The translations under genes and the position numbers were made by a program. This document shows positions 1 to 64,000 of a stretch of 64,000 nucleotides of DNA, piece after piece. The stretch is from the NCBI RefSeq assembly GCF_009765375.1, contig NZ_VTOK01000016.1, positions 1 through 64,000 of the forward strand, read 5' to 3'. Within the stretch, counting starts at the first letter, position 1; each line of letters begins with the position of its first letter. The notes beneath the pieces were generated by a model. That model did no database searches. It had not been told where the DNA came from and was given only the letters and a program-made list of their open reading frames with translations. Source of the DNA: Alteribacillus sp. YIM 98480 (GTDB taxonomy: Bacteria; Bacillota; Bacilli; Bacillales; Marinococcaceae).

Positions 1-191
1 GCACCTGCACAAAACGTATCCCCACGGCCTCTTACAACCAAAGCTCGCACTTCATCGTCATTCTCCGCCTTTTCTATCACTTCTGCCATTTCATTCAGCA
101 TCTCCCAGTTTATGCAATTCCGTTTCTCTGGGCGATTCAGCCAAAGTGTTGCTACACCATTTTCCTTCTCGTATTCTATAAACTTATACAT
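1..191 (-). CDS. Enoyl-CoA hydratase/isomerase family protein (3' end outside window)
   Basis: The minus strand encodes the first 63 residues of a crotonase-family protein. Seen: an N-terminus of the type MYKFIEYEKENGVATLWLNRPEKRN, shortened here to its landmarks ATLWLNRPEKRN, and further on RALVVRGRGDTFCAG, the usual start of the oxyanion-hole region. An AGGAG-type ribosome site precedes the ATG at 191. In this family the reaction is hydration of a 2-enoyl-CoA, here probably in the beta-oxidation-like pathway built by the neighbouring thiolase, SDR and acyl-CoA dehydrogenase genes. It follows the FAD-dehydrogenase gene in the same direction after about 100 bases, so probably one operon. Catalytic Glu residues lie beyond the window, so hydratase and isomerase cannot be separated. 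Confidence 0.85.
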   Translation of the reverse strand, partial: MYKFIEYEKENGVATLWLNRPEKRNCINWEMLNEMAEVIEKAENDDEVRALVVRGRGDTFCAG

Positions 192-289
192 TTTTACACT
201 CTCCTTTTTTGTTGATTAAATTTTATTACAGAAATTTTAAGAATAAATGTGTTACTAGATAGCTCTCCTCTCTAAAAAACTCTAAATTT

Positions 290-1666
290 TCATTGATATA
301 ACTCAACATCACCTCCTTTATTAGAAGTCCAGCCTGCTGTGCGAACAGCACGTAAAGCAAACCCTAAAGATAATGCCAGCCCGCCAGCATAGCCGCGATT
401 AAAAACATTACCAACATCTGCCCCAGCCACTAACAAACCTGGTATTGGCTCTCCTTTTTCGTTAAGAGCGCGAGATTTATTATCAACTAAAAGTCCTCCA
501 TGAGTAAAGCTGATAGCCGGCTCAACTACAAGAGCATAATAAGGAGGTTGATTTAATGGTCGCTGATCATATATTCGTGGTGGATCGAGCTTTTCTGGAC
601 ATTTTTGTATGGCATGATTATATTCATTTATACTTTGAACCACTTTTTCTCCATCCATGTTCCACTTAGATATAACGTTTTTTAATTTTTCTAAGTCAGA
701 TACCTTATCACCATATGCACCATGTTGTAGAGCAACCTCCAACCGGTCTTCTGTATCTGCACCAAGCACAAATGCTTTTAAAACATGTTCCTGCTGTACG
801 TGGTCATCCCAAACTAGCACCCCTCGGGCATTAGGTTGAAAGGTCAATTCGTTTGAATTACGAAAGTCGCCTTGACTTTCATCAGTAAAACGTTCTCCAT
901 TTTCGTTAAACAGAAGAGAATAATCGCTGTGATACTGAGAAAGCCGGGTGAATAAAGATGGATGATCAAGGTCTGTTGGTGAACTTACCAAGTGACCATA
1001 AAAACCCGTATTTTCACTAGCCCAAGCTCCACCGGTTTCAAGACCCAAACGAATACCATCGCCTGTACTCCCCGTATTTGATCGCAGCGGGATGGAACGT
1101 GCATTACTATGAATTCGTTCCGCTCTCAGATCTGGATTCGCCTGAAATCCTCCTGTGGCAAGAATGACCGAATCCGCTTTTACCTCCATCATCTCTCCAT
1201 CATCAAGAATTAGTGCCCCCTCCACTTTTCCATCCAAATTTTTAAGAAGTTTCTTTACTTCTACTCCCAAAGCCACATGTCCACTTGCTTTGCGAACTAA
1301 TTTTACACAATCTTGCATGTGGCCTGTTACGTTAAATTGATAACCATTCCCGTGCAGAACTTTAGTGGGTTTAGAGAGAAGCATGTCTCGCTCACGCATC
1401 CAATTTACGCCCTCTGCAAAATTATCTTTCACAACCTGCCCTAAGTCTGGATCTCCATCATCCCAGCCTCGCCGAACACGATCATCGAGTACAGTCCAGA
1501 GAAACCCAGCATATTGAGCAGAACCTCCAATCTCAGTTTGTTTCTCTGCCACTAACACTTTCGCTCCAGCTTCAGCTGCACGCCCCGCTGCAGATAATCC
1601 TGCCATTCCAGCCCCTATAACTATCATGTCAAATTCAAGTTTGTTCATTTGTTGATTTAATCCCAT
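290..1666 (-). CDS. FAD-dependent oxidoreductase, fumarate reductase/3-ketosteroid dehydrogenase-like (FAD_binding_2)
   Basis: A 458-residue flavoprotein. Seen: an N-terminal dinucleotide-binding motif VIGAGMAGLSAAGRAAEAG (about residues 16-34), followed by the EKQTEIGGSA segment, and a C-terminal FAD-closing segment GLLVAGADVGNVFNRGYAGG (about 411-430). This layout is typical of the fumarate reductase flavoprotein / tricarballylate dehydrogenase / 3-oxosteroid dehydrogenase superfamily, which adds or removes hydrogens next to a carbonyl or carboxylate. The start at 1666 has an AGGAGAG site; an internal Met at residue 7 is possible. It lies between a TetR gene and enoyl-CoA hydratase in the same direction, so a role in desaturating a carboxylic or keto acid intermediate is inferred. 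The exact substrate cannot be read from sequence. Confidence 0.8.
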   Translation of the reverse strand: MGLNQQMNKLEFDMIVIGAGMAGLSAAGRAAEAGAKVLVAEKQTEIGGSAQYAGFLWTVLDDRVRRGWDDGDPDLGQVVKDNFAEGVNWMRERDMLLSKPTKVLHGNGYQFNVTGHMQDCVKLVRKASGHVALGVEVKKLLKNLDGKVEGALILDDGEMMEVKADSVILATGGFQANPDLRAERIHSNARSIPLRSNTGSTGDGIRLGLETGGAWASENTGFYGHLVSSPTDLDHPSLFTRLSQYHSDYSLLFNENGERFTDESQGDFRNSNELTFQPNARGVLVWDDHVQQEHVLKAFVLGADTEDRLEVALQHGAYGDKVSDLEKLKNVISKWNMDGEKVVQSINEYNHAIQKCPEKLDPPRIYDQRPLNQPPYYALVVEPAISFTHGGLLVDNKSRALNEKGEPIPGLLVAGADVGNVFNRGYAGGLALSLGFALRAVRTAGWTSNKGGDVELYQ

Positions 1667-1755
1667 TTATCAAACTCTCCTTTATACATTTTCAATTTTA
1701 TAATTACATTAAAAATATAAAATAGGGGTAACATTAAGAATTTTATAAAATTTAA

Positions 1756-2373
1756 TTATAAAAACATAGATGTACAGTTGTCACACTGTTCGTCATTATT
1801 CATGATACCAATTTTAATAAAAGCCATTAATTCATCAATTAACTCATCATTAATTTCTCTTTGATCCCACAGTACCCACTTCATTCCGAGATAATTAGCA
1901 ATCCCCATAAAGCAATGAACGAGCAGCTCCACATTTATTGGCCTAATTTCTCCATTGTCTAAAGACTTTTTTAAACGTTTCATATAACTGTTTGTAAATT
2001 TACTGAATAACTTTTGATGCAGTTCTTTGTCGACAAATTCAGCTTGAGGAAATAAACTATACCAATATGGCCGTTCTTCAAGAAACATAAACAACGCTTT
2101 AAATCCTTCTCTTTCTACTTTAATTCTATCATCAGCAGTTTCTGTTCTTTGCTTGATAAACTTAATCAATTCATTTTGCATTCTCCATAGTAAGTCCTCA
2201 AAAATTTGGTACTTTGATTCATAATAGTTATAAAAACTACCTAAGGAGACTCCTGCTCGCTGAGTGATTTCAGTAATGCTAGCTTGATGATAACCATAAT
2301 TACCAAAAATATATTCTGCAGAACTCAACAGTTTATCTCTTGTTTGCATTCCTTTTTTTGTTTTAGGTTCCAA
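1756..2373 (-). CDS. TetR/AcrR family transcriptional regulator (paralogue 1)
   Basis: A DNA-binding repressor of about 205 residues. The N-terminal helix-turn-helix is clear (TEITQRAGVSLGSFYNYYESK), followed by a ligand-binding domain with the motif ERPYWYSLFPQAEFVDK. It shares well over half its residues with the second TetR at 9532-10140, so the two arose by duplication. The open frame extends to a TTG at 2391, but a perfect GGAGG lies at 2385-2389, inside that extension; the next TTG at 2373 is the better start. A TGAAACATGATTCG operator-like site lies at 2409-2422, just upstream, suggesting autoregulation. Fatty-acid-type TetR proteins usually sense acyl-CoA esters, which would suit the surrounding catabolic genes, but that is inference. 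Confidence 0.88.
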   Translation of the reverse strand: MEPKTKKGMQTRDKLLSSAEYIFGNYGYHQASITEITQRAGVSLGSFYNYYESKYQIFEDLLWRMQNELIKFIKQRTETADDRIKVEREGFKALFMFLEERPYWYSLFPQAEFVDKELHQKLFSKFTNSYMKRLKKSLDNGEIRPINVELLVHCFMGIANYLGMKWVLWDQREINDELIDELMAFIKIGIMNNDEQCDNCTSMFL

Positions 2374-2408
2374 ATGTTCTTTTTCCTCCAAAATATTATT
2401 CTAATACT

Positions 2409-2422
2409 CGAATCATGTTTCA
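2409..2422 (-). promoter_or_regulatory. Operator-like site upstream of TetR 1
   Basis: On the minus strand the site reads TGAAACATGATTCG, 13 of 14 bases of the shared motif TGAAANNTGATTCA. A TATAAT-like -10 lies a few bases upstream in the direction of transcription, so a bound protein would cover the transcription start of the TetR gene. Inference: autoregulatory operator. Confidence 0.6.
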
Positions 2423-2497
2423 TAAATAATTATATAAACTGCTTTTTATTAAATCCTTTTATTTCCCCTGATAATTTTCCGATGAGACATAAACTCT

Positions 2498-3652
2498 TTA
2501 TTCTAAACGTTCAATTATCGTAGCATTTGCCATGCCTTGACCTTCGCACATCGTTTGAAGACCATATCTGGCACCTGTTCTATCCATTTCATTTATCATA
2601 GTAATCATTAGTCTTCCGCCACTAGCCCCTAACGGATGACCGAGGGATATTGCTCCTCCATTTGGATTTAATTTTAACGGGTCCGCTCCCGTTTCTTTGA
2701 GCCAAGCAAGGGGCACTGACGCAAATGCTTCATTCACTTCAAAATGATCAATATCATTAATGGTAAGACCTGCTTTCTTTAGCACTTTTTCTGTTGCTGG
2801 AATAGGACCTGTTAACATGAGGGTCGGATCAGAACCAACTACACTGCGAGCGAGCACTCGAAATTTTGGCTTCAACCCATGTTTTTCTGCTTTTTCCCGG
2901 GACATTAACAAAAGTGCAGATGCTCCATCACTAATTTGACTAGAGTTACCTGGATGAATTTTTCCATTTTCGACAAAAGATGGCTGCAGACTTGCTAATT
3001 TTTCTATACTACTATTTGTTCTTGGACCTTCATCATCTTTAATCGTTTCTGAAACATTACTTTCAGGCATCATCACATTCAAAGGCATGATCTCATTTGT
3101 AAAGCGTCCTTCTTTTTGAGCAGCTATTGCTTTTTCATGACTTTCTAGTGAAAATTCATCCAATTGTTCTCGATTAAATTTCCATTTATCAGCAATTCTT
3201 TCAGCTGATAATCCTTGATTAATGATTTCATATCGTGAGGTTAATTCATCGCTGAAGTCAATCCCTTGTGCATTCGAAAGCATAGGTACGCGCGACATAG
3301 ATTCAACGCCTCCTGCAACTACTACCTCCATATCCCCGCTTGCAATGGCTTGGGCAGCAAAATGTACTGCCTGCTGACTCGAACCACATTGTCTATCTAT
3401 GGTTGTTCCAGGTACTTCTATCGGATAATCAGCAATTAAAGAAGCAATCCTCGCTACATCCAAAGCCTGTTCACCCACTTGGGAAACGCAACCAAAAATA
3501 ACGTCTTCAATTACACTAGGTTCCACATTTGCACGATCTACAAGTTCTCTTAACGTTTTAGCTGCTAACTCATCAGCACGAATTCCACTAAGTTTTCCAT
3601 TTCGCTTTCCAACCGGTGTTCTCACAGCTTCCACAATTACTGGCTCATTCAT
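2498..3652 (-). CDS. Thiolase (acetyl-CoA C-acyltransferase)
   Basis: A 384-residue thiolase of normal family length. The nucleophilic cysteine is in DRQCGSSQQAV (Cys89), the conserved His in GGAISLGHPLGASGGR (His339), and the second catalytic cysteine in CEGQGMANA (Cys369). The enzyme cleaves a 3-ketoacyl-CoA to acetyl-CoA and a shortened acyl-CoA, the last step of the pathway. The ATG at 3652 follows an AGGAGAGG site. It sits downstream of the TRAP transporter genes and upstream of the TetR gene, all on the same strand. A biosynthetic acetoacetyl-CoA thiolase cannot be excluded on sequence, but the catabolic neighbourhood favours degradation. Confidence 0.92.
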   Translation of the reverse strand: MNEPVIVEAVRTPVGKRNGKLSGIRADELAAKTLRELVDRANVEPSVIEDVIFGCVSQVGEQALDVARIASLIADYPIEVPGTTIDRQCGSSQQAVHFAAQAIASGDMEVVVAGGVESMSRVPMLSNAQGIDFSDELTSRYEIINQGLSAERIADKWKFNREQLDEFSLESHEKAIAAQKEGRFTNEIMPLNVMMPESNVSETIKDDEGPRTNSSIEKLASLQPSFVENGKIHPGNSSQISDGASALLLMSREKAEKHGLKPKFRVLARSVVGSDPTLMLTGPIPATEKVLKKAGLTINDIDHFEVNEAFASVPLAWLKETGADPLKLNPNGGAISLGHPLGASGGRLMITMINEMDRTGARYGLQTMCEGQGMANATIIERLE

Positions 3653-3705
3653 TGTGTCTCTTCCTCTCCTATCCTTAATTTAATATGAAGTATTTTGATT
3701 TTTCA

Positions 3706-3736
3706 AACTATGAAGTATGTCAGTTGCTTCATAGTT
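3706..3736. other. Perfect 10-bp inverted repeat between dctM-like and thiolase genes
   Basis: AACTATGAAG and its exact complement CTTCATAGTT are separated by 11 bases. The hairpin lies between the TRAP permease stop and the thiolase start. There is no T-run, so it may be an attenuating or processing hairpin within the operon, or an operator. Confidence 0.4.
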
Positions 3737-3751
3737 AATGGTAGTGATTTT

Positions 3752-5053
3752 CTACATAGTGCTTGGTAACCACAGTGCAATACTTGGAAATGCTGTTAAC
3801 AATAGTAACATCACTATAATGGGAATAATAAATCGAGCAGCACCCTTAAAAATATCTTCTAGACGTAAATCTGAAACGGCTCCTTTTAACACAAAACAAT
3901 TCATCCCTATTGGAGGAGTGATTAATGCTAACTCAATAATAATGACTATCCACACTCCAAACCAAATCAAATCAAATCCTAATGCTTGAATAATTGGAAG
4001 TATTATTGGTATTGTTACTACAATCATAGCTAAAGCGTCCATTACCGCTCCTAATATTAGATACATTAACATAATCAACAATATAACGCCCCAAACTGGA
4101 AGATTTGATGCTGTTATTACCGAGGCCATAAATTCAGGCAGATGTGTTAAAGCAAGAAAATAATTTAAAACAAAAGCACCAAGTACAATTGCAAATAGGA
4201 ACCCGGTGGTTCTCAGCGTGCGTTCTAAAGCTTGCACTAATGTTCTAAAATTCAATTTCTTTTTTAAACTAGCAAGAATTAATGCAACAAAGGCTCCAGC
4301 GCCGGCTGCTTCTGTTGGGCTAAACCACCCCACATACATTCCTCCAATAACCACTACGAACAAAGCAATAAACCAAATGGTAGATTTGATGGATATAAAT
4401 TTTTCTTTCCAACTATATGATATAGTATTATCTGGTGCTAGTTTAGGCTGCACTCTGACTGTGATTATAATTGTTAATATGAAAAGTAATGCCAGAACGA
4501 TACCTGGAACAATACCAGCAATTAATAATTTACCAATTGATTGTTCCGTAATAATTCCATAAATAATAAAAGCTCCACTTGGTGGGATTAAAATTCCTAA
4601 AGTACCACCGGACACTATGGTTCCACTACTAAACTTGTCATCATAACCTGCCTTATTCATCTCTCTTTGAGCGATAACCCCCATCGTTCCTGTCGAAGCA
4701 ACACTAGAACCAGAGGCTGCTGCAAACAATGCGGAAGCGCCAATAGTAGAAGTAGCCAATCCACCTTTCATTTTGCCAAACCACTTGCGAAAGGTGTCAA
4801 ACAGTTCCGTACTTATCCCTGAAATAAACAATAATTCCCCCATTAAGATAAACATTGGAATCGTACTAAAAGTGTAACTAAAACTATGCGACCAAATAAT
4901 AGTTTCTAAAGTTGTTTCAACTGCACCCCATCCACGAATGTAAAAAACACCGAGAACTCCAGGAACGATGAGAGAAATGCTAATGGGAAACTTTAAAAAC
5001 ATCAATATAAACATCAATGCAATACCAATAACTCCTATCCATTCAACTGGCAT
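3752..5053 (-). CDS. dctM: TRAP transporter large permease subunit (DctM family)
   Basis: A 433-residue, very hydrophobic protein with about a dozen membrane segments. It carries family signatures such as FTFSTIPMFILMGELLF and the GASALFAAASGSSVAST region, and ends in a hydrophobic C-terminal helix. In TRAP systems this subunit forms the sodium- or proton-coupled channel that moves carboxylates delivered by the periplasm-side binding protein. Its ATG at 5053 overlaps the end of the small-subunit gene by 11 bases, so the two are translationally coupled. Together with the DctQ- and DctP-type genes upstream it forms a complete transporter, most likely importing the carboxylate degraded by this gene island. 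Confidence 0.93.
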   Translation of the reverse strand: MPVEWIGVIGIALMFILMFLKFPISISLIVPGVLGVFYIRGWGAVETTLETIIWSHSFSYTFSTIPMFILMGELLFISGISTELFDTFRKWFGKMKGGLATSTIGASALFAAASGSSVASTGTMGVIAQREMNKAGYDDKFSSGTIVSGGTLGILIPPSGAFIIYGIITEQSIGKLLIAGIVPGIVLALLFILTIIITVRVQPKLAPDNTISYSWKEKFISIKSTIWFIALFVVVIGGMYVGWFSPTEAAGAGAFVALILASLKKKLNFRTLVQALERTLRTTGFLFAIVLGAFVLNYFLALTHLPEFMASVITASNLPVWGVILLIMLMYLILGAVMDALAMIVVTIPIILPIIQALGFDLIWFGVWIVIIIELALITPPIGMNCFVLKGAVSDLRLEDIFKGAARFIIPIIVMLLLLTAFPSIALWLPSTM

Positions 5054-5573
5054 TTTCCTTCTCCTCTCCTGTAGAGTTCCTTTGTTTAGTAAATAATGTA
5101 ATAATTGTATAGATTGTTTTTAGTAATGCTTCCAATCCCCATAAATAAAAGCCAATAGCTAGTAAAAATTGAAAGGGATAATGAGGAATTTGTAATAACG
5201 AAGTTTTTATTTGCATTCCCGACAAGCTACTTATCCCTGCATTGAACTGCACAGTGCCCAGCAGCATACAAACTGCGAAAACAGAAATATTTACAAACAT
5301 ATTAATCACAGTTTGCTTATTCGTGTGGAGACGATCGACTAACAAACCGACTTTAATATGGGAATCAATAGATTCAGCATAGGCAAGCCCTAGTCCTATG
5401 AGCACAACCATCATCAATTCAACTAACTCATAGTCTCCAATGATGGGTGCATTAAAAACGGCTCTGGAGATAATAGAAACTGTTATTAACACCATCATTA
5501 ATAAAATTGTGAACAAAGCTCCCCACTTGGTAATGCGGGTTAATATGCCAATGACATTGTTTAAGTAGTGCAC
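5043..5573 (-). CDS. dctQ: TRAP transporter small permease subunit (DctQ family)
   Basis: A membrane protein of about 176 residues with four predicted membrane segments, as usual for DctQ (seen: WGALFTILLMMVLITVSIISR near the N-terminus and GFYLWGLEALLKTIYTII near the C-terminus). The open frame runs up to a GTG at 5654, but that start has no ribosome site and would add about 27 polar residues. The GTG at 5573 follows a strong AAGGGGGAGG sequence and gives the normal family length, so it is preferred. It lies between the binding-protein gene (upstream) and the large permease (downstream, overlapping), forming a standard P-Q-M operon. Confidence 0.9.
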   Translation of the reverse strand: MHYLNNVIGILTRITKWGALFTILLMMVLITVSIISRAVFNAPIIGDYELVELMMVVLIGLGLAYAESIDSHIKVGLLVDRLHTNKQTVINMFVNISVFAVCMLLGTVQFNAGISSLSGMQIKTSLLQIPHYPFQFLLAIGFYLWGLEALLKTIYTIITLFTKQRNSTGEEKENAS

Positions 5574-5709
5574 ATTCCCTCCCCCTTCAATAAAGTCCGA
5601 ATAATTCGTTACTTTGTCTGTTCCAATCGTTAGAGATAAACGGTTCTCACCCACTAATATCCGATTATCTCAACGCGATTGAAATATTTTCCTCCCTCTT
5701 TTTTACTGC

Positions 5710-6831
5710 TTACAATTCAAATGGTGGTTCTATACCTTCTTCTTCCATTATGTTTAGGAATTCATCCATTAATTCTTGCCCATTGTATCCTTTTTCGTCT
5801 GCTTCATTAATCCAATTATTCCACACGTCTTTTGCGGGTCCCACAAACTCTTGAATTTGTTCATCACTGGGTTCTATAATTTCACCTTTTCCTTTAATTT
5901 CTTCCGTGATCTTTTCGAGACTTTCCTTTTTAGATTGTGTATAAGCATCTCTTAATAACTCTGCTATCTTTGGATTAAACTCCTCTTCAAACTGTTGCTG
6001 CAACTCTGGGGATAAGGTGTTAAATTTTTCTAGATTCATAAAAGCAGAGCCTGCAACAGTAGAGATAGGAATATTGGTATAGTAAGGCGCGGGTTCATGA
6101 AGTTTTTGTGAATACGAACCTGCAATGGCGTAAATTCCTACATCAACGGTGCCTCTATCTAAGGCAGTATATAAATCTTCAATAGCCATCGACACTGGAG
6201 TCGCTCCCCATTCGTTAAGAATAGGTTCCCAGCTCGGTGCTTGAAGCAAGGTTCGTTTATTCTGTAAGTCTTCTACTGTGTGAATAGGTTCGGAACTGAT
6301 TATTACTGCTGGATCAGTAGTGTAAGCACCTAAAAATTTTAATCCCATTTCTTCAAAGTCTTCTTTTACTTTTTCATCAACATATCTCCGCACAACTTTA
6401 GTAATTTCAGCATGATCATCTGTATTTACAAAAGCAAAAGGCAAATCAAGAATAGTCATTTTAAAAAGAGGAGTATCTGGATAAAACTGTCCTACCGTGA
6501 CTCCTAAGTCATAAGCTCCTCCACTTACATCTTTAATCACTTGAGTGGATTCTCCTAAAACACTACCAGATTGAATGTCAATGTTAACTGAACCCTCTGT
6601 CTCTTCCTGCACATATTCTGCCCACGGTTCGAAACCCTCTGTTACTACTGGATGTGTACCAGGAATCCATAATCCCCCTTGAATGTCAACTTCCTCGCTT
6701 TGACCATTATTATTTCCGTTATCTTTAGCTTCGCTGCTGCTCTCAGACGTTTGATTACTTCCGCATCCTGCTAGTGAAAAAAGCACCGCTGCAATAGTTA
6801 TGAAAATAAACTTGTAGTTCCAACATTTCAT
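5710..6831 (-). CDS. dctP: TRAP transporter substrate-binding lipoprotein (DctP family)
   Basis: A 373-residue extracytoplasmic solute-binding protein. Seen: a lipoprotein signal peptide with lipobox SLAGC (Cys at residue 23), a Ser/Asn/Glu-rich linker, then a DctP domain with PLFKMTILDLPFAF and the conserved ALDRGTVDVGIYA stretch, where family members recognise the ligand. It would be lipid-anchored outside the membrane and deliver a carboxylate to the DctQM permease encoded downstream. It follows an SDR gene by about 40 bases, so SDR-dctP-dctQ-dctM are likely co-transcribed. The ligand (aliphatic, aromatic or sterol-type acid) is not deducible here. Confidence 0.92.
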   Translation of the reverse strand: MKCWNYKFIFITIAAVLFSLAGCGSNQTSESSSEAKDNGNNNGQSEEVDIQGGLWIPGTHPVVTEGFEPWAEYVQEETEGSVNIDIQSGSVLGESTQVIKDVSGGAYDLGVTVGQFYPDTPLFKMTILDLPFAFVNTDDHAEITKVVRRYVDEKVKEDFEEMGLKFLGAYTTDPAVIISSEPIHTVEDLQNKRTLLQAPSWEPILNEWGATPVSMAIEDLYTALDRGTVDVGIYAIAGSYSQKLHEPAPYYTNIPISTVAGSAFMNLEKFNTLSPELQQQFEEEFNPKIAELLRDAYTQSKKESLEKITEEIKGKGEIIEPSDEQIQEFVGPAKDVWNNWINEADEKGYNGQELMDEFLNIMEEEGIEPPFEL

Positions 6832-6869
6832 TGAAAACCCCCCTAGGAATTTATTTTTTCATAAGATTT

Positions 6870-7589
6870 TCACCAACGAAAACCAGCAGTTAAACCACTA
6901 TCTAGTACAATGGCAGAGCCTGTAGCAACCGGCCATTGTGTTAAATCTACAACAGCCTGAGCGATGTCATTTGGACTTCCACTCTTACCGAGCGGAACAT
7001 GCTTATCCACTAAAGTGTGAGCATGATCTTCTGTCATATTAGTGTTAACAAATCCCGGGCAAATTGCAACAACTCTAATATTATTAGGAGCTAAGTCCAT
7101 CGCTGCTGCTTTTGTTAACATAACTAAGCCCCCCTTGGATGCACAATAACTTGCGCGGTTATTAAAACCTACTAAACCAGCAACAGAAGCCACGTTAATA
7201 ATCAAGCATTCACTTTCGGTTTCAGCCATTACACGTCCAGTCTCACGCATGAAATAGAATGGTCCAGAAAGATTAACCCGTAGAGTTGTCTCCCACTCCT
7301 CATCCGTAGAATGGAGGATGGATGTGGCCCAACGTACACCAGCATTATTGACAAGTAGTCTTAAACGTGAAGAATCAATTTCACTAAGCATTTGTTTTAT
7401 AAAAGTGGAATCACCAACATCACCATTTTTTTTGATCAAGCTTTTATCCCCAGTTTTTTGTTCAAGTTGATCAAGACCCTCTTCATCTAAGTCAACCGCC
7501 ACTACTATATAACCTTCATTTACTAAACGAAGTGCTATAGCTTGGCCCATACCATGTGCTGCACCAGTAACAATCGCAAATTGTGACAT
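6870..7589 (-). CDS. SDR family oxidoreductase 1
   Basis: A 239-residue classical short-chain dehydrogenase. Seen: the cofactor motif TGAAHGMGQA near residue 8, the acidic residue at the end of the second strand (VAVDLDEEG) that favours NAD(H), the NNAG motif, and the active-site pair in the SYCASKGGLVM segment (Tyr and Lys). These enzymes oxidise a hydroxyacyl or secondary alcohol to the ketone, probably the 3-hydroxyacyl step before the thiolase. It is the first gene of the TRAP transporter operon. A close match to a CcpA cre site lies about 45 bases upstream (7634-7647). The specific substrate is unknown. Confidence 0.9.
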   Translation of the reverse strand: MSQFAIVTGAAHGMGQAIALRLVNEGYIVVAVDLDEEGLDQLEQKTGDKSLIKKNGDVGDSTFIKQMLSEIDSSRLRLLVNNAGVRWATSILHSTDEEWETTLRVNLSGPFYFMRETGRVMAETESECLIINVASVAGLVGFNNRASYCASKGGLVMLTKAAAMDLAPNNIRVVAICPGFVNTNMTEDHAHTLVDKHVPLGKSGSPNDIAQAVVDLTQWPVATGSAIVLDSGLTAGFRW

Positions 7590-7633
7590 TTCACTCCTCC
7601 TAACCTTCCTTGTTGAAATGCAATAACAAAATT

Positions 7634-7647
7634 AGTAAGCGTTTTCA
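7634..7647. promoter_or_regulatory. cre-like site (CcpA) upstream of the SDR-TRAP operon
   Basis: AGTAAGCGTTTTCA matches the cre consensus TGWAANCGNTNWCA at 13 of 14 positions. It lies about 45 bases before the SDR start, a position from which carbon catabolite repression is plausible. The assignment rests on sequence similarity only. Confidence 0.5.
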
Positions 7648-8130
7648 TAATTGCTTTTTTAATAGAGGTCAAGCAGTATAGGATTTAGCCTGTCTCAAAT
7701 TACCTATGATCTCATATTAATTTGAAAAACCTTTCTACTTTATTGCGTATTTAGAAAATTTAGCCTGGCCGCTAAAATGGTATCTTGTGGGAATGACGGT
7801 ACATCTTGTACATTGAATTCCCTCGTTGCTTATTGTAGAAAATAAATTATTATCTTAACAATCGTTAATTATTGATTGGTTTACCTATCTCTCGTTGATG
7901 AAAAGATAGGTAAAAATAGAATTTCTAAAAGTGTGAAAGGAAGCCTATTAATAGATTCAAATATTATGTTATTAATACCTGAATCATATTTCAATTAAAG
8001 TGAAATATGTTGAGTTTCAAGTAAGCTGCGTTTTGTATTTATCAATCTTTTATTTTAATATTTTAAACATGTTTAAAATTCTAACATTTATGCCAAAAAA
8101 GAATATTTAATTGTACCTTTCTTTGGATCC
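7648..8130. other. Intergenic region with hairpin and a possible gene remnant
   Basis: This stretch holds a perfect 11-bp inverted repeat (TTTACCTATCT near 7880 and its complement near 7902), and the promoter/operator listed separately at 7980-8020. On the minus strand a short open stretch near 7750-7830 reads EFNVQDVPSFPQDTILAAR and ends in a stop; it may be the tail of a lost gene, but I cannot name it. No intact gene is visible. Confidence 0.4.
7980..8020 (-). promoter_or_regulatory. Putative sigma-A promoter with TetR-type operator
   Basis: Reading on the minus strand: TTGAAA (8015-8020), a 17-base spacer, a weak -10 TAATTG (7992-7997), then TGAAATATGATTCA (7980-7993), an exact match to the motif TGAAANNTGATTCA. 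It points at the SDR-TRAP operon but leaves a leader of about 390 bases, longer than at the other sites. Confidence 0.5.
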
Positions 8131-9309
8131 TTAAAGTCCAATATTTTTAGCTATAATGTTTTTCATTATTTCATTCGTCCCTGCAAAAATGGAGTAGACT
8201 GGAATGTCTCTAAATCGTCTAGCGATTTTGTATTCTTCCATGTATCCGTAACCTCCGTGAAGTTGCATACAAGTATTTGACACTTCACGAGCCATTTCTG
8301 TAATCCAATATTTTGCCATTGATACTTCTGTTACTATGTTCTTTTCTTCTATATGCTTAACGATAAGGTCATCCAAAAATGTTCGGGCAATCTTTACTTT
8401 TGTTGCTATTTCAACTAGTTGGAACTGAGTGTTTTGGAATTTACTGATCGGCCTGCCAAATGCTTTACGTTCTTGTACATAACTCAAAGTTGTTTGAAGC
8501 ATATCTTCCGCTGCCGCCAAAGCGGTTATCGCAGTCAACAACCTTTCTTGCTGTAATTTGTCCATCAAATAAGTAAACCCTTTTCCCTCTTCGCCTAGTA
8601 AATTTTCAACAGGGATACGTGCATTATCAAAATACAATTCTGCTGTGTCTGAACTTCGCATTCCTACTTTATCCAGCTTTCTTGTAACCTCTACCCCAGG
8701 AGTGTCTCGGTCTACAATCAGGATGCTGATTCCCTTGTGTACAGGTTCAGCATGTGGGTTCGTTTTACAAGCTAATACATACACATCTGCCTGAACTCCA
8801 TTTGTTATGAAAGTCTTAGAACCATTTAAGATATAATGATCATCTTCTTTAATCGCCGTTGTTTTAATATTAGCTAAATCTGAACCTGCTCCAGGTTCAC
8901 TTATAGCAATGGCAGAGATCATTTCACCGGAAGAAAATTTTGACAAATATTTTTCTTTTTGCTTTTCTGTTGCAAATGAGTCCAAGTAAGGGCCTACTAC
9001 ATCAGAATGAGTAGAAAAACCTATCAATCCTGAACCTACTTTTTCAAACTCTTCCGCCATAATTACAGAAAAACCGAAGTCCACTCCCATCCCACCGTAT
9101 TCCTCTTCTACCCACTGTGCAAGAAAACCATTCTCTCCCACTTTTTTCCAAAAATCTCTTGGTATCATTCCGTCTTTTTCCCATTGTTCAAAGTAAGGCT
9201 CCGCTTCTTTTTCAAGGAATTTTCTCAATGCCTTTTGATATTGATAATGTTCTTCATTGAAAAAAGGTCTTTCATTGACTGTACTTTTTAATTCTAATGT
9301 CTTAACCAA
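8131..9309 (-). CDS. Acyl-CoA dehydrogenase 1 (LCAD/isovaleryl-type)
   Basis: A 392-residue flavoenzyme with the full family fold: AISEPGAGSDLANI and ITNG flavin-contact motifs, and the C-terminal LHGGYGYMEEYKIARRFRD and FAGTNEIMKNIIA segments. The position of the usual medium-chain catalytic Glu (before GT) is Ala here; instead Glu255 in LQQERLL matches the catalytic Glu of long-chain and isovaleryl-CoA dehydrogenases. It would introduce an alpha-beta double bond into an acyl-CoA and pass electrons to ETF. The start is TTG at 9309 behind GGAGGTATAG. It has its own strong promoter and palindromic operator about 110-160 bases upstream and seems monocistronic. Confidence 0.92.
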   Translation of the reverse strand: MVKTLELKSTVNERPFFNEEHYQYQKALRKFLEKEAEPYFEQWEKDGMIPRDFWKKVGENGFLAQWVEEEYGGMGVDFGFSVIMAEEFEKVGSGLIGFSTHSDVVGPYLDSFATEKQKEKYLSKFSSGEMISAIAISEPGAGSDLANIKTTAIKEDDHYILNGSKTFITNGVQADVYVLACKTNPHAEPVHKGISILIVDRDTPGVEVTRKLDKVGMRSSDTAELYFDNARIPVENLLGEEGKGFTYLMDKLQQERLLTAITALAAAEDMLQTTLSYVQERKAFGRPISKFQNTQFQLVEIATKVKIARTFLDDLIVKHIEEKNIVTEVSMAKYWITEMAREVSNTCMQLHGGYGYMEEYKIARRFRDIPVYSIFAGTNEIMKNIIAKNIGL

Positions 9310-9419
9310 ACTATACCTCCGTTCTGGCGTTCAAGTCTTATATAGTGCTATTAAAAATAATTTCACAGATCTTCAGTCACTTGCTAATTATTCTGAAAAT
9401 TCTCTTTTGTCTTCAAATA

Positions 9420-9468
9420 TGAAAGGTGATTCACCTTTTATGTTATGACAATTTTTCATGCTTGTCAA
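9420..9468 (-). promoter_or_regulatory. Sigma-A promoter with palindromic operator, acyl-CoA dehydrogenase 1
   Basis: On the minus strand: -35 TTGACA (9463-9468), 17-base spacer, -10 TAACAT (9440-9445), followed at once by a 17-base palindrome AAAGGTGATTCACCTTT (9422-9438) that is symmetric about one central base. The plus strand of this palindrome contains TGAAAGGTGATTCA (9420-9433), the shared regulon motif. A repressor bound here would sit on the transcription start. Confidence 0.7.
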
Positions 9469-9531
9469 TATAGATGAATCAACTTTCTTGTATTACTGCA
9501 ATCATGTTACATATTTACTAAAGCATGCGTT

Positions 9532-10140
9532 TTATTTTAGGTTTTGTTCAGGGGCAATACCAAACTTTATAAAACTCATTAATTCTTCTATAAGGTCATC
9601 ATCCACGTCTTTTTTATCCCATATAATCCACTTCATACCAATGTAATTTGTGATTCCTATAAAACTGTAAACAAGTATTTCTGGATCCACAGGCCGGATT
9701 TCTCCTTTATTTATAGAGTCTTGTATACGTAGGACATAAGATTCTGCAAACTTTTCAAATATCTCTTGGTATAGCTTTTTATCAACAAATTCAGCTTGCG
9801 GAAATAAGCTATACCAGTACGGCCGTTCTTTTATAAAATCAAAAAACGCCTTAAACCCTTCTTTTTCCAACTCTATTCTATTTTGTATTCCTATTGTTCT
9901 TTTTTTTATTACCTCAATTAACCCTCTAACCATTTCCCAAAGCAGTGTTTCAAAAATATGAAACTTCGATTCAAAGTACGTATAAAAACTTCCAAGAGAT
10001 ACTCCTGCATTTTGTGTAATTTCAGTAATACTGCTTTGGTGATAACCATTTTTTCCAAAAACGTATTCTGCTGATCTCAAAAGTTTGTTCCTTGTTTGCA
10101 TCCCCCTGTGTGTTTTAGGTGTAAACGTCTCATTTGACAA
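9532..10140 (-). CDS. TetR/AcrR family transcriptional regulator (paralogue 2)
   Basis: A 202-residue repressor closely related to the TetR at 1756-2373: the HTH region (TEITQNAGVSLGSFYTYFESK) and the ligand-domain motif ERPYWYSLFPQAEFVDK are nearly identical, and the C-termini align to the end. The start is TTG at 10140 behind GGGAGAG. It lies between acyl-CoA dehydrogenase 1 and the SDR-kinase-dehydrogenase operon. A degenerate version of the regulon motif (TAGAAACATTCCTA, 10187-10200) is upstream. Because the recognition helices are so alike, both repressors probably bind the same TGAAANNTGATTCA sites and may respond to different intermediates; this is inference. Confidence 0.9.
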   Translation of the reverse strand: MSNETFTPKTHRGMQTRNKLLRSAEYVFGKNGYHQSSITEITQNAGVSLGSFYTYFESKFHIFETLLWEMVRGLIEVIKKRTIGIQNRIELEKEGFKAFFDFIKERPYWYSLFPQAEFVDKKLYQEIFEKFAESYVLRIQDSINKGEIRPVDPEILVYSFIGITNYIGMKWIIWDKKDVDDDLIEELMSFIKFGIAPEQNLK

Positions 10141-10515
10141 TAATATTCTCTCCCTTCTCCAAGCCTTTTTTATTAATCAGAGTTTTAGGAATGTTTCTAA
10201 TTAGTTATGATATTAAATTATAATCCAGCATTTACTCGGACAACTATATAGCAATGCCTCGAAAAATAATCAAAATTATTATACCTAAAATATTAAATAC
10301 AAGAAAGAAATGGCAATACAGCCTTATGTAATGTGTCATAACAATATTTAGAGCAATTTTCTTAAAAATAAATAAATTTCTATTTATAATCGCAGTATTA
10401 ATGCTCTATTATACATATATTGTCTCTTTATTTCTAAATTAAAACTTCTCTTCTTAGAATAATTGAAGCATATGTATGCTCTTTTTCACGTTCAATAAAG
10501 TACTTCTACAAGCAT
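10141..10515. other. AT-rich intergenic region
   Basis: Apart from a weak, degenerate operator-like sequence at 10187-10200 just upstream of the TetR gene, I see no gene, clear terminator or repeat in this AT-rich stretch. Confidence 0.5.
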
Positions 10516-11319
10516 TTAATATTCTTTTTCTGCATATTGATTACTACTTTGTCCACCATCTATTGGTATAACTGCCCCATTAATAAAGGCAGCTTCTCCT
10601 GATAATAGAAATGCAACCAAATTAGCTACTTCTTCAGGATCACCTAATCGTTGTGCTGGAATGCCTCGCGCGTGATCACGGACAGCTGCTTCCCAATCAG
10701 TTGGATTGATTTCTTGAAACGTCCTTTGAAGCATCCTTGTTAAAATAGGACCAGGTGCCACTGCATTGACGCTTATTCCAAATTTCGCATATTCAATAGC
10801 TGCATTCTTTGTTAGTCCGGCAACACCGTGTTTAGTTGCTACATAAGCAGGTTGATTCACAATGCCACGAATACCTGCTACCGATGCTGTGTTGATAACA
10901 GTACCTTTTCCTAGATTCCTCATAACTGGAAGTACATATTTTAATCCATAGAAGACACCATTTAAATTAATATCTACAACTTTTAAAAAATCAGAACTAT
11001 CATATTCTCCAATTAATGATTTTTTCCCGACAATCCCAGCATTGTTGTAAAATCCATCCAATCTATTAAAGTGTTCCAGGGTGTCTTTCACATACTTCTT
11101 AACCGAGTCCTCATTTGAAACATCAGCCTCCAAAAGCAGAAGTTCAGGCTTCGTGTCGTTATACATAATAAAATCTCTTGTTTCTTCCAGACCGTCTTTA
11201 TTTACGTCAACAAGTGAAAGCTTTGCTCCTTCAGAAGCTAACTTTATTGCAGAAGCACGACCAAGCCCTGATCCGGCACCGGTAATCAACACAACTTTCT
11301 GCTCAAAACGTTTACTCAA
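10516..11319 (-). CDS. SDR family oxidoreductase 2
   Basis: A 267-residue classical SDR. Seen: cofactor loop TGAGSGLGRASA, acidic VDVNKDG at the end of strand 2 (NAD preference), NNAG motif, catalytic YVATKHG segment and the PGPILTRML loop. The start is TTG at 11319, with GGAGATG upstream. It lies downstream of the kinase and ACAD11-like genes with a gap of about 110 bases that contains a cre-like site at 11381-11394. In comparable 4-hydroxyacid pathways an SDR oxidises the resulting 3-hydroxyacyl-CoA; that role is inferred from context, not from sequence. Confidence 0.9.
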   Translation of the reverse strand: MSKRFEQKVVLITGAGSGLGRASAIKLASEGAKLSLVDVNKDGLEETRDFIMYNDTKPELLLLEADVSNEDSVKKYVKDTLEHFNRLDGFYNNAGIVGKKSLIGEYDSSDFLKVVDINLNGVFYGLKYVLPVMRNLGKGTVINTASVAGIRGIVNQPAYVATKHGVAGLTKNAAIEYAKFGISVNAVAPGPILTRMLQRTFQEINPTDWEAAVRDHARGIPAQRLGDPEEVANLVAFLLSGEAAFINGAVIPIDGGQSSNQYAEKEY

Positions 11320-11380
11320 TGCTATTTCATCTCCTTCTTTGCTAATGGAAGCTATGTTTACTGTCCTTTATCTCCAAAGT

Positions 11381-11394
11381 TGAATGCGCTTACA
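11381..11394. promoter_or_regulatory. cre-like site upstream of SDR 2
   Basis: TGAATGCGCTTACA matches TGWAANCGNTNWCA at 13 of 14 positions and lies about 60 bases before the SDR start, in the gap after the kinase gene. Probable CcpA site by sequence only. Confidence 0.42.
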
Positions 11395-11427
11395 ACATTT
11401 TCTTTCAAAGATACAAAAATTTACAAA

Positions 11428-12513
11428 CTATATTGTTTGTGTATCAATTATTTTAAAGGCATGTTTCATTAAGATTTGAATGGATTGATCTAGCGCTCCA
11501 AATCGGCTGTCGTTTGTTTGACCGTTATACCAGCGATAATATATTTGTTGTTGAACCGCAGCAATTTTAAAATAGGTAAATGCTAAATGAAAATGAATTG
11601 GGGGAATATCCCTTCCGGTTGTTAATGAGTAGCGCTGAATGAACTCCCTGCGTGAAATAAAACCCGGGGTCGTTGTCACTGATGGCAAGCTTTCTTTCAA
11701 CTCAACCGAATCGTTTGGCTCTGTCCAATAAGCAAGTGCTGCTGCTAAATCCATTAAAGGGTCGGCTACGGTCGCCATTTCCCAGTCAAACACTGCTTCC
11801 ACTTTTCCAATGTCTTCATTGGAAAACATCATGTTGTTTAATTTATAATCATTGTGAATAATCGAAGCATGTTTAGAATTTGGAATATTGTTAAGAAACC
11901 ATTTGGCTAGTCTTTCAAATTCAGGAATTTCATGTGTTTTACTTTTTTGATAACGTTTGATCCATCCATGAACTTGACGTTTAATAAATCCCTCTGGTCG
12001 CCCGAAGTTTTCAAATCCTGCTTTCTTGTAATCTATCTGATGAAGCTTTGCAAGTGTGTCTACTGATGCGTGAGATATTTTTTTACATGTTTCTTCTGTT
12101 GCTGGCAAATCTGGCGGGAATACTTTGTCCAATACTACTCCTTTTTTATGTTCCATAACATAAAACGGAGCGCCTATTACAGTTTTATCATCACTAAAAA
12201 TATAAGGCTTTGGAATGTAAGGAAAAACTGGATATAGTTTCTGGAGTAACGTATATTCTCTTTCCATATCATGCGCCTTTGGAGGCAAGGGACCTAGTGG
12301 AGGACGCCGTAATACTACTTCTATATCTCCGCAGTGTATCAGGTACGTTAAATTAGAAAAACCAACGGAAAACTGTGTGACTTCAAGCTGCTCATCCGGC
12401 CACCAACTAACGTTTTGTCTCATAAAGGAATGAAATGTTTCTCTATCAAAATCTTCCCCTTTTCGTACAGATATAGTTACATCATTGTTTTGAGTTCCCA
12501 CATTATCACCCAC
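11428..12513 (-). CDS. Phosphotransferase family protein (APH fold, ACAD10/11 kinase-domain-like)
   Basis: A 361-residue aminoglycoside-phosphotransferase-fold kinase. Seen: nucleotide-loop region VGFSNLTYLI (about 50-59), VVLRRPPLGPLPPKAHDMEREY (key residues 66-87), catalytic loop HNDYKLNN (220-227) and the metal-binding FDWEMATVADPL (242-253). The RRPPLGPL..AHD..REY pattern is that of the kinase domain of ACAD10/11 and of LvaA-type 4-hydroxyacyl-CoA kinases, not of antibiotic-resistance enzymes. It lies 15 bases after the ACAD11-like gene, the same pairing that is fused in ACAD10/11. Inferred role: phosphorylating the 4-hydroxyl of an acyl-CoA. The start is GTG at 12513; a second GTG four codons on is possible. 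Confidence 0.88.
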   Translation of the reverse strand: MGDNVGTQNNDVTISVRKGEDFDRETFHSFMRQNVSWWPDEQLEVTQFSVGFSNLTYLIHCGDIEVVLRRPPLGPLPPKAHDMEREYTLLQKLYPVFPYIPKPYIFSDDKTVIGAPFYVMEHKKGVVLDKVFPPDLPATEETCKKISHASVDTLAKLHQIDYKKAGFENFGRPEGFIKRQVHGWIKRYQKSKTHEIPEFERLAKWFLNNIPNSKHASIIHNDYKLNNMMFSNEDIGKVEAVFDWEMATVADPLMDLAAALAYWTEPNDSVELKESLPSVTTTPGFISRREFIQRYSLTTGRDIPPIHFHLAFTYFKIAAVQQQIYYRWYNGQTNDSRFGALDQSIQILMKHAFKIIDTQTI

Positions 12514-12528
12514 TTTCTATTAACTTTT

Positions 12529-13758
12529 TTAAACCATATCTATTGCTTTTTTATTACTTTTCTTGATTTCTTGTTTCGCCACTGAATTGCGATGAACTTC
12601 ATCGGGTCCATCTGCAAGACGAATGGTACGTGCGACAGCCCAGAATTTAGCAAGAGGAAAGTCTTGGCTGACACCGCCTCCGCCATGCACCTGGATTGCC
12701 CTATCTAATACTTTAAAAGCCATTTCTGGAGCCACCACTTTAATCATCGCAATCTCTTGTTTCGCTTCTTTATTTCCAACTTTATCCATCTTATGTGCTG
12801 CTTTCATCGTTAATAGACGAGCTTGTTCAATTTCTATACGTGAATCAGCAATCCATTCACGTATAACTCCTTTTTTCGATACAGCAGATCCAAAAGTTTC
12901 ACGCTTTTCTGCTCGTTTAATCATTAACTCCAATGCTCGTTCAGCTGCGCCTATTAAACGCATACAGTGATGAATTCTTCCCGGACCTAGTCGCCCTTGA
13001 GCAATAGCAAATCCTTTACCTTCTTCCCAAAGCATATTCGAGGCAGGCACACGTACGTTTTCAAACAAAACTTCTGCATGACCATGAGGCGCATCATCAT
13101 AACCAAATACATTTAATGTACGTAAAACTTTTACACCTGGAGTGTCCATTGGAACCAATATCATGGATTGCTGTTCATAAGTTGGGGCATCAGGGTTAGT
13201 TTTTCCCATCACAATCAATACTCTACAGCGAGGATCTGGAGCACCTGATGTCCACCATTTACGACCATTAATAACATAATAGTCACCCTCCCTTGAAATG
13301 TTAGCTTCAATGTTTGTGGCGTCAGATGAAGCAACAGCCGGTTCAGTCATAGCAAAGGCAGAGCGTATTTCTCCTTCTAATAAAGGAATGAGCCATTTCT
13401 TCTTTTGTTCCTCCGTTCCATACCGGTCAATAATTTCCATATTTCCAGTGTCTGGAGCACTACAATTAAAAATTTCAGGTGCCATAAGCATAGACCTTCC
13501 CATAACCTCACATAACGGAGCAAACTCAAAATTTGTTAACCCTTTTCCGTTTTCACTATCAGGAAGGAAAAGATTCCATAACCCCTTTTCTTTCGCTATA
13601 GCTTTAAGTTCATCTACAATGGGAGGAATTTGCCACCTAGATTCTCCGCTATTCAATTGATCATTATATGTTTTTTCATGCGGATAAATATATTCGTCCA
13701 TGAATTCTTTAATTTGCTCTCGTAAATTCTCCACTTTATCACTGTACTCAAATTCCAT
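12529..13758 (-). CDS. Acyl-CoA dehydrogenase 2 (ACAD10/11-like)
   Basis: A 409-residue acyl-CoA dehydrogenase-fold protein. Seen: the flavin motifs [17 protein letters not shown] and WWTSGA, the [22 protein letters not shown] helix (key residues GPGRIHHC), [14 protein letters not shown], and the C-terminal [10 protein letters not shown] in which the loop normally carrying the catalytic Glu reads ADGPDE, as in ACAD10/11 relatives. These enzymes process 4-phosphoacyl-CoA (phosphate elimination) rather than simply oxidising saturated acyl-CoA. It is the first gene of the dehydrogenase-kinase-SDR operon and has its own promoter and operator at 13885-13932. The ATG at 13758 follows GGGGAG. Confidence 0.9.
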
Positions 13759-13884
13759 TTTGCTTCTCCCCTTTTTTCTCCTTAATCCCTAAAAAATGGA
13801 TTCTCTTTATTGAAAACCAACTTTCAACACAAGCCCCCTCCACTTGTCTATAAATTCTGAAATTTATAATTAGTAGTTAAAACA

Positions 13885-13932
13885 TGAATCATGTTTCAAT
13901 TTCATAATAGATAAAATTTTTCGAATTGTCAA
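13885..13932 (-). promoter_or_regulatory. Sigma-A promoter with TetR-type operator, ACAD11-like operon
   Basis: On the minus strand: perfect -35 TTGACA (13927-13932), a 17-base spacer, -10 TATTAT (13904-13909), then TGAAACATGATTCA (13885-13898), an exact match to the shared 14-mer, covering the probable start of transcription. The leader to the ATG at 13758 is about 130 bases. Confidence 0.72.
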
Positions 13933-14020
13933 CTTTCTTCATTAATCTTTTCAAGCTGCTGAAAAGACTGCTTCTCGCGTTATTAACTAACATATTAATA
14001 AAACAAACGTTTCTTTAGTT

Positions 14021-14246
14021 TTATTGATCATCTAACCTATTCCATTCTGATAAGTTTGTTACATCGTGCTTCATGAATTTAACATTTTCGCCAAGTTCTT
14101 TTTTTAATGCTTTCCCTTCTTGTCCGCGAATAACGGTAAATACTACTTTTTGCTCCTTCATGAGAAACTATTCACATGAGATGCTCGCATCCTTCTTGTT
14201 CCACGGTAATTACAGCAATTTTACCCTCTATCCTTCCCATTTTCAT
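14021..14246 (-). pseudogene. Decayed SDR dehydrogenase gene (N-terminal third only)
   Basis: The minus strand begins with ATG (14246, behind AAGGGGG) and reads MKMGRIEGKIAVITVEQ, the first strand of an SDR with its glycine loop lost, then meets a stop. In a shifted frame it continues EQKVVFTVIRGQEGKALKKE and LGENVKFMKHDVTN, the second strand through the conserved D-V-T of the third, and ends at 14021. Catalytic regions are absent. So this is a truncated, frameshifted gene of the hydroxysteroid-dehydrogenase-like SDR group. Its promoter and operator (14287-14336) are still intact, which shows it once belonged to the same TetR regulon. Confidence 0.72.
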
Positions 14247-14286
14247 GCCCCCTTCATTAGTATTTTAGAAATTAAAACCTAATATA

Positions 14287-14336
14287 TGAATCACCTTTCA
14301 AGTTTAATAATACAAAAAGTGGGAATATTTTGTCAA
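14287..14336 (-). promoter_or_regulatory. Sigma-A promoter with TetR-type operator in front of SDR pseudogene
   Basis: On the minus strand: -35 TTGACA (14331-14336), 18-base spacer, -10 TATTAT (14307-14312), then TGAAAGGTGATTCA (14287-14300), identical to the motif in front of acyl-CoA dehydrogenase 1. It drives only the broken SDR gene. Confidence 0.66.
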
Positions 14337-14754
14337 TGTTTTATAAAACACTATTTATTAGCTCATGAATTTTCAAATTTCTACTTAATTAACTTCCCCT
14401 AAAATTCTACCGAATTCAGGTAAGCACTTTTTTTAGCTTCATCTCTTGAACATGTCCATTGTTCTATATTTGTCTGCCTCTGTTTAACATAAAAAGTATT
14501 TTAAAGATAAATGTTGTGGATAGCGCTTTAACTTAATGCTTAATAATTAATAAATAAATTTTCCTATCCTAAATAAGATGGGAAATCATTGAGCAAAAAT
14601 ACAGTAAAATTCGAATAGCCCTCAATAAAAGACTCCTCTTGAGAGTCTACTTTATATCTCTTGAAGAGGAGTCGTTCTTTTTCTGTCATAATGAAATTAT
14701 AGGCGATTAAGCAAAAGCGACCGTACATGGTGGATTTTCTCCTTATCTACGGAA
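14337..14754. other. Gene-free stretch with a strong hairpin
   Basis: No coding sequence is visible. The main feature is the hairpin at 14631-14673 listed separately. Confidence 0.5.
14631..14673. terminator. Strong hairpin, terminator-like
   Basis: GACTCCTCTT at 14631 pairs with AAGAGGAGTC at 14664-14673, with further GAG/CTC pairing inside. Plus-strand downstream sequence is T-rich (GTTCTTTTTC) and the minus-strand side ends in TTTTATTG, so it could stop transcription in both directions at the island boundary. Confidence 0.55.
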
Positions 14755-14980
14755 TTAACTCGTTGCACAAGTTAGCATCAAAATCGCTGTAATCGTGTGC
14801 AGGAGCCAATCACAGGAAATGCTGATATTATCGAGGTAATGATTCTAACAATGCTGGACGTTTTTGCTGTACGGTACAATAACGTAATAATATGAAGCAT
14901 GACAACAGTTCCCAACGCTGAATATCCGCTAAAAATGACGATACTTCCTCCTATGAAAGGAATTGCTAACAGCGTTCAAA
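14755..14980 (-). pseudogene. Frameshifted small membrane protein
   Basis: On the minus strand one frame reads TLLAIPFIGGSIVIFSGYSA, then ALGTVVMLHIITLLYRTAKT and SIVRIITSIISAFPVIGS; the neighbouring frame then continues LLHTITAILMLTCATS to a stop at 14755. Together they describe a small protein with two or three membrane segments, broken by one frameshift near 14805 and lacking a convincing start. The family resembles short DUF4870-like Bacillus membrane proteins, but I cannot name it. Confidence 0.45.
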
Positions 14981-15343
14981 TAAAAAAACAGAAAACTGAA
15001 AAAATTCTCCAACCTTCTGACGTCTATTAATAATTCTTGAAAAACCCACTCGTTTAGGTCTTAAGTATACATCGATTTTTATAACACTATCTTTACTACA
15101 ATTTTATCGTTTTATGGAAAAATTCCTATATTCTTTTCCTGTTAATGATTTTTCATCATTTAGCCTAGTATTGCAGAAGATTTTTTCTAAATCCTCTGTT
15201 TTCTGCCTTCCTGCTTCGATATTTTGTAAGCTGAACTAGCTTTTACAAGGAATACTCCAAAAAAACGTTTATCGTTTTAGCTCCCCTTTTCTGTGTTTGC
15301 TTGGGGGCTTAGAAAAGATGGACTTATTCTTTGCAAAGTAAAA
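14981..15343. other. Intergenic region
   Basis: AT-rich sequence with no open frame, repeat or promoter that I can support. It lies between a membrane-protein remnant and the terminator of the luciferase-like gene. Confidence 0.4.
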
Positions 15344-15367
15344 CGCAGTCCTTGTTTCAGGACTGCG
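15338..15367 (-). terminator. Rho-independent terminator of the luciferase-like gene
   Basis: On the minus strand CGCAGTCCT-GAAACA-AGGACTGCG is followed by TTTTAC. It lies a few bases after the stop of the gene at 15374-16375. Confidence 0.8.
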
Positions 15368-15373
15368 CGCAGT

Positions 15374-16375
15374 TTACTTGCCCTCTACGATCTCTTTAAA
15401 TATTTCATATGAGCGTTTTTGTTTATCGGGTTCAAAAATGTAGGAGACCGCCATGATCTCATCAACGTTATATTTTTCTTGATACCTGCTCAGCTGGTCA
15501 CGTACGGTATCTTTGCTCCCCATAAATGTCATGCTCGACATTGATTGAACGGCTTGTTTCTCCGCTGGCCCCCACATTTGATCCATATCATCTACTGGAG
15601 GACTTAATGGATTTTTTGAACCTTTTACGACATTTAAGAAAAATTGCTGCATGGTCGTCGATTCAAAAGCTGCTTGTTCATCGCTTTCTGCTGCAATCAC
15701 ATTCAGGCCGGCAATAATATATGGAGATTCCAAGTATTGAGATGGCTCGAAGTGATTGCGGTAAATCTCAAATGCTTCTTCCATATATTTTGGTGCAAAG
15801 TGAGAAGCAAAAGCATACGGCAAACCTAATTCTGCAGCTAAATATGCTGAATCCGGTGATGAGCCAAGAATATAAAGCGGAACATTCGTAGCAACGCCAG
15901 GATAAGCTCTTACATAATCCTGCCTTTCTTCAGGCCCGAAATATTTTAACAGCGCGTTTACATCCTTCGGGAAGGCATGAACCGATTCATTTTGAGAACG
16001 CCGGAGGGCAGCAGCAGTTAACATATCGGTGCCTGGAGCACGGCCGAGCCCCAAATCTAAGCGGTTCGGGTAGATCGATGCCATCGTTCCAAATTGTTCT
16101 GCAATGACCAAAGGCGAATGGTTTGGAAGCATAATTCCGCCAGATCCGACACGAATGCTTTTTGTGTGCTCTAATGTATGTTTAATTAAGATAGACGTAG
16201 CGGAACTCGCAAGCGTAGACGTATTGTGATGCTCGGCAATCCAATAGCGGGTATAGCCCAGCTTTTCTGCTGCCTGCGCTAAATCAACCATGGCTTCAAT
16301 AGCTTCAGCAGACTCTTGTCCTTTACGAATAGGGACTAAATTTAAAATAGATACAGGAATGTTTATATTAGACAT
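15374..16375 (-). CDS. LLM class flavin-dependent oxidoreductase (luciferase-like, MsnO8 type)
   Basis: A 333-residue bacterial-luciferase-fold monooxygenase. Seen: [14 protein letters not shown] at the N-terminus, the [20 protein letters not shown] segment (substrate/flavin pocket), [20 protein letters not shown] and [10 protein letters not shown] (flavin phosphate loop). Family members use reduced FMN and oxygen, often on unknown substrates. An upstream GTG at 16381 is also open, but the ATG at 16375 has better spacing from AAGGAAA. The gene stands alone with its own terminator. Its physiological substrate cannot be inferred from neighbours. Confidence 0.88.
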
Positions 16376-16565
16376 TGTCACGTTTCCTTTCCGGATGTAG
16401 TTCTTTCTTATCGTAACAATGAATTAACAAGACACCAAGATAAATGCTTATGTGGCAATAGCACTGATAACAAGGAACAATAACTATTGTAATTGTTTTA
16501 GGAGGGACCATTCCTAATATATATCCCATTTGCTGCTTTGATGGCCTGACATATAACGATTCTCG

Positions 16566-17186
16566 TTACTTGCTTATAAACATTTGTGTCCAGTAAACCG
16601 AATGACTGCCTCCTTCCGCATATCCCACACCTATGTGAGTGTACGACTCATTCAGGATATTCTCTCGATGACCAGGACTGTCCATCCACCCCTCCACCAC
16701 TTGGCTGGCTGTTTGCTGACCCGCTGCGATATTTTCGGCTGCTGCTCGGAAATCCACATTATATTCTCGAAGCATTTCAAACGGGGAGCCATAGTTTGGA
16801 GAAGTATGTGAAAAGTATCCATTATTCCGCATGTCTCTTGATTTATGACGTGCAACTCTTGAGACTTCCCAATCCGCTTTCAGCTTAGGTAAGCCATGGT
16901 TCTGCCTTTCGATATTCGTTAACCTGATAACCTCTCTTTCAATTTGTTTTGTCTCATCAATTGACGGAACTTTCACGCGCTGTCCTGGATATATCAGGTC
17001 TGGATTTTCAATCTCCCTATTTGCACTTATAATCTCAGAAAGACCGATATTATATCTTACGCTGATTTTCCAAAGCGTGTCACCCGGTTGGACCGTGTAA
17101 AGGTCGTAGTCCTGAGCTTCTGTCTGAAACGGAAATACTGTTGACAATACGATAACGGTGATAATCATTTTTAATAATTTACTCAT
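16566..17186 (-). CDS. Secreted LysM and CAP (SCP/YkwD-like) domain protein
   Basis: A 206-residue exported protein. Seen: a signal peptide ending near TEAQD (about residues 1-24), one LysM domain (YTVQPGDTLWKISVRYNIG to PGQRVKVP, about 30-73), and a CAP domain with the hallmark segments ARHKSRDMRNNGYFSHTSP (key HTSP), AAENIAAGQ, and SPGHRENILN. LysM would hold it on peptidoglycan; CAP proteins of this YkwD/SafA-associated type are common in spore formers, with uncertain biochemical role. The next gene upstream is the GH18 LysM protein, suggesting both work on the spore or cell envelope. Confidence 0.9.
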   Translation of the reverse strand: MSKLLKMIITVIVLSTVFPFQTEAQDYDLYTVQPGDTLWKISVRYNIGLSEIISANREIENPDLIYPGQRVKVPSIDETKQIEREVIRLTNIERQNHGLPKLKADWEVSRVARHKSRDMRNNGYFSHTSPNYGSPFEMLREYNVDFRAAAENIAAGQQTASQVVEGWMDSPGHRENILNESYTHIGVGYAEGGSHSVYWTQMFISK

Positions 17187-17340
17187 GTACGTACTTTCCC
17201 CAGCAAGAATTTATTCTATGCTAAAGAAAATTTGGCTAGCGCCAATTCTATAAGTGCAGGCGATTGCCTAGTTGCACTTATTCTGATTTCCTCAACATTT
17301 TGACGACGTCGATGATTTTTTATCAGTAAAAAGCTAAAAA

Positions 17341-17452
17341 GCGCAAGCGCATTGCTCACGAGCGACAAGTCCTGGAGGGGCGGCATATGGAAAGCTGATC
17401 TATACTTTCCATTGACGAACCGAAGGAATCTTGAGCTAGTAGGCGCTTGCAC
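17341..17452. repeat. Dispersed repeat family A, copy 1
   Basis: An element of about 112 bases bounded by imperfect terminal inverted repeats (GCGCAAGCGC at the left, GGCGCTTGCA at 17442-17451). Inside are GCGACAAGTCCTGGAGGG and a hairpin with ATGGAAAGC paired to CTTTCCAT. The same sequence recurs at 21506-21582 (truncated) and 40878-40991 (full). Similarity to copy 3 continues about 30 bases past the right end. It lies between the CAP and GH18 genes and encodes nothing obvious. Confidence 0.85.
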
Positions 17453-17494
17453 TAGACATGAAAACGCCAAATATTTATAATTTCTTACCATTTG

Positions 17495-17520
17495 AAAAAA
17501 ACGAGACCGCTGCCGTCTCG
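17495..17520 (-). terminator. Rho-independent terminator of the GH18 gene
   Basis: On the minus strand CGAGAC-GGCAGCG-GTCTCG is followed by seven T residues. It lies about 55 bases after the stop codon at 17576. Confidence 0.85.
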
Positions 17521-17575
17521 GTTCCCTATTTTGGTATCCAAGCATTTTTTATTATTATTTTCACTTTGCATTTTT

Positions 17576-18988
17576 TTATAGTTTTCTCACTGTAAATTGA
17601 TCACGAAGAACAGGCCAGTTTTGTGGAAACGGTATGCCAAGCACCCAATAACTTCCGCCTCTCAACCCGTACTCTTCGATCGTTTCATATTTCACCTGTA
17701 TACTCCGGGCATCTTCAAACCACACTTCATGTTCCTGAGCCGTTTCATCCACATAGCGAAAGAAGGGGGATTGATAGGTTTCATCATATTCGATTGCCGC
17801 TCCGTAATCCGCTGCCAGCTGCAGTGCTTCCTGAGGACTTACCGTACGAGCGAAAGTACCTTCTACCCAGGGTATCCTCCAATCTCTTCCGTATAGCGGT
17901 ATTCCCATTAAAATTTTTTCTCTTGGAATGACAGTTACCGCATAATCCAACACTTCTCTCACTTCATTAATCGGAGCGATTGCAAGCGGTCTTCCACCGG
18001 CCCATCCCCATTCATATGTCATCAGTACGACAAAATCAACAATCTCACCGTGAGCTGGATAATCATGGGCTTCATATAACAGCCCTTCCTGGTCGGCACG
18101 GTCTTTCGGTGCTAAAGCAGTAGATACCGTATACCCTTCCGGATGCAGCCTGGCCACTGTCCGTCGTAGAAAATTGTTATAGTTTTCTCTGTCTTCTGGA
18201 TACACATATTCAAAATCATAATTAACACCTGTGTAGCCTTTGGTGTCCATTGTATCCAAGATGTTAGTGATCAGTATTTCCTGCAGCTCCGTGTTTCTGA
18301 GAATGGTTGCAGCGATATCGGAATCGAACGAGCCATTCGAAAAATTAGTCAATACGAGTAATGGTGCTGTATTCGTTGCTCTTGCTGCTTCTAACACCGC
18401 TATATCCTGCAGCTCCGTGATAGAACCGTCTTCTCGTATGGAGTAAGTGAATGGGGCTATATAGGTAAAGTTTCTTCCTAATGCAAGTACTTCACTGCTT
18501 CCTTCTTCATCCATGCTGGTTGTATAAGCATTAATATCTTTTACTGGTCTCAGTCTCCTTGGGATATAAAGAATCTGGCCGATAAAAAGCATGGTTGGGT
18601 CAGCGATATTGTTCACTGCAATAATTTGGTTCATGGACACTTCATACTGCTGTGCTATAGCCCATAAGCTTTCCCCCGGCTGAACCATGTGAGGAAAATA
18701 AGGAAGGACAAGCATCTCACCTATATAAAGGAAAGAAGGATTGGTGATTTGATTGATCTCCGCGAGCTCTTGAACCGAAACGCCATAACGCTGTGCGATC
18801 TCCCAGAGCGTATCACCAGCCTGTACGACGTATTCACGGCCAGGTTCAGGAATAACGAGCGCCTCCCCCACTACCAGTACATTAGAATTCTCCAATTGAT
18901 TTACTAAAATGATTTGATTGATATCCGTTAGGTAACGCCGGGATATTGCCCATACTGATTCTCCAGCTTCCACCACATGAATCCGCAT
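17576..18988 (-). CDS. LysM-GH18 spore peptidoglycan hydrolase (SleL/YaaH-like)
   Basis: A 470-residue protein with three LysM domains in tandem (about residues 1-47, 52-96 and 99-143; each with a GESVWAI, GDTLWEI or GESLWAI core) and a C-terminal GH18 domain. The GH18 active-site strand reads YTGVNYDFEYVYPED, with the catalytic Glu in DFE. There is no signal peptide, as in SleL/YaaH proteins, which are deposited in the spore coat and act as N-acetylglucosaminidases on cortex fragments during germination. The ATG at 18988 follows GAGGG. Length and layout fit the family well. A coat protein with weak activity is the alternative. Confidence 0.9.
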   Translation of the reverse strand: MRIHVVEAGESVWAISRRYLTDINQIILVNQLENSNVLVVGEALVIPEPGREYVVQAGDTLWEIAQRYGVSVQELAEINQITNPSFLYIGEMLVLPYFPHMVQPGESLWAIAQQYEVSMNQIIAVNNIADPTMLFIGQILYIPRRLRPVKDINAYTTSMDEEGSSEVLALGRNFTYIAPFTYSIREDGSITELQDIAVLEAARATNTAPLLVLTNFSNGSFDSDIAATILRNTELQEILITNILDTMDTKGYTGVNYDFEYVYPEDRENYNNFLRRTVARLHPEGYTVSTALAPKDRADQEGLLYEAHDYPAHGEIVDFVVLMTYEWGWAGGRPLAIAPINEVREVLDYAVTVIPREKILMGIPLYGRDWRIPWVEGTFARTVSPQEALQLAADYGAAIEYDETYQSPFFRYVDETAQEHEVWFEDARSIQVKYETIEEYGLRGGSYWVLGIPFPQNWPVLRDQFTVRKL

Positions 18989-19178
18989 GATACCCTCACC
19001 TCACAGGCAGTCTCTTTTTACCATGCTATTCATGGGAGTCCCGTCCTATTATGTATTTCGGTTTTCCGTAAATTAGGTATGAAATAGAAGTCTAAAACTT
19101 CCATAAAAAGGAATATTTTAAAAAATAAAAACACAATGCCCTAAAACAGTTCTCTTCATTTTTATTAAAAAATAAAGA

Positions 19179-19682
19179 TTACCTTGTTATTTCTTCAATT
19201 ATTTCACCATCAGAAGAAAGACCTGTTATAGTAGAATCCAAAAGCTCTTCTCCATCTGTAATGAAGAACCAAAACTTTTCACCGTTGTAATATTCAACAA
19301 TATTTGCTGTGTATTCGTTTCCGCTTTTAGTTTCAACCCTCACTTTTTCAATTGAAGGGTTTAAGATTTTACCTTTAAGTAAATCTGTATAATCAGAAAA
19401 GTAAGGAGCTATATTTGAAAAACCCCAGTCTAATTTATTTTCATAAGTAAGCTGACCACTGCTTCCACTAACGAATTTCCAGCCAAATAGGTTCTTTTTT
19501 AAGAGGGCACTTCCAAAATATTGTTGGTTAGTATGACCCCATTCATAAAAGGCAATAGCTTTATTGTTATCGAGTAATTCGATATGTGCCAAATTAGTCA
19601 GTGGTTGATTTAATGAATTTACAACCTTTTCAATTTCTTGCACGTCGTCTTTCAATGCTACGTTTATAAAATAAAAACCCAA
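19179..19682 (-). CDS. Hypothetical membrane-anchored protein
   Basis: A 167-residue open frame that I cannot assign. It has the motif YEWGHTNQQYFGSALLKKN and a C-terminal SIEKVRVETKSGNEYTANIV segment. The TTG start at 19682 falls inside a hydrophobic stretch: the frame stays open upstream, reading ILKKLIYIISIGVIVLGFYF, a typical N-terminal membrane anchor. A GGAAGGGG sequence lies before an ATT codon at 19727, so the true start may be this rare codon. The product would be anchored to the membrane with its main domain outside. Confidence 0.6.
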   Translation of the reverse strand: MGFYFINVALKDDVQEIEKVVNSLNQPLTNLAHIELLDNNKAIAFYEWGHTNQQYFGSALLKKNLFGWKFVSGSSGQLTYENKLDWGFSNIAPYFSDYTDLLKGKILNPSIEKVRVETKSGNEYTANIVEYYNGEKFWFFITDGEELLDSTITGLSSDGEIIEEITR

Positions 19683-19907
19683 TACAATTACACCTATGGA
19701 TATAATATATATGAGTTTTTTTAAAATATAGACCGCCCCTTCCCACTTCAGCCATTACCTTACGAATGCTTATTAGATTAAATTTCTTATTCCACTAAAC
19801 TGCTATAGTTTGATAATAATTATTTCAAAGTGGAAAGGGTAACTCAATACGTCTTTCCTATTAGTAAAACTCTTAACAAAGTTAAACATTCCGAAACACC
19901 TCCAATA

Positions 19908-19934
19908 CAAAAACGGCCAAAATTTGATGGCCGT
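19908..19934 (-). terminator. Terminator-like hairpin
   Basis: On the minus strand ACGGCC-ATCAAATTTT-GGCCGT is followed by TTTTTG. No minus-strand gene lies directly upstream except the Lrp-type gene, which has a nearer hairpin. Confidence 0.6.
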
Positions 19935-20154
19935 CCAATGTCTATGAAAGTTTTTCAAATAGTCTGTTCTATGGTTATACTACGTTAATTTTAAAAAAAG
20001 ACCTTTTGGATCCTATTGGTGGTTATGTTTCGTGGAATACAGTGCGATTGCCACTGTAGTTATTGCAAATCTTGGTAATTATTTCAGGAATCATAAACCG
20101 TTGCATTAAGATATTATAAATTGATAGTTTTAAGTATTTTCTCTTTCTCTCATT

Positions 20155-20189
20155 AAAAAAAGACGCTTTCCGAGGTGCGGATAAACGCC
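20155..20189 (-). terminator. Terminator of the Lrp-type gene
   Basis: On the minus strand GGCGTTTATCCG pairs imperfectly with CGGAAAGCGTC and runs into seven T residues, about 30 bases after the gene's stop. Confidence 0.65.
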
Positions 20190-20217
20190 CTATTCTAAAA
20201 AATATTTTTAAATTTTT

Positions 20218-20652
20218 TTAATCCCCATTATTTATTAATGCCCTATTTTTAATAACAATCGATAATTTATAGTTTGCATGCTCGTTTAAGTCTTCCAAAA
20301 ATGTATTTAATATTTCATGAGGGGGAAACTTACATTCGAGCAGGTAACAACCATCTCCACTGATTTTATAGTTATGTATGATGTATTGTTCTTGGGTTTT
20401 TATGAACGACAGATAAGGTTGATGATAAGTGCTTTTTATCATGATAGTAATAAAAACATGCATCATCCACCCTAATTTTACTTGATTCACTTTAATTGTA
20501 TATCCCTCAATCACTCCATCATCCTCTAATTTTGCAACTCTATCTGAAGCAGCTTGTCCAGTCAGATGGACTTTCTCGCCTAATTCTTTCATCGTGATAC
20601 GACTGTTCTTGGATAGTTCTTCTAAAATTCGCACATCCGTGTTATCTAACAT
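20218..20652 (-). CDS. Lrp/AsnC family transcriptional regulator
   Basis: A 144-residue regulator with an N-terminal winged helix (MLDNTDVRILEELSKNSRIT, then KELGEKVHLTGQAASDRVAK) and a C-terminal ligand/oligomer domain (about 65-140). Start ATG at 20652 behind AAAGGAG. Family members respond to amino acids or small metabolites and often control the divergent neighbour. Here the divergent neighbour is the metallo-hydrolase gene starting at 20770, 117 bases away, so that gene is the likely target. Since that target is broken, the regulator may now be orphaned. Confidence 0.92.
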   Translation of the reverse strand: MLDNTDVRILEELSKNSRITMKELGEKVHLTGQAASDRVAKLEDDGVIEGYTIKVNQVKLGWMMHVFITIMIKSTYHQPYLSFIKTQEQYIIHNYKISGDGCYLLECKFPPHEILNTFLEDLNEHANYKLSIVIKNRALINNGD

Positions 20653-20769
20653 TTATTCAACTCCTTTGATTGATCAAGTCAAACTGCCAAAATTCTTGAT
20701 TTAATCTATGTATCCATTAATTGGTCATATTATAGAATAAACGTAGTTCTGAGAAAAGGAGTTTTGAAC

Positions 20770-21500
20770 ATGAATATCCAACAAATTCGTAATGCAACAC
20801 TAGTTGTTCAATATGCAGGGAAAAAGTTTTTAATTGACCCGTTTTTAGCAGATAAAGGGACTTATCCACCTTTCCCAAATTCATTAAGACAAGAACAAAA
20901 TAACCCTTTATTATTAATGTAGATGCTGTGATTGTCACTCATCTACATTTAGACCATTGGGATGACGTTGCCAAAGATGTATTGCCAAAAAACATTAAAA
21001 TATTTATACAAAATGATGAAGATGCGAAAGAAGTGAAAAACGCAGGCTTTCAAAACGTAGAGGTTTTGCAGGAAGATACGTCCTTTGACGATGTGAGGTT
21101 AATAAAAACAAAAGGTGAGCATGGTAGAGGTGAAATACAGAAAATTGCCGGTGAAGTGTGCGGCGTTGTCTTCAACCATCCAGAAGAAAAAACGTTATAT
21201 GTAGCTGGGGATACGGTTTGGTATGAAGCTGTTCAGAAAGTAATTGAAATACACAAACCAGAAATCATTGTTGTAAATGGCGGGGATAATCAATTCCTCG
21301 AAGGCGGCTCTCTTGTCATGGGGAAAGATGATATCTATGAAGTATATAAAGCTGCTCCTAACGCAAAAATTATTTCTGTCCATATGGAAGCTGTAAATCA
21401 TTGGACATTATCAAGAGAAGAATTAAAAAACTTTATTAATGAAAAAGGAATCTCTTCTCATGTTTTTGTGCCAGTCGACGGAGAATCATACTCATTTTAA
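20770..21500 (+). pseudogene. Metallo-beta-lactamase-fold hydrolase, frameshifted
   Basis: The gene starts at ATG 20770 behind AAGGAG and reads MNIQQIRNATLVVQYAGKKF and LIDPFLADKGTYPPFPNSL, then runs into a TAG at 20921. The rest lies in another frame: NVDAVIVTHLHLDHWDDVAK (zinc motif HLHLDHW), AGDTVWYE, and the C-terminal VHMEAVNHWTLSREEL, ending at 21500. Around the junction about ten codons expected in the family appear to be missing, so a small deletion plus frameshift is likely. The zinc ligands survive, but translation from the natural start would stop early. A shorter product from the ATG at 20928 would lack the first strands. Confidence 0.75.
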
Positions 21501-21505
21501 GAAAA

Positions 21506-21582
21506 GTGCAAGCGCCTTGCTCACAAGCGACAAGTCCTGGAGGGTCGGCATATGGAAAGCTGATCTTTGCTTTCCATTGACG
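21506..21582. repeat. Dispersed repeat family A, copy 2 (truncated)
   Basis: GTGCAAGCGCCTTGCTCACA starts a 77-base stretch nearly identical to the left part of copies 1 and 3, including the ATGGAAAGC...GCTTTCCAT hairpin. The right third with the second terminal repeat is missing. It begins five bases after the hydrolase stop codon. Confidence 0.82.
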
Positions 21583-21639
21583 TCCCTCCGAAAAGGTTTA
21601 TTATGAAAATCAAATTCCCACTTGAATCTTAGTCATCTT

Positions 21640-21933
21640 TCATAGTTGTATGGCTCCATTTAACACATCTTCTTTGGTACGCCAGTGAATCGAATGTTCT
21701 GTAACGACATCAACCTTTATTTTAAGTAAGTCTTCCATTTCTTGTTTAAAACGTATCAAATCAAACAAACTTCTTCCTTCTGCGAAATCCACTAGCAGAT
21801 CAATGTCACTCGCAGATCCGTCTTCAGACCTTGCAACCGAACCAAATACTCTTACATTTTTTTAATGCGATGCTCCCTTGCTATTTTCAAAAACAAAATC
21901 GCGTTTTTCTTGAAGATCGTCTAACATACACAT
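21640..21933 (-). pseudogene. MntA-like nucleotidyltransferase, frameshifted
   Basis: The minus strand starts at ATG 21933 or 21927 (LDDLQEKRDFVFENSK) and, after a seven-A run near 21860, shifts frame into NVRVFGSVARSEDGSASDID, then LLVDFAEGRSLFDLIRFKQE, and ends at 21640. GSVARSEDGSASDIDLL is the GS(X)10DxD core of the minimal nucleotidyltransferases that act as antitoxins of HEPN toxins (MNT-HEPN systems). No HEPN partner is found beside it. The break is one base in a homopolymer, so it could be a sequencing error; otherwise the gene is dead. Confidence 0.75.
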
Positions 21934-22176
21934 CCCTCGCAATCTTCATGCCTTCTTGAGTTCATTATATCATGTTCTAAAACTTGTCTGAATATTCATT
22001 TTTTGGTCTCTAACCTAAATATAACAAGGATGAGGAGCCGCAGTTCATTGAACATTTATTACTTATTAGTGGATCATCTCTTCAGCAATCGCGCCCTTAT
22101 ATGAAATAAGCACCTTTGTTGAATTCCTATACCATATATTTGATAGTCTCTAAAGTATTATTTTTATTATATTTAC

Positions 22177-22653
22177 CTAATTCGAATCAAATGCTTCCCG
22201 ATAAAATTCCCTTAACTCAGCTCCATTATCCGGCCATTCAGGAGGCTGCTTGTTAACCATCATACCCAATGCATCAAGACAGCGGTGCCATCCTGCAGCT
22301 GTTGCGGCCGCCCAAGACCAGTCATCAAACGTATGCTCAAATGTCATTCGGCATCCATCGGGGGTGTTCTGCAATTCAATTCGCAGCAAATCATCAACCT
22401 CACGAAAAGCAAAAACCACAGGCGGTTCGAATGCAGTAATCACTCCTTCATATTTCGTTCCTTCTCCATCATCAAAGTCAATTTTGCCACCTTCATTGAG
22501 ATCCATCTCTCCTGTTGCAAACGGATACCACTTGGTAAAGTAATCGGGATCCGTTATGCAATGGAAAACACTCTCAGGTTCATGTGCAAAAAAACGCTCA
22601 AATTGCAAAACACAACGGCCATCTCTTTCATATAACTTTCCATATTCATTCAT
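22177..22653 (-). CDS. SRPBCC (AHSA1/START-like) domain protein
   Basis: A 158-residue ligand-binding-fold protein. Seen: FERFFAHEPESVFHCITDPDY, the WYPFATGEMDL segment, FEPPVVFAFRE and C-terminal AAGWHRCLDALG, the standard order in the Aha1/CalC-like (AHSA1) group. Such proteins are often small cytosolic factors or self-protection proteins with unknown ligands. The ATG at 22653 has AGAAGGA upstream; a GTG at 22668 would add five residues but overlap that site. It stands alone, so nothing in the context narrows its job. Confidence 0.85.
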   Translation of the reverse strand: MNEYGKLYERDGRCVLQFERFFAHEPESVFHCITDPDYFTKWYPFATGEMDLNEGGKIDFDDGEGTKYEGVITAFEPPVVFAFREVDDLLRIELQNTPDGCRMTFEHTFDDWSWAAATAAGWHRCLDALGMMVNKQPPEWPDNGAELREFYREAFDSN

Positions 22654-23101
22654 ATTCTTCCTTCTCACATTTTATTTTTATTTCAATATTAACATATGGC
22701 CCGATTGCGGTTAATCTTATATTACTTTTACCAGAGGAAATCCCTTCAGCTAAAAGCATATCCAAAGGGGCAAAACGCTACGACTTTATTTTAAAACTAC
22801 AACTATCAAACAGAGTGGCGGCCTTAACCAGCTACTTTTTTACAAATAATTTGTTAAAAAAGCAAGGAGCACATAATTACTCGAATTGGCTTGTCATGTT
22901 TAGTAAATAATTTTTTAAAAATAGAGCCGGACCCTGACCATAGCAGCAGCGTTAACCATCCTAGAAAAATGGCTAGAGTTAAATAAAAACGATGGATGTT
23001 ACAGAATGTTGAAACGGCAAATTAAAAACACTCATTACTGTTAAAAAGAACAAAATTTATTAACATGACCAGCAAAAAAAGCGAACTTAATTATGCTGTA
23101 A
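22654..23101. other. Intergenic region with a short repeat
   Basis: No gene recognised. Around 22740-22800 there is a stretch (core ATCCAAAGGGGCAAAACG) resembling one at 36690-36745; see repeat family C. Confidence 0.4.
22740..22800. repeat. Short repeat family C, copy 1
   Basis: The core ATCCAAAGGGGCAAAACG and flanking bases resemble 36690-36745 over roughly 55-60 bases with gaps. The minus strand of both could encode a similar short peptide (KVVAFCPFG here, KVAPFYPFG there), so this may be a shared gene fragment. Confidence 0.4.
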
Positions 23102-23374
23102 CCCGATCTAAGACCAGATCGATTTGTACATTATTTTGTAAATGAAGTCCAAGAGGAACAGCCGCTTCTTCAAGTTAATGTTCCAGAAAGGACGTATTTA
23201 ATAACACAATACAACGGTGAAAATATTGAACAAACGTATGGAAAAATCTTAGAATGGATAGAACGAGGCGATTATGTTCCTTATGAAGAAACAAGAGTCA
23301 CATACAATGATGACTTACCGATAAAATACGAAGAGTATTCGAGTGATTCCGATCCGTATCTTTGTCGTTTTTGA
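23102..23374 (+). pseudogene. Fragment of an effector-binding-domain protein (GyrI-like)
   Basis: An open stretch without a start codon reads PDRFVHYFVNEVQEEQPLL, then VPERTYLITQYNGENIEQTY, GKILEWIERGDYVPYEE and a tail KYEEYSSDSDPYLCRF, ending at 23374. It begins right after a stop codon. The pattern (aromatic strand, then YGKILEWI helix) resembles the C-terminal half of GyrI-like/effector-binding domains found in MerR-type multidrug regulators. The DNA-binding half is missing, so this is a remnant. Confidence 0.55.
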
Positions 23375-23564
23375 CATATTAATACCGATTGTTCATGTTT
23401 AACGAAATCAGTCCGCATCGATCGTTTATATGTTAAATCTTTTGTAAAGTCCAGATTTTCCACTTTATACTTCATATTTTTAAAGTATAATGAAAGAGCC
23501 AAACGGAGCATTATTCAAACTATATTATAAAAATGCAGTACCGCATGAAGAAGGAGGGAAAAGT

Positions 23565-23954
23565 ATGAGTGAAACAATGTTACAGAAGATATTAGAAGAA
23601 TTGAAAGAAATGAATGTTGAAGTGAAAGGAATGAAGACGGAACAACAACTTACAAACCAACGGCTTACATCTCTTGAAACAAATCAGCAGCAGACCAACC
23701 AGCGGTTTGACACATTCGAAACCGAGCAGCAGCAAACCAATCAGCGGCTTCACACTTTCGAAACCGAGCAGCAGCAAACCAACCAACGGCTTGACGTAAT
23801 AAAAACGGAGCAGACCCTAATTAAACAGGCTGTGTTAGAGACAAATGAAATTGTTCACAGATTGGAATTAAATCAAGAAAAGCATGAACGTATTCTTGAT
23901 CTGCTCTCTAGACGTTCTATTGAGCAGGAAGCTGAACTCAAGAAAATGAAGTAG
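23565..23954 (+). CDS. Coiled-coil protein with 14-residue tandem repeats
   Basis: A 129-residue protein of unknown function. Residues about 25-80 hold four tandem copies of a 14-residue unit (consensus TEQQQTNQRLxTFE), that is two heptads each, giving a long continuous coiled coil; at DNA level the 42-base units are nearly identical. The C-terminal part (IVHRLELNQEKHERILDLL) continues the coil. The ATG at 23565 has a strong AAGGAGGG site; an upstream ATG at 23490 does not. Copy number in such arrays can change by slippage. The product is probably a cytosolic oligomerising protein. Confidence 0.78.
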   Translation: MSETMLQKILEELKEMNVEVKGMKTEQQLTNQRLTSLETNQQQTNQRFDTFETEQQQTNQRLHTFETEQQQTNQRLDVIKTEQTLIKQAVLETNEIVHRLELNQEKHERILDLLSRRSIEQEAELKKMK

Positions 23955-24481
23955 CTTAGCATCGTCATGAATGTGAATGCTCTTAGTTACCACAGCTCCC
24001 CATCATTTTCTTTATAAGATTCCGTCCTATTACATCTAAGTACTTTCTTGTGTTCCGCTCAATAGACCCCGATCCTACGAGTGAAACAGCGTTTTAATTC
24101 CAATTACTTAATAATCCAATCTCACACGTTTTATCCTTAGACGTTATAAACATGCTTGTCTCTTCAAATGGAGGCTGCAGAAAATTTAGCGGACACCACT
24201 CTTTTATTTCTTACGGAAGTAATTCCAGCAAATAACGAATTCAATGACCGCTTCACTCTAATGTACACCCTATTTTTGTCCCCCAGTAACTTCATTATCT
24301 GTTTGAGAGACGTCATTAAAGGTTGCAACCTTATTGGCTTTGAGAAGAATACAAAAACGAGATGAAATTTGTAAATAGGTGGGTTTGAGTTGGGGGCTTA
24401 TCTTTAAATGCTGGAATTATTGTGTAAGTATTTCATTGTTCATTACAAATGTAAAGAAATCCAATTCTCTTTCTAGTAATC
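23955..24481. other. Gene-free stretch
   Basis: No promoter, repeat or convincing gene. A short plus-strand open frame at 24156-24365 has no ribosome site or recognisable sequence. Confidence 0.4.
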
Positions 24482-24739
24482 TTATATTCGGTCAGGACAT
24501 CCATATTCCATTACGTTTTCTAAATAGATTCTATCTTTAAAATCGCCGTGGGCATCCTGTTTCACTTTCCTTATTTTTTTACCGTCTCTATATTTCCCCC
24601 ATAAACTTCCGCGAGAGAGTGAATACTTTCCATCACATCTGCTAGTTTTTCGAGCGCTTCCTTATTATTATTAACCTGCAGATTCCGCTGCCTCTTCCTG
24701 CAGCTTTTTCTTTAATTCTATCGCAAACTCATTTTTCAT
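24482..24739 (-). pseudogene. MazG-like/phosphoribosyl-ATP pyrophosphohydrolase remnant
   Basis: On the minus strand three frame segments line up with the family: KNEFAIELKKKLQEEAAES, then KEALEKLADVMESIHSLAEV (the EEALEELADILEVIHALAE helix that binds magnesium), then IRKVKQDAHGDFKDRIYLEN, ending at 24482. Two frameshifts separate them, one in a run of seven A. The N-terminal YNKLVRDxIP region is missing. So this is a truncated, twice-shifted house-cleaning NTP pyrophosphohydrolase gene. Confidence 0.72.
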
Positions 24740-24986
24740 TAAAGGGTTACGGTGCAGCGCTTGTGGAAAAAATGAAGAAAAAGCGTCTTTCGCCGATCAG
24801 TTAATGAAACAGAAGCAGACTTTGCAAATGCAAAGTACAAAACTTGGAGAAGAAGTACAATAATTTACAACCGGCAAACCTACTGCTGTTATTGCATAAG
24901 AATCATTATAGATACAGCGGCTCGAGCTTAACTGGACGTTTAAACCGACAACCTTTTTCTAGTGATAAATGATCAGTGATTAAATC

Positions 24987-25027
24987 GGGGCTGGCCTTCC
25001 ACTGCTATAAACAAAAGTGTCAGCCCC
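24987..25027 (+). terminator. Terminator-like hairpin
   Basis: GGGGCTGGC at 24987 pairs with GTCAGCCCC ending at 25027, followed by TTCTTTATT on the plus strand. The gene it served is not evident, perhaps the decayed fragment at about 24770-24870. Confidence 0.6.
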
Positions 25028-25112
25028 TTCTTTATTCTGAATATATATAGTCGGGTTTACTATAATTAACGTTTATTGTAAACCATTTTTTCGATTCTTT
25101 TGTTTAGACGCA

Positions 25113-25285
25113 TCGGACACCTTCGTTTTTACTTCCAATGCAATACGTCCTTCCAGCAATAATAAATAATATTCCGTACCTGGCTGAACCAGCGATCTCT
25201 TCTCTATAATTAAATGAAAGGGCTGTATTAAAAAGGTTAATTTAATCATCATCTGTAAACTTTTCGAATGAGGAAGGTGAAGCGC
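25113..25285. repeat. Dispersed repeat family B, copy 1
   Basis: About 170 bases resembling 37068-37245, with long shared blocks such as CCAATGCAATACGTCCTTCC, AATTAAATGAAAGGGCTGT and TTAAAAAGGTTAATTTAATC, ending at GCGCCGCGGCAAA (CGCCGCGGCAAA in copy 2). On the minus strand both copies keep an open frame with MIKLTFL(I/R)QPFHLI and LLEGRIAL(E/D)V, which suggests a fragment of one coding gene, not recognised by me. Confidence 0.75.
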
Positions 25286-25649
25286 CGCGGCAAAAAAGAC
25301 ACTACGATAGTGAGCAAATAGAGTTAGAATAGATGTCTCACTTAACAAAGTTAAACATACCCAAGTAACCATTTATACAGATCTAAAGTCTTGTGATCTA
25401 CCTACTATAACTCATCTTTTGGAAGGTATTTTTAACAAAATGTTCCATTCCCACTCTCCAAAAACATGACTAATGTTTCATTCCAAGAAATGATTTATTT
25501 ATGTATATTAAAGTTTAGACTGTTTCAAATTTTCTAATACTTTAGGTCTGTTTAAGTGTATTACGGAACAAAGTATCACAAAATACTAAGGCTGCTGTCG
25601 TTGGATTGGCAGGCAGCCAAGTTTGTTCTATTTGTTTAGGAGGGGTATC

Positions 25650-28600
25650 TTGAAACAAGAAAGCACTTTACGTTTATTGGCTATACGTCCAGCCAAGTTA
25701 AAATTGAAACAAGATTACAAACGCAAACAACATCCTCTTTATTCTAAAGAACAGGAAATAACCGAATTGTACAACCAGCTTAGTGAAATGTTGAATAATA
25801 ATGTCAGCAAAGAAAAGATAGTTGATAGAATAAAAGAATTTAAAAAGTCACCGGCTTACGTGAATCATATGGATGATTTAGATTTTGACATCCACCCCTT
25901 GTTCTTGTGGTCGGAAAAAAATCGAAACCAATTGGTAAAGGACATTCATTTTCAGGAAGAAGTGACGGCTCTTTACCAGAGTAAACCTCAAGATATTATT
26001 CAATCAAAAGCTTTTATACATTCTAATAATTCTTTAATGGACACTTTACTTTCTAACAGTATGGTTCAACAAAATAACACGAATAATGATGAGATAATGA
26101 TGGCGTTAAAACTTATGCATTTATTAACCCAAGCAGCTCTTAATAATATTAATAAAGAAATTCCAAGTGATTTGACCTTAAAAAGACTCATAAGCGATGT
26201 AACGGTCGTGTTTCCACCTAGCATCGACCTGCAGCAAATATCAACTCCTTCTTATGAGAAAGAAGAACCTGATGAAGAGACAAATGATATCAATGATAAC
26301 CAAGTGGAAAATCAGAAACTGCGGGAGAAATTGAAAAATTTGGAAATAGCACATCGTGAATTATCTATACTGCCAATAGATGAAAGATTCATACATTCTC
26401 CAAAGGCAGACGATGCGCTTATTTCTAAAATCAAGTCATTGCAAGAAACCATTACAAAATTGGAAAGTGATAGAGAGAAATGGTACGAAAAAGAAATCGT
26501 CGAAAATAAGATTTTTTCATTAGATGAAAATGCTGTCATGGACTTTCAAGGGTCCGAAGATTTTTACCTTTCCAAGCGAGGTATTCAACAACTTAGTGAC
26601 CCCACTTTCAAGCTATTACAAGAGGGAAACATAGATGTAGAACGAATTAATCCGGTAAAAGCAGTCCAAAGATTGGAAGACGAGATGGCGTATACAGGTG
26701 CTTTCGTCAAATCGGAGATGTCTTTTTCAACTAAACTTGCACTCGGCGGAATTTATGTAGATAAAGAAAAATTTAGACATTCAATAGGCCATACCTCCAG
26801 CAAGAAAAACCCTTCCATTCCTGACCCTCCTGAAGATCATTGTACATTTAAAGCAGGAATCGGCGACTTATTAAAAGTAAAACAAACTTTAAAAAATTAT
26901 GAACTTGGCGAATTTGCCCACGTTGAAAATGTACTCGCGGGTGAATCCAGAGAGCGGTCTCATCGTCGTCTTCACGTACAGGAAGAGACAATGACAATAG
27001 AGGAAGAACGTGAAACCAAAACGGAACGAAATTTACAAAGTACCGAACGTCATGAATTACAAAATGAAGCAGAAAAAACCATTAAAAATGAGATGGACAT
27101 GGAAGCAGGACTGCAAATCAGCGGCTCCTATGGCCCTGCTGTAAAATTTTCCTCTTCGCTAAATGCCAGCTATTCCACCTCCATCGAGGAATCTCAACGT
27201 AAAACTAGCGCCTATTCACGAGAGGTAACTGAAAAAGCTGCTGAACACGTCAAGGAACGTATTTTGGAAGAACAAAAACGCCGTTTAATGGAAGAAATTG
27301 AAGAAACAAATAAACATTTAGTGGATAACTCTGCTCCAGCCAATGGACACATCCGGGGGATTTATCGTTGGTTGAACAAAATCTATGATGCCCAAGTCTT
27401 TAAATATGATCAGCGCATGATGTACGAGTTCATCATTCCCGAACCAGCGGCCTACTTTTTATTTGCGTTAGTAGACAACCCGCCAACTGATTTAGAAATA
27501 GAGCAGCCGGAAATCCCTACTTACTACGGCAGGCCGCTTAAGCCTGAAAATATAACGCGAACCAATTACCATGATTTCATCAGTAAATATCAAGTGACAG
27601 ATGCTCCCGAACCCCCATCAGCCTTTAAACACGTCAGCTATTTTGACAAACAGGATGGAGAGACGTTTACGCATTACGGACGTTCCGGAAAGATTGAAAT
27701 TGATCCAGACTATGAAGCATATGCTGCCACAGCAATGAGGGATTACATTTTCATTAAGGGGGAAAGCAAGCATTTTAGGGTCATGGTAGGAGGAGTTAAT
27801 TTTGATCTATCCGATAAATGGGGAACCCAGTTCAAAACATTGAATACACGACGAAATGAAGTTTCCATCGCTGTTCACCTATATAACTCATCTAGTTTTT
27901 CGCTGGCGGTTGATGTTCATTGCCGCTTGACTGGTGAAGGATTTGCTAAGTGGCAGCATGATATGTATGATGCCATCATGCAAGCATACCAACAGCAGCA
28001 GATGGATTATGAAGAAAAAGTCGCTGCTGCATCGATTGAGCAGGGTGTTGAAATACTTGGACGTAATCCTTTGGAGAATCGACGGATTGAACGAGAAGAA
28101 CTGAAAAAACTTGTTATCATGATGCTATCTGGATCTTCCAATATTAGCAAGGACAGCTTTGAGCCATTCTATTCTGAGCCTGTTATGGATATAGAAAAAA
28201 CTTGTGAAAATGGGTCCCATATACGTTTTTTGGAGCATGCGTTTGAATGGAATAATTTATTGTATATACTATACCCGTACTTTTGGGGCCGAAAATCCCG
28301 CTGGATTTCTGCGTTACATTTTACCGATCCAGATCCTGATTTTGCCGCTTTTTTAAAGGCAGGAGCAGCGCGTGTTCAGCTTCCTGTCAGACCAGGATTC
28401 GAACGTGCCGTTGCTCATTTCTGCCAGTTTGGTGAAGTTTGGGAAGGTAATGACATTCCATTGCGAGATGACGAATTATATGTGCCAATTATTGATGAAA
28501 TGACAGAAAACTTAGATAAACCAGAAGAAGGAATTCCCTATCCAGAAGACTCCCAACCATGGGAACTTACCATCCCAACGTCACTTGTCATGCTGCAAAA

Positions 28601-28679
28601 TTTAGAGGAAATTCCAGAGATTCGTGACATTTTAACAGGAGAACCGGTGAACATCACAAACAACAAAAATCAACCCTAA
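25650..28679 (+). CDS. Large coiled-coil protein of unknown function (about 1,009 residues)
   Basis: The TTG at 25650 follows a strong AGGAGGGG site; an upstream frame extension to 25623 overlaps that site and is rejected. Seen: an N-terminal helical region, a coiled coil around residues 215-285, a segment GIGDLLKVKQTLKNYELGEF followed by AHVENVLAGESRERSHRR (about 403-440), a very charged helix, then a Ser/Gly-rich stretch GLQISGSYGPAVKFSSSLNA (about 487-506) flanked by further long helices, the block YRWLNKIYDAQVFKYDQRMM with YEFIIPEPAAYFLFAL, and a C-terminal globular part. No signal peptide or membrane helix. The function is not known to me. The next gene follows within tens of bases, so the two are co-transcribed. 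Confidence 0.8.
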   Translation: MKQESTLRLLAIRPAKLKLKQDYKRKQHPLYSKEQEITELYNQLSEMLNNNVSKEKIVDRIKEFKKSPAYVNHMDDLDFDIHPLFLWSEKNRNQLVKDIHFQEEVTALYQSKPQDIIQSKAFIHSNNSLMDTLLSNSMVQQNNTNNDEIMMALKLMHLLTQAALNNINKEIPSDLTLKRLISDVTVVFPPSIDLQQISTPSYEKEEPDEETNDINDNQVENQKLREKLKNLEIAHRELSILPIDERFIHSPKADDALISKIKSLQETITKLESDREKWYEKEIVENKIFSLDENAVMDFQGSEDFYLSKRGIQQLSDPTFKLLQEGNIDVERINPVKAVQRLEDEMAYTGAFVKSEMSFSTKLALGGIYVDKEKFRHSIGHTSSKKNPSIPDPPEDHCTFKAGIGDLLKVKQTLKNYELGEFAHVENVLAGESRERSHRRLHVQEETMTIEEERETKTERNLQSTERHELQNEAEKTIKNEMDMEAGLQISGSYGPAVKFSSSLNASYSTSIEESQRKTSAYSREVTEKAAEHVKERILEEQKRRLMEEIEETNKHLVDNSAPANGHIRGIYRWLNKIYDAQVFKYDQRMMYEFIIPEPAAYFLFALVDNPPTDLEIEQPEIPTYYGRPLKPENITRTNYHDFISKYQVTDAPEPPSAFKHVSYFDKQDGETFTHYGRSGKIEIDPDYEAYAATAMRDYIFIKGESKHFRVMVGGVNFDLSDKWGTQFKTLNTRRNEVSIAVHLYNSSSFSLAVDVHCRLTGEGFAKWQHDMYDAIMQAYQQQQMDYEEKVAAASIEQGVEILGRNPLENRRIEREELKKLVIMMLSGSSNISKDSFEPFYSEPVMDIEKTCENGSHIRFLEHAFEWNNLLYILYPYFWGRKSRWISALHFTDPDPDFAAFLKAGAARVQLPVRPGFERAVAHFCQFGEVWEGNDIPLRDDELYVPIIDEMTENLDKPEEGIPYPEDSQPWELTIPTSLVMLQNLEEIPEIRDILTGEPVNITNNKNQP

Positions 28680-28722
28680 GAACGATCAACTCCATCCACC
28701 TTCGATTTATTATGATAGCCAG

Positions 28723-29820
28723 TTGGGAAAGGATGAACAAAGAGATATGGACCACTATATTCTTATAGCTGCAGTGGATTACGAATTTGATGGCGGCACT
28801 TCCGATTTTAGAGTATTGTGTGACAATCGGATGAAAAGAATAATTGCTCAAAATAAAGCGAAGAAAGCCATGATGTTTCATATTTATGATTTTCTTCGCG
28901 GTGAGATCGCCACCCATGAAATTACCTATCATAAAGGCATCAAGAAACAAAACAAAACCGTGCAAAATAAATTTGCTCGTATTTCCAAAGCAAATTATAC
29001 ATCGAACCATGGAAGCTATCGTTTTAAAGATGGGCAAGATAACGTGATGTCCATATTGGATGTATACCAAAAAGTACAGAATATTGGAAAGAACTCCCCC
29101 CATTCCCTCATTGAGCTGAGCTTCTTTTCCCATGGTTGGATGGGTGGGCCGATTCTTGTTAACAGTTATGATGACAGGGAAGCAAACATTCAATTACATC
29201 CGTCTCTTCCAAGCTTCACACACAGTTATCGCGGCTCATCATTACGTGATCCCGACGATAAAGATCCGCGTGGTAATCTAGATTTTAATTCACCAACGAT
29301 GACAAACCAAGACTTAAAAAATTTTCAAAATGCTTTTCATAATAAGGGGTATATATGGATATGGGGATGTGCCTTTCCCCGTAGCATTCATCAAATTTTA
29401 CACAAAATGGAAAAGCATCCTTCGTATCGGGAGAATGGTTTAGGTGATGATACCCTTTTTGTATTTACTAACTTTACGAAGGAAGAAGTTAAACTATTAG
29501 AAAACTACTTGCAGGGCCATCTTCCTCCATTTCCGGATAAACAAAAAATTGCAATTGAATTTAAGTATATAAAATTTTTCTTCTGTTTAGCTAATCAAAA
29601 CAGTTACTCTTATCAAATTGCTAAACATGCCAATGTTAAAACTTATGCAGCATTGTTAGGAACGTATTCCATTTACGAAAAAGGAAGGCTGCCGCTTTTA
29701 AAAATAGAAGGCGCATTTAAACGGCATTTCAAGTTTTATAAAAATTACTTAGGGTTTGATTTCGATCCGGAAGGCAGAAACTATGGTGAATATCTACCAG
29801 GAATGAGTTGTTCCGTATAA
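28723..29820 (+). CDS. Putative caspase-like (His/Cys) protein
   Basis: A protein of about 365 residues with two striking spots: IELSFFSHGWMGGPILVNSY (His137-Gly) and GYIWIWGCAFPRSI (Cys216). A hydrophobic strand ending in HG and a later one ending in GC is the arrangement of the clan CD peptidase fold (caspases, CHAT, clostripain), so a cysteine protease is a reasonable but unproven guess. No signal peptide. The TTG at 28723 is tentative: the frame is open back to about 28650, and ATG at 28747 is an alternative. It directly follows the large coiled-coil gene and is closed by a hairpin at 29826. Confidence 0.72.
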   Translation: MGKDEQRDMDHYILIAAVDYEFDGGTSDFRVLCDNRMKRIIAQNKAKKAMMFHIYDFLRGEIATHEITYHKGIKKQNKTVQNKFARISKANYTSNHGSYRFKDGQDNVMSILDVYQKVQNIGKNSPHSLIELSFFSHGWMGGPILVNSYDDREANIQLHPSLPSFTHSYRGSSLRDPDDKDPRGNLDFNSPTMTNQDLKNFQNAFHNKGYIWIWGCAFPRSIHQILHKMEKHPSYRENGLGDDTLFVFTNFTKEEVKLLENYLQGHLPPFPDKQKIAIEFKYIKFFFCLANQNSYSYQIAKHANVKTYAALLGTYSIYEKGRLPLLKIEGAFKRHFKFYKNYLGFDFDPEGRNYGEYLPGMSCSV

Positions 29821-29825
29821 AACAT

Positions 29826-29849
29826 CCCCATAATTTCCGGGGTTTGTTT
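29826..29849 (+). terminator. Terminator after the caspase-like gene
   Basis: CCCC-ATAATTTCC-GGGG followed by TTTGTTT, six bases after the stop codon. The stem is short. Confidence 0.55.
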
Positions 29850-29996
29850 AAAAAGAGACGATTATGCGTCGATAATCAAGTCAAAGAATTTGAACAGTAG
29901 TATGTGGTGATATCAAAATCGAATTGTGTTTATACGAAATCTTCCATACCCATTCCGTTGCCAATTTGTATGGCAGAGCTTGGGAGAATAAACATC

Positions 29997-30461
29997 TCAT
30001 TTCTGCCTGTTTGCATACCTAATGATTGAAGTGCTGTAGCTGCGGGACCTCCTCCACAATTTATGATCAAAAAGAATACGAAATAACACTAAATACAATA
30101 TTAAAAATAATTTTCCACTTGCTCTGATGATTCCTTCATCACTGACAGCATTAATTACTCTGTCATTTGGATGGTTATCGGAAACATCGGAAAAATCAGC
30201 GTGCGGACGACCACTTGTATCTAAATCTAAAGCCCTCACGATCATCGCGGCTGCCTGGCTCCGCGTAATGTCCTGATTAGGTTTAAAACTCCCATCCGAA
30301 TATCCGTTAATGATTTCTCTTTTTGCTAAATATTCAATACTATCTTTTGCCCAAAAGTCATCAGATACGTCCGTAAAATTGGCTGCTTCTGCTTTCGGTG
30401 TTACCATAAACATCGCAACAGCCCCAGCTACACTTAAAGTGAGCCGTTTCCAACTTTTCAT
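29997..30461 (-). pseudogene. S-layer homology (SLH) domain exported protein, truncated
   Basis: Starts at ATG 30461 behind GGGGGAG with a signal peptide (KSWKRLTLSVAGAVAMFMV to AEA), then a complete SLH motif (FTDVSDDFWAKDSIEYLAKR, INGYSDGSFKPNQDITRSQA) and the first half of a second (DFSDVSDNHPNDRVINAV). After DEGIIRASGK the sequence turns hydrophobic and unrelated, and the frame ends at 29997. In another frame the region near 29960-30060 reads CGGGPAATALQSLGMQTGRN, probably the tail of the original protein. SLH domains bind secondary cell wall polymer; this gene has an internal deletion and lacks its functional part. Confidence 0.75.
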
Positions 30462-30712
30462 TCTACTCCCCCACTTTATGTATTTTGTTACTATTGTCTC
30501 AAAATTCACCATTTTTTTATATGGGGATTTGTTGCGATCAGTTTTTTTATATACAATGAATTGCTCAAAAATCTGGACTATTCTTGAAAATTCGATGTCA
30601 AGATAACATGAATATCCTATGGTAAATATATGTGGTAAATCTATCTCGTTTTTGTTACAATTCAACTTTTTGTAACAAATCTTATCATGAAGGTATTGTC
30701 TGAATATATAAA

Positions 30713-31234
30713 GTGAATTACCCTAAGCGGCTGAATGTGTCGGAAATGACCGTTTACCGTGATCTCAAGCCGTTAATCCAACAGAAAAAGATAGTGAAGA
30801 CCTCCAGTGGAATTGCTTTGTGGACTTCAATGGAAACTGCACCTCCTGCCGGCTGCCCATATTGCCAAAAGGAAGCAACTGGAAGATTGGGTGTGCAGAT
30901 TATTAAAGAGAATCGGCAGGTAGAAAGTGCGTGCTGTGCCCATTGCGCCCTGCTAAGGTATCAAAACATCAAGGATGAAGTTGTTCAAATTACCTGCCGG
31001 GATTTCCTAAAGAATAAGACCATCAGCGCGAAAGTCGCCACCTATCTAATAGACGCCGATTTAGACTTGAATTGCTGTGAACCCCAGCCGATTGTTTTCT
31101 CTTCAAGAAATCAGGCGGAGCAATTTCAAAAAGGGTTCGGCGGAAAAGTCTACAACTTTCAAGAAGCTATGCATGTCATAAACGCTAAAATGAGCGGGAA
31201 CAGCTGCTCCTGTAATAGATCAGGAGGAGAATAA
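30713..31234 (+). CDS. HTH (DeoR-like) plus cysteine-rich NosL-like regulator, 5' truncated
   Basis: A 173-residue protein. The N-terminus is the second half of a DeoR-type winged helix (LNVSEMTVYRDLKPLIQQKK). The rest has a metal-binding look: CPYCQ (about 48-52), CCAHC (about 73-77), NCCEP, and C-terminal CSCNR; the middle resembles NosL/TRASH copper-binding proteins. The first HTH helix (about 25 residues) is missing: GTG at 30713 has no ribosome site, so the 5' end was probably lost. It stops two bases before the PepSY gene, forming an operon with it and a FixH-like lipoprotein. A copper- or redox-responsive regulator is inferred. Confidence 0.65.
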   Translation: MNYPKRLNVSEMTVYRDLKPLIQQKKIVKTSSGIALWTSMETAPPAGCPYCQKEATGRLGVQIIKENRQVESACCAHCALLRYQNIKDEVVQITCRDFLKNKTISAKVATYLIDADLDLNCCEPQPIVFSSRNQAEQFQKGFGGKVYNFQEAMHVINAKMSGNSCSCNRSGGE

Positions 31235-31235
31235 A

Positions 31236-32617
31236 ATGCAACCAGTAAAAAAAGAACCATCACATCCGTCTTCGAAAAATAAAGCAGAAAAAGCTTCCCT
31301 TTACCACAGCGTGTGGCGCTGGCATTTCTATGCGGGGATAATTTTTGCTCCGTTTCTTATCATTCTTGCAGTTACAGGAGCTATTTACTTATTTAAGCCA
31401 CAGATCGAGGAAGTACTCTATAAAGACTACTATGAGGTCACGCCAGAGGGAGACAAGGTAACGCCCTCTGAACAAATTGAAGAAGTAAAAGAGTTATACC
31501 CCGATGCTGCCGTTACCGCCTACCGCCCTGGAGAAGATGTCTCGCGTTCCAGCGAAGTAACGATCAGTTCAAATTCTGAATCCATGACCGTCTTTATCAA
31601 TCCTTATACTGGAGAGTTTATGGGAACATTGAAGAGTGAAGACCGGATCATGAATAAAATTGAAGAATTTCACGGTGAGCTGATGGCAGGAACGACAGGT
31701 GATAGAATTGTTGAATTAGCAGCTTGCTGGGCCATCGTGTTAATCGTAACAGGTTTCTTTTTATGGTTTCCCAAAAAGAAGAAACAAGGAATGGCTGGTG
31801 TTCTTTATCCGAGATACACAAAAAGAAAAAGCATTCTCAGAAGAGACCTGCATGCTGTCCCGGCTTTCTGGATTACAGCCGGTATGTTTTTCTTAATTAT
31901 GACAGGACTGCCTTGGTCAGGTCTTTGGGGAACGAACTTTCAAAACTTCGCTACAAATACAGGAGAAGGGTATCCCCCTTCTGTTTGGACAGGAAGTGCT
32001 CCTACATCGGAAGTGCAGACAAAAGATATCGATAATGTTCCCTGGGCTGCTGAAAATTTAGATGTTCCAGTGTCCGATATTCAAGGACTCACTCCCCTTT
32101 CCATCAATGACGTGGTAGATATAGCTGATGCCCAGGACATCCACCCAAGTTACACGATTTATATCCCAAATGAGAAGGATGGGGTATATACGTCTCCGCT
32201 TTTCCGCCGAAAGCTCAGGATGAAGCCACGATTCATATCGACCAGTACTCTGGCGCCATTCTAGCGGATTATCGCTATGATCACTACGGCATTATAGGAA
32301 AAACCGTGGCGTGGGGCATCACGCTTCATAAAGGGACCCAATTTGGTGCCATTAACCAATTCATCAGCCTTTTCATTTGTTTAGGAATTATTCTCGTGGC
32401 GGTCACCGGCTTTTACTTATGGTGGAAACGAAAGCCCCAGAAAGCATTAGGCGCACCAAAGGCACCACCTATAGCAAACAGGAAAGCCTTTCTTCTTCTA
32501 ATTATCGGACTGGGAGTCTTGTTCCCTTTAATCGGTGTATCTTTAATCGTTGTATGGCTGGTGGACTGGCTGATTATTCAAAGAATACCAGTCGTCAAGA
32601 AGTTTTTAAATGCCTAA
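31236..32617 (+). pseudogene. PepSY-associated membrane (iron-reductase-like) protein, frameshifted
   Basis: The ATG at 31236 follows AGGAGGAG. Frame 1 covers residues 1 to about 323 (YHSVWRWHFYAGIIFAPFLI first membrane helix, a PepSY-type extracytoplasmic part, then LAACWAIVLIVTGFFLWFPK and further helices). Near 32200, at a CTTTTCC tract, the reading frame shifts; the continuation PPKAQDEATIHIDQYSGAIL, VAWGITLHKGTQFGAINQFI and the final helices end at 32617. Family proteins are four-helix membrane proteins linked to siderophore or metal reduction. One inserted or missing base explains the break; sequencing error is possible because all else looks intact. Confidence 0.8.
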
Positions 32618-32643
32618 TTTAATGTGTTGAAGGTGGCTCTGCA

Positions 32644-33111
32644 GTGAAAAAAAAGACTTGTACATTCATGTTTATTATCTCGCTTGTGCTGGCCGGGTGT
32701 TCACTAAATCAAGACGCGGCTTCTCTTTATAAAACAGAAACACCGCTAGAGGCAGAAATCAAGATCCCTGAATCCTTTCAGGCTAATAAACAGGAAGAAA
32801 TAAAGATTATTCTAACTCAAGACGGAGAGAGGGTTCAAAATGCTGACTTTGTTCATATGGAGATAGAGAAGCAGGATGGTTCGGTTTCTTATCATATGGA
32901 AGAAACCGAAAAAAAGAGAAACGGAGTGTATATCATAAAAAAGGATTTCAAAAGTGACGGTTTATATTATGCCAAACTCCATGCAGGGAACGATGGTTCG
33001 ACCATCATGCCTCAAAAGCTATTTATCGTAGGAGAACTTTCCAGCAATGAACTAGAGTTTCTCCAAGAAAATTTGCAAAAGCAGCAGGACAATCAGGAAG
33101 CTCATCATTAA
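32644..33111 (+). CDS. FixH/YtkA-like lipoprotein
   Basis: A 155-residue exported lipoprotein: signal peptide with lipobox LVLAGC (Cys at about residue 19), then a YtkA/FixH-like immunoglobulin-type domain with KIPESFQANKQEEIKIILTQ, FVHMEIEKQDGS and DGLYYAKLHAGNDG. Start GTG at 32644 behind AAGGTGG. It is the third gene of the HTH-NosL-like / PepSY operon and is closed by a strong terminator. Family members are often linked to copper handling or cytochrome oxidase assembly, which would suit the cysteine-rich first gene. Confidence 0.82.
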   Translation: MKKKTCTFMFIISLVLAGCSLNQDAASLYKTETPLEAEIKIPESFQANKQEEIKIILTQDGERVQNADFVHMEIEKQDGSVSYHMEETEKKRNGVYIIKKDFKSDGLYYAKLHAGNDGSTIMPQKLFIVGELSSNELEFLQENLQKQQDNQEAHH

Positions 33112-33172
33112 TTTTTATATGTCAAACAGAATTCCCTAATTATGACTATTAAGGATGATATGCTCTTGTATA

Positions 33173-33216
33173 AGGACAGAGCTGAAGATCTTTCAACTGA
33201 TCCTCAGCTCTGTCCT
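33173..33216 (+). terminator. Strong terminator of the HTH-PepSY-FixH operon
   Basis: AGGACAGAGCTGAAGATC pairs almost fully with GATCCTCAGCTCTGTCCT, followed by TTCACTTTC. Confidence 0.78.
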
Positions 33217-33541
33217 TTCACTTTCAAGATAAACTGACAGACATAAGAACACATATTCTATTAGCAAGGTGTTTCGAAATTCCACAAGAAATGTCGCACC
33301 GTAAGATACAGCGCTTCCATTCGCTTGCTACTGTACTGGCCATTCCAAGCTCTTTATTATTCTTCAACAAACTGTTCCCGTTACTTTAAGTACATCCTTT
33401 CATAAGCATGAACAACTAAAAGCCCCACTTTATCTTGGCTATAAATCTTGTGAAATTGGTACATGCCCAATCGGATAAAAATTACAAAAAGCTTACATTC
33501 TTCAAAGATTTTTTCATACAATTCTTTTAGAGGTGATTATA
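33217..33541. other. Intergenic region upstream of the CwlJ-like gene
   Basis: No gene or repeat recognised. This is presumably where the spore-specific promoter of the next gene lies, but I cannot identify a convincing sigma-E, sigma-G or sigma-A pair. Confidence 0.35.
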
Positions 33542-33982
33542 GTGGCAAGAGTAGCATACAACGCAAGTGACGTTAATTTAATAGCAAGGATGATGAGAGC
33601 AGAAGCCGTGGGTGAAGGACGACTAGGGATGCTTATGGTTGGGAATGTCGTTGTAAATCGAGCAACAGCGGATTGTTTAGATTTTGAGGATGTAAGGTCC
33701 ATACAGGATGTAATCTTTCAAGTTCAAGGTGGAAATTACTCTTTTGAAGCAGTACAAAAAGGTAGTTTATTTTATAGGCCAGCAAGAGAAGCAGAGAGAA
33801 GGTTAGCACGACAAGTTATAAAGTATTGGAGACAACATCCTTCTAAGTATTCTCTTTGGTATTTTAATCCATATGGTGAATGTCCTCCTACTTGGTTCGG
33901 TCAACCATTTGCAGGACAATATAAACAACATTGTTATTATGAACCAGAAGCTAATACATGCGAAAGTGCTTATAGATATTAA
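33542..33982 (+). CDS. cwlJ: Spore cortex-lytic cell wall hydrolase (CwlJ-like)
   Basis: A 146-residue protein made almost only of a SleB/CwlJ hydrolase_2 domain: VNLIARMMRAEAVGEGRLGM (Glu of RAEAVGEG is the catalytic residue), VVVNRATADCLDF, and the C-terminal WYFNPYGECPPTWFGQPFAG segment. The absence of a signal peptide and the length near 140 residues fit CwlJ, which sits in the spore coat and is triggered by dipicolinate during germination, rather than SleB, which is exported and longer. Start GTG at 33542 behind AGAGGTGAT; a GTG nine bases earlier would overlap this site. No gerQ is next to it. Confidence 0.88.
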   Translation: MARVAYNASDVNLIARMMRAEAVGEGRLGMLMVGNVVVNRATADCLDFEDVRSIQDVIFQVQGGNYSFEAVQKGSLFYRPAREAERRLARQVIKYWRQHPSKYSLWYFNPYGECPPTWFGQPFAGQYKQHCYYEPEANTCESAYRY

Positions 33983-34221
33983 CAAATACCCCAACACTCC
34001 CTTTAGTTGAAAAGCTCACTTAAACTTAGTGATTAATACCATAAGGATAAAAAATATAACACCTTAGCCACCATCAATCCTAAATCATTAGGCATTAAAA
34101 AATATCTTGTAATTATCACTTGCTATTTCTTTCTTCTTATTAAACCTTACTGCCCTTACAATCAATAAATGACCACTGCTTTATTTCCCAATAGCACCCA
34201 GTTCGTTTAACTCTGATTTAA

Positions 34222-34689
34222 TTAATTAACTTTATTATCATTATCTTCACTTTCAATTAGTTTCACTTTATCATTTTGAGTATCATATTCATATTTCCAA
34301 TAACTCTCCACTTTGCCCTGTTCAGTGTTCCATACTTTTTCTAATGTTGTACAATAATCTGCTGTATTTGCTTCTGACCATTCTTTTCCTCCATTATCAG
34401 TGGTGGTTGTTGAAGCCCCGTGTGATTTGGTCTCTGTTTTTGCGGTATAGGCTACAGTGGATGTACTTTCTCCCGTATTAACTTCTTTTGTTTCGTTCAG
34501 GTTTAATCAGGAAAATCAGGATGCTCCTTTAATGATTCATAACATCTGGGTATCATAATTATGAAGAGAGCCACTGCTAACGGGCGACCTTTCAGGCTTC
34601 ACGTCATCAGAACTTTCAGAAAAACCACAACTAAATAAGCCAAGAATAGATAAGAATATACAAGCTATTAAATTAGACTTTCTTATCAT
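34222..34689 (-). pseudogene. Lipoprotein gene with frameshifts
   Basis: ATG at 34689 behind GAGGAGAT starts a lipoprotein signal (IRKSNLIACIFLSILGLFSC) and a Ser/Asp-rich linker. After NYD the frame shifts: RCYESLKEHPDFPD, then a stop. It resumes as LNETKEVNTGESTSTVAYTA, HGASTTTTDNGGKEWSEANT and KVWNTEQGKVESYWKYEYDT, ending at 34222. So it is one secreted protein of about 150 residues broken by at least one frameshift and one stop. I do not recognise the family. Confidence 0.65.
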
Positions 34690-34795
34690 TATTTTATCTC
34701 CTCACTCAATAAAATGCTTCTAACTTAATAAAAATTATCTCAAACCCTTATTCATACAATAAGTGGTTCCAGAATATGGCCATAAAATGACAAAA

Positions 34796-34826
34796 GGACG
34801 CTGTTCCTTATTTCGGATAAGCGTCC
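34796..34826 (-). terminator. Terminator of the DUF899 gene
   Basis: On the minus strand GGACGCT...AGCGTCC with internal TCC/GGA pairing is followed by TTTTG, about 110 bases after the DUF899 stop. Confidence 0.55.
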
Positions 34827-34938
34827 GATGATTAAATACATAACAGCCTGCTTTCATCACACGATGCCCTATTTTTATAGTTATTCCTGAGGAACCCTTA
34901 AGTTACCGCTTTTTTTTGTAACCTTGCAGAAAGGCAGC

Positions 34939-35673
34939 CTAGGTGCCGAGATCGTCAGAGTGCCCAGCTGCCAGGCGGGACCACTGGGCGGTCGGGCGGC
35001 TGTCCATCTGAAACTGACCACCTTTGGAGCCCCAACGCTTCGGCCAGCCCTCGGGCGAATCCTCCCAGAACTCCTGTCGGCCGTAGACAGTCAGATCCAG
35101 CAGTCCATACGACGGTGCCATCCGTTCGTTGCCTCGGCCTGTGGTCCAGTAGGTCTCGTAGACCTTGTCACCGTCCCGGAGATAACTGACCAGGATGCCG
35201 AAGTGCCGGTCAACGATCAACTGATCCGCGGCGTCCTGGGGCACCGAGTACCAGGGAACCGTCCAGCCCATGAAGTCGCGATACCGCGAGCTCTCCTCAT
35301 ACGGCCCTTGACAGAAAGTCGCGTAGCTGACGTCCCGCGAGTGCAGATAGGACAGTTCGTTGATGTGGGTCGTGGAGAAAGTGCAGCCCTCGCACTGCTC
35401 CGCGGCAGGCCTGCCGGTGTGCCACATGTGAAAATAGGCGATCAGCTGATTGCGGCCCTCGAACGTCTCCAGCAGCGTGACCGGGCCATCTGGTCCGATC
35501 AGCGGGATGGTCGAGTCCACCTCGACCATCGGCAGTCGACGACGGGCTGCCGCAATTGCGTCACCTTCGCGAGTATGGGCCTTCTCTCGGATCCGCAACT
35601 CATCCAGTTTGGCCTGCCAGGTAACCCGGTCGACCACTGGAGGCCGGGCAGAAGTGTTGTAATTTTGATTCAT
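34939..35673 (-). CDS. DUF899 family thioredoxin-like protein, horizontally acquired
   Basis: A 244-residue protein of the DUF899 (thioredoxin-like) family. Seen: TLLETFEGRNQLIAYFHMWH, EQCEGCTFSTTHINELSYLH (CxxC motif in QCEGCTF), FMGWTVPWYSV and DGDKVYETYWTTGRGNERM. The coding sequence is rich in G and C, with Arg CGG/CGC and Leu CTG codons, in sharp contrast to the AT-rich flanks, and the protein resembles actinobacterial relatives. The first codons (Asn-Gln-Asn-Tyr-Asn-Thr) and the GGAGAGGGG leader are AT-rich host-like. Transfer from a high-GC donor with capture behind a host 5' end is inferred. The function of DUF899 is not established; a disulfide/peroxide role is only a guess. Confidence 0.88.
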   Translation of the reverse strand: MNQNYNTSARPPVVDRVTWQAKLDELRIREKAHTREGDAIAAARRRLPMVEVDSTIPLIGPDGPVTLLETFEGRNQLIAYFHMWHTGRPAAEQCEGCTFSTTHINELSYLHSRDVSYATFCQGPYEESSRYRDFMGWTVPWYSVPQDAADQLIVDRHFGILVSYLRDGDKVYETYWTTGRGNERMAPSYGLLDLTVYGRQEFWEDSPEGWPKRWGSKGGQFQMDSRPTAQWSRLAAGHSDDLGT

Positions 35674-35786
35674 TTAATTATCCCCTCTCCCTATTGTTTA
35701 CTTACACAATCAAAGTTTACCGACATAAACCATACTTCGGAAGACTTCTCGAAATTCCTTCTTATTCAATTAAATGGCCCAAATAC

Positions 35787-35818
35787 AAAAAAAACGCAGT
35801 CCTTATTACAGGAATGCG
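35787..35818 (-). terminator. Terminator of the CHRD gene
   Basis: On the minus strand CGCATTCCT-GTAAT-AAGGACTGCG is followed by eight T residues, about 20 bases after the gene's stop. Confidence 0.8.
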
Positions 35819-35840
35819 CCCTATTACGGAAAATCAAAAT

Positions 35841-36287
35841 CTAATAAAATATATCTCTTTTACGAAGGGGAATAATTTGCCCTCTAATTTCACCACCAGG
35901 ATTTTGTTCGGTATGAGCATTTACATACGTCAATTCTTTTCGCATCAGTTTTAGTAAGTCATTGACATTTTTTACACCTGCACGATTAGGAACGATATCC
36001 TTATCTGTAATAACTCCCGTAACTACTCCCCGGCGGGTGGTTATCCCATTTTGATCTTCTAAAGTCGCTAGGTCTGCCCCAAAAAGAAAGACGAGAACCG
36101 GTCCATTTTCATCGCGGGCTCCAAAGTGAATATGCGCTTGAATGAAATTTCTAATATTGTTGACTTCTAGCTCAAATTTAATTTTTGTACAATCCTTATT
36201 AGCGAGAAATTTGGCTAATCCAAAAGCATCTGTCTTTACTGGAGGTACTTCGTTTTCCCCTCTTAACTCAGCGATAAATTTCTCCAT
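35841..36287 (-). CDS. CHRD domain protein
   Basis: A 148-residue protein consisting of a single CHRD domain: LRGENEVPPVKTDAFGLAKF at the N-terminus, the ligand-type segment FIQAHIHFGARDENGPVLVF, and the C-terminal YVNAHTEQNPGGEIRGQI, the classic YVNIHT..NPGGEIRGQL signature. The ATG at 36287 has an excellent AAGGAGGTG site; the longer frame to 36392 is not needed. No signal peptide is visible from this start, which is common for the small Bacillus versions. The biochemical role of stand-alone CHRD proteins is not known. Confidence 0.9.
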   Translation of the reverse strand: MEKFIAELRGENEVPPVKTDAFGLAKFLANKDCTKIKFELEVNNIRNFIQAHIHFGARDENGPVLVFLFGADLATLEDQNGITTRRGVVTGVITDKDIVPNRAGVKNVNDLLKLMRKELTYVNAHTEQNPGGEIRGQIIPLRKRDIFY

Positions 36288-36650
36288 AAATTTCACCTCC
36301 TTCATATACGGTATGTAAATCGAAATAACTTTGAATAGGTAATAGGATGAAGGGCTAAAAAGAAGGCAAATGATAGAGGTTAAAAAATTCAAGTAACAGA
36401 GGTTTTATTTTTATCTTAAGGACAGAAGTCGAAGCTGATCATAGAATTTACTTACGTTATGATACTCGAGTTCAAACTGTTAATCAGGAAGACCCCCCTC
36501 TTGGGCGAGACATTGCGCACTGTTATTTCTTAGAGTAGATAGGTTTTTTTCTAACTCTCCTAGAACCCCCCCTTTATTAGGAATTATACGAAAAGAAGTT
36601 GGTAGGGCTACGTACCTCTGTAAAAAATTTTCTTCAACAATCTGGCTTTA

Positions 36651-36675
36651 ATAACATATCATTATGTTATTTTTA
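36651..36675 (+). terminator. Terminator-like hairpin without an obvious gene
   Basis: ATAACATA-TCAT-TATGTTAT followed by TTTTTA on the plus strand. No plus-strand gene is recognised upstream. Confidence 0.5.
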
Positions 36676-36689
36676 CATAAAAAACCCTT

Positions 36690-36745
36690 TAGACAACGTA
36701 CATCCAAAGGGGTAAAACGGTGCAACTTTTTTATACAAAACGGTT
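36690..36745. repeat. Short repeat family C, copy 2
   Basis: Core ATCCAAAGGGGTAAAACG, resembling 22740-22800 as described there. Confidence 0.4.
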
Positions 36746-36839
36746 ATACTTTTTCTTCAAATCAACACAACTAGATTTTTCTTCAACAAACATCCACACA
36801 AAAAAACTGTATTCTCTAACCATTTTCTCCGTCATAAAA

Positions 36840-36897
36840 ATACTCCCCTGTAGGCACTCGGATTTTATTATAAACCCGTCTTCCTTTAGGGGAGTAT
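36840..36897. repeat. Perfect 10-bp inverted repeat with a 38-base loop
   Basis: ATACTCCCCT (36840-36849) and AGGGGAGTAT (36888-36897) are exact complements. They could frame a structured RNA or be the ends of a small element; nothing decides between these. Confidence 0.45.
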
Positions 36898-37067
36898 ATC
36901 CAGGATACATCAATGGTTCTATGTTTCTTTCAAATGATATATTTTATTTACTTCATTCCTTAAGTAAATTTTTTATTTAATCTCTGTTTTTTCCATCATT
37001 GCATTTTCTACCTATTTTTCATAGAAACGATTGTCCATTAATGGAAACCGTTGCTTAAACTTTTTCA

Positions 37068-37245
37068 TCGAACACCTTGGTTTACATCCAATGCAATACG
37101 TCCTTCCAGCAAAATAAACGGTATTCCGTACCAGGCTGAACCAGCAGTCTCCCCCTCTACAATTAAATGAAAGGGCTGTCTTAAAAAGGTTAATTTAATC
37201 ATCAACGGTAAACTTTGAGCATGAGGAAACTGAAACGCCGCGGCA
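37068..37245. repeat. Dispersed repeat family B, copy 2
   Basis: Resembles 25113-25285; see that entry. The minus-strand frame keeps MIKLTFLRQPFHLI and LLEGRIALDV. Confidence 0.75.
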
Positions 37246-37419
37246 AAGCAAAGAGAGTCAGTGATAGCGCACTTGTGCCCTGAGGGGGAAAGGAGCATAT
37301 TCCTGTTACCAAAAATTAATTGATGAGACAAATCTTCTTTAAATCATATAAGCATTAAAGAAGTAAAATGGATCGTGGGTTGGTACGCTGTTCTAATTAG
37401 TTGGAGTGCTCAGTAGTAG

Positions 37420-38604
37420 TTATTTAAAATGTGATTGAAAGGTTAATACACAAGCTCCGATTGAAACCGCATTTTCGGTAGTTTGAGCTACGTGAAAATG
37501 AAGATTCTGCTTATTCAGTTGAAAAATGAACGTTTCTGCCGTTTGAACAACTTTTTCGTAGTATGCCGGATATATTCTCATTAGATCACTATTCATAACG
37601 ACCACTTCCGGGTGAAGGACATTCACCATATTGGCAATTCCCACTCCGAAATAATGCGCAGACCGGAGAACGACGTTTTCAATCAAAGGATCTCCTTTCC
37701 TTAAAGCGTGCAGTAAATGATCCATTTTCTCATTCTTTTTATGATATTTTTCGGGGTGATAGTGTGTTGGCTTTTCTCCAGCATTTATCTTTCTTTCTAC
37801 TTCCTCTAAAATATAATTATATGAAATATACGAAGACAAGGTCCTGTTTGATTCCGTATCGATAATCATTTCTCCAAAAGAGCTGGCGTCCCCTTTTCGG
37901 CTTTGCATAATAGTACCATTCGTCAATACCCCGCAGCGAAGACCCCAGCCGCTAATACAATAAAGGATCGTCTTGTTTGCCTCCGGATTGTTTACAGACT
38001 CATACAACGCAGCCGTATTGGCTCCGTTTTCAAGAAACACATCAGTTTGAAACGCTTTTTTGATTTCATGGACAATCGGTACCTCATTCCAACCTGGTGC
38101 CACAAACGCTTCAGGGTACATGATGCCTTTTTGCCGATCTAACGGTCCGACTGTTCCTAAACCTATGCCTAATATATCTTTTTTTTCCATTTCATTATTT
38201 TTTAAGAGAGCGGCTATTACTTTCTTGATTACAGAAATGGTGTATGCAGGGGTATGATCTTCTGTCATTTGAAATGTGTAATTGGCGACAGGGGCAAATG
38301 ACATATCTACAATAGAAATAGTCGTCTCTACTCGTGACAAATCAATTCCGATAATAAAAGCCGCTTTCGGCTCAATTGCATACAGTGCAGGAGGCCTCCC
38401 GCCTGAAGATTCTTCATAGTGTTCAATACGAATCAAGCCATATTGTATTAACGCATCTAAGTGTCTGACTACAGTAGTCTGTTTCATTTTTGTCCGCTTT
38501 AAGAGCTCTGCTTTGGTAATGAGTCCATGCTGGTGTATACAACGGTATACCTCTTTCATTCCATTAACTTTAGATGAGCGCTGACGCATTAATTCTTCTA
38601 TCAC
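37420..38604 (-). CDS. ROK family transcriptional regulator (XylR/NagC-like)
   Basis: A 394-residue protein with an N-terminal winged helix (HQHGLITKAELLKRTKMKQT to VVRHLDALIQYGLIR) and a C-terminal ROK fold (FIIGIDLSRVETTISIVDM, LGIGLGTVGPLDRQKG, FLENGANTAALYE). The zinc-binding cysteine cluster (CxCGxxGC) normally found after the ENGAN..A region is absent: the corresponding sequence reads FGEMIIDTESNRTLSSYI. Such regulators normally sense a sugar. Start GTG at 38604 behind AAGGAG. No sugar catabolic gene is adjacent, so the target is unknown. Confidence 0.88.
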   Translation of the reverse strand: MIEELMRQRSSKVNGMKEVYRCIHQHGLITKAELLKRTKMKQTTVVRHLDALIQYGLIRIEHYEESSGGRPPALYAIEPKAAFIIGIDLSRVETTISIVDMSFAPVANYTFQMTEDHTPAYTISVIKKVIAALLKNNEMEKKDILGIGLGTVGPLDRQKGIMYPEAFVAPGWNEVPIVHEIKKAFQTDVFLENGANTAALYESVNNPEANKTILYCISGWGLRCGVLTNGTIMQSRKGDASSFGEMIIDTESNRTLSSYISYNYILEEVERKINAGEKPTHYHPEKYHKKNEKMDHLLHALRKGDPLIENVVLRSAHYFGVGIANMVNVLHPEVVVMNSDLMRIYPAYYEKVVQTAETFIFQLNKQNLHFHVAQTTENAVSIGACVLTFQSHFK

Positions 38605-38921
38605 GAGTTTTTCTCCTTAACCAGTTTTTTTATTCGAAAAGGAGCAGTTCCATCTGTTAGTTATCGGATAATGCCACTGAAATAGACCTGCTTTTTGCGG
38701 GTGGCGGAGCAAAAAGCACTCCCTGCAGTTTCTTCACACTGCCGCTTTACTCGTTAGTGTTTCACATATCCCAATTGCTAAATGACCATCATACTCCAAA
38801 CTAACCTTTTGAAACAGCTCCTCTTATCTCTAAAGCATATTTTTCTTGTACTTTTATCATTTTTCCAAAGTACAAGAAAGACCTGCACCCTGATGCCGAG
38901 TTCTACCACGTTTATTTTAAA
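38605..38921. other. Intergenic region with a strong palindrome
   Basis: Between the ROK start and the SulP stop. The inverted repeat TTTCTTGTACTTT / AAAGTACAAGAAA (38842-38854 and 38867-38879) is perfect over 13 bases. It has no T-run on either side, so it may be an operator or a poorly formed terminator of the SulP gene. Confidence 0.45.
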
Positions 38922-40619
38922 TCATATCATATAATCTACTGACTGTTGTCTCCCTTTCATAAACTGGTCCAGGGATAGATAGCTGATTACTGCCGGAAAG
39001 CGCTGGTGCCACCCGGCACGCTGTAATAAATCACGGACGGGCCCTTTTAGCTGTACGAACCATATTTGAATATCCTGATGTGTTTTATATTTTTGAATGA
39101 GCCTCTCCAACGTATCAATTCCCATTGTGTCAATATCATTGACTCCGCCCATATCAATTACTACGTCAATTGGTCCGTTTATGCTTTTCCCTGCTTCGTA
39201 TATCTTCGATTCAATAACCTTTTCGACATAGCTCACATTAGAAAAATGTATTCTAGCGTCGATCCGAAGTAAAATTGCCTGCGGTACTCGTTTTGCCTTA
39301 GAAAAGCGCTGCATATCACGGTAGCTTCTGCTTTTCCTATCCCAGCCAAGTTCTACAATATGAGGGTAGGATATGCGGTTTATTAATATACATAACGATA
39401 CGCCTACCCCGATTAACAGTCCCCATTGAATTCCAATCAACAGCGTCGCCGCAAATGTGACGATCCACACCCCTCCATCTGCTGGTTTCACCCGAAAGGC
39501 ATAGCGCAAAGAAGGAATATTAATAAGACCGACGACAGCAGACAAAATGATTGCCGCCAGTACTGTTTGCGGCAAATAATAAAATAAAGGGGTTAAAAAC
39601 AATAAAGTCAGTGCTACTCCAATTGCTGTTACGATCATCGACACTTGAGATATGGCTCCTGCCCGATGGTTCACTGCACTTCGCGAGAAACTTCCCGTGA
39701 CCGCATACGCTGAAAACAGAGAACCAGCTATATTGGACAAACCTATCGCACGAAGTTCTTTATTAACGTTTAACGGAGGGCTGTCTTTCCCAGTGAGCGT
39801 TTTCGTAATCGCAAGCGACTCCATCATGGCAATTAACGCAATGGTTAACGCAGTTGGCAGTAATACTTGCATCGAAGAAATATCCAGGGAAGGAAGAGAT
39901 AAACCAGGAAACCCTTTTGGTACGTCACCAACTATACGAACTCCTGCTTGATCCAAACGAAAAAATGAAACAATGAAAATACTAAAGACAACGACTAGTA
40001 AAGGGAGAGGCAGACGTTTTGTTATTTTTCTAAGTCCCATCAATACGACCAAGCTGATGACCCCAATAATTGTCGTCGGTACGTGAATATTAGAGATGTT
40101 TTGAAATAGAGACATTAATAAAGGAATAAGCTGGTTTTGACTTGGCATATCTATGCCGAAGAAATTGCCCAATTGACTCAACCCAATGGTAATAGCAACA
40201 GCTGAAGTGAAGCCGTTGATTACATTTTGAGATATAAATTTAATCAAAGCTCCGGCGTTAATGGCCCCTAACACAAACTGCATCACCCCGACCATCAGCG
40301 TTAACAAAAGGACGAGTGTAATATACTCTGAGCTCTGCGGCTCCGCATAAAATGATACGCCGGAAAAAATTAGAATTGACGCCATCGCCACAGGACCGAC
40401 AGCTAACTGACGGGAGGAGCCAAAAAGTGCATAGACAATAAGCGGAATCGTTGACGCATATAACCCCATCACCGGGGGCAGTCCAGCCAGCAGTGCATAG
40501 GCCATTCCCTGCGGCACAAGCATAATAAATATCGTCAGTCCAGCCACAATATCTTGTTTTAACGAATGCCGGCTGTAGTCTCCCGGAAGATTTAATAAAG
40601 CTGATGTTCTTCGACTCAT
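38922..40619 (-). CDS. SulP family anion permease with STAS domain
   Basis: A 565-residue membrane transporter. Seen: SRHSLKQDIVAGLTIFIMLV and PQGMAYALLAGLPPVMGLYA, the SulP signature at the first helices, about ten to twelve membrane segments, and a C-terminal STAS domain (VDVVIDMGGVNDIDTMGIDT in outline, about 475-565). Family members move sulfate, bicarbonate or carboxylates; substrate not deducible. The frame extends to 40658, but the ATG at 40619 has an AGGAGATGA site with good spacing. The gene is monocistronic, facing the same way as the ROK regulator downstream. Confidence 0.9.
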   Translation of the reverse strand: MSRRTSALLNLPGDYSRHSLKQDIVAGLTIFIMLVPQGMAYALLAGLPPVMGLYASTIPLIVYALFGSSRQLAVGPVAMASILIFSGVSFYAEPQSSEYITLVLLLTLMVGVMQFVLGAINAGALIKFISQNVINGFTSAVAITIGLSQLGNFFGIDMPSQNQLIPLLMSLFQNISNIHVPTTIIGVISLVVLMGLRKITKRLPLPLLVVVFSIFIVSFFRLDQAGVRIVGDVPKGFPGLSLPSLDISSMQVLLPTALTIALIAMMESLAITKTLTGKDSPPLNVNKELRAIGLSNIAGSLFSAYAVTGSFSRSAVNHRAGAISQVSMIVTAIGVALTLLFLTPLFYYLPQTVLAAIILSAVVGLINIPSLRYAFRVKPADGGVWIVTFAATLLIGIQWGLLIGVGVSLCILINRISYPHIVELGWDRKSRSYRDMQRFSKAKRVPQAILLRIDARIHFSNVSYVEKVIESKIYEAGKSINGPIDVVIDMGGVNDIDTMGIDTLERLIQKYKTHQDIQIWFVQLKGPVRDLLQRAGWHQRFPAVISYLSLDQFMKGRQQSVDYMI

Positions 40620-41485
40620 TCCATCTGTCATCTCCTCTGTCCCTGCTAATAAGTACATTTTATTTTAATCCATTTTGGATAAAAGCGCTTTACTATTACT
40701 ATAAATAATTTTTGAAATAAATACAAGGGCTATAGCAACGATACTATGAAAAAATGAAAAGACCGCAAACAAAAGTAATGCGATCTTTCCATCTCATAAA
40801 TATTAACGATTAACTGTATTTTTACCTACTCACAAGAACTCCGCCAAAACTCTCTTAACTCTTCTTTCATTAGAAAAGCGCAAGCGCCTTGCTCACGAGC
40901 GACAAGTCCTGGAGGGTCGGCATATGGAAAGCGAATCTTTGCTTTCCATTTTTACGAACCGAAGGAATCTCGAGCGAGTAGGCGCTTGCGCTAGACATCT
41001 AAAACGCCAACTATTTTTCATTTCTTCCCTTTTAAAGAAAACTGGGCTAGCGCCAAGCCTTTAAGTGAAGGCCATAAACCGCAGGAAGGATCTGTCCAGG
41101 TTCGTCAAATCTGACAGTATTCTCTTTCTTTACCGGCATAATGAGCAGCCCACAGAACTTCTGGACGGAGGTTCTCCATAACCCCCCCCTCCACCAACTT
41201 AACGACACCTTTCAAAGTATCGTTCTATAAAAGTACTTAACATTTCATCTGAACTCCATTCGTGTTCCGTCATCTCTGCAAGAGCGTGACACCACCCTAA
41301 CCCAGATGTAATACAACAGAATGGGCAGCATTTCGCAATAAGAATAGTCTAGTCTTTATTACATGGAGACGGTAGAATATAGCTGAATATGGGACATAAC
41401 CAACGCTACACCAGCAGCTGACACCCCCCCCCTATTCATTCAACGATGCTGATGAACTTCAACCTAAAAGAGGAGTTCTTAACTG
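40620..41485. other. Intergenic region with repeat copy and a possible gene remnant
   Basis: Contains repeat family A copy 3. Between about 41060 and 41340 the minus strand keeps fragments such as EHEWSSDEMLSTFIERYFER and ENLRPEVLWAAHYAGKERE in the same frame, separated by a stop, and a run of eight C residues near 41184. It looks like a decayed gene that I cannot name. Confidence 0.45.
40878..40991. repeat. Dispersed repeat family A, copy 3 (full)
   Basis: GCGCAAGCGCC at 40878 and its exact complement GGCGCTTGCGC at 40981-40991 frame a 114-base element with the internal hairpin ATGGAAAGC...GCTTTCCAT and the box GCGACAAGTCCTGGAGGG. Similarity with copy 1 continues about 30 bases past the right end (AAAACGCCAA...). 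Confidence 0.87.
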
Positions 41486-42304
41486 TTATAAAAATTGACT
41501 AGTATCTATCCTAGTGGAACTCCCCTTCACCTGCTTTAACGTCGCTACTATAAGGAAGCTAACAATCACTAATAAGAGCCATGAGCTCACCTTACCTAGA
41601 TGAACGAGACTCCATGCATGAGTTTGATTTGGATATTCCCAGGCCCCAAAGAACGTTGCGATATTTTCCGCTATCCATATAAAAAAGCCGATAAGTACAA
41701 AAGAAAGTGCGAGTGGCATACGATAACGAGTGCCACTCACCTCGTATGTCACCCATGATTGCCAAAAGAGGACAATTACAAGTCCAGCTAACCACCAACG
41801 AACGTCAAACCAATAATGGTGTGTAAAAAAATTCAAATAGATCGCAGCTGCAAGAGAGACAACTACAAAAAACGGGGGCCACTTAACCAGTTCAACCTTT
41901 AACCTCCTCCATGCCTGGCAAAGATAACTCGCTACACTGGCATACATGAATCCGCTATACAAAGGCACTCCAAAAAGTTTAAAATATCCTTCTTCAGGAT
42001 AAGACCAGGAACCCATATGCACCTTAAAAATTTCAAGAGTAAGTCCAATAAGGTGGAACAATGTGATAACCTTTAGCTCATCCCATGTTTCAAGCCCGGA
42101 ATGCACCATCCACCACTGCATCAAAAGACAGATGATGAGCAGCAAGTCATACCGTGGCAGGAAGGGAAGTGATATGATTTGGGTAACAGCCAAAGAGACA
42201 AAAATCACGACCGGAAACAAACACGAGAGGGCCTGCACGAAACCAAAACGAACGAGTTGATTTAGTACTCTCATGATTTGTGTACCCAGAGTTTTTTTCT
42301 GCAT
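41486..42304 (-). CDS. DUF817 family membrane protein
   Basis: A 272-residue integral membrane protein with about eight hydrophobic segments. Characteristic DUF817 pieces are visible: WWMVHSGLETWDELKVITLF, EIFKVHMGSWSYPEEGYFKL, YLNFFTHHYWFDVRWWL and the C-terminal ENIATFFGAWEYPNQTHAW. The repeated His/Trp/Glu residues near membrane edges are conserved in the family but no function is known. ATG at 42304. It stands alone, downstream of the DUF2975-XRE pair on the same strand. Confidence 0.88.
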   Translation of the reverse strand: MQKKTLGTQIMRVLNQLVRFGFVQALSCLFPVVIFVSLAVTQIISLPFLPRYDLLLIICLLMQWWMVHSGLETWDELKVITLFHLIGLTLEIFKVHMGSWSYPEEGYFKLFGVPLYSGFMYASVASYLCQAWRRLKVELVKWPPFFVVVSLAAAIYLNFFTHHYWFDVRWWLAGLVIVLFWQSWVTYEVSGTRYRMPLALSFVLIGFFIWIAENIATFFGAWEYPNQTHAWSLVHLGKVSSWLLLVIVSFLIVATLKQVKGSSTRIDTSQFL

Positions 42305-42407
42305 ATATGTTCCTGCTTAGAATTGCAGCTTAATAGATGTAGGGTTATGTCCATAGGTTCACCGCCGAATAACTTTCTTTTTCCGTTCCTGTTAAGCGTT
42401 ATTAATA

Positions 42408-42626
42408 TTATTGAGTGTCTTCATCACTTTTGTATTCTAAAATATCTCCAGGCTGACATTCTAAAGCCTTACAAATCCCCTCTAAAGTTGAAAATCGAAT
42501 CGCTTTTGCCTTTCCATTTTTCAATATAGAAAGGTTAGCCATTGTTATTCCAACTCTCTCCGAAAGTTCTGTTACACTCATTTTCCTTTTAGCCAACATC
42601 ACATCTATATTGATTATAATCGCCAT
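42408..42626 (-). CDS. XRE family regulator (YozG-like)
   Basis: A 72-residue protein consisting of one Cro/C1-type HTH: MLAKRKMSVTELSERVGITM, ANLSILKNGKAKAIRFSTLE, and the C-terminal CKALECQPGDILEY. The ATG at 42626 follows GAGGTGA; a start three codons earlier would lie inside that site. It follows the DUF2975 membrane gene within ten bases. This two-gene arrangement (YoaS-YozG type) is widespread in Firmicutes and the membrane protein probably controls or is controlled by the regulator. Confidence 0.92.
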   Translation of the reverse strand: MAIIINIDVMLAKRKMSVTELSERVGITMANLSILKNGKAKAIRFSTLEGICKALECQPGDILEYKSDEDTQ

Positions 42627-42636
42627 GTGATTCACC

Positions 42637-43119
42637 TCAGACCGTTAAATCATTTTCCGATTTTATATTAATAGCTTCTTGTAAAAGCCTTTGGAGAACA
42701 GCAGCAAAGACTGCGATAACTGTAGAAGCAAAAATAATGACCAGTCCGATGACTATGATACCTGGAGCGTCGTCTAACTCCGCTATGAGATAAAAGAGCG
42801 GCATGCCTGCCACATACAAGATACTGATGATAATTGCACAGTATTTTATATTCTTTAAAGCTCTTACAGATAATTCCGAGAAAGCTTTGTTCTTGTCAAT
42901 ATGACTTAAAAGTTTAAAAGCTTGATACAGAGCAACGTAAAAAGGGATAGCCGTGGCATACAAATCGATTAATACGAGATCGTCTATATAAGCAATGGCT
43001 GGATACAACTCTGCTGCAAAATTCGCTATTTCAGGCACCAGAAATATGCACAAGGCAAGAACTGGGATTCCAATAAGAATAACAGCTATCTTTAAAAAGA
43101 GTGTGGATCCTCGTTTCAC
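42637..43119 (-). CDS. DUF2975 family membrane protein (YoaS-like)
   Basis: A 160-residue protein with four membrane segments (LFLKIAVILIGIPVLALCIF, DLYATAIPFYVALYQAFKLL, CAIIISILYVAGMPLFYLIA, IVIGLVIIFASTVIAVFAAV). Start GTG at 43119 behind TGAGGTG; a GTG nine bases earlier overlaps that site. It forms a tight operon with the downstream XRE regulator. The family's role is thought to be sensing or modulating the partner regulator at the membrane, without a defined signal. Confidence 0.9.
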   Translation of the reverse strand: MKRGSTLFLKIAVILIGIPVLALCIFLVPEIANFAAELYPAIAYIDDLVLIDLYATAIPFYVALYQAFKLLSHIDKNKAFSELSVRALKNIKYCAIIISILYVAGMPLFYLIAELDDAPGIIVIGLVIIFASTVIAVFAAVLQRLLQEAINIKSENDLTV

Positions 43120-43674
43120 ATAAAGCACCTCACTTCATTATCTTCAACTTGATTTGATTTTAAAACATTTTTTATTGAATATCAATAAATGTTTATTGAT
43201 ATAAATTATATTATTATTGTTACTAAATCAATCTTTTTATTATAGACAAAAATAAAAAGCATTCCTCACTACCTAGAAATGCTCTATAACAAACTTGTTC
43301 AAACTAACCTGTTCTTTTGCTTAATACAATTTTTTAAATAGTGAACTTCTTACCAATAAGCAAGGTACTAGACTTGTTACAGCATAGCACCAGTTTTCTA
43401 AATAGGACATCGCATAAATATATAAGAATTCCATAACCGTTAACTACTTTTCTTGTGTTAAACCGTAAATAGTTTTATAGTGATAGGTTCATATTCTGTA
43501 CCAGATTGCCCATTTTGTTAACATTGTATGTATTCTTCTTTCTTTTCTTCATAGGAACAAACACCATATGTCATAATGATGAGAACAGATTTTTCTAGGA
43601 AGCTATCACGGTGAAAATCTTTTACTTTTTAAGTAATGCTTTCTACAAAACCACAATATGCGAGGAGATTGGGC
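43120..43674. other. AT-rich intergenic region
   Basis: Apart from the hairpin at 43246-43283 I see no gene or repeat. Confidence 0.4.
43246..43283 (-). terminator. Terminator-like hairpin, minus strand
   Basis: AGCATT pairs with AATGCT across 13 bases, followed on the minus strand by TTTTTATTTTT. No minus-strand gene is recognised upstream of it. Confidence 0.45.
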
Positions 43675-43869
43675 ATGACTTTTGCTTTGATTGTAGTTAC
43701 GATTATTTGTATTATTGCCGCTGTTATTACTTTTTCCCTTACCCAAATCGAAGACAAAAATTACAATAGTGATTCAAGCCTGGCCAACTTGATTAATGTT
43801 TATTTAATCTGGCTTCCTGCAGGACTTATCGTTATTGGAATTACTGGATTCATCTGGTATATAATTTAA
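43675..43869 (+). CDS. Small two-helix membrane protein
   Basis: A 64-residue protein with two membrane segments (FALIVVTIICIIAAVITFSL and WLPAGLIVIGITGFIWYII) separated by a short polar loop. The ATG at 43675 is preceded by CGAGGAGATTGGGC, a good ribosome site; the frame extends to 43636 without one. Function unknown; such short proteins are common in Bacillaceae and often have regulatory or stress roles. Confidence 0.62.
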   Translation: MTFALIVVTIICIIAAVITFSLTQIEDKNYNSDSSLANLINVYLIWLPAGLIVIGITGFIWYII

Positions 43870-44343
43870 ACAATGCTGTAAGCTTTCTTTTTCCGGTCCG
43901 TTTTATGACAAACTTCAACGGAAACCGGAAAAATCTCAAAGCTGTCCGATAAATCACTTCCAGGCACTTGAAACAGGAATATATTCTCGCTTTTCCCTCC
44001 AAGGCACAAATGCGACTTCTACTCCAACTTTCTTTGCTTTTTCTTGCATTGTCTTCTTTGGCACGGAAGGCGGTTCAACCTTCTCGTGTAAAAATCTTTC
44101 ACTTCGGTCTTTACCACTACCGTTTTTCCCGTCGGTCTCTAGTATTTCAGTAGCTAAATCGTCCCTACTATTCTAGCTGAATTTTTAATATATACCTATT
44201 ATTACTACATTTACAATTTTGTTTTAACGTATAATCAAAAACTCCGTTTTTATTGTCGGATTTCATTTCGCTGCAAATCAGAAGCTGCTTGATTTGGATT
44301 ATTACTCAACGTCTAACATTTCCTATGTTTGTATTAAATATAT
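43870..44343. other. Intergenic region with a hairpin
   Basis: TTTTTCCGGTCCGTT at 43888 pairs with AACGG...ACCGGAAAAA ending at 43933, right after the small membrane gene; a likely 3' hairpin though without a downstream T-run. Nothing else is recognised up to the IS remnant. Confidence 0.45.
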
Positions 44344-45025
44344 GGCTCTATTATATTTGTTGGGGTAAGATAAAATTTAGACATAAAAAAACACCAAGTT
44401 CCAAAAACCTTTCCACTTGAATTGTCCTAGAAACTAGAAAAAGATTGGAGTTGAAGCATTAGGAAACCCTATCATTATTGCGGACCGTTTTCACTTTTGC
44501 CGCTATATTTATTGGGCATTAGAACGCGTGAGAAGGAAAGCTCAGGAAGAGTTCCACGGAGTATGATCGGAAAAAGTGTAAACAAAAGAAACATGTCTAT
44601 ACCTGCCAGTTTTTTAACGTTTGAATCGATTGAAATAAACTTCGGCATGTTCTCGTTATGTACCTGTTGATAAAAAGCCTAATTCCTCTTTCACTTGTCC
44701 GACAGCCGTTTTTCCTTTTTCTTCGCTTCTTTAACCCAGTGTAAACACTTCTTTTAAATGATTGGCTCTTCTTAACTCATCGGATAAACTAAATATAAGA
44801 GCTGCTTTTCACTTAACTCTTCATACCGTTTGTATATTAAACAGTTTTGCCTTTGGATATACCAACGGCTTTATCGAAAGCTTAAATAATCAAACAAAGG
44901 TGATTAAAAGAAATGCTTTTGGATTCAATCGTTATGGTCCCGTTACATCATCAATGTATGGAATTTTCAAGTAGGATAAAGGAGTAGGAGCAAGTCACTC
45001 CTACCCCAACCTTTTGACATAGAAC
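44344..45025. mobile_element. ISL3-family insertion sequence, internally deleted
   Basis: Ends are imperfect inverted repeats: TCTATTATATTTGTTGGGGTA on the left (shortened: TCTAT...GTTGGGGTA) and the complement of TACCCCAACCTTTTGACATAGA on the right. The length of about 680 bases is roughly half that of a normal ISL3 element, and the transposase inside is fragmentary, so a large internal deletion has occurred. It ends about 50 bases from the sugar-binding protein gene. Confidence 0.7.
44447..44973 (+). pseudogene. ISL3-family transposase remnant
   Basis: Two blocks of the transposase survive: IIIADRFHFCRYIYWALERV (the DDE-domain region with the conserved ADRFH and ALERVR), followed by stops and non-matching sequence, and SFAFGYTNGFIESLNNQTKV with IKRNAFGFNRYGPV, the C-terminal YTNGFxExxNNxIKVLKRxxxG motif carrying the catalytic Glu, ending at 44973. 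The N-terminal zinc-finger/HTH part and the first catalytic Asp region are missing, so it cannot be active. Confidence 0.8.
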
Positions 45026-45074
45026 AAAATATATAGGAGAAAACAGAGTCTAAGGGACACAGTTACACAACTTA

Positions 45075-46388
45075 TTAGTAACCATTGTCTTCCATTAGTG
45101 CTTTAATTTCTTCCGCAGCACTAGTGAGGGCTTCTTCTGAGGTTAAATCCCCAGTCAAAGCTTGGTTTAGGTATGTGCCATAAATTGTTGCAATTTCAGA
45201 GTAAAGTGGGGTACGTGGACGGAACTTAGCATTTTCAAGACCTTCACTTACGGCTTGTAGGTAAGGTTTCTCTTCTAACAATTCAGGATCTTTTAAGACG
45301 CCTGTACGGCTAGGCACCCCGCCCAATTTTGTAATTTCTTTTTGACTTTCTGTAGATGAAGCCCAAGTTATAAATTCTAGTGCAGCTTTTTTATTTTCAG
45401 AAGCCTTTGGAATACCTAAAATCCAGTTTCCAATCATAGGCGAGAAGCTACCATCTTCTGCACGCGGCACAAGAGAGTAACCGATATCTCCAACAACATC
45501 AGATTTTTCAGGGTCTTCCATCGTTTCACCCCATGCAGGCCATACAATCGATGTTAAACTTTCTCCTTGGCTCATTACGCGTCCGATAGAGTCAGCATCA
45601 TAATTTGCAATGCCGTCTGGTGCATACTTTGTCAATCCAACATAATATTCAAGAGCTTCAATCGCTTCTGGACTATCTAAGGTCACATTCCAATTTTCAT
45701 CAAAAAAGTCTGCTCCATGCGACCAAAGAAAGGCGTTAAAATTTGTAGCAATTGCGTCCCCACGGGCACCGCGATGCACAAAACCATACTCTATTTCACC
45801 CTGATGATCTTCAATAACTGTTTCTAATTCGGACCATGTTTCGGGAGCTTTATCTAAAATATCTTTTCTATAAAAGAACATCTGCACGTTCCCTACTTGC
45901 GGTATACCATACGCACGAGGCTCTTCATTGGGGTCTGAATTGGGAAGACGTGGACCACTTGGTGCAGGCCACATACTAACCTCACGAGACATCTTTGCAA
46001 AATCTTCATCTAATTCATAGCCCAGTTCATCAAGCGGTGTTAAAAATCCGCCCCCTGCTAACATCGGCATCCAAGGATCATCGGCGAAAATAACATCATA
46101 TGTTCCAGTTTCTGTTCTCATATCGTTGTAGATTCTCTCATAGAGTGTATTGTAATCAAATTCGTTCCAGTTTACTTCAATTCCCATTTCTTCTTCAAAT
46201 TCAGAAACCATTTGCTTTAAAGCACTTGACTCATTTCCAGCAACCATAGCTACAGAAATACTTTCCCCTTCTGAGGTGCCTGAATCATTTTCACTAGAAG
46301 TACTGGATTCTTCGTTTTTTCCACAACCTACTGTAATTAATAACAATGACAGTATATATACACCCACCCATTTTTTGAATTTTTTCAT
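45075..46388 (-). CDS. ABC transporter sugar-binding lipoprotein (SBP_bac_1)
   Basis: A 437-residue extracellular solute-binding protein: signal peptide with lipobox TVGCG (Cys at about residue 22), Ser/Glu-rich linker, then MVAGNESSALKQMVSEFEEE, VIFADDPWMPMLAGGGFLTP, IPQVGNVQMFFYRKDIL and C-terminal RTPLYSEIATIYGTYLNQAL. These are family-1 binding proteins for sugars or polyols imported by ABC systems. Start ATG at 46388. No permease or ATPase gene is in the window; an ISL3 remnant lies directly downstream where the permease genes would be expected, so the system is probably incomplete. The Gfo/Idh dehydrogenase gene is upstream. Confidence 0.92.
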   Translation of the reverse strand: MKKFKKWVGVYILSLLLITVGCGKNEESSTSSENDSGTSEGESISVAMVAGNESSALKQMVSEFEEEMGIEVNWNEFDYNTLYERIYNDMRTETGTYDVIFADDPWMPMLAGGGFLTPLDELGYELDEDFAKMSREVSMWPAPSGPRLPNSDPNEEPRAYGIPQVGNVQMFFYRKDILDKAPETWSELETVIEDHQGEIEYGFVHRGARGDAIATNFNAFLWSHGADFFDENWNVTLDSPEAIEALEYYVGLTKYAPDGIANYDADSIGRVMSQGESLTSIVWPAWGETMEDPEKSDVVGDIGYSLVPRAEDGSFSPMIGNWILGIPKASENKKAALEFITWASSTESQKEITKLGGVPSRTGVLKDPELLEEKPYLQAVSEGLENAKFRPRTPLYSEIATIYGTYLNQALTGDLTSEEALTSAAEEIKALMEDNGY

Positions 46389-46730
46389 TTATTTTCCCCC
46401 TCGTATATTATAAAAATTGGCTTATCAATTAAGACTGTTCAACATTAGAAACTTCTCCGGTATCTATTTACCTGCCTTGAATTACGAAATTCAAACACAA
46501 CACAACGAGAAATAGTATATCCTTCACCACACTCCTCAAATTACCAATTCTTTTCATTGAGGAATTAATTAATTGAAAATTAAAAAAATATTATTGAATT
46601 CTTTTGTCAGAAATATGCCTGTAATATTAATAATCTTTAGTTAAAACCCTAGTAATCAACTACGAATTTCCTTTATTACAACTTTCCAGATTGATTTCTT
46701 CATTTTTTATCAATTATTTATAAAAAATGT
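46389..46730. other. Intergenic leader region of the sugar-binding protein gene
   Basis: AT-rich; I find no clear promoter, terminator or repeat. Confidence 0.35.
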
Positions 46731-47828
<1,098 letters not shown>

Positions 47829-48003
47829 TCAAAATCCCAATTTTATAATTCTCTTTAAAGTAATCTACTAACAGATAAGCAAACTTAGATTAACCAGTCA
47901 CTCCTATTTACTTAATTTTCATTAATCTGTTAATCTCTTTGATATTCCGCGCGCGTTTCTTTACATTTTTATTATGAGCAAATCACCTCTTTTTTCTCTA
48001 ATT

Positions 48004-48018
48004 TCGCAAACGCTTACA
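48004..48018. promoter_or_regulatory. cre-like site between the AraC and Gfo/Idh genes
   Basis: Read on the minus strand: TGTAAGCGTTTGCGA, close to the cre consensus TGWAANCGNTNWCA with two mismatches at the right half. It is 20 bases upstream of the AraC promoter -35 and would allow CcpA control of the divergent sugar genes. Confidence 0.42.
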
Positions 48019-48037
48019 CTAAACTTTATTCAAATTG

Positions 48038-48066
48038 TTGTGCTATTTGTTATCATTATATATAAT
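48038..48066 (+). promoter_or_regulatory. Sigma-A promoter of the AraC-type gene
   Basis: TTGTGC (48038-48043), 17-base spacer, perfect TATAAT (48061-48066). Leader to the start codon about 65 bases. Confidence 0.6.
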
Positions 48067-48139
48067 ACAAATTCAAGAAACACTATACTTTTTTGCTCTA
48101 TTTCTTAGAATTCTTGCTAAAGAATAGGTGAGGATGTTT

Positions 48140-48973
48140 ATGTTTCCTAAAATTAAGGGGGTTTTACAACCTTCTGAAATGTACATACATACAGAAAGTG
48201 AATTTGCAAAAAAAGCTCTTTATTATACGACCTTTTCAGGAGAATTTTACTGTGATCAAAATTACCATGTTGAAAGAGACACCTATCATAGCTACCTACT
48301 CTTGTTTATTAAACAAGGAAAAATGAAAGTTAAATATAATAATCGTGAGTTTTTAGCAAAACAAAATGATCTCCTCTTTTTAGATTGTCATAATCATCAT
48401 GTATATAGTGCAAAAGAGTATGTACATTTTGAATATTTCCATTTTGATGGTTCTTCAGCTGAAAACTATTTCGATCTTTTATATAGAAAAAATGGATGTA
48501 TTTTTCCTATGACTAGCAGTCTTATTCCAAAATATATACATCATATAGTTAAAATGAATAAAAGTAATAGTATAGATGAGCATTTTGTCTCAATGACTAT
48601 ACACAAAATTCTTTATGAATTGGTACACGTTACCAATCAATCAGTCAATGAACTTGAACATCAAATTCAAAGGGCTATTACACACATAGAAAATTTTTTC
48701 AAAGAAGAAATTAGTTTAGAACAGTTAGCAAAACAATCAAATCTCAGTGTGTATTACTTTGTTCGTATGTTTAAAGTTATTACTGGGAGTTCTCCTTACC
48801 AATATATTTTGGATTACCGAATTCAATATGCTAAAAACCAATTAAAATCAAGTGATAATTCAATAGAAAATATTGCTTTTGATAGTGGGTTTAATAGCTT
48901 ATCTCATTTTATTACTACCTTTAAAAAACGCACTCACATTACTCCAAATAAATTTAGAAAAATGCAATTTTAA
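48140..48973 (+). CDS. AraC family transcriptional regulator
   Basis: A 277-residue regulator with an N-terminal cupin-like ligand domain (YHVERDTYHSYLLLFIKQGK) and a C-terminal double HTH (EEISLEQLAKQSNLSVYYFV, then SIENIAFDSGFNSLSHFITT with FKKRTHITPNKFRK). The ATG at 48140 has AGGTGAGG upstream at good spacing; GTG 48128 and ATG 48134 are in frame but overlap that site. It is divergent from the Gfo/Idh gene (46731-47762) and likely activates it and the sugar-binding protein gene when the sugar is present. Confidence 0.9.
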   Translation: MFPKIKGVLQPSEMYIHTESEFAKKALYYTTFSGEFYCDQNYHVERDTYHSYLLLFIKQGKMKVKYNNREFLAKQNDLLFLDCHNHHVYSAKEYVHFEYFHFDGSSAENYFDLLYRKNGCIFPMTSSLIPKYIHHIVKMNKSNSIDEHFVSMTIHKILYELVHVTNQSVNELEHQIQRAITHIENFFKEEISLEQLAKQSNLSVYYFVRMFKVITGSSPYQYILDYRIQYAKNQLKSSDNSIENIAFDSGFNSLSHFITTFKKRTHITPNKFRKMQF

Positions 48974-49326
48974 AAATTATAGAATTAGTCATCGCCTGTA
49001 AAATCAATGGCAGTCATTACTCCAAAAAATCCTGCCATTCTTCTGTTGTCGTTGTTGAATGTCCTCTTTAAAGCAGACCATATAAGGATTTCAACCGAAA
49101 TGATCAATCAATCTAAATTCTCTACAGAAAGTATTAATAGATGCAACTAGGCTAGATCCCAGCAGTATGTATCATTTATCGGTACAATAAATGTCCCGCT
49201 TTGAGATTTAACTTAAATACTCTCATAAGTTTTAGAAAAGTAACCATTAAATTTTACAGTAATGTCTTGAACAATCATTTATCAATACCGGATAAGTCAC
49301 GATTTTGATGCTTTACAATACAACTT
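48974..49326. other. Intergenic region
   Basis: No supported gene, repeat or regulatory site between the AraC stop and the membrane-protein remnant. Confidence 0.35.
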
Positions 49327-49849
49327 TCAAGAGGATGTTTGATATAGATATCCCTTATAACTAGACATAATGACCATGGTTGTCATTAATCCGCCTATGT
49401 AAATAAGAACAAGTCCAGCCTTCCTGCCTCTTTTTAATCGAACCAGTTTCCCTACGTAACAGTGAAAGGCCCACGCGACTACTTCTAAAATCATAAAGAC
49501 GACGATTTCTTGAAATAACGTATAAAAATGGATACAGGACCGAGCGGAAGGTTCCATACGACCTGTAATCCTTTCTATATTGCATTGATCGCAATTAAAT
49601 GTACGATTAAGAACATAGAAAGACATGACATTAAACGTGCCGCTTTTTCTTTTCCTTCAGCAATTTCTATCGACCGAAGACGTTGGTTTTCAACGCTTCC
49701 CAGCGCTCCTGCACGGTATGATCGAACTCTGTTTTCTGTCCGAGTCTAATGAGTGGATATCTGATATGTACAGTTTGGCAAACCAAATCAACCGCGCAAA
49801 TGGTAACCATTAGCAATGAAATCAGTTTACCGGCTATAAATGTTTCCAT
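49327..49849 (-). pseudogene. Frameshifted membrane protein of unknown family
   Basis: Minus-strand segments in different frames join into one membrane protein: METFIAGKLISLLMVTICAV and VHIRYPLIRLGQKTEFDHTV from the ATG at 49849, then (shifted) RSIEIAEGKEKAARLMSCLS, then (shifted again) LFQEIVVFMILEVVAWAFHC and RKAGLVLIYIGGLMTTMVIM ending at 49327. At least two frameshifts are needed. I do not recognise the family. Confidence 0.45.
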
Positions 49850-50093
49850 GTTTGTCCAACCTCGAAGACAGTCTCCACCATCTATATGAATGATAAGCTG
49901 GTTTATTATAATGTATCTATTATTCTACATTTACCTCTTTTCGCTTGATCCACCCTTTAGCTACTTTACAATAGTCGCGATTTAGGGCGTCCTTATGTAA
50001 TAACTTAATAGTAGCAGGTATGACTACCGCAGCTATTGGTTTCATGTTATTATGACAGACAGAAATCTATCATATAATTAGCAGGGATGAGAA

Positions 50094-50408
50094 ATGATGA
50101 GCAGTACAATAAAATTAATCTCCCTATCCATTTTAATATGTTATTTCATTTTTATTGATTATCATGGCCCTCCACCCAGTCTAGATTCATTTAATCAGAC
50201 AAATGTTATAACTGCTAGTGAAGATATCAGTGAGTATAATCCTTTCATCGGAGGAGATAAAAACCCCTTAGGACATTATTTTTTTGCATGTCCGATATTC
50301 ACTTTAGCAGTTGTTTTAGGAAACGCGGCTATTAAAAACATTCCAACCTGGTATTTCAGCAGGACATTATTAACACTTACCCGGTCTTTTATGGGGCTGA
50401 TTATTTGA
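50094..50408 (+). CDS. Hypothetical small exported or membrane protein
   Basis: A 104-residue frame starting at ATG 50094 (a weak AGGGATGAG site precedes it) with a hydrophobic N-terminal segment (IKLISLSILICYFIFIDYHG) and a second hydrophobic stretch (FFACPIFTLAVVLGNAAI). No family recognised. It lies upstream of a possible 37-residue membrane peptide and a strong terminator, which supports a real plus-strand transcript here. Confidence 0.42.
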   Translation: MMSSTIKLISLSILICYFIFIDYHGPPPSLDSFNQTNVITASEDISEYNPFIGGDKNPLGHYFFACPIFTLAVVLGNAAIKNIPTWYFSRTLLTLTRSFMGLII

Positions 50409-50462
50409 TCCATTCCCCTTCTATTATAAAACAATGAATCTATTAGGATAGGAGGAATGGGT

Positions 50463-50576
50463 ATGATGTGGTTCCGACTTATAATGATTGGTGTGTTTGC
50501 TTTGACTGCTGTAAACATATTTTCGTACCAGGGCATAGAGATAATGTATGCTATTTCCGATTTCATCAAAAATAAG
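50463..50576 (+). CDS. Possible 37-residue membrane peptide
   Basis: ATG 50463 has a perfect AGGAGGAATGGGT ribosome site and encodes MMWFRLIMIGVFALTAVNIF, a membrane helix, followed by a short basic tail. A run of five T near 50520 may hide a one-base error: with one T fewer the tail would read SYQGIEIMYAISDFIKNK, which looks more natural. A perfect terminator follows, so a small gene is likely although its exact end is uncertain. Confidence 0.4.
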
Positions 50577-51192
50577 TAATAGTTTTTGAGTGCATAGAGT
50601 CTTAGCTATGCACTCTTTTTGGCGTTTCAAAAAAACATACTTTATTACAAAAGTCATTCCCTTGCAGGAACCGGCGCAATGCAAATTCCAGGTATATTCT
50701 TATTCAGGTCAACCAGATAATGAAGAAGAGCATGTATACCATTAGATGAAATTATCCCATTCAATAGATAACTATTTTCTAAGAGTATCAACATAACGAT
50801 GATAATCGGATAGAGAAGCCAAGAGCATTCTTACTTGATTTAAAGATTCATTATAAGACATCTACATAGAGGCGTAACAACTTCTTTTTTTAAAGCTCCG
50901 GTATTATACACAAGAGTCAGTCGTGTTACAGTTGGTACTTTGTCCACCATGTCACTTTCCCTTTCAATTGGATTTTTGTTTTACTAGTAACCAGGAATCA
51001 GAGCAGGTTAATTTCCTGGAGTATAATTAATACGAAAAAATCCGAGGTCTCCAAGCCTGCTAGTATTACCTCAAACTCTCCTGTTCCTGCTCGTGTGTTT
51101 AGTCCTATTTATAGGCAAAGGAACATCAAGTGACTGCGGGAAAGTGAGTTGATACCGATTCATCTAAAGCCTAAACATTGCTTTATTATCCT
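50577..51192. other. Intergenic region
   Basis: Contains the terminator at 50589-50621. No gene, repeat or promoter is supported in the remainder. Confidence 0.4.
50589..50621 (+). terminator. Strong rho-independent terminator
   Basis: GAGTGCATAG-AGTCTTAG-CTATGCACTC followed by five T residues; perfect 10-bp stem. Confidence 0.82.
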
Positions 51193-51411
51193 TTATTGCA
51201 GGTTATATTTTTTCAATCTCTTTATGAAAGAAGATTGGGTTATTCCTAGTAACTCGACCGTTTTCCTTGTGGATTTATGTTTTTTTGCTTTTGCTTCTTT
51301 TGCAGCACTTTTCTCAATGTCCTCTCCCGTCCAACTATAACTTTGCAAGTAATTAAGCAACTCCTCATTTAAGAAGGAAGTTTTTCTACACTTAGCCCCT
51401 TAGAGGTTCGC
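51193..51411 (-). pseudogene. C-terminal remnant of a sigma-54-dependent activator
   Basis: The minus strand reads SFLNEELLNYLQSYSWTGED, then KHKSTRKTVELLGITQSSFI and KRLKKYNLQ, ending at 51193. The last part is the Fis-type HTH found at the C-terminus of RocR/PrpR-like enhancer-binding proteins; the STRKxxELLGITQSSFIKRLKKY pattern is characteristic. The AAA+ domain that contacts sigma-54 and the sensor part are missing. A sigma-54 promoter is found about 160 bases away, divergently, as expected for its former target. Confidence 0.65.
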
Positions 51412-51891
51412 ACCTTGATGAAAGTGAGGGTCCTCAAAAAAATCACCTCCTTTAACGGTAAATGCCTCAAACCGAACCACTTTCAACTCAATAAGATCGA
51501 TATCGATTCAAAAACAAATTTATATGATCAAGTTTTCCGACAAAAAATCTAATTTTCCGGGTTTTTTACTTGGCATCAAACTTGCAATGTATGTTAGCGA
51601 GGAGGGAGCAGAAGGAGTTACCCATGTTCACCATAAACAAACGCAGCCACTCCTTTTGGAGGATATAAGGAGTCCGGCTTTGAGCGTGAAATGGGATTAT
51701 GTATTAGACAATTATACGGTAGTGATGAGTGTATGGATTCATTTAGCGTAAAAATTCACCTAACAATCCTATTATCTTAAATATTCCATTGAGATTGCTA
51801 GGCAGGATTCACTATTAGCCAAATCTATTAACTAAAAAGATTGTTCACCAAAAGAAACCGCTCCATAATATTTTTCTAGGGGAAGTGAAAA
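51412..51891. other. Regulatory region upstream of the APC permease
   Basis: Holds the palindrome ATCGATATCGAT at 51496-51507, the sigma-54 promoter at 51570-51587, and a short frame (MFTINKRSHSFWRI, with AAGGAG upstream) that stops after 14 codons and may be a remnant of the first gene of the unit. The permease start follows at 51892. Confidence 0.5.
51570..51587 (+). promoter_or_regulatory. Sigma-54 (SigL) promoter
   Basis: TTGGCAT-CAAAC-TTGCAA: GG of the -24 element and GC of the -12 element are spaced exactly as in the consensus TTGGCACNNNNNTTGCW. It points toward the APC permease and amidohydrolase genes, starting about 300 bases upstream. The dyad ATCGATATCGAT (51496-51507) about 65 bases further up could be the enhancer site. 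Confidence 0.65.
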
Positions 51892-53247
51892 ATGGTAGAT
51901 CAAAAATTTGGGGAACTCAAACGGGTATTATCTTTTAGACATGTTGTGTTTTTTGGTCTTGCTTTTATGGCGCCTCAAACGTTATTTGCCACGTATGGGA
52001 TTGCTGCTGTTGAAAGCAAGGGAATGATTGCGACTGGATACGCCCTCGCCCTGCTAGTTATGTTGTTCACAGCATATAGTTATGCACAGCTAGTTAAAGC
52101 ATACCCATCAGCCGGTGCAGCTTACACATTTACACAAAAAGCGATTAATCCATACTTGGGATTTATCGTTGGGTGGGTTATTTTGCTCGATTACATGCTT
52201 AGTCCAATGATAAGTGCATTACTTTTAGGCATTGCGTTATCTGCGTATTTCCCTGCTATACCAATCTCAGTCTGGATCATCCTTTTTATAACAGTTATCA
52301 CTTTCGTAAATATACGCGGGATCAAATTTGCAGCGAATTTTAACACCTATATTTTCTTACTACAATTGTTAATGTTCATTCTCTTCTTTATCTTTTCTAT
52401 AAAGTATTTAGTGAATGGTAACGGAGCCGGCACCTTATTTTCTCTTATGCCTTTCTTTGACCAGAATGTTGAACTTTTAGCTGTCATCGCAATCGTACCA
52501 ATTTTGTGTTTCACATTCCTTGGTTTTGATGCCGTTACTGCTTTATCTGAGGAAACAAAAAACCCTACACAATCACTACCTAAGGCGATTTATACCATTC
52601 CATTAATCGGAGGTACCTTGTACATTGCTGCATCCTATTTTTTACAAATGGTTAGCCCGAACATGGAGGCGATTACACATCCAGATTCAGCTTATTTAGA
52701 AATTGCTTTTTCAATAGGTGGTATATTTTTAAATTCTGCTTTTGTGGCAACAGCGATTATGGCCGGATTTGCTTCTGCCGTTGCCTCTGGTTCTTCTGCC
52801 TCAAGAATCTTATACGCAATGGGAAGAGAGAATATACTCCCGAAAAAGGTGTTTGGGTATGTTTCACCTAAGTATCATACCCCGGTCTACAACCTTTTAA
52901 TTGTAGCCGTTGTAGCTATGTCGGCTCTGTTTATTAATCTAGCTACCGCGACTACTTTTATCACTTTTGGTGCGTTTTTTGCGTTTATTTTTGTAAACCT
53001 TTCCGTCGTCAGCCACTATTTTATCAAGAAAGGTGTACGTACATTTAAAGGAATGATTCAGTATTTGATCATTCCTTTAATGGGGGCAGTCCTTGTTTTT
53101 GGATTATGGTTAAACCTAGGCTTAAATGCACTTATTTTAGGAGGATCCTGGGTAATTCTTGGATTTCTGTACTTGCTTAATCATACGAAAATATTTAAAC
53201 AACCTCCTCCAGAAATATTTGAAAAAGAAAATGAAATATCAAGATGA
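51892..53247 (+). CDS. APC family amino acid/amine permease
   Basis: A 451-residue transporter with twelve predicted membrane segments. Family landmarks: LSFRHVVFFGLAFMAPQTLF at the start of helix 1, PSAGAAYTFTQKAINPYLGF after helix 2, and the LGFDAVTALSEETKNPTQSL signature after helix 6. Start ATG at 51892 behind AGGGGAAG. It precedes an amidohydrolase gene by about 40 bases, which suggests that the imported compound is an amide or N-acyl compound hydrolysed next. A sigma-54 promoter lies upstream. Substrate not predictable. Confidence 0.92.
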   Translation: MVDQKFGELKRVLSFRHVVFFGLAFMAPQTLFATYGIAAVESKGMIATGYALALLVMLFTAYSYAQLVKAYPSAGAAYTFTQKAINPYLGFIVGWVILLDYMLSPMISALLLGIALSAYFPAIPISVWIILFITVITFVNIRGIKFAANFNTYIFLLQLLMFILFFIFSIKYLVNGNGAGTLFSLMPFFDQNVELLAVIAIVPILCFTFLGFDAVTALSEETKNPTQSLPKAIYTIPLIGGTLYIAASYFLQMVSPNMEAITHPDSAYLEIAFSIGGIFLNSAFVATAIMAGFASAVASGSSASRILYAMGRENILPKKVFGYVSPKYHTPVYNLLIVAVVAMSALFINLATATTFITFGAFFAFIFVNLSVVSHYFIKKGVRTFKGMIQYLIIPLMGAVLVFGLWLNLGLNALILGGSWVILGFLYLLNHTKIFKQPPPEIFEKENEISR

Positions 53248-53288
53248 GAAGACTCTTTTAAAAATGCCTAAAAGGAGAGTAGTAGATT

Positions 53289-54905
53289 ATGAGTAATCAA
53301 AAAGCAGACAAAATACTTTCAAGCAATACCGTTTTTACCGGTCTTATGGACAAGCCCCAGCCAGCTTCCATTGCCATTATAGATAACAAAATTGAAGCCA
53401 TTGGTTCCGAGGAAGAGATAAAGCAATTTATTGGTCCTGATACAGAAGTTTATCACTACGACAATCAAATAATTATGCCTGGATTTCATGATAATCATCT
53501 CCACATTATGATGGGTAGTATTTCATTGGATAGCGTAAACCTATTCGAAGCACGTTCAGAAATAGAAGCTGTGGAAATGGTACGTCAATTTGCCGATTCA
53601 AAACCAGATGAACCGTGGATACTAGGTTATACGTGGGATGCAGGATACTGGGATAACAAACAACTCCCCCACCGTTCTTCCTTAGATAAGGTCATTCCGA
53701 ATCGTCCTGTTATATTGTTTCACGCTGAAGGCCATTACGCATGGGTAAATACCAAGGCCTTAGAAATGATGAATATTGATCGTGATACGGATAACCCGCC
53801 ATTTGGCATTATTGAAAAGGACGAAAATGGAGAACTTACCGGTATCCTATATGAAAAGGCGATGTCATTAGTAACGAAGGAAGCCTATCACTTATCAAAA
53901 CAAAAAAAGACGGCCATATTTGAAAACTTTTTACGTCATGCTTCTTCCCTGGGTGTTACTTCAATAAACGATCTATATGGTACGGAATCAATGGAAGTAC
54001 TCGATGACTATCAACTTTTCAAAGAATTTGATGATAATGATAAATTAACAGTACGAATTCATTTATGGCCAGCCTTAAACGGTGATATTGAGCGAGCTAA
54101 ACAATTACGTGAAAGGTATGCTTCTGAAAAGCTTATAGTATCAGGGCTTAAACAATTCATAGATGGTGTCATAACTGCACGGACAGCATATTTACTTGAA
54201 CCTTACGCGGATGAGCCCCAGGCAGCTGGAGATACATCACACCCGCCAGAAACAATGAAAGAATGGGTCATTAAAGCAGACAAAGAAGGATTTGATATTC
54301 GTTTTCATGCTATCGGCGATGGGGCTATTCGTTTAGCATTGGATTCTTTTGAGAACGCCCAGAAGGAAAATGGGGTGAGAGATTCCAGGCATTCCATCGA
54401 ACATGTAGAAGTCATTCATCCTGATGACATTAGTCGGTTTAAACAACTAGGGGTAATTGCATCTATGCAGCCTAATCATCTAGCGATGTCTGAAAGAAGT
54501 GTTTACACTTCCCGAATTGGTAAAGAAAGAGAAAAGCTTGCATTTGTTATAAATACGCTCAAAGAGTCAGACGCTATATCTTTTGGTACTGACTTCCCTA
54601 TTGATGGGTTAAATCCATTGATACAGATATATAGAGCTATAACTAGAATTGATAGCAGCGGAGTAAGTGTGTGGAATCCTGAGGAAAAAATCACGTTATC
54701 TAATGCGCTAAAGGCTTATACGAACGGCCCTGCATACAGCACAAACAGAGAGCATGAATTAGGCACATTGGAAGCAGGAAAACTTGCAGATATCGTTGTA
54801 TTAGATCGCAATCTTTTTGATGTTCCTACTGACGAAATTTTAGACACTAAGGTAAAACTTACAATGATTAATGGGGATATTGTGTACAATAGTGATATTA
54901 CTTAG
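53289..54905 (+). CDS. Amidohydrolase family protein (YtcJ-like)
   Basis: A 538-residue metal-dependent amidohydrolase. Seen: GFHDNHLHIMMGSISLD (His-x-His metal motif on the first strand), the VNTKALEMMNID segment, FDIRFHAIGDGAIRLALDSF with a metal-ligand His, HSIEHVEVIHPDD (second His), SFGTDFPIDGLNPLIQIYRA (catalytic Asp) and the C-terminal LGTLEAGKLADIVVLDRNLF. The long insertion between strands is typical of the YtcJ/NfdA group of N-substituted amide hydrolases. ATG at 53289 follows AGGAGAG. Likely operon partner of the permease upstream; the substrate is unknown. Confidence 0.92.
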   Translation: MSNQKADKILSSNTVFTGLMDKPQPASIAIIDNKIEAIGSEEEIKQFIGPDTEVYHYDNQIIMPGFHDNHLHIMMGSISLDSVNLFEARSEIEAVEMVRQFADSKPDEPWILGYTWDAGYWDNKQLPHRSSLDKVIPNRPVILFHAEGHYAWVNTKALEMMNIDRDTDNPPFGIIEKDENGELTGILYEKAMSLVTKEAYHLSKQKKTAIFENFLRHASSLGVTSINDLYGTESMEVLDDYQLFKEFDDNDKLTVRIHLWPALNGDIERAKQLRERYASEKLIVSGLKQFIDGVITARTAYLLEPYADEPQAAGDTSHPPETMKEWVIKADKEGFDIRFHAIGDGAIRLALDSFENAQKENGVRDSRHSIEHVEVIHPDDISRFKQLGVIASMQPNHLAMSERSVYTSRIGKEREKLAFVINTLKESDAISFGTDFPIDGLNPLIQIYRAITRIDSSGVSVWNPEEKITLSNALKAYTNGPAYSTNREHELGTLEAGKLADIVVLDRNLFDVPTDEILDTKVKLTMINGDIVYNSDIT

Positions 54906-54983
54906 TATACACGTAAAACATCTTCTAAAAATGAATAAAACAAAGTACGAAGTTATTGGATCACAAATTAATATGACCAAAAT

Positions 54984-55075
54984 CATTCATTTGTTTCAAA
55001 GGATGGAGATAATCTAATTGAATTATTAGCTCCGAAAAACAAGGTGAGAAAATTCTAAGCTTCTCGAAAGAATTC
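54984..55075 (+). pseudogene. Fragment of a class I SAM-dependent methyltransferase
   Basis: HSFVSKDGDNLIELLAPKNK, then in a shifted frame KQGEKILSF. This is the segment just before motif I (HSFVSKYGEDLIELLxPKxGExILDLGCGTG) of methyltransferases, but the SAM-binding glycine motif itself is gone. Only about 30 codons remain. Confidence 0.5.
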
Positions 55076-55146
55076 AAAGAACAATTGTAGAATTATCCTT
55101 GAATCTGTTTAGTTCATAAAAACATCTAATTTTTATTCTATTAATG

Positions 55147-55178
55147 AGAGAGACCATTTTATTGGCCTCTCTTTTTTT
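55147..55178 (+). terminator. Rho-independent terminator
   Basis: AGAGAGACC-ATTTTATT-GGCCTCTCT followed by seven T residues. Probably ends the permease-amidohydrolase transcript. Confidence 0.78.
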
Positions 55179-55403
55179 AGTATTTCCACTCGCTTCAAGG
55201 CAGCTCGTGTGAACAAAATGAACGAAACTTTCTTTTGTTACTCATCTTTTTCTTATTTTATTAAACTTACCGTCTTTGATTTGTTTTGTTAATATTCAAA
55301 AAGATGATAAAGGAGAGCATATAAGTTAAGAGAGAGAGTCATTTTTGTAAGGGCTTTCTCTCATTATCGAAAATACTTCATTGGAAGAAAGGAGAAAAAT
55401 AAT

Positions 55404-56735
55404 ATGACAAGCTTGATAGGTTTTATCACTATCATAACTATTGTAACGTTACTCATTACGAAAAAAGTAAATCCTATTGTCGGTCTTGTGATCATACCCT
55501 TAGCAGGAGCATTATTATTAGGAACAGGTATTGACGATTTAGCCACATATTTTAACGACGGTATTGACTCAGTCATGTCTGTTGTCATTATGTTTATTTT
55601 TGCGATTTTGTTTTTTGGGATAATGCAAGATGTGGGGCTCTTTGATCCTATCATAAATAAAATGGTTGAGATTTCTCGTGGAAATGTGGTAGCGGTTGCA
55701 GTCAGTACCATTATTATTGCGATCGTTGCAGGTCTCGATGGTTCCGGTGCCTCCACGTTTTTAATTACGATTCCTGCATTACTGCCGCTTTATAATCGTT
55801 TAAATATGAGTCCCTATTTGCTTATGCTGCTGGTGGTTTTAAGCATTGGTGTCATGAATTTACTTCCATGGGCCGGCCCGATTGGCAGAGCAGCTTCTGT
55901 GTTAAATATGGATCCTGTTGCTTTATGGCAGCCGCTCATCCCTCTTCAACTCATTGAAATTGTTTTATTACTCTTCATTGGTGTATTTTTTGGGATAAGG
56001 GAGAAACGCCGGATTGCAAAAATATATGGCACCCCTTCTGTACAAGCAGAAGTAGCAGCAACCGTAGAGAGTGCTGTTGAGGAGAATGGAGATAAAGATG
56101 AACAAAATGAACTGAAAAGGCCAAAACTACTCTGGCTAAACATTATTTTAACTGTTGCAGTGATTGGTACATTAATGAGCGGAGCACTTCCATCAGGTTT
56201 TGTGTTTATGATCGGGTTAGCGATTGCTCTTCCTGTAAACTATCGACATGTCGACAAACAGATTGAACGAATTAAAGCACACGCCCCAAATGCTCTAATG
56301 ATGGCAGGGATCATTTTAGCTGCAGGTTCATTTCTAGGCATATTAGAAGGAACAGGTATGTTAGACGAAATGGCAGCAAGTCTAATCTATATCCTTCCGG
56401 GTGTCGTTCTTCCTTACTTGCACTTGATCATTGGCTTTTTTGGCGTTCCTTTTGATCTGATTTTAAGTACGGATGCTTATTATTTTGCTCTCGTTCCGAT
56501 TGTTGAACAAATCGTATCAAACTATGGCGTTCCTTCAACGACCATTATCTATGCGCTTGTAGTAGGAAACATCATTGGAACGATGGTTAGTCCGTTTGCT
56601 CCTGCATTATGGCTGGGTCTTGGTTTAGCCAAACTAGAAATGGGAGGCCACCTTCGTTACTCTTTCTTCTGGGTATGGGGATTTAGTATTTTGTTGTTAG
56701 TCGTCGCTTGGGTAATGGGGATTATAAGTCTATAG
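55404..56735 (+). CDS. CitMHS family transporter (citrate/metal complex or related carboxylate)
   Basis: A 443-residue transporter with about twelve hydrophobic segments: LIGFITIITIVTLLITKKVN, FNDGIDSVMSVVIMFIFAIL, VAGLDGSGASTFLITIPALL (conserved DGSGASTFLI), LGILEGTGMLDEMAASLIYI and PFDLILSTDAYYFALVPIVE. CitMHS proteins import citrate as a divalent-metal complex or other carboxylates with protons. ATG 55404 behind AAAGGAG. Convergent with the two-component genes downstream, which belong to the type that normally controls CitM in Bacillus, so they are its probable regulators. Confidence 0.92.
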   Translation: MTSLIGFITIITIVTLLITKKVNPIVGLVIIPLAGALLLGTGIDDLATYFNDGIDSVMSVVIMFIFAILFFGIMQDVGLFDPIINKMVEISRGNVVAVAVSTIIIAIVAGLDGSGASTFLITIPALLPLYNRLNMSPYLLMLLVVLSIGVMNLLPWAGPIGRAASVLNMDPVALWQPLIPLQLIEIVLLLFIGVFFGIREKRRIAKIYGTPSVQAEVAATVESAVEENGDKDEQNELKRPKLLWLNIILTVAVIGTLMSGALPSGFVFMIGLAIALPVNYRHVDKQIERIKAHAPNALMMAGIILAAGSFLGILEGTGMLDEMAASLIYILPGVVLPYLHLIIGFFGVPFDLILSTDAYYFALVPIVEQIVSNYGVPSTTIIYALVVGNIIGTMVSPFAPALWLGLGLAKLEMGGHLRYSFFWVWGFSILLLVVAWVMGIISL

Positions 56736-56743
56736 TACAGCCC

Positions 56744-56781
56744 AAAAACGGGTCCGCCTCTCTAGGTGCGACCCGTTTTTT
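56744..56781. terminator. Bidirectional terminator between CitMHS gene and response regulator
   Basis: AAAAACGGGTC and GACCCGTTTTT are exact complements separated by 15 bases; T-runs on both strands. Confidence 0.85.
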
Positions 56782-56785
56782 ATAT

Positions 56786-57487
56786 TTATTGAAGGTGCTG
56801 CTTCTTAAAATATAACCGCTGCGGCCGCCCTAAATCTCCGTAATTGGAATAAGACTCTGCATATTGTATCGTAGTGAGATATTCTAAATACCTTCTCGCT
56901 GTAGGTCGACTGACTCCGATATGTTTCGCTGCATCCATCGCAGAAATGCCTTTTTCCTTATTCTGATCGAAAAAATCTTTCACGATATTCAGCGTCACTT
57001 GATCGATGCCTTTAGGCAGCTCGGCTGCGCTTGCTTGACTAACCGTTTGTTTCATAACCAAATCAATAGCATCTTGATCCAGTTCTTTATGTTTTTCGAA
57101 AAAAGATCGCTGCTCCGCGTAATGGTGCAGTGTTTTTTTAAACCTTGTAAAATCAATCGGCTTTAATATATAATCAAAAACCCCGCTTCTCATTGATTCT
57201 TCAACAGTAGACACTTCTTTTGCAGCTGTTATCATCATAATATCAATGTGTTTATATTGATTACGTATTTCCCAAAGCAAGTCGAGGCCTGTGACATCAG
57301 GAATATAGACATCAAGCAATATTAAATCAGGCAGTTGATCGGTGTGTTTTAAAAAATGAATCGAATCTTCACGTGACATGGACTTTTTTACAACATCAAA
57401 CCTTTCAACGTTATTAACAGCGTCTTCAAGTACATTGGCAACGCGAAAGTCATCCTCGATGATCATGACTTTGAACTTTGCATCCAT
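56786..57487 (-). CDS. Response regulator, CitT/DcuR family
   Basis: A 233-residue two-component regulator. Receiver domain: KVMIIEDDFRVANVLEDAVN (acidic pair), LILLDVYIPD (phosphorylated Asp59), MITAAKEVSTVEESMRSGVF (Thr/Ala switch) and ILKPIDFTRF (Lys). C-terminal HTH of the CitB/DcuR type: ISAMDAAKHIGVSRPTARRY. The ATG at 57487 follows GGAGGGG; the frame to 57535 overlaps the kinase gene. It is 17 bases after the kinase stop and pairs with it. Expected target: the convergent CitMHS gene, and perhaps the Tct transporter. Confidence 0.92.
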   Translation of the reverse strand: MDAKFKVMIIEDDFRVANVLEDAVNNVERFDVVKKSMSREDSIHFLKHTDQLPDLILLDVYIPDVTGLDLLWEIRNQYKHIDIMMITAAKEVSTVEESMRSGVFDYILKPIDFTRFKKTLHHYAEQRSFFEKHKELDQDAIDLVMKQTVSQASAAELPKGIDQVTLNIVKDFFDQNKEKGISAMDAAKHIGVSRPTARRYLEYLTTIQYAESYSNYGDLGRPQRLYFKKQHLQ

Positions 57488-57504
57488 ACCTACCCCTCCA
57501 ACCA

Positions 57505-59112
57505 TTATCTTTTCGGTAAAGTCAGTACAAAACATGCTCCTTCTAGTTCTCCTTGTTCTATGTAAATGCTGCCTCCGATGTCATGAACCGCTTGTTTCGA
57601 CAATGCCAATCCAACGCCTCGGTTTTCTCCGGTCTTTGTGGTGAACCCTTTTTCGAAAATAGTATCATCTATAGGAGCGGGGATGCCTGGTCCGTTATCT
57701 TCTACTTCAAAAATAATATCTTCACCGATATCTGTAAAATGAATATCCACCTGTCCTTCGCCGGCCGAATGCTCATGTTTTACCGCCTCAAAGGCGTTTT
57801 CAATCAAATTACCCAAGACCGTAAATAAAACATTTTTTTGCTTTGGAGAAAGGGATGTCGTTAGATGGCTGTCTGGGTCAATGTGCATGGAAACTTTTAA
57901 TTCATTAGCTTGATTAAATTTCCCTAAAAGCAGCCCTGCAATCATAGGATCAGACACATGTTTAATCAAAAAATGAATTCTTTGCTGCTGCACATTCGTT
58001 TCCTCTTGAATATATTCAATCGCTTTTTTCACTTGATTCATCTGCAGTAATCCAGAAATCGTTAAAAGTTTATTAGAAAATTCATGGGTTTGTGCTCGGA
58101 GTGTGTCCGTGTATTGTTTTGTTCTTGATAGCTCTTCGGTTAAATATTCTATCTCACTTTTATTATGAAAAGATGCTACCGCCCCAAAAGGCTTTTGGTC
58201 CTGAAATATGGGCACGACATTTAAGACTATTGTTGATTGTTCCATCGCTATTTCATTATTAAATGTACTTTTCCCATCGGATAAAACATTTTTCAGCATT
58301 TGTTCAGGGAGAAGCTTTTTAATATAAAACTCATCGGGATAATCATCGTTTTTTCCATTTGTTAAGATGTCTTTGGCTGCTTTATTGACTAGCGTAGCAT
58401 GCCCCTGTTGATCCATCGCTATAATACCTTCATAAGTAGACTGTAAAATGGTTTCTTTCTGCAAGAAAAGCTGGGCAATTTCTGAAGGTTCTAAACCAAA
58501 CAGGATCCGTTTGATATGGTAAGCTATAACGACAGCCCCGATAAAACCTAAAGCGGTAAGCCCGGCGAGCACATACCAAAGTTCTTTACTGTATTGCGCA
58601 ATAATTTGATTCACATTTTCCATGAGAAAGCCAACAGACACCACACCGATAATTTCCCCGTCCTCCGAATATATAGGAGTTTTTCCTCGAATAGATAGGC
58701 CTAGCGACCCTTCCTCACTGGAAACATAAGCTTCTCCATGTTGCAACGCTCTCTCGTTATCTGAACCAATCATTTGTTCACCAATCCTCTCCGGATTTGG
58801 ATGGGAATAGCGGATTTCGTCTGTATTCCCTACTACCACGAATTCCGCACCCGTTTCATCACGGATCGATGTAACCAATGGTTGAATGATCGAAGCAGGG
58901 TCCTCTTCCTCAAAAGCCTGAACAATTTCCGGCATGTTGGCCACCGTTTTTGATACATTTAACGCGTTTTGTCCGACTTGTCTTTCCAACGCATCCGAGA
59001 AAAAAGAATAAACAAAAACACCCATAATACAAAAAACAACGGTAATTAATAATCCAATTAAAAGGATCATTTTATGAGCTAAGCGTAGTTGAAATGGTCG
59101 GTTTTCACCCAT
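57505..59112 (-). CDS. Sensor histidine kinase, CitS/DcuS family
   Basis: A 535-residue membrane kinase. Two membrane helices (about 13-37 and 180-200) frame an extracytoplasmic PAS/PDC-type sensor domain (YSHPNPERIGEQMIGSDNER, SEEGSLGLSIRGKTPIYS) of the citrate/C4-dicarboxylate-binding type. Then a cytosolic PAS (STYEGIIAMDQQGHATLVNK), the phosphoacceptor His343 in TLRAQTHEFSNKLLTISGLL, and an ATPase domain (NLIENAFEAV, EVEDNGPGIP, GVGLALSKQAV). It senses an external carboxylate and phosphorylates the regulator encoded next. Confidence 0.93.
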   Translation of the reverse strand: MGENRPFQLRLAHKMILLIGLLITVVFCIMGVFVYSFFSDALERQVGQNALNVSKTVANMPEIVQAFEEEDPASIIQPLVTSIRDETGAEFVVVGNTDEIRYSHPNPERIGEQMIGSDNERALQHGEAYVSSEEGSLGLSIRGKTPIYSEDGEIIGVVSVGFLMENVNQIIAQYSKELWYVLAGLTALGFIGAVVIAYHIKRILFGLEPSEIAQLFLQKETILQSTYEGIIAMDQQGHATLVNKAAKDILTNGKNDDYPDEFYIKKLLPEQMLKNVLSDGKSTFNNEIAMEQSTIVLNVVPIFQDQKPFGAVASFHNKSEIEYLTEELSRTKQYTDTLRAQTHEFSNKLLTISGLLQMNQVKKAIEYIQEETNVQQQRIHFLIKHVSDPMIAGLLLGKFNQANELKVSMHIDPDSHLTTSLSPKQKNVLFTVLGNLIENAFEAVKHEHSAGEGQVDIHFTDIGEDIIFEVEDNGPGIPAPIDDTIFEKGFTTKTGENRGVGLALSKQAVHDIGGSIYIEQGELEGACFVLTLPKR

Positions 59113-59949
59113 ACGTTCCTCTTCCTTACTTGATTTGGCTCTTTACATTTTAACAAACTTTTGGCGGGATTCCCTTTCAAATATTTAAAATTGCCATCGG
59201 TGAAGTCCCAGTAACCACAACCTGCTCCAGGCTGTGTTTGAACTAGTGACACTTAGCTGAAAAGATTCAATAAAGTGATATAGACTTTGTTCAAATAATG
59301 CTGTGGAGAATGAATATGACCAGACCGAGCAAGAAGAAGCTTTACGAATGGATTTAAAGAAAAACGTCAAGCAGTATGTTTCAGAAAAACCAGGACGGAA
59401 ATAAAAAATTACGAGCTGACGTCTTTTCCCTTTGATAGATGGGTCTCCAACACCAAAAGAGCGGGTCCTTTAAAGAAAAAGACAAGGACGCTCCATTGCA
59501 TTCAACCATCCATTTACTGTCAGCGGGGCAAGAATTTTAACTACCCACATTTACGAAAAGTATCTAAATCTGCCTAGTAAGAAGCAAGGTACTTCTCTGT
59601 TCCAGTAGAAAATGTAGAATATAATGTAAAACGGAGTCTAGAAGAGCGGCATACTCTTTTAGACTCCGTTTGTTGTTTATATATAGAATGAATTATAATT
59701 TATTCTAAAGAGCTGTAAAATTTCTTACGTTTCTTGAGCTCGGATCGAACCTATTAACGGCAATTGGTTTAAGTGGCATCCCCTCCCACAATTACATCAG
59801 TAATTTCCTGTGTCTTATCAAACCTCCAAGTCAATTACCGAATCATGACATCATCCAAAAATAGGTTGTTCTGGACCAATGTTTAAGAAGGTATAAAAAG
59901 AACCTTAACTGAGTTTCCAAAATTCAGGTTATCATATATAAATATTTGA
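59113..59949. other. Gene-free stretch with a strong hairpin
   Basis: Contains the hairpin at 59629-59676. A short plus-strand open piece near 59320-59402 (EEALRMDLKKNVKQYVSEKP) ends in a stop and may be the tail of a lost gene. Nothing else is recognised. Confidence 0.4.
59629..59676. terminator. Strong terminator-like hairpin
   Basis: ACGGAGTCTA (59631-59640) and TAGACTCCGT (59660-59669) are exact complements with additional AGAG/CTCT pairing in the loop; T-rich on both sides (TTGTTGTTT on plus, TTTTAC on minus). On the minus strand it could end the Tct/aldehyde dehydrogenase transcript. Confidence 0.65.
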
Positions 59950-61260
59950 CTATAGTTTAATTGCAACAGAAACCAGCTTTGTTTCCAGATAATCATCTAA
60001 GCCAAAATATCCACCTTCCCGTCCTAAGCCGCTTTCTTTTACCCCTCCAAAGGGGCCTTGTACAGCGAAAGGAGCTGGGTCATTCACCCCTACCATTCCG
60101 TATTCTAATTTTTCAGAAACCCGATGTGTCCGGGATACATCGTTTGTGTAAAAATAAGAGGCAAGGCCAAATTCAATATCATTTGCCTTCTTAATGACTT
60201 CTTCCTCTGAATGAAAACGGACCAAAGGGGCAACTGGGCCAAATGTTTCTTCAAAACATACTTTCATATCTTCCTTTACATCCACTAATAACGTTGGTGA
60301 ATAAAAGTATCCGTTCTCTAATTCGCCATCTGTTAGCCTATGCCCGCCGTAAAGCACTTGTGCACCCTTTTCTACAGCATCTGTGACTTGATATTGAACT
60401 TTCTCTATTCCACTTTCGTTAGTCATAGACCCGATTTGGTTAGATTCATCAAGTCCATTTCCAACTTTCAACTGGGCAATTTTCTCCTGAAAACGTTTGG
60501 TAAAATCATCATAGATGTCATCGTGAACATAAATTCGATTTGCACAGACACACTGTTGGCCTGTAGATGCAAATTTACTGTTGATCATGCCATCCACTGC
60601 CAAATCAATGTCAGCATCCTCAAATACGATAAAGGGAGCATGTCCGCCAAGTTCCATCGAAACTTTCTTTACTGTATCTGCCGATTGACGTATTAAAATT
60701 TTTCCAACTTCTGTAGATCCAGTAAACGAAATTTTTCGGATAGCTTTGCTTTTCATAAGTGGTTCGGCAATTTCACCTGATTTTCCAATTACTAAATTAA
60801 CTACACCTTCCGGCAATCCAACTTCATTAAATATTTTAAATAATTCTACACAAGATAATGGTGCTTCAGATGATGGTTTGATAATTACGGTACAACCTAC
60901 AGCTAGTGCAGGACTAAGCTTACGTGCCGCCATCGATAATGGAAAATTCCAAGGTGTTATCGCTGCAACAACCCCAACAGGTTGACGGATCACTGACATA
61001 CGTTTATTAGCAGCAGAAGCTGGAATCGTATCTCCATACACCCTGCGTGCTTCTTCGGCATACCACTTAAAAAAAGCAATCGTACTGTTTACTTCATAAC
61101 GAGCATTATGAATGGATTTCCCCATTCCCTTTGTGATGGTTTGGGCAAGGTATTCTTTCTTTTCTGTAAGCTTGTTGACAACACGCATGTGAGCAGCACA
61201 GACTTTTCCCTCTTCGGAAACCGTTGTGTCATGTACCTTTTTCCTTAACTTATATTCCAA
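59950..61260 (-). CDS. Aldehyde dehydrogenase (succinate-semialdehyde-type), N-terminally truncated
   Basis: A 436-residue NAD(P)-dependent aldehyde dehydrogenase. Seen: WYAEEARRVYGDTIPA, PWNFPLSMAARKLSPALAVG, FTGSTEVGK, catalytic Glu203 in MELGGHAPF and catalytic Cys237 in TGQQCVCANRIYV, with the C-terminal PFGGVKESGLGREGG loop. Family members are usually about 480 residues: the first 50-60 residues (the NGEWV...NPATGE part) are missing. The frame starts at a TTG (61260) directly after a stop codon, without a ribosome site, and overlaps the tctB stop. A deletion has probably fused it to the Tct operon, and activity is doubtful. Confidence 0.8.
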   Translation of the reverse strand: MEYKLRKKVHDTTVSEEGKVCAAHMRVVNKLTEKKEYLAQTITKGMGKSIHNARYEVNSTIAFFKWYAEEARRVYGDTIPASAANKRMSVIRQPVGVVAAITPWNFPLSMAARKLSPALAVGCTVIIKPSSEAPLSCVELFKIFNEVGLPEGVVNLVIGKSGEIAEPLMKSKAIRKISFTGSTEVGKILIRQSADTVKKVSMELGGHAPFIVFEDADIDLAVDGMINSKFASTGQQCVCANRIYVHDDIYDDFTKRFQEKIAQLKVGNGLDESNQIGSMTNESGIEKVQYQVTDAVEKGAQVLYGGHRLTDGELENGYFYSPTLLVDVKEDMKVCFEETFGPVAPLVRFHSEEEVIKKANDIEFGLASYFYTNDVSRTHRVSEKLEYGMVGVNDPAPFAVQGPFGGVKESGLGREGGYFGLDDYLETKLVSVAIKL

Positions 61261-61690
61261 TCAGGCTTTGCGGCCATGATATGTTTAGTAAAGTACTCAA
61301 CACTATAATCACTCCTACTGCAATCCCTGTTGAGTATAGTGCCTTAAATATGGCAAATTTGGATTCTACCACCAAGAAGGCAATAAGAAAAATGGTGGAA
61401 GCAAGTAATAAACCAATCAGATAAATTAATAAGATGTAGCCTATAACCCAAGCTATATAAATACATGGTCTAATTATTGGCACTCTCACCTTTTCTCCCT
61501 TCTCTTTTTGTTTAAATCTTTTAATAATTTCTGAAAAAAGATAAAAACCTGAAAGTATGCTCCCTGCAACAGAAACATATAGCGGGAAGAACTGAGCTAG
61601 CCTTGAAAACGTAAGTGCTGTTATAGCTGCCCAGACAAATACAATAAATATAGAAAAAGTAAATATCACATTCAGCTTTTCTTTATTCAA
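61250..61690 (-). CDS. tctB: Tripartite tricarboxylate transporter small membrane subunit (TctB)
   Basis: A 146-residue protein with four membrane segments (LNVIFTFSIFIVFVWAAITA, LYVSVAGSILSGFYLFSEII, IYIAWVIGYILLIYLIGLLL, FKALYSTGIAVGVIIVLSTL), the layout of TctB. The TTG at 61690 follows AGAAGGTG and begins one base after the tctA stop; a longer frame to 61717 overlaps tctA and is not needed. Together with TctA it forms the membrane part of a sodium- or proton-driven carboxylate importer. Confidence 0.88.
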   Translation of the reverse strand: MNKEKLNVIFTFSIFIVFVWAAITALTFSRLAQFFPLYVSVAGSILSGFYLFSEIIKRFKQKEKGEKVRVPIIRPCIYIAWVIGYILLIYLIGLLLASTIFLIAFLVVESKFAIFKALYSTGIAVGVIIVLSTLLNISWPQSLIGI

Positions 61691-61691
61691 T

Positions 61692-63173
61692 CTAAACACC
61701 TTCTTTCTGTAAGCCATTGCTGATTCTTTTCATTATAGTTCCTCCTGTTAGTAAAACGGCAATTAAAATTGCTATGGCAATTACTATTGGATTACCTAAC
61801 CACTCCCATCCATATCTTTCGATTGAAATCCAATAGTATCTTTCTGCTGAGATCGCTAACACAAAGCCTATCAGCAGGGGCGGCCTCGGCCACTCCAGGA
61901 TCGTCATCACATACCCTAATAGTCCGATTACGAGAAAAGCAACGATATCTCCCCAGGAATAATTGCTTTGGTAAGCTCCAATTAATAAAAGAATAACTAA
62001 AAATGGAACAAGTTTTTCTCCGGGAATGACACTTAACCTGGCTATAGGCTTTATTAATGTCATGCATAGTATGGCTCCAACAATGTTGGCAAGCACAAGT
62101 GTCCATACTATCGATAAGGTGAGAGATAAATCGGTTGTCAGCATCCTTGGTCCGGCTTCTAACCCCATCAATATGAGTCCTCCGAGTAAGATGGCCGTTG
62201 TCCCGCTTCCCGGGATGCCAAAAAGAAGCGTAGGGATTAAAGCTCCTCCTTCTTTCGCGTTATTTGCACTTTCAGGTGCTATAACACCGCGTACGTCTCC
62301 TTGCCCAAACGTATTATGTTTTACTGTCTTTTTCCCTGCTCCATAAGCCAGCCAATCTACTACGCTTCCACCTAATCCTGGTATAAATCCTATTACACTT
62401 CCTAATACGGCACTTCTTACCACCAGGAATTTATTCTTTAAAGCGTCACCTATCCCTGTTCTAACTCCGCTATTTAGCTGACCGGACTCTGCTACACTTT
62501 CTTTGCTTGTTAACATTGTTATTATTACCGGAAAAGCAAAGATAGCCAAAGCTACAACAGGCAGTGAGAGCCCGTTTGATAAATAAAGAAAATCAAAGGT
62601 ATAACGGTACTCGGTAATGGCCGGGGCACTTCCGATGGATCCAATCAATAACCCCATTAGTCCCGCTAAAACTCCCTTAGAAGGAGATTCTCCAGCTAAC
62701 AATCCAGCCATGCTTAACCCTAGCATTGTCAGCATAAATAATTCCGGGGATGTAAAGCTGGTAATAAGAGGTTTTGCTATCGGTATCGTTAAGTAAAGAG
62801 CTATTCCCCCTACTATTCCACCTATCATGGAACAGAACAAGGCTGCTCCCATTGCTCTTGAAGCCTCCCCTTTTCTTGACAGCGGATAACCATCCATAAT
62901 AGTAGCTTGTGAACCTGAAGATCCAGGAATGCCTAACAAAATGGATGGAAAGGTATCGCCAGTGTGGACAACAGCCACCATTCCGATCAATAGGGCCATC
63001 CCCACAAAAGGATCCATTCCAAAAACAAATGGCAGTAATAGAGACATACCTACTGTGCCGCTTAAACCGGGCAGTAAACCGACAACAATACCAAGCCCGA
63101 TACCCAGGCACATAAACAGAATCCTTGATGGATCTAAAACCATGCTTAGTGCTTCAATTGCGCTTTCAAACAT
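61692..63173 (-). CDS. tctA: Tripartite tricarboxylate transporter large permease (TctA)
   Basis: A 493-residue integral membrane protein with about twelve helices and the family signatures GIGLGIVVGLLPGLSGTVGM near the N-terminus, SILLGIPGSSGSQATIMDGY (about 76-95), and the second GIPGSGTTAILLGGL (about 316-330); the duplicated GIPGS loops are hallmarks of TctA. It forms the channel through which carboxylates bound by TctC pass. Start ATG at 63173; the TctC gene stops 14 bases upstream. Confidence 0.94.
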   Translation of the reverse strand: MFESAIEALSMVLDPSRILFMCLGIGLGIVVGLLPGLSGTVGMSLLLPFVFGMDPFVGMALLIGMVAVVHTGDTFPSILLGIPGSSGSQATIMDGYPLSRKGEASRAMGAALFCSMIGGIVGGIALYLTIPIAKPLITSFTSPELFMLTMLGLSMAGLLAGESPSKGVLAGLMGLLIGSIGSAPAITEYRYTFDFLYLSNGLSLPVVALAIFAFPVIITMLTSKESVAESGQLNSGVRTGIGDALKNKFLVVRSAVLGSVIGFIPGLGGSVVDWLAYGAGKKTVKHNTFGQGDVRGVIAPESANNAKEGGALIPTLLFGIPGSGTTAILLGGLILMGLEAGPRMLTTDLSLTLSIVWTLVLANIVGAILCMTLIKPIARLSVIPGEKLVPFLVILLLIGAYQSNYSWGDIVAFLVIGLLGYVMTILEWPRPPLLIGFVLAISAERYYWISIERYGWEWLGNPIVIAIAILIAVLLTGGTIMKRISNGLQKEGV

Positions 63174-63187
63174 CGTATTTCTCCCTT

Positions 63188-64000
63188 CTATAGTTTACTA
63201 ACATCCACTCCATGTTCTTCTAGCAGAAATTCACGCACCCACTCTAAAGTATCCTCTGAGATGTTTTTTTCCATATTATTTATTCTTCTTTCAATCTCGT
63301 CTTGAGAGTAAGTACCGTAATCTTCAAGAATGGCTGATGATTCTTCCTGAAATTGTTCATCTTCTATGAGGGCATTTGCTGCCTTTTTTAGTTCCTCTTT
63401 TGTGTTTTCCGGGGCATCTTTATGCACCCATATAACCTTTTGCAGTGTATACGTCGCATTCAAAAAGTGCTTATACGTCTCCCAGGCCTGTCCCTGAGGC
63501 TTTTTTCCATGTATTTCTTCATAGGCTTCTTTTATAGTGGGTAGGTTGGGAAACTGAGGGTCACGTACTACCTCACCATTTTCATCAATTTGCCCTAAAC
63601 TATATAGTGGGACAGCCTCCCCCTCCTCGACCTTTGGTTCAATATTTTGTTTATAGGCGGAAGTGGTTTGGAAATCGATGTTACTCTCTCCTTGTTCAAA
63701 AGCCACTCTAGCCGGTCCTCTCCCTTCATATCCCAATACTGCTTTAGCATCCAATTCTAAAACCTCAAATGAAAGCAACGTTGTTAAATCTAAGCCAGTT
63801 GGGGACATACCTGCATAATAAAGCTTTTCTTCTACTTTCCCTAAGTCGAACCCATCCTCTATGCCTAACTCTTTCGATCCGTATACAACCCCGCCTGTTG
63901 GGGCTCCCACAAGCGGTGTCAATTCTTCAAAGCTGTATTTTACAGAAGACTGCCCTAATAAATAGGGGATATGCGTAGATGCACTTGTCGTCAGAAGGTT
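63188..64000 (-). CDS. tctC: Tripartite tricarboxylate transporter substrate-binding protein (TctC/Bug), 5' end outside window
   Basis: The last 271 codons of a TctC-family binding protein. Seen: NLLTTSASTHIPYLLGQSSV at the window edge, the ELTPLVGAPTGGVVYGSKEL segment, LDAKAVLGYEGRGPARVAFE (family ligand-loop region), a long C-terminal helix set (LQKVIWVHKDAPENTKEELK), and a final LEEHGVDVSKL. The signal peptide lies beyond the window. Lipid-anchored or secreted, it hands a carboxylate to TctAB. The gene order C-A-B on the minus strand is a complete transporter, followed by the aldehyde dehydrogenase. Confidence 0.9.
   Translation of the reverse strand, partial: NLLTTSASTHIPYLLGQSSVKYSFEELTPLVGAPTGGVVYGSKELGIEDGFDLGKVEEKLYYAGMSPTGLDLTTLLSFEVLELDAKAVLGYEGRGPARVAFEQGESNIDFQTTSAYKQNIEPKVEEGEAVPLYSLGQIDENGEVVRDPQFPNLPTIKEAYEEIHGKKPQGQAWETYKHFLNATYTLQKVIWVHKDAPENTKEELKKAANALIEDEQFQEESSAILEDYGTYSQDEIERRINNMEKNISEDTLEWVREFLLEEHGVDVSKL

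What the first reader, a model, noticed from the sequence alone, without database searches (positions are those of the whole stretch)
25650..29820. Candidate new two-gene system: giant coiled-coil protein plus caspase-like protein
Seen: a strong ribosome site starts a 1,009-residue protein with no recognised domain, containing long charged helices that frame a Ser/Gly-rich alternating stretch (GLQISGSYGPAVKFSSSLNA), and conserved-looking blocks AHVENVLAGESRERSHRR and YEFIIPEPAAYFLFAL. The next gene follows in the same transcript and shows a hydrophobic strand ending in SHG (His137) and another ending in WGC (Cys216), the arrangement of clan CD cysteine peptidases. Known: caspase/CHAT proteases often sit beside the protein they cleave, for example bacterial gasdermins. 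Inference: a protease-effector pair, perhaps for defence or programmed death, or an envelope/toxin assembly. Surrounding DNA is decayed and repeat-rich, as in accessory regions.
Basis: partly seen in the sequence, partly recalled or inferred. Interest (0 to 1): 0.85.

Follow-up and report, generated by a model that had tools for sequence, protein, structure and literature searches.

The report
Conserved carrier protein with swappable enzymes
A large protein of no known family sits, in many bacteria and a few archaea, beside one of many different partner proteins, several of them enzymes that could kill a cell and here a caspase-like protease, which looks like an undescribed two-gene toxin-delivery or cell-killing system whose enzyme is exchanged like a cartridge.

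Summary
The two genes are real, intact and under purifying selection (dN/dS about 0.14 and 0.11); only they are shared with a relative's locus, so they form a cassette. Gene 2 is a clan CD (caspase-fold) cysteine peptidase by predicted fold (pLDDT 84), with His137 and Cys216 in 17 of 17 loci, window included. Gene 1 matches no family library; 480 confirmed stretches in genome contigs encode relatives, in many phyla and some archaea. Its partner changes: 17 partner classes (caspase-like, patatin, Het-C, PLD, arginine deiminase, PhoD, M23, two oxidases, two pre-toxin types, six unnamed) and 35 changes on the gene 1 tree, shuffles 53-60. Its core holds a 200-residue hairpin whose arms lack any indel in 70 sequences, with an amphipathic beta tip. 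Best reading: gene 1 is a membrane-active carrier, gene 2 its exchangeable enzyme; toxicity, delivery and target are inferred. Main rival: an intracellular death or immunity module.

The parts
25638..25645 (+). Shine-Dalgarno AGGAGGGG of gene 1
   Evidence: read in the sequence
25650..28679 (+). gene 1: conserved carrier candidate (1009 aa), no family model matched
25650..26834 (+). gene 1 N-terminal helical domain (res 1-395), fast evolving; begins LRLLAIRP where many relatives have FRFxxxRP; a separate gene in some relatives
26847..27440 (+). gene 1 length-locked hairpin (res 400-597): arms 400-485 and 498-562 without any indel in 70 sequences, amphipathic beta tip around 487-511
27621..27932 (+). 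gene 1 jelly-roll/beta-sandwich domain (res 658-761)
27933..28676 (+). gene 1 helical stalk and conserved alpha/beta C-terminal part (res 762-1009; family consensus FxEQAFEWENLxYxFYPYFWGRK)
28723..29820 (+). gene 2: clan CD (caspase-fold) cysteine peptidase; likely true start ATG 28747
29131..29133 (+). predicted catalytic His137 (CAT) in FFSHG, after predicted strand 129-135
29368..29370 (+). predicted catalytic Cys216 (TGT) in WIWGC, after predicted strand 205-214
29826..29849 (+). weak terminator-like hairpin CCCC-N9-GGGG with T-rich tail after gene 2
   Evidence: read; the scan lists this stem on the - strand only and finds no more stems than in shuffles

Best explanation
A two-gene toxin module. 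Gene 1 is the constant part, a soluble carrier that oligomerises and, through a length-locked hairpin with an amphipathic beta tip, inserts into or crosses a membrane. Gene 2 is the variable enzyme brought to or through that membrane; here it is a caspase-like cysteine peptidase that cuts proteins in the target cell. Shown by computation: the two-gene unit, the predicted clan CD fold and conserved dyad of gene 2, the length-locked hairpin, and repeated exchange of the partner for other proteins. Inferred: that the partners act as toxins, that gene 1 carries them, that it oligomerises, that the hairpin enters a membrane, the way out of the producing cell (no Sec signal seen on either protein) and the target, which may be a eukaryotic grazer or a non-kin microbe because no dedicated immunity gene is evident.
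For: Partner exchange: 17 partner classes beside gene 1; 76 labelled rows of a 92-row tree need 35 changes, the least possible is 16, 60 shuffles gave 53-60; the window's clade lies among relatives paired with arginine deiminase. Partner chemistry of toxins: patatin, PLD and amine oxidase, Het-C (L078 3.2e-8), PT-TG pre-toxin domain with unrelated C-terminal ends, PAD, PhoD, M23, LodA. Zhang et al. 2012 (PMC3482391, passages read) list caspase-like domains as releasing peptidases and toxins, and Het-C as a toxin, of polymorphic toxin systems. Hairpin: 0 of 85 and 0 of 64 junctions with an insertion in 70 sequences, against 35 of 400 in residues 600-1000; tip beta moment 0.485, alpha 0.095. The M23 peptidase, whose substrate lies outside the cytoplasm, has no obvious signal peptide in 4 of 4 loci, all Micromonospora. 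Flanks show no enrichment in known defence genes.
Against: No known delivery protein matched gene 1; listed fold matches cover mainly its jelly-roll domain. Model confidence is under 60 for residues 421-570, so membrane insertion rests on sequence periodicity and length locking; a rigid coiled-coil stalk would fit too. The N-terminal domain hardly tracks the partner class, so no cargo-binding site was found. No signal peptide, and no secretion system is tied to it: sheath proteins over the cut-off in 14 of 42 carrier genomes, none in the window's. Producing cells would need protection from nucleases, yet no immunity gene was recognised. 16 of the 92 tree rows have no labelled partner, and of 8 further loci found without regard to partners 4 have neighbours of no assigned class. 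Six of the 17 classes have no name and the two nuclease-like ends are my own reading.
Confidence: 0.5

Rival explanations
1. Intracellular immunity or abortive-death module: gene 1 senses infection or damage and switches on the enzyme next door, which kills the cell. The partner is exchanged as effectors are in CBASS or Avs systems (analogy recalled).
For: Patatin, PLD, caspase-like proteases, nucleases and membrane proteins (class C8 has a C-terminal hydrophobic stretch in 4 of 4) are effector types of known abortive systems (recalled). No immunity gene is needed. Sporadic distribution: 1 of 398 genomes of the phylum (the window's) has gene 2, 2 of 299 of the order have gene 1, the window's included. 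Aulosira (L010) has restriction-modification and VapC genes nearby; Ensifer (L004) has SIR2-like and SMC-like genes by eye.
Against: No enrichment of PADLOC matches in flanks of 17 loci (103 proteins; the frequent matches are 2 kinase-type proteins) against 17 control stretches of the same genomes (108 proteins, more varied matches); lists are cut at 25 families. No PADLOC match for the pair. An M23 peptidase and a pre-toxin domain make little sense inside the cell.
Confidence: 0.25
2. Protease and substrate, as in bacterial gasdermins: gene 2 cleaves gene 1, which then forms pores in the host's own membrane.
For: Tight linkage of a clan CD peptidase and a protein with a possible membrane hairpin.
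Against: 63 of 77 labelled loci have another partner; gene 1 of caspase loci is not one clade (7 changes of the caspase label).
Confidence: 0.12
3. Non-toxic assembly: gene 1 is a scaffold or surface particle that holds a secreted or stored enzyme for nutrition, coat building or stress.
For: Jelly-roll domain resembling, unspecifically, capsid, spore-appendage and carbohydrate-binding domains (best Z 9.0); enzymes such as PhoD or amine oxidase can be metabolic.
Against: Pre-toxin and Het-C domains and frequent swapping point to conflict; no signal peptides seen.
Confidence: 0.13

Closest known systems
Polymorphic toxin systems (Zhang et al. 2012, PMC3482391, passages read)
   Same: A constant delivery part with exchangeable toxic enzymes; shared enzyme types, among them caspase-like and Het-C; one partner class carries Pfam's PT-TG pre-toxin domain
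   Different: Constant part and enzyme are separate genes; gene 1 has no Pfam-recognised trafficking domain; no immunity gene recognised
Binary AB toxins (translocating B component with separate A enzyme; recalled)
   Same: Two genes, one a membrane-active carrier candidate, the other an enzyme (analogy)
   Different: No sequence match of gene 1; 17 partner classes; present in archaea and in many soil and water bacteria
Clan CD cysteine peptidases (C11 iotapain, legumain, MALT1, metacaspase, SAVED-CHAT, caspase)
   Same: Gene 2: predicted fold, and His/Cys after core strands
   Different: No Pfam match to a clan CD family; own conserved blocks RDPDDxDxR and FYKNYxGFxxDPEG (consensus of A4)
Bacterial gasdermin with its protease (recalled)
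   Same: A protease beside a possible membrane protein
   Different: Gene 1 is several times larger than a gasdermin (recalled), shows no such match, and usually has a partner that is not a caspase-like protease

Membership tests
Peptidase clan CD (gene 2) | Caspase/legumain-like alpha/beta fold | tested here: met
   Model pLDDT 84.3, pTM 0.87. Foldseek: the three best are C11 proteases (E 1e-3 to 5e-3); the rows below are unrelated and weaker (E 0.027 and up). VIA-align on Foldseek's 1000 best: 49 of 50 rows are clan CD by title, the other (3bij, GSU0716) names no family; best 6mzo Z 7.9, rmsd 3.8, 185 aligned. Z under 8 is moderate.
Peptidase clan CD (gene 2) | Catalytic His and Cys after consecutive core strands | tested here: met
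   H137 and C216 invariant in 12 of 12 rows, 4 of 4 in A2 with two further loci, present in 3 later loci: 17 of 17, window included; strands 129-135 and 205-214 precede them
Peptidase clan CD (gene 2) | His-Cys distance fit for catalysis, and proteolytic activity | not testable with these tools
Named clan CD Pfam families (such as C14, C11, C13, C25, CHAT) | HMM match at the family's cut-off | tested here: not met
   none at E up to 10 for the window protein; none for L003 and L004 at E up to 1, L021 and L085 at E up to 0.1
Polymorphic toxin systems | Exchangeable toxin part on a conserved delivery part | tested here: inconclusive
   exchange is shown, as separate genes: 17 partner classes, 35 changes on the tree; that gene 1 delivers is not shown
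Polymorphic toxin systems | Known trafficking domain or secretion signal | tested here: not met
   no convincing Pfam match in gene 1; no obvious signal peptide by hydropathy
Polymorphic toxin systems | Immunity gene next to the toxin | tested here: inconclusive
   no third gene recurs beside the pair across classes, apart from a 109-139 aa protein in loci with split gene 1; in 4 of 8 loci with the REase-like end no same-strand ORF of 80 aa or more follows directly; partner-specific immunity is not excluded
eCIS / contractile injection effector | Sheath genes in the same genome | tested here: not met
   Phage_sheath_1 over the cut-off in 14 of 42 carrier genomes, none in the window's own
Bacterial gasdermin | Gasdermin fold of the large protein | tested here: inconclusive
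   no Pfam or PADLOC match; not among listed fold matches, which cover mainly one domain
Binary toxin B components | Sequence match to a known B component | tested here: not met
   no such match in Pfam or among PDB sequences
Known anti-phage systems | PADLOC model match | tested here: not met
   none at E up to 10 for either protein

The most novel reading that the evidence does not exclude
An undescribed, cross-domain delivery machine made of one protein: gene 1 assembles by itself into a membrane-piercing tube and carries, as cargo, whichever protein the next gene encodes, from lipases and nuclease-like toxins to citrullinating and caspase-like enzymes. It would be a stand-alone injector with swappable cargo, found in about one to two per cent of the genomes sampled in two bacterial classes known to hold it (6 of 394 strong matches, 7 of 369) and in some archaea.
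Probability: 0.35. Interest if true: 0.93.

Novelty: new variant of a known kind. Interest (0 to 1): 0.82.

Why it matters
A protein family that is widespread in bacteria and reaches archaea (480 confirmed stretches) matches no family library for the window's member and has no description that I could find, yet it pairs with a changing set of dangerous-looking enzymes. If it delivers them, it is a simple protein carrier with exchangeable cargo; if it controls them inside the cell, it is a new immune family. It also gives bacterial caspase-like, arginine deiminase and lysine oxidase enzymes a shared context, which bears on where such enzymes came from. The exchangeable layout makes the question testable by deleting or swapping one gene.

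Tried and rejected
Gene 2 as fixed processing protease of gene 1: rejected as the family's rule because 63 of 77 labelled loci carry another partner in that place. Cargo-specific N-terminal domain: at core similarity 0.4-0.5 the median N-terminal similarity is 0.050 for same and different partners, at 0.3-0.4 it is 0.028 and 0.030; above 0.5 same-partner pairs are higher (0.176 against 0.099; 0.300 against 0.239), which may be mere closeness (84 rows). Sheath dependence: not met; a suspected sheath gene in the Micromonospora locus L047 was looked for by eye among ORFs and not found. Phage origin: no match in 50,697 phage records for either protein, 3 loci in viral contigs for gene 1, none for gene 2. 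Defence islands: flank against control gave no enrichment, but member totals are not fully listed, gene calling was crude, and one flank locus (L033) and one control stretch (L111) yielded no genes. PDB profile matches of gene 1 (BRD4 E 0.006 and three weaker) lie in the helical N-terminal part and were dismissed as low-complexity; Pfam HAM1_N in 1 of 9 relatives at E 0.008 likewise. Absence of gasdermins or toxin B components from the fold lists is no evidence, since VIA's rows cover mainly residues 651-761 of gene 1. Three weak matches (G848, G933, G1093) were not followed. Literature: ten answered searches found no description of this pair; open-access full text only, no preprints; two papers were opened, as passages.

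Rows left out: the tree leaves out L001, L002, L011 (duplicates) and L010 (divergent); for L005, L029 and L036 only the longest piece of gene 1 went in. Alignment A5 holds the window and 69 of 73 eligible loci; L046, L048, L061 and L069, near copies, were left out, as were ORFs outside 900-1270 aa.
Full report
What is there. Gene 1 (25650-28679, TTG start behind AGGAGGGG, 1009 aa) and gene 2 (28723-29820; 365 aa from TTG, more likely 357 aa from ATG 28747) follow each other with a 43-nt gap. Neither has a significant match in Pfam, PHROGs, PADLOC or NCBIfam or among PDB sequences. The window's genome has gene 2 once.

The pair is a unit under selection. In the window's family 2 of 29 genomes hold gene 2 (the window's and G005; the two other genomes of the genus do not). 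G005's contig has the same length, 960,889 bases, as that of Bacillus piscicola FBU1786, locus L014. Against L014 the two proteins are 72% and 74% identical, dN/dS is 0.17/1.23 for gene 1 and 0.13/1.17 for gene 2 (synonymous sites near saturation), and similarity covers 25623-29835 only: within the stretches compared (window 12-42 kb, 23 kb of L014) the genes around differ. In the order 2 of 299 genomes have gene 1 and in the phylum 1 of 398 has gene 2, the window's own included. That is how a horizontally moved cassette looks.

Gene 2 is a clan CD peptidase. An alignment of 12 sequences (A4) gave a model of pLDDT 84.3 and pTM 0.87. Foldseek's three best PDB rows are C11 proteases (E 1e-3 to 5e-3); its further rows are unrelated and weaker (E 0.027 and up). 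The second aligner, looking again at Foldseek's 1000 best, lists 50 entries of which 49 are clan CD by title (C11, legumain, MALT1, SAVED-CHAT, metacaspases, caspases), best Z 7.9 with 185 residues at 3.8 A. Z under 8 is moderate on its own, but so uniform a list is telling. His137 and Cys216 follow predicted strands 129-135 and 205-214, and are invariant in 12 of 12 rows; L003 and L004 have them too, and so do three loci found later, L101, L144 and L146: 17 of 17, window included. L021 has two such domains in tandem, of which by eye only the second has the dyad. The 14 caspase-like relatives lie beside gene 1, or one gene away in L004, which is partly by construction, as the loci were gathered by gene 1. 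Searches with gene 2 as query are free of this: 3 of 3 plasmid records have gene 1 close by (two are near-identical), and the only new genome among 394 of the class of L090 has a gene 1, split in two frames, immediately upstream.

Gene 1 is a large unnamed family. Fifteen plasmid records, from rhizobia, actinobacteria, Cupriavidus, Chryseobacterium, a cyanobacterium and a haloarchaeon among others, encode parts of it at 21-36% identity. By their titles they come from Bacillota, Pseudomonadota, Actinomycetota, Bacteroidota, Acidobacteriota, Cyanobacteriota, Chloroflexota, Planctomycetota, Verrucomicrobiota, Myxococcota, Desulfobacterota and others, and two methane archaea. Of 9 members scanned none has a convincing Pfam match; the other libraries were tried on the window's protein only. 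In drawn samples of two classes known to hold it, matches at E 0.001 or better occur in 9 of 394 genomes (6 of them below E 1e-100, three known already) and 7 of 369 (three known already).

Anatomy of gene 1. The model has pLDDT 76 and pTM 0.60: a helical N-terminal domain, two strands of nearly 30 residues (401-428 and 568-597) that frame a stretch of low confidence, a jelly-roll domain (about 658-761), a helical stalk (762-827), and an alpha/beta end. Listed fold matches cover mainly the jelly roll and are of a generic kind (best Z 9.0). By a simple hydropathy scan no signal peptide stands out and 10 of 96 ORFs have a transmembrane-like peak; 48 of 96 match a strict pattern for an N-terminal FRFxxxRP motif, the window having LRLLAIRP. 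The N-terminal domain is a gene of its own in several relatives. The stretch between the long strands is remarkable. In 70 sequences there is no insertion and no gap at residues 400-485 (85 junctions) and 498-562 (64 junctions), while 35 of 400 junctions at 600-1000 have insertions; in 400-597 insertions occur only at the tip (486, 490, 496) and at 563. The best 85-junction stretch elsewhere among those tried has 3. The tip (488-505) has a strong beta-type hydrophobic moment (0.485 against 0.095 alpha-type) and the second arm a strong alpha-type one (0.40-0.50 at 512-541). A symmetric, length-locked hairpin with an amphipathic beta tip is what one expects of a channel or membrane-piercing hairpin; a rigid stalk is not excluded.

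The partner is exchanged. Clustering neighbours of gene 1 gave recurrent partner classes, named by Pfam where possible: caspase-like (14 loci, by homology to gene 2), PT-TG pre-toxin proteins (16 HMM hits, 12 labelled; L025 reaches Pfam's cut-off), Het-C (10; L078 E 3e-8 over the cut-off, L052 below it, two others scanned without a match), patatin (8; L006 E 6e-22), protein-arginine deiminase (7; L016 E 2e-38), M23 (4, all Micromonospora), PhoD (3), LodA lysine oxidase (2; E 1e-60), amine oxidase (1) and PLD (1), a 387-aa protein with a C-terminal hydrophobic stretch (4), and five further classes without a name. The PT-TG class shares its first 390 profile positions and ends in at least two unrelated ways, one reading like a PD-(D/E)XK and one like an HNH nuclease (my reading): toxin-tip exchange in miniature. 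Counting these two ends apart there are 17 classes. In 77 labelled loci the nearest partner on the same strand lies downstream in 72; 67 of 77 are within 150 nt or overlap in crude ORF calls. On a tree of 92 cores, 76 labelled rows with 17 classes need 35 changes; the least possible is 16, and 60 shuffles gave 53-60, mean 56. So partners are inherited for a while and swapped often. The caspase label alone changes 7 times. The window and L014 lie among PAD-paired relatives in a set of 97-98% SH-aLRT support, with the caspase-paired L021 as its nearest outgroup. 16 of the 92 rows have no label.

How it probably works. Many named partners are of kinds used as toxins; Zhang et al. 2012 (PMC3482391; passages read) name caspase-like domains as toxins or releasing peptidases and Het-C as a toxin in polymorphic toxin systems. 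In the up to six members per class that I looked at, no convincing signal peptide was seen, and this includes the M23 peptidase, whose substrate is outside the cytoplasm (a simple hydropathy scan; two caspase-like and one oxidase N-termini are fairly hydrophobic). A carrier is therefore needed, or lysis; gene 1, constant and with a membrane-type hairpin, is the candidate. Sheath-based injectors are not a requirement (14 of 42 genomes, none in the window's own). Around 17 loci PADLOC matches are not more frequent than in 17 control stretches of the same genomes (the lists are cut). No third gene recurs beside the pair across classes, apart from a small protein in loci with split gene 1. I take delivery to non-kin targets as most likely (0.5) and an intracellular death module as second (0.25).

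Known or new. I found no description in ten searches of open-access papers (only PMC3482391 and PMC8826395 were opened, as passages). The parts of the idea are known (exchangeable toxins, separate carrier and enzyme); the carrier family and this two-gene layout appear to be new.

Noticed in passing
window 23490-23954: An ORF of 154 aa with a 42-bp tandem repeat, upstream of the pair; unrelated to it as far as seen.
   Followed up: no
window 29997-30665: A minus-strand ORF with an S-layer-homology-like stretch by eye and an odd C-terminal end, perhaps a truncated gene.
   Followed up: no
L015, L016, L017, L018, L019, L055, L059: Protein-arginine deiminases beside gene 1. PMC8826395 (search listing and passages read) infers that fungi received their enzyme from actinobacteria; an origin in a toxin-like cassette would be worth testing. 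Whether these copies belong to that clade was not tested.
   Followed up: partly
L031:13944-15062 and L042:13855-14973: The lysine oxidase loci carry next a 372-aa gene that reads like an FAD protein, perhaps the maturation partner LodB (recalled, not tested).
   Followed up: no
L005, L029, L036, L101: Gene 1 is split over two reading frames in these loci: recent decay or sequencing errors.
   Followed up: no
L072, L073, L077, L081, L084, L088, L147: Gene 1 is encoded as separate N-terminal and core genes, followed by a small conserved protein (109-139 aa; in L088 the match lies in an ill-called ORF). In L147 the core itself lies in two ORFs.
   Followed up: partly
L094, L095, L096: Gene 1 relatives in contigs filed as viral, perhaps prophage or mis-binned host DNA.
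   Followed up: no
L004:10502-15282: In Ensifer the pair is followed by genes that look SIR2-like and SMC-like by eye, a possible defence island.
   Followed up: no
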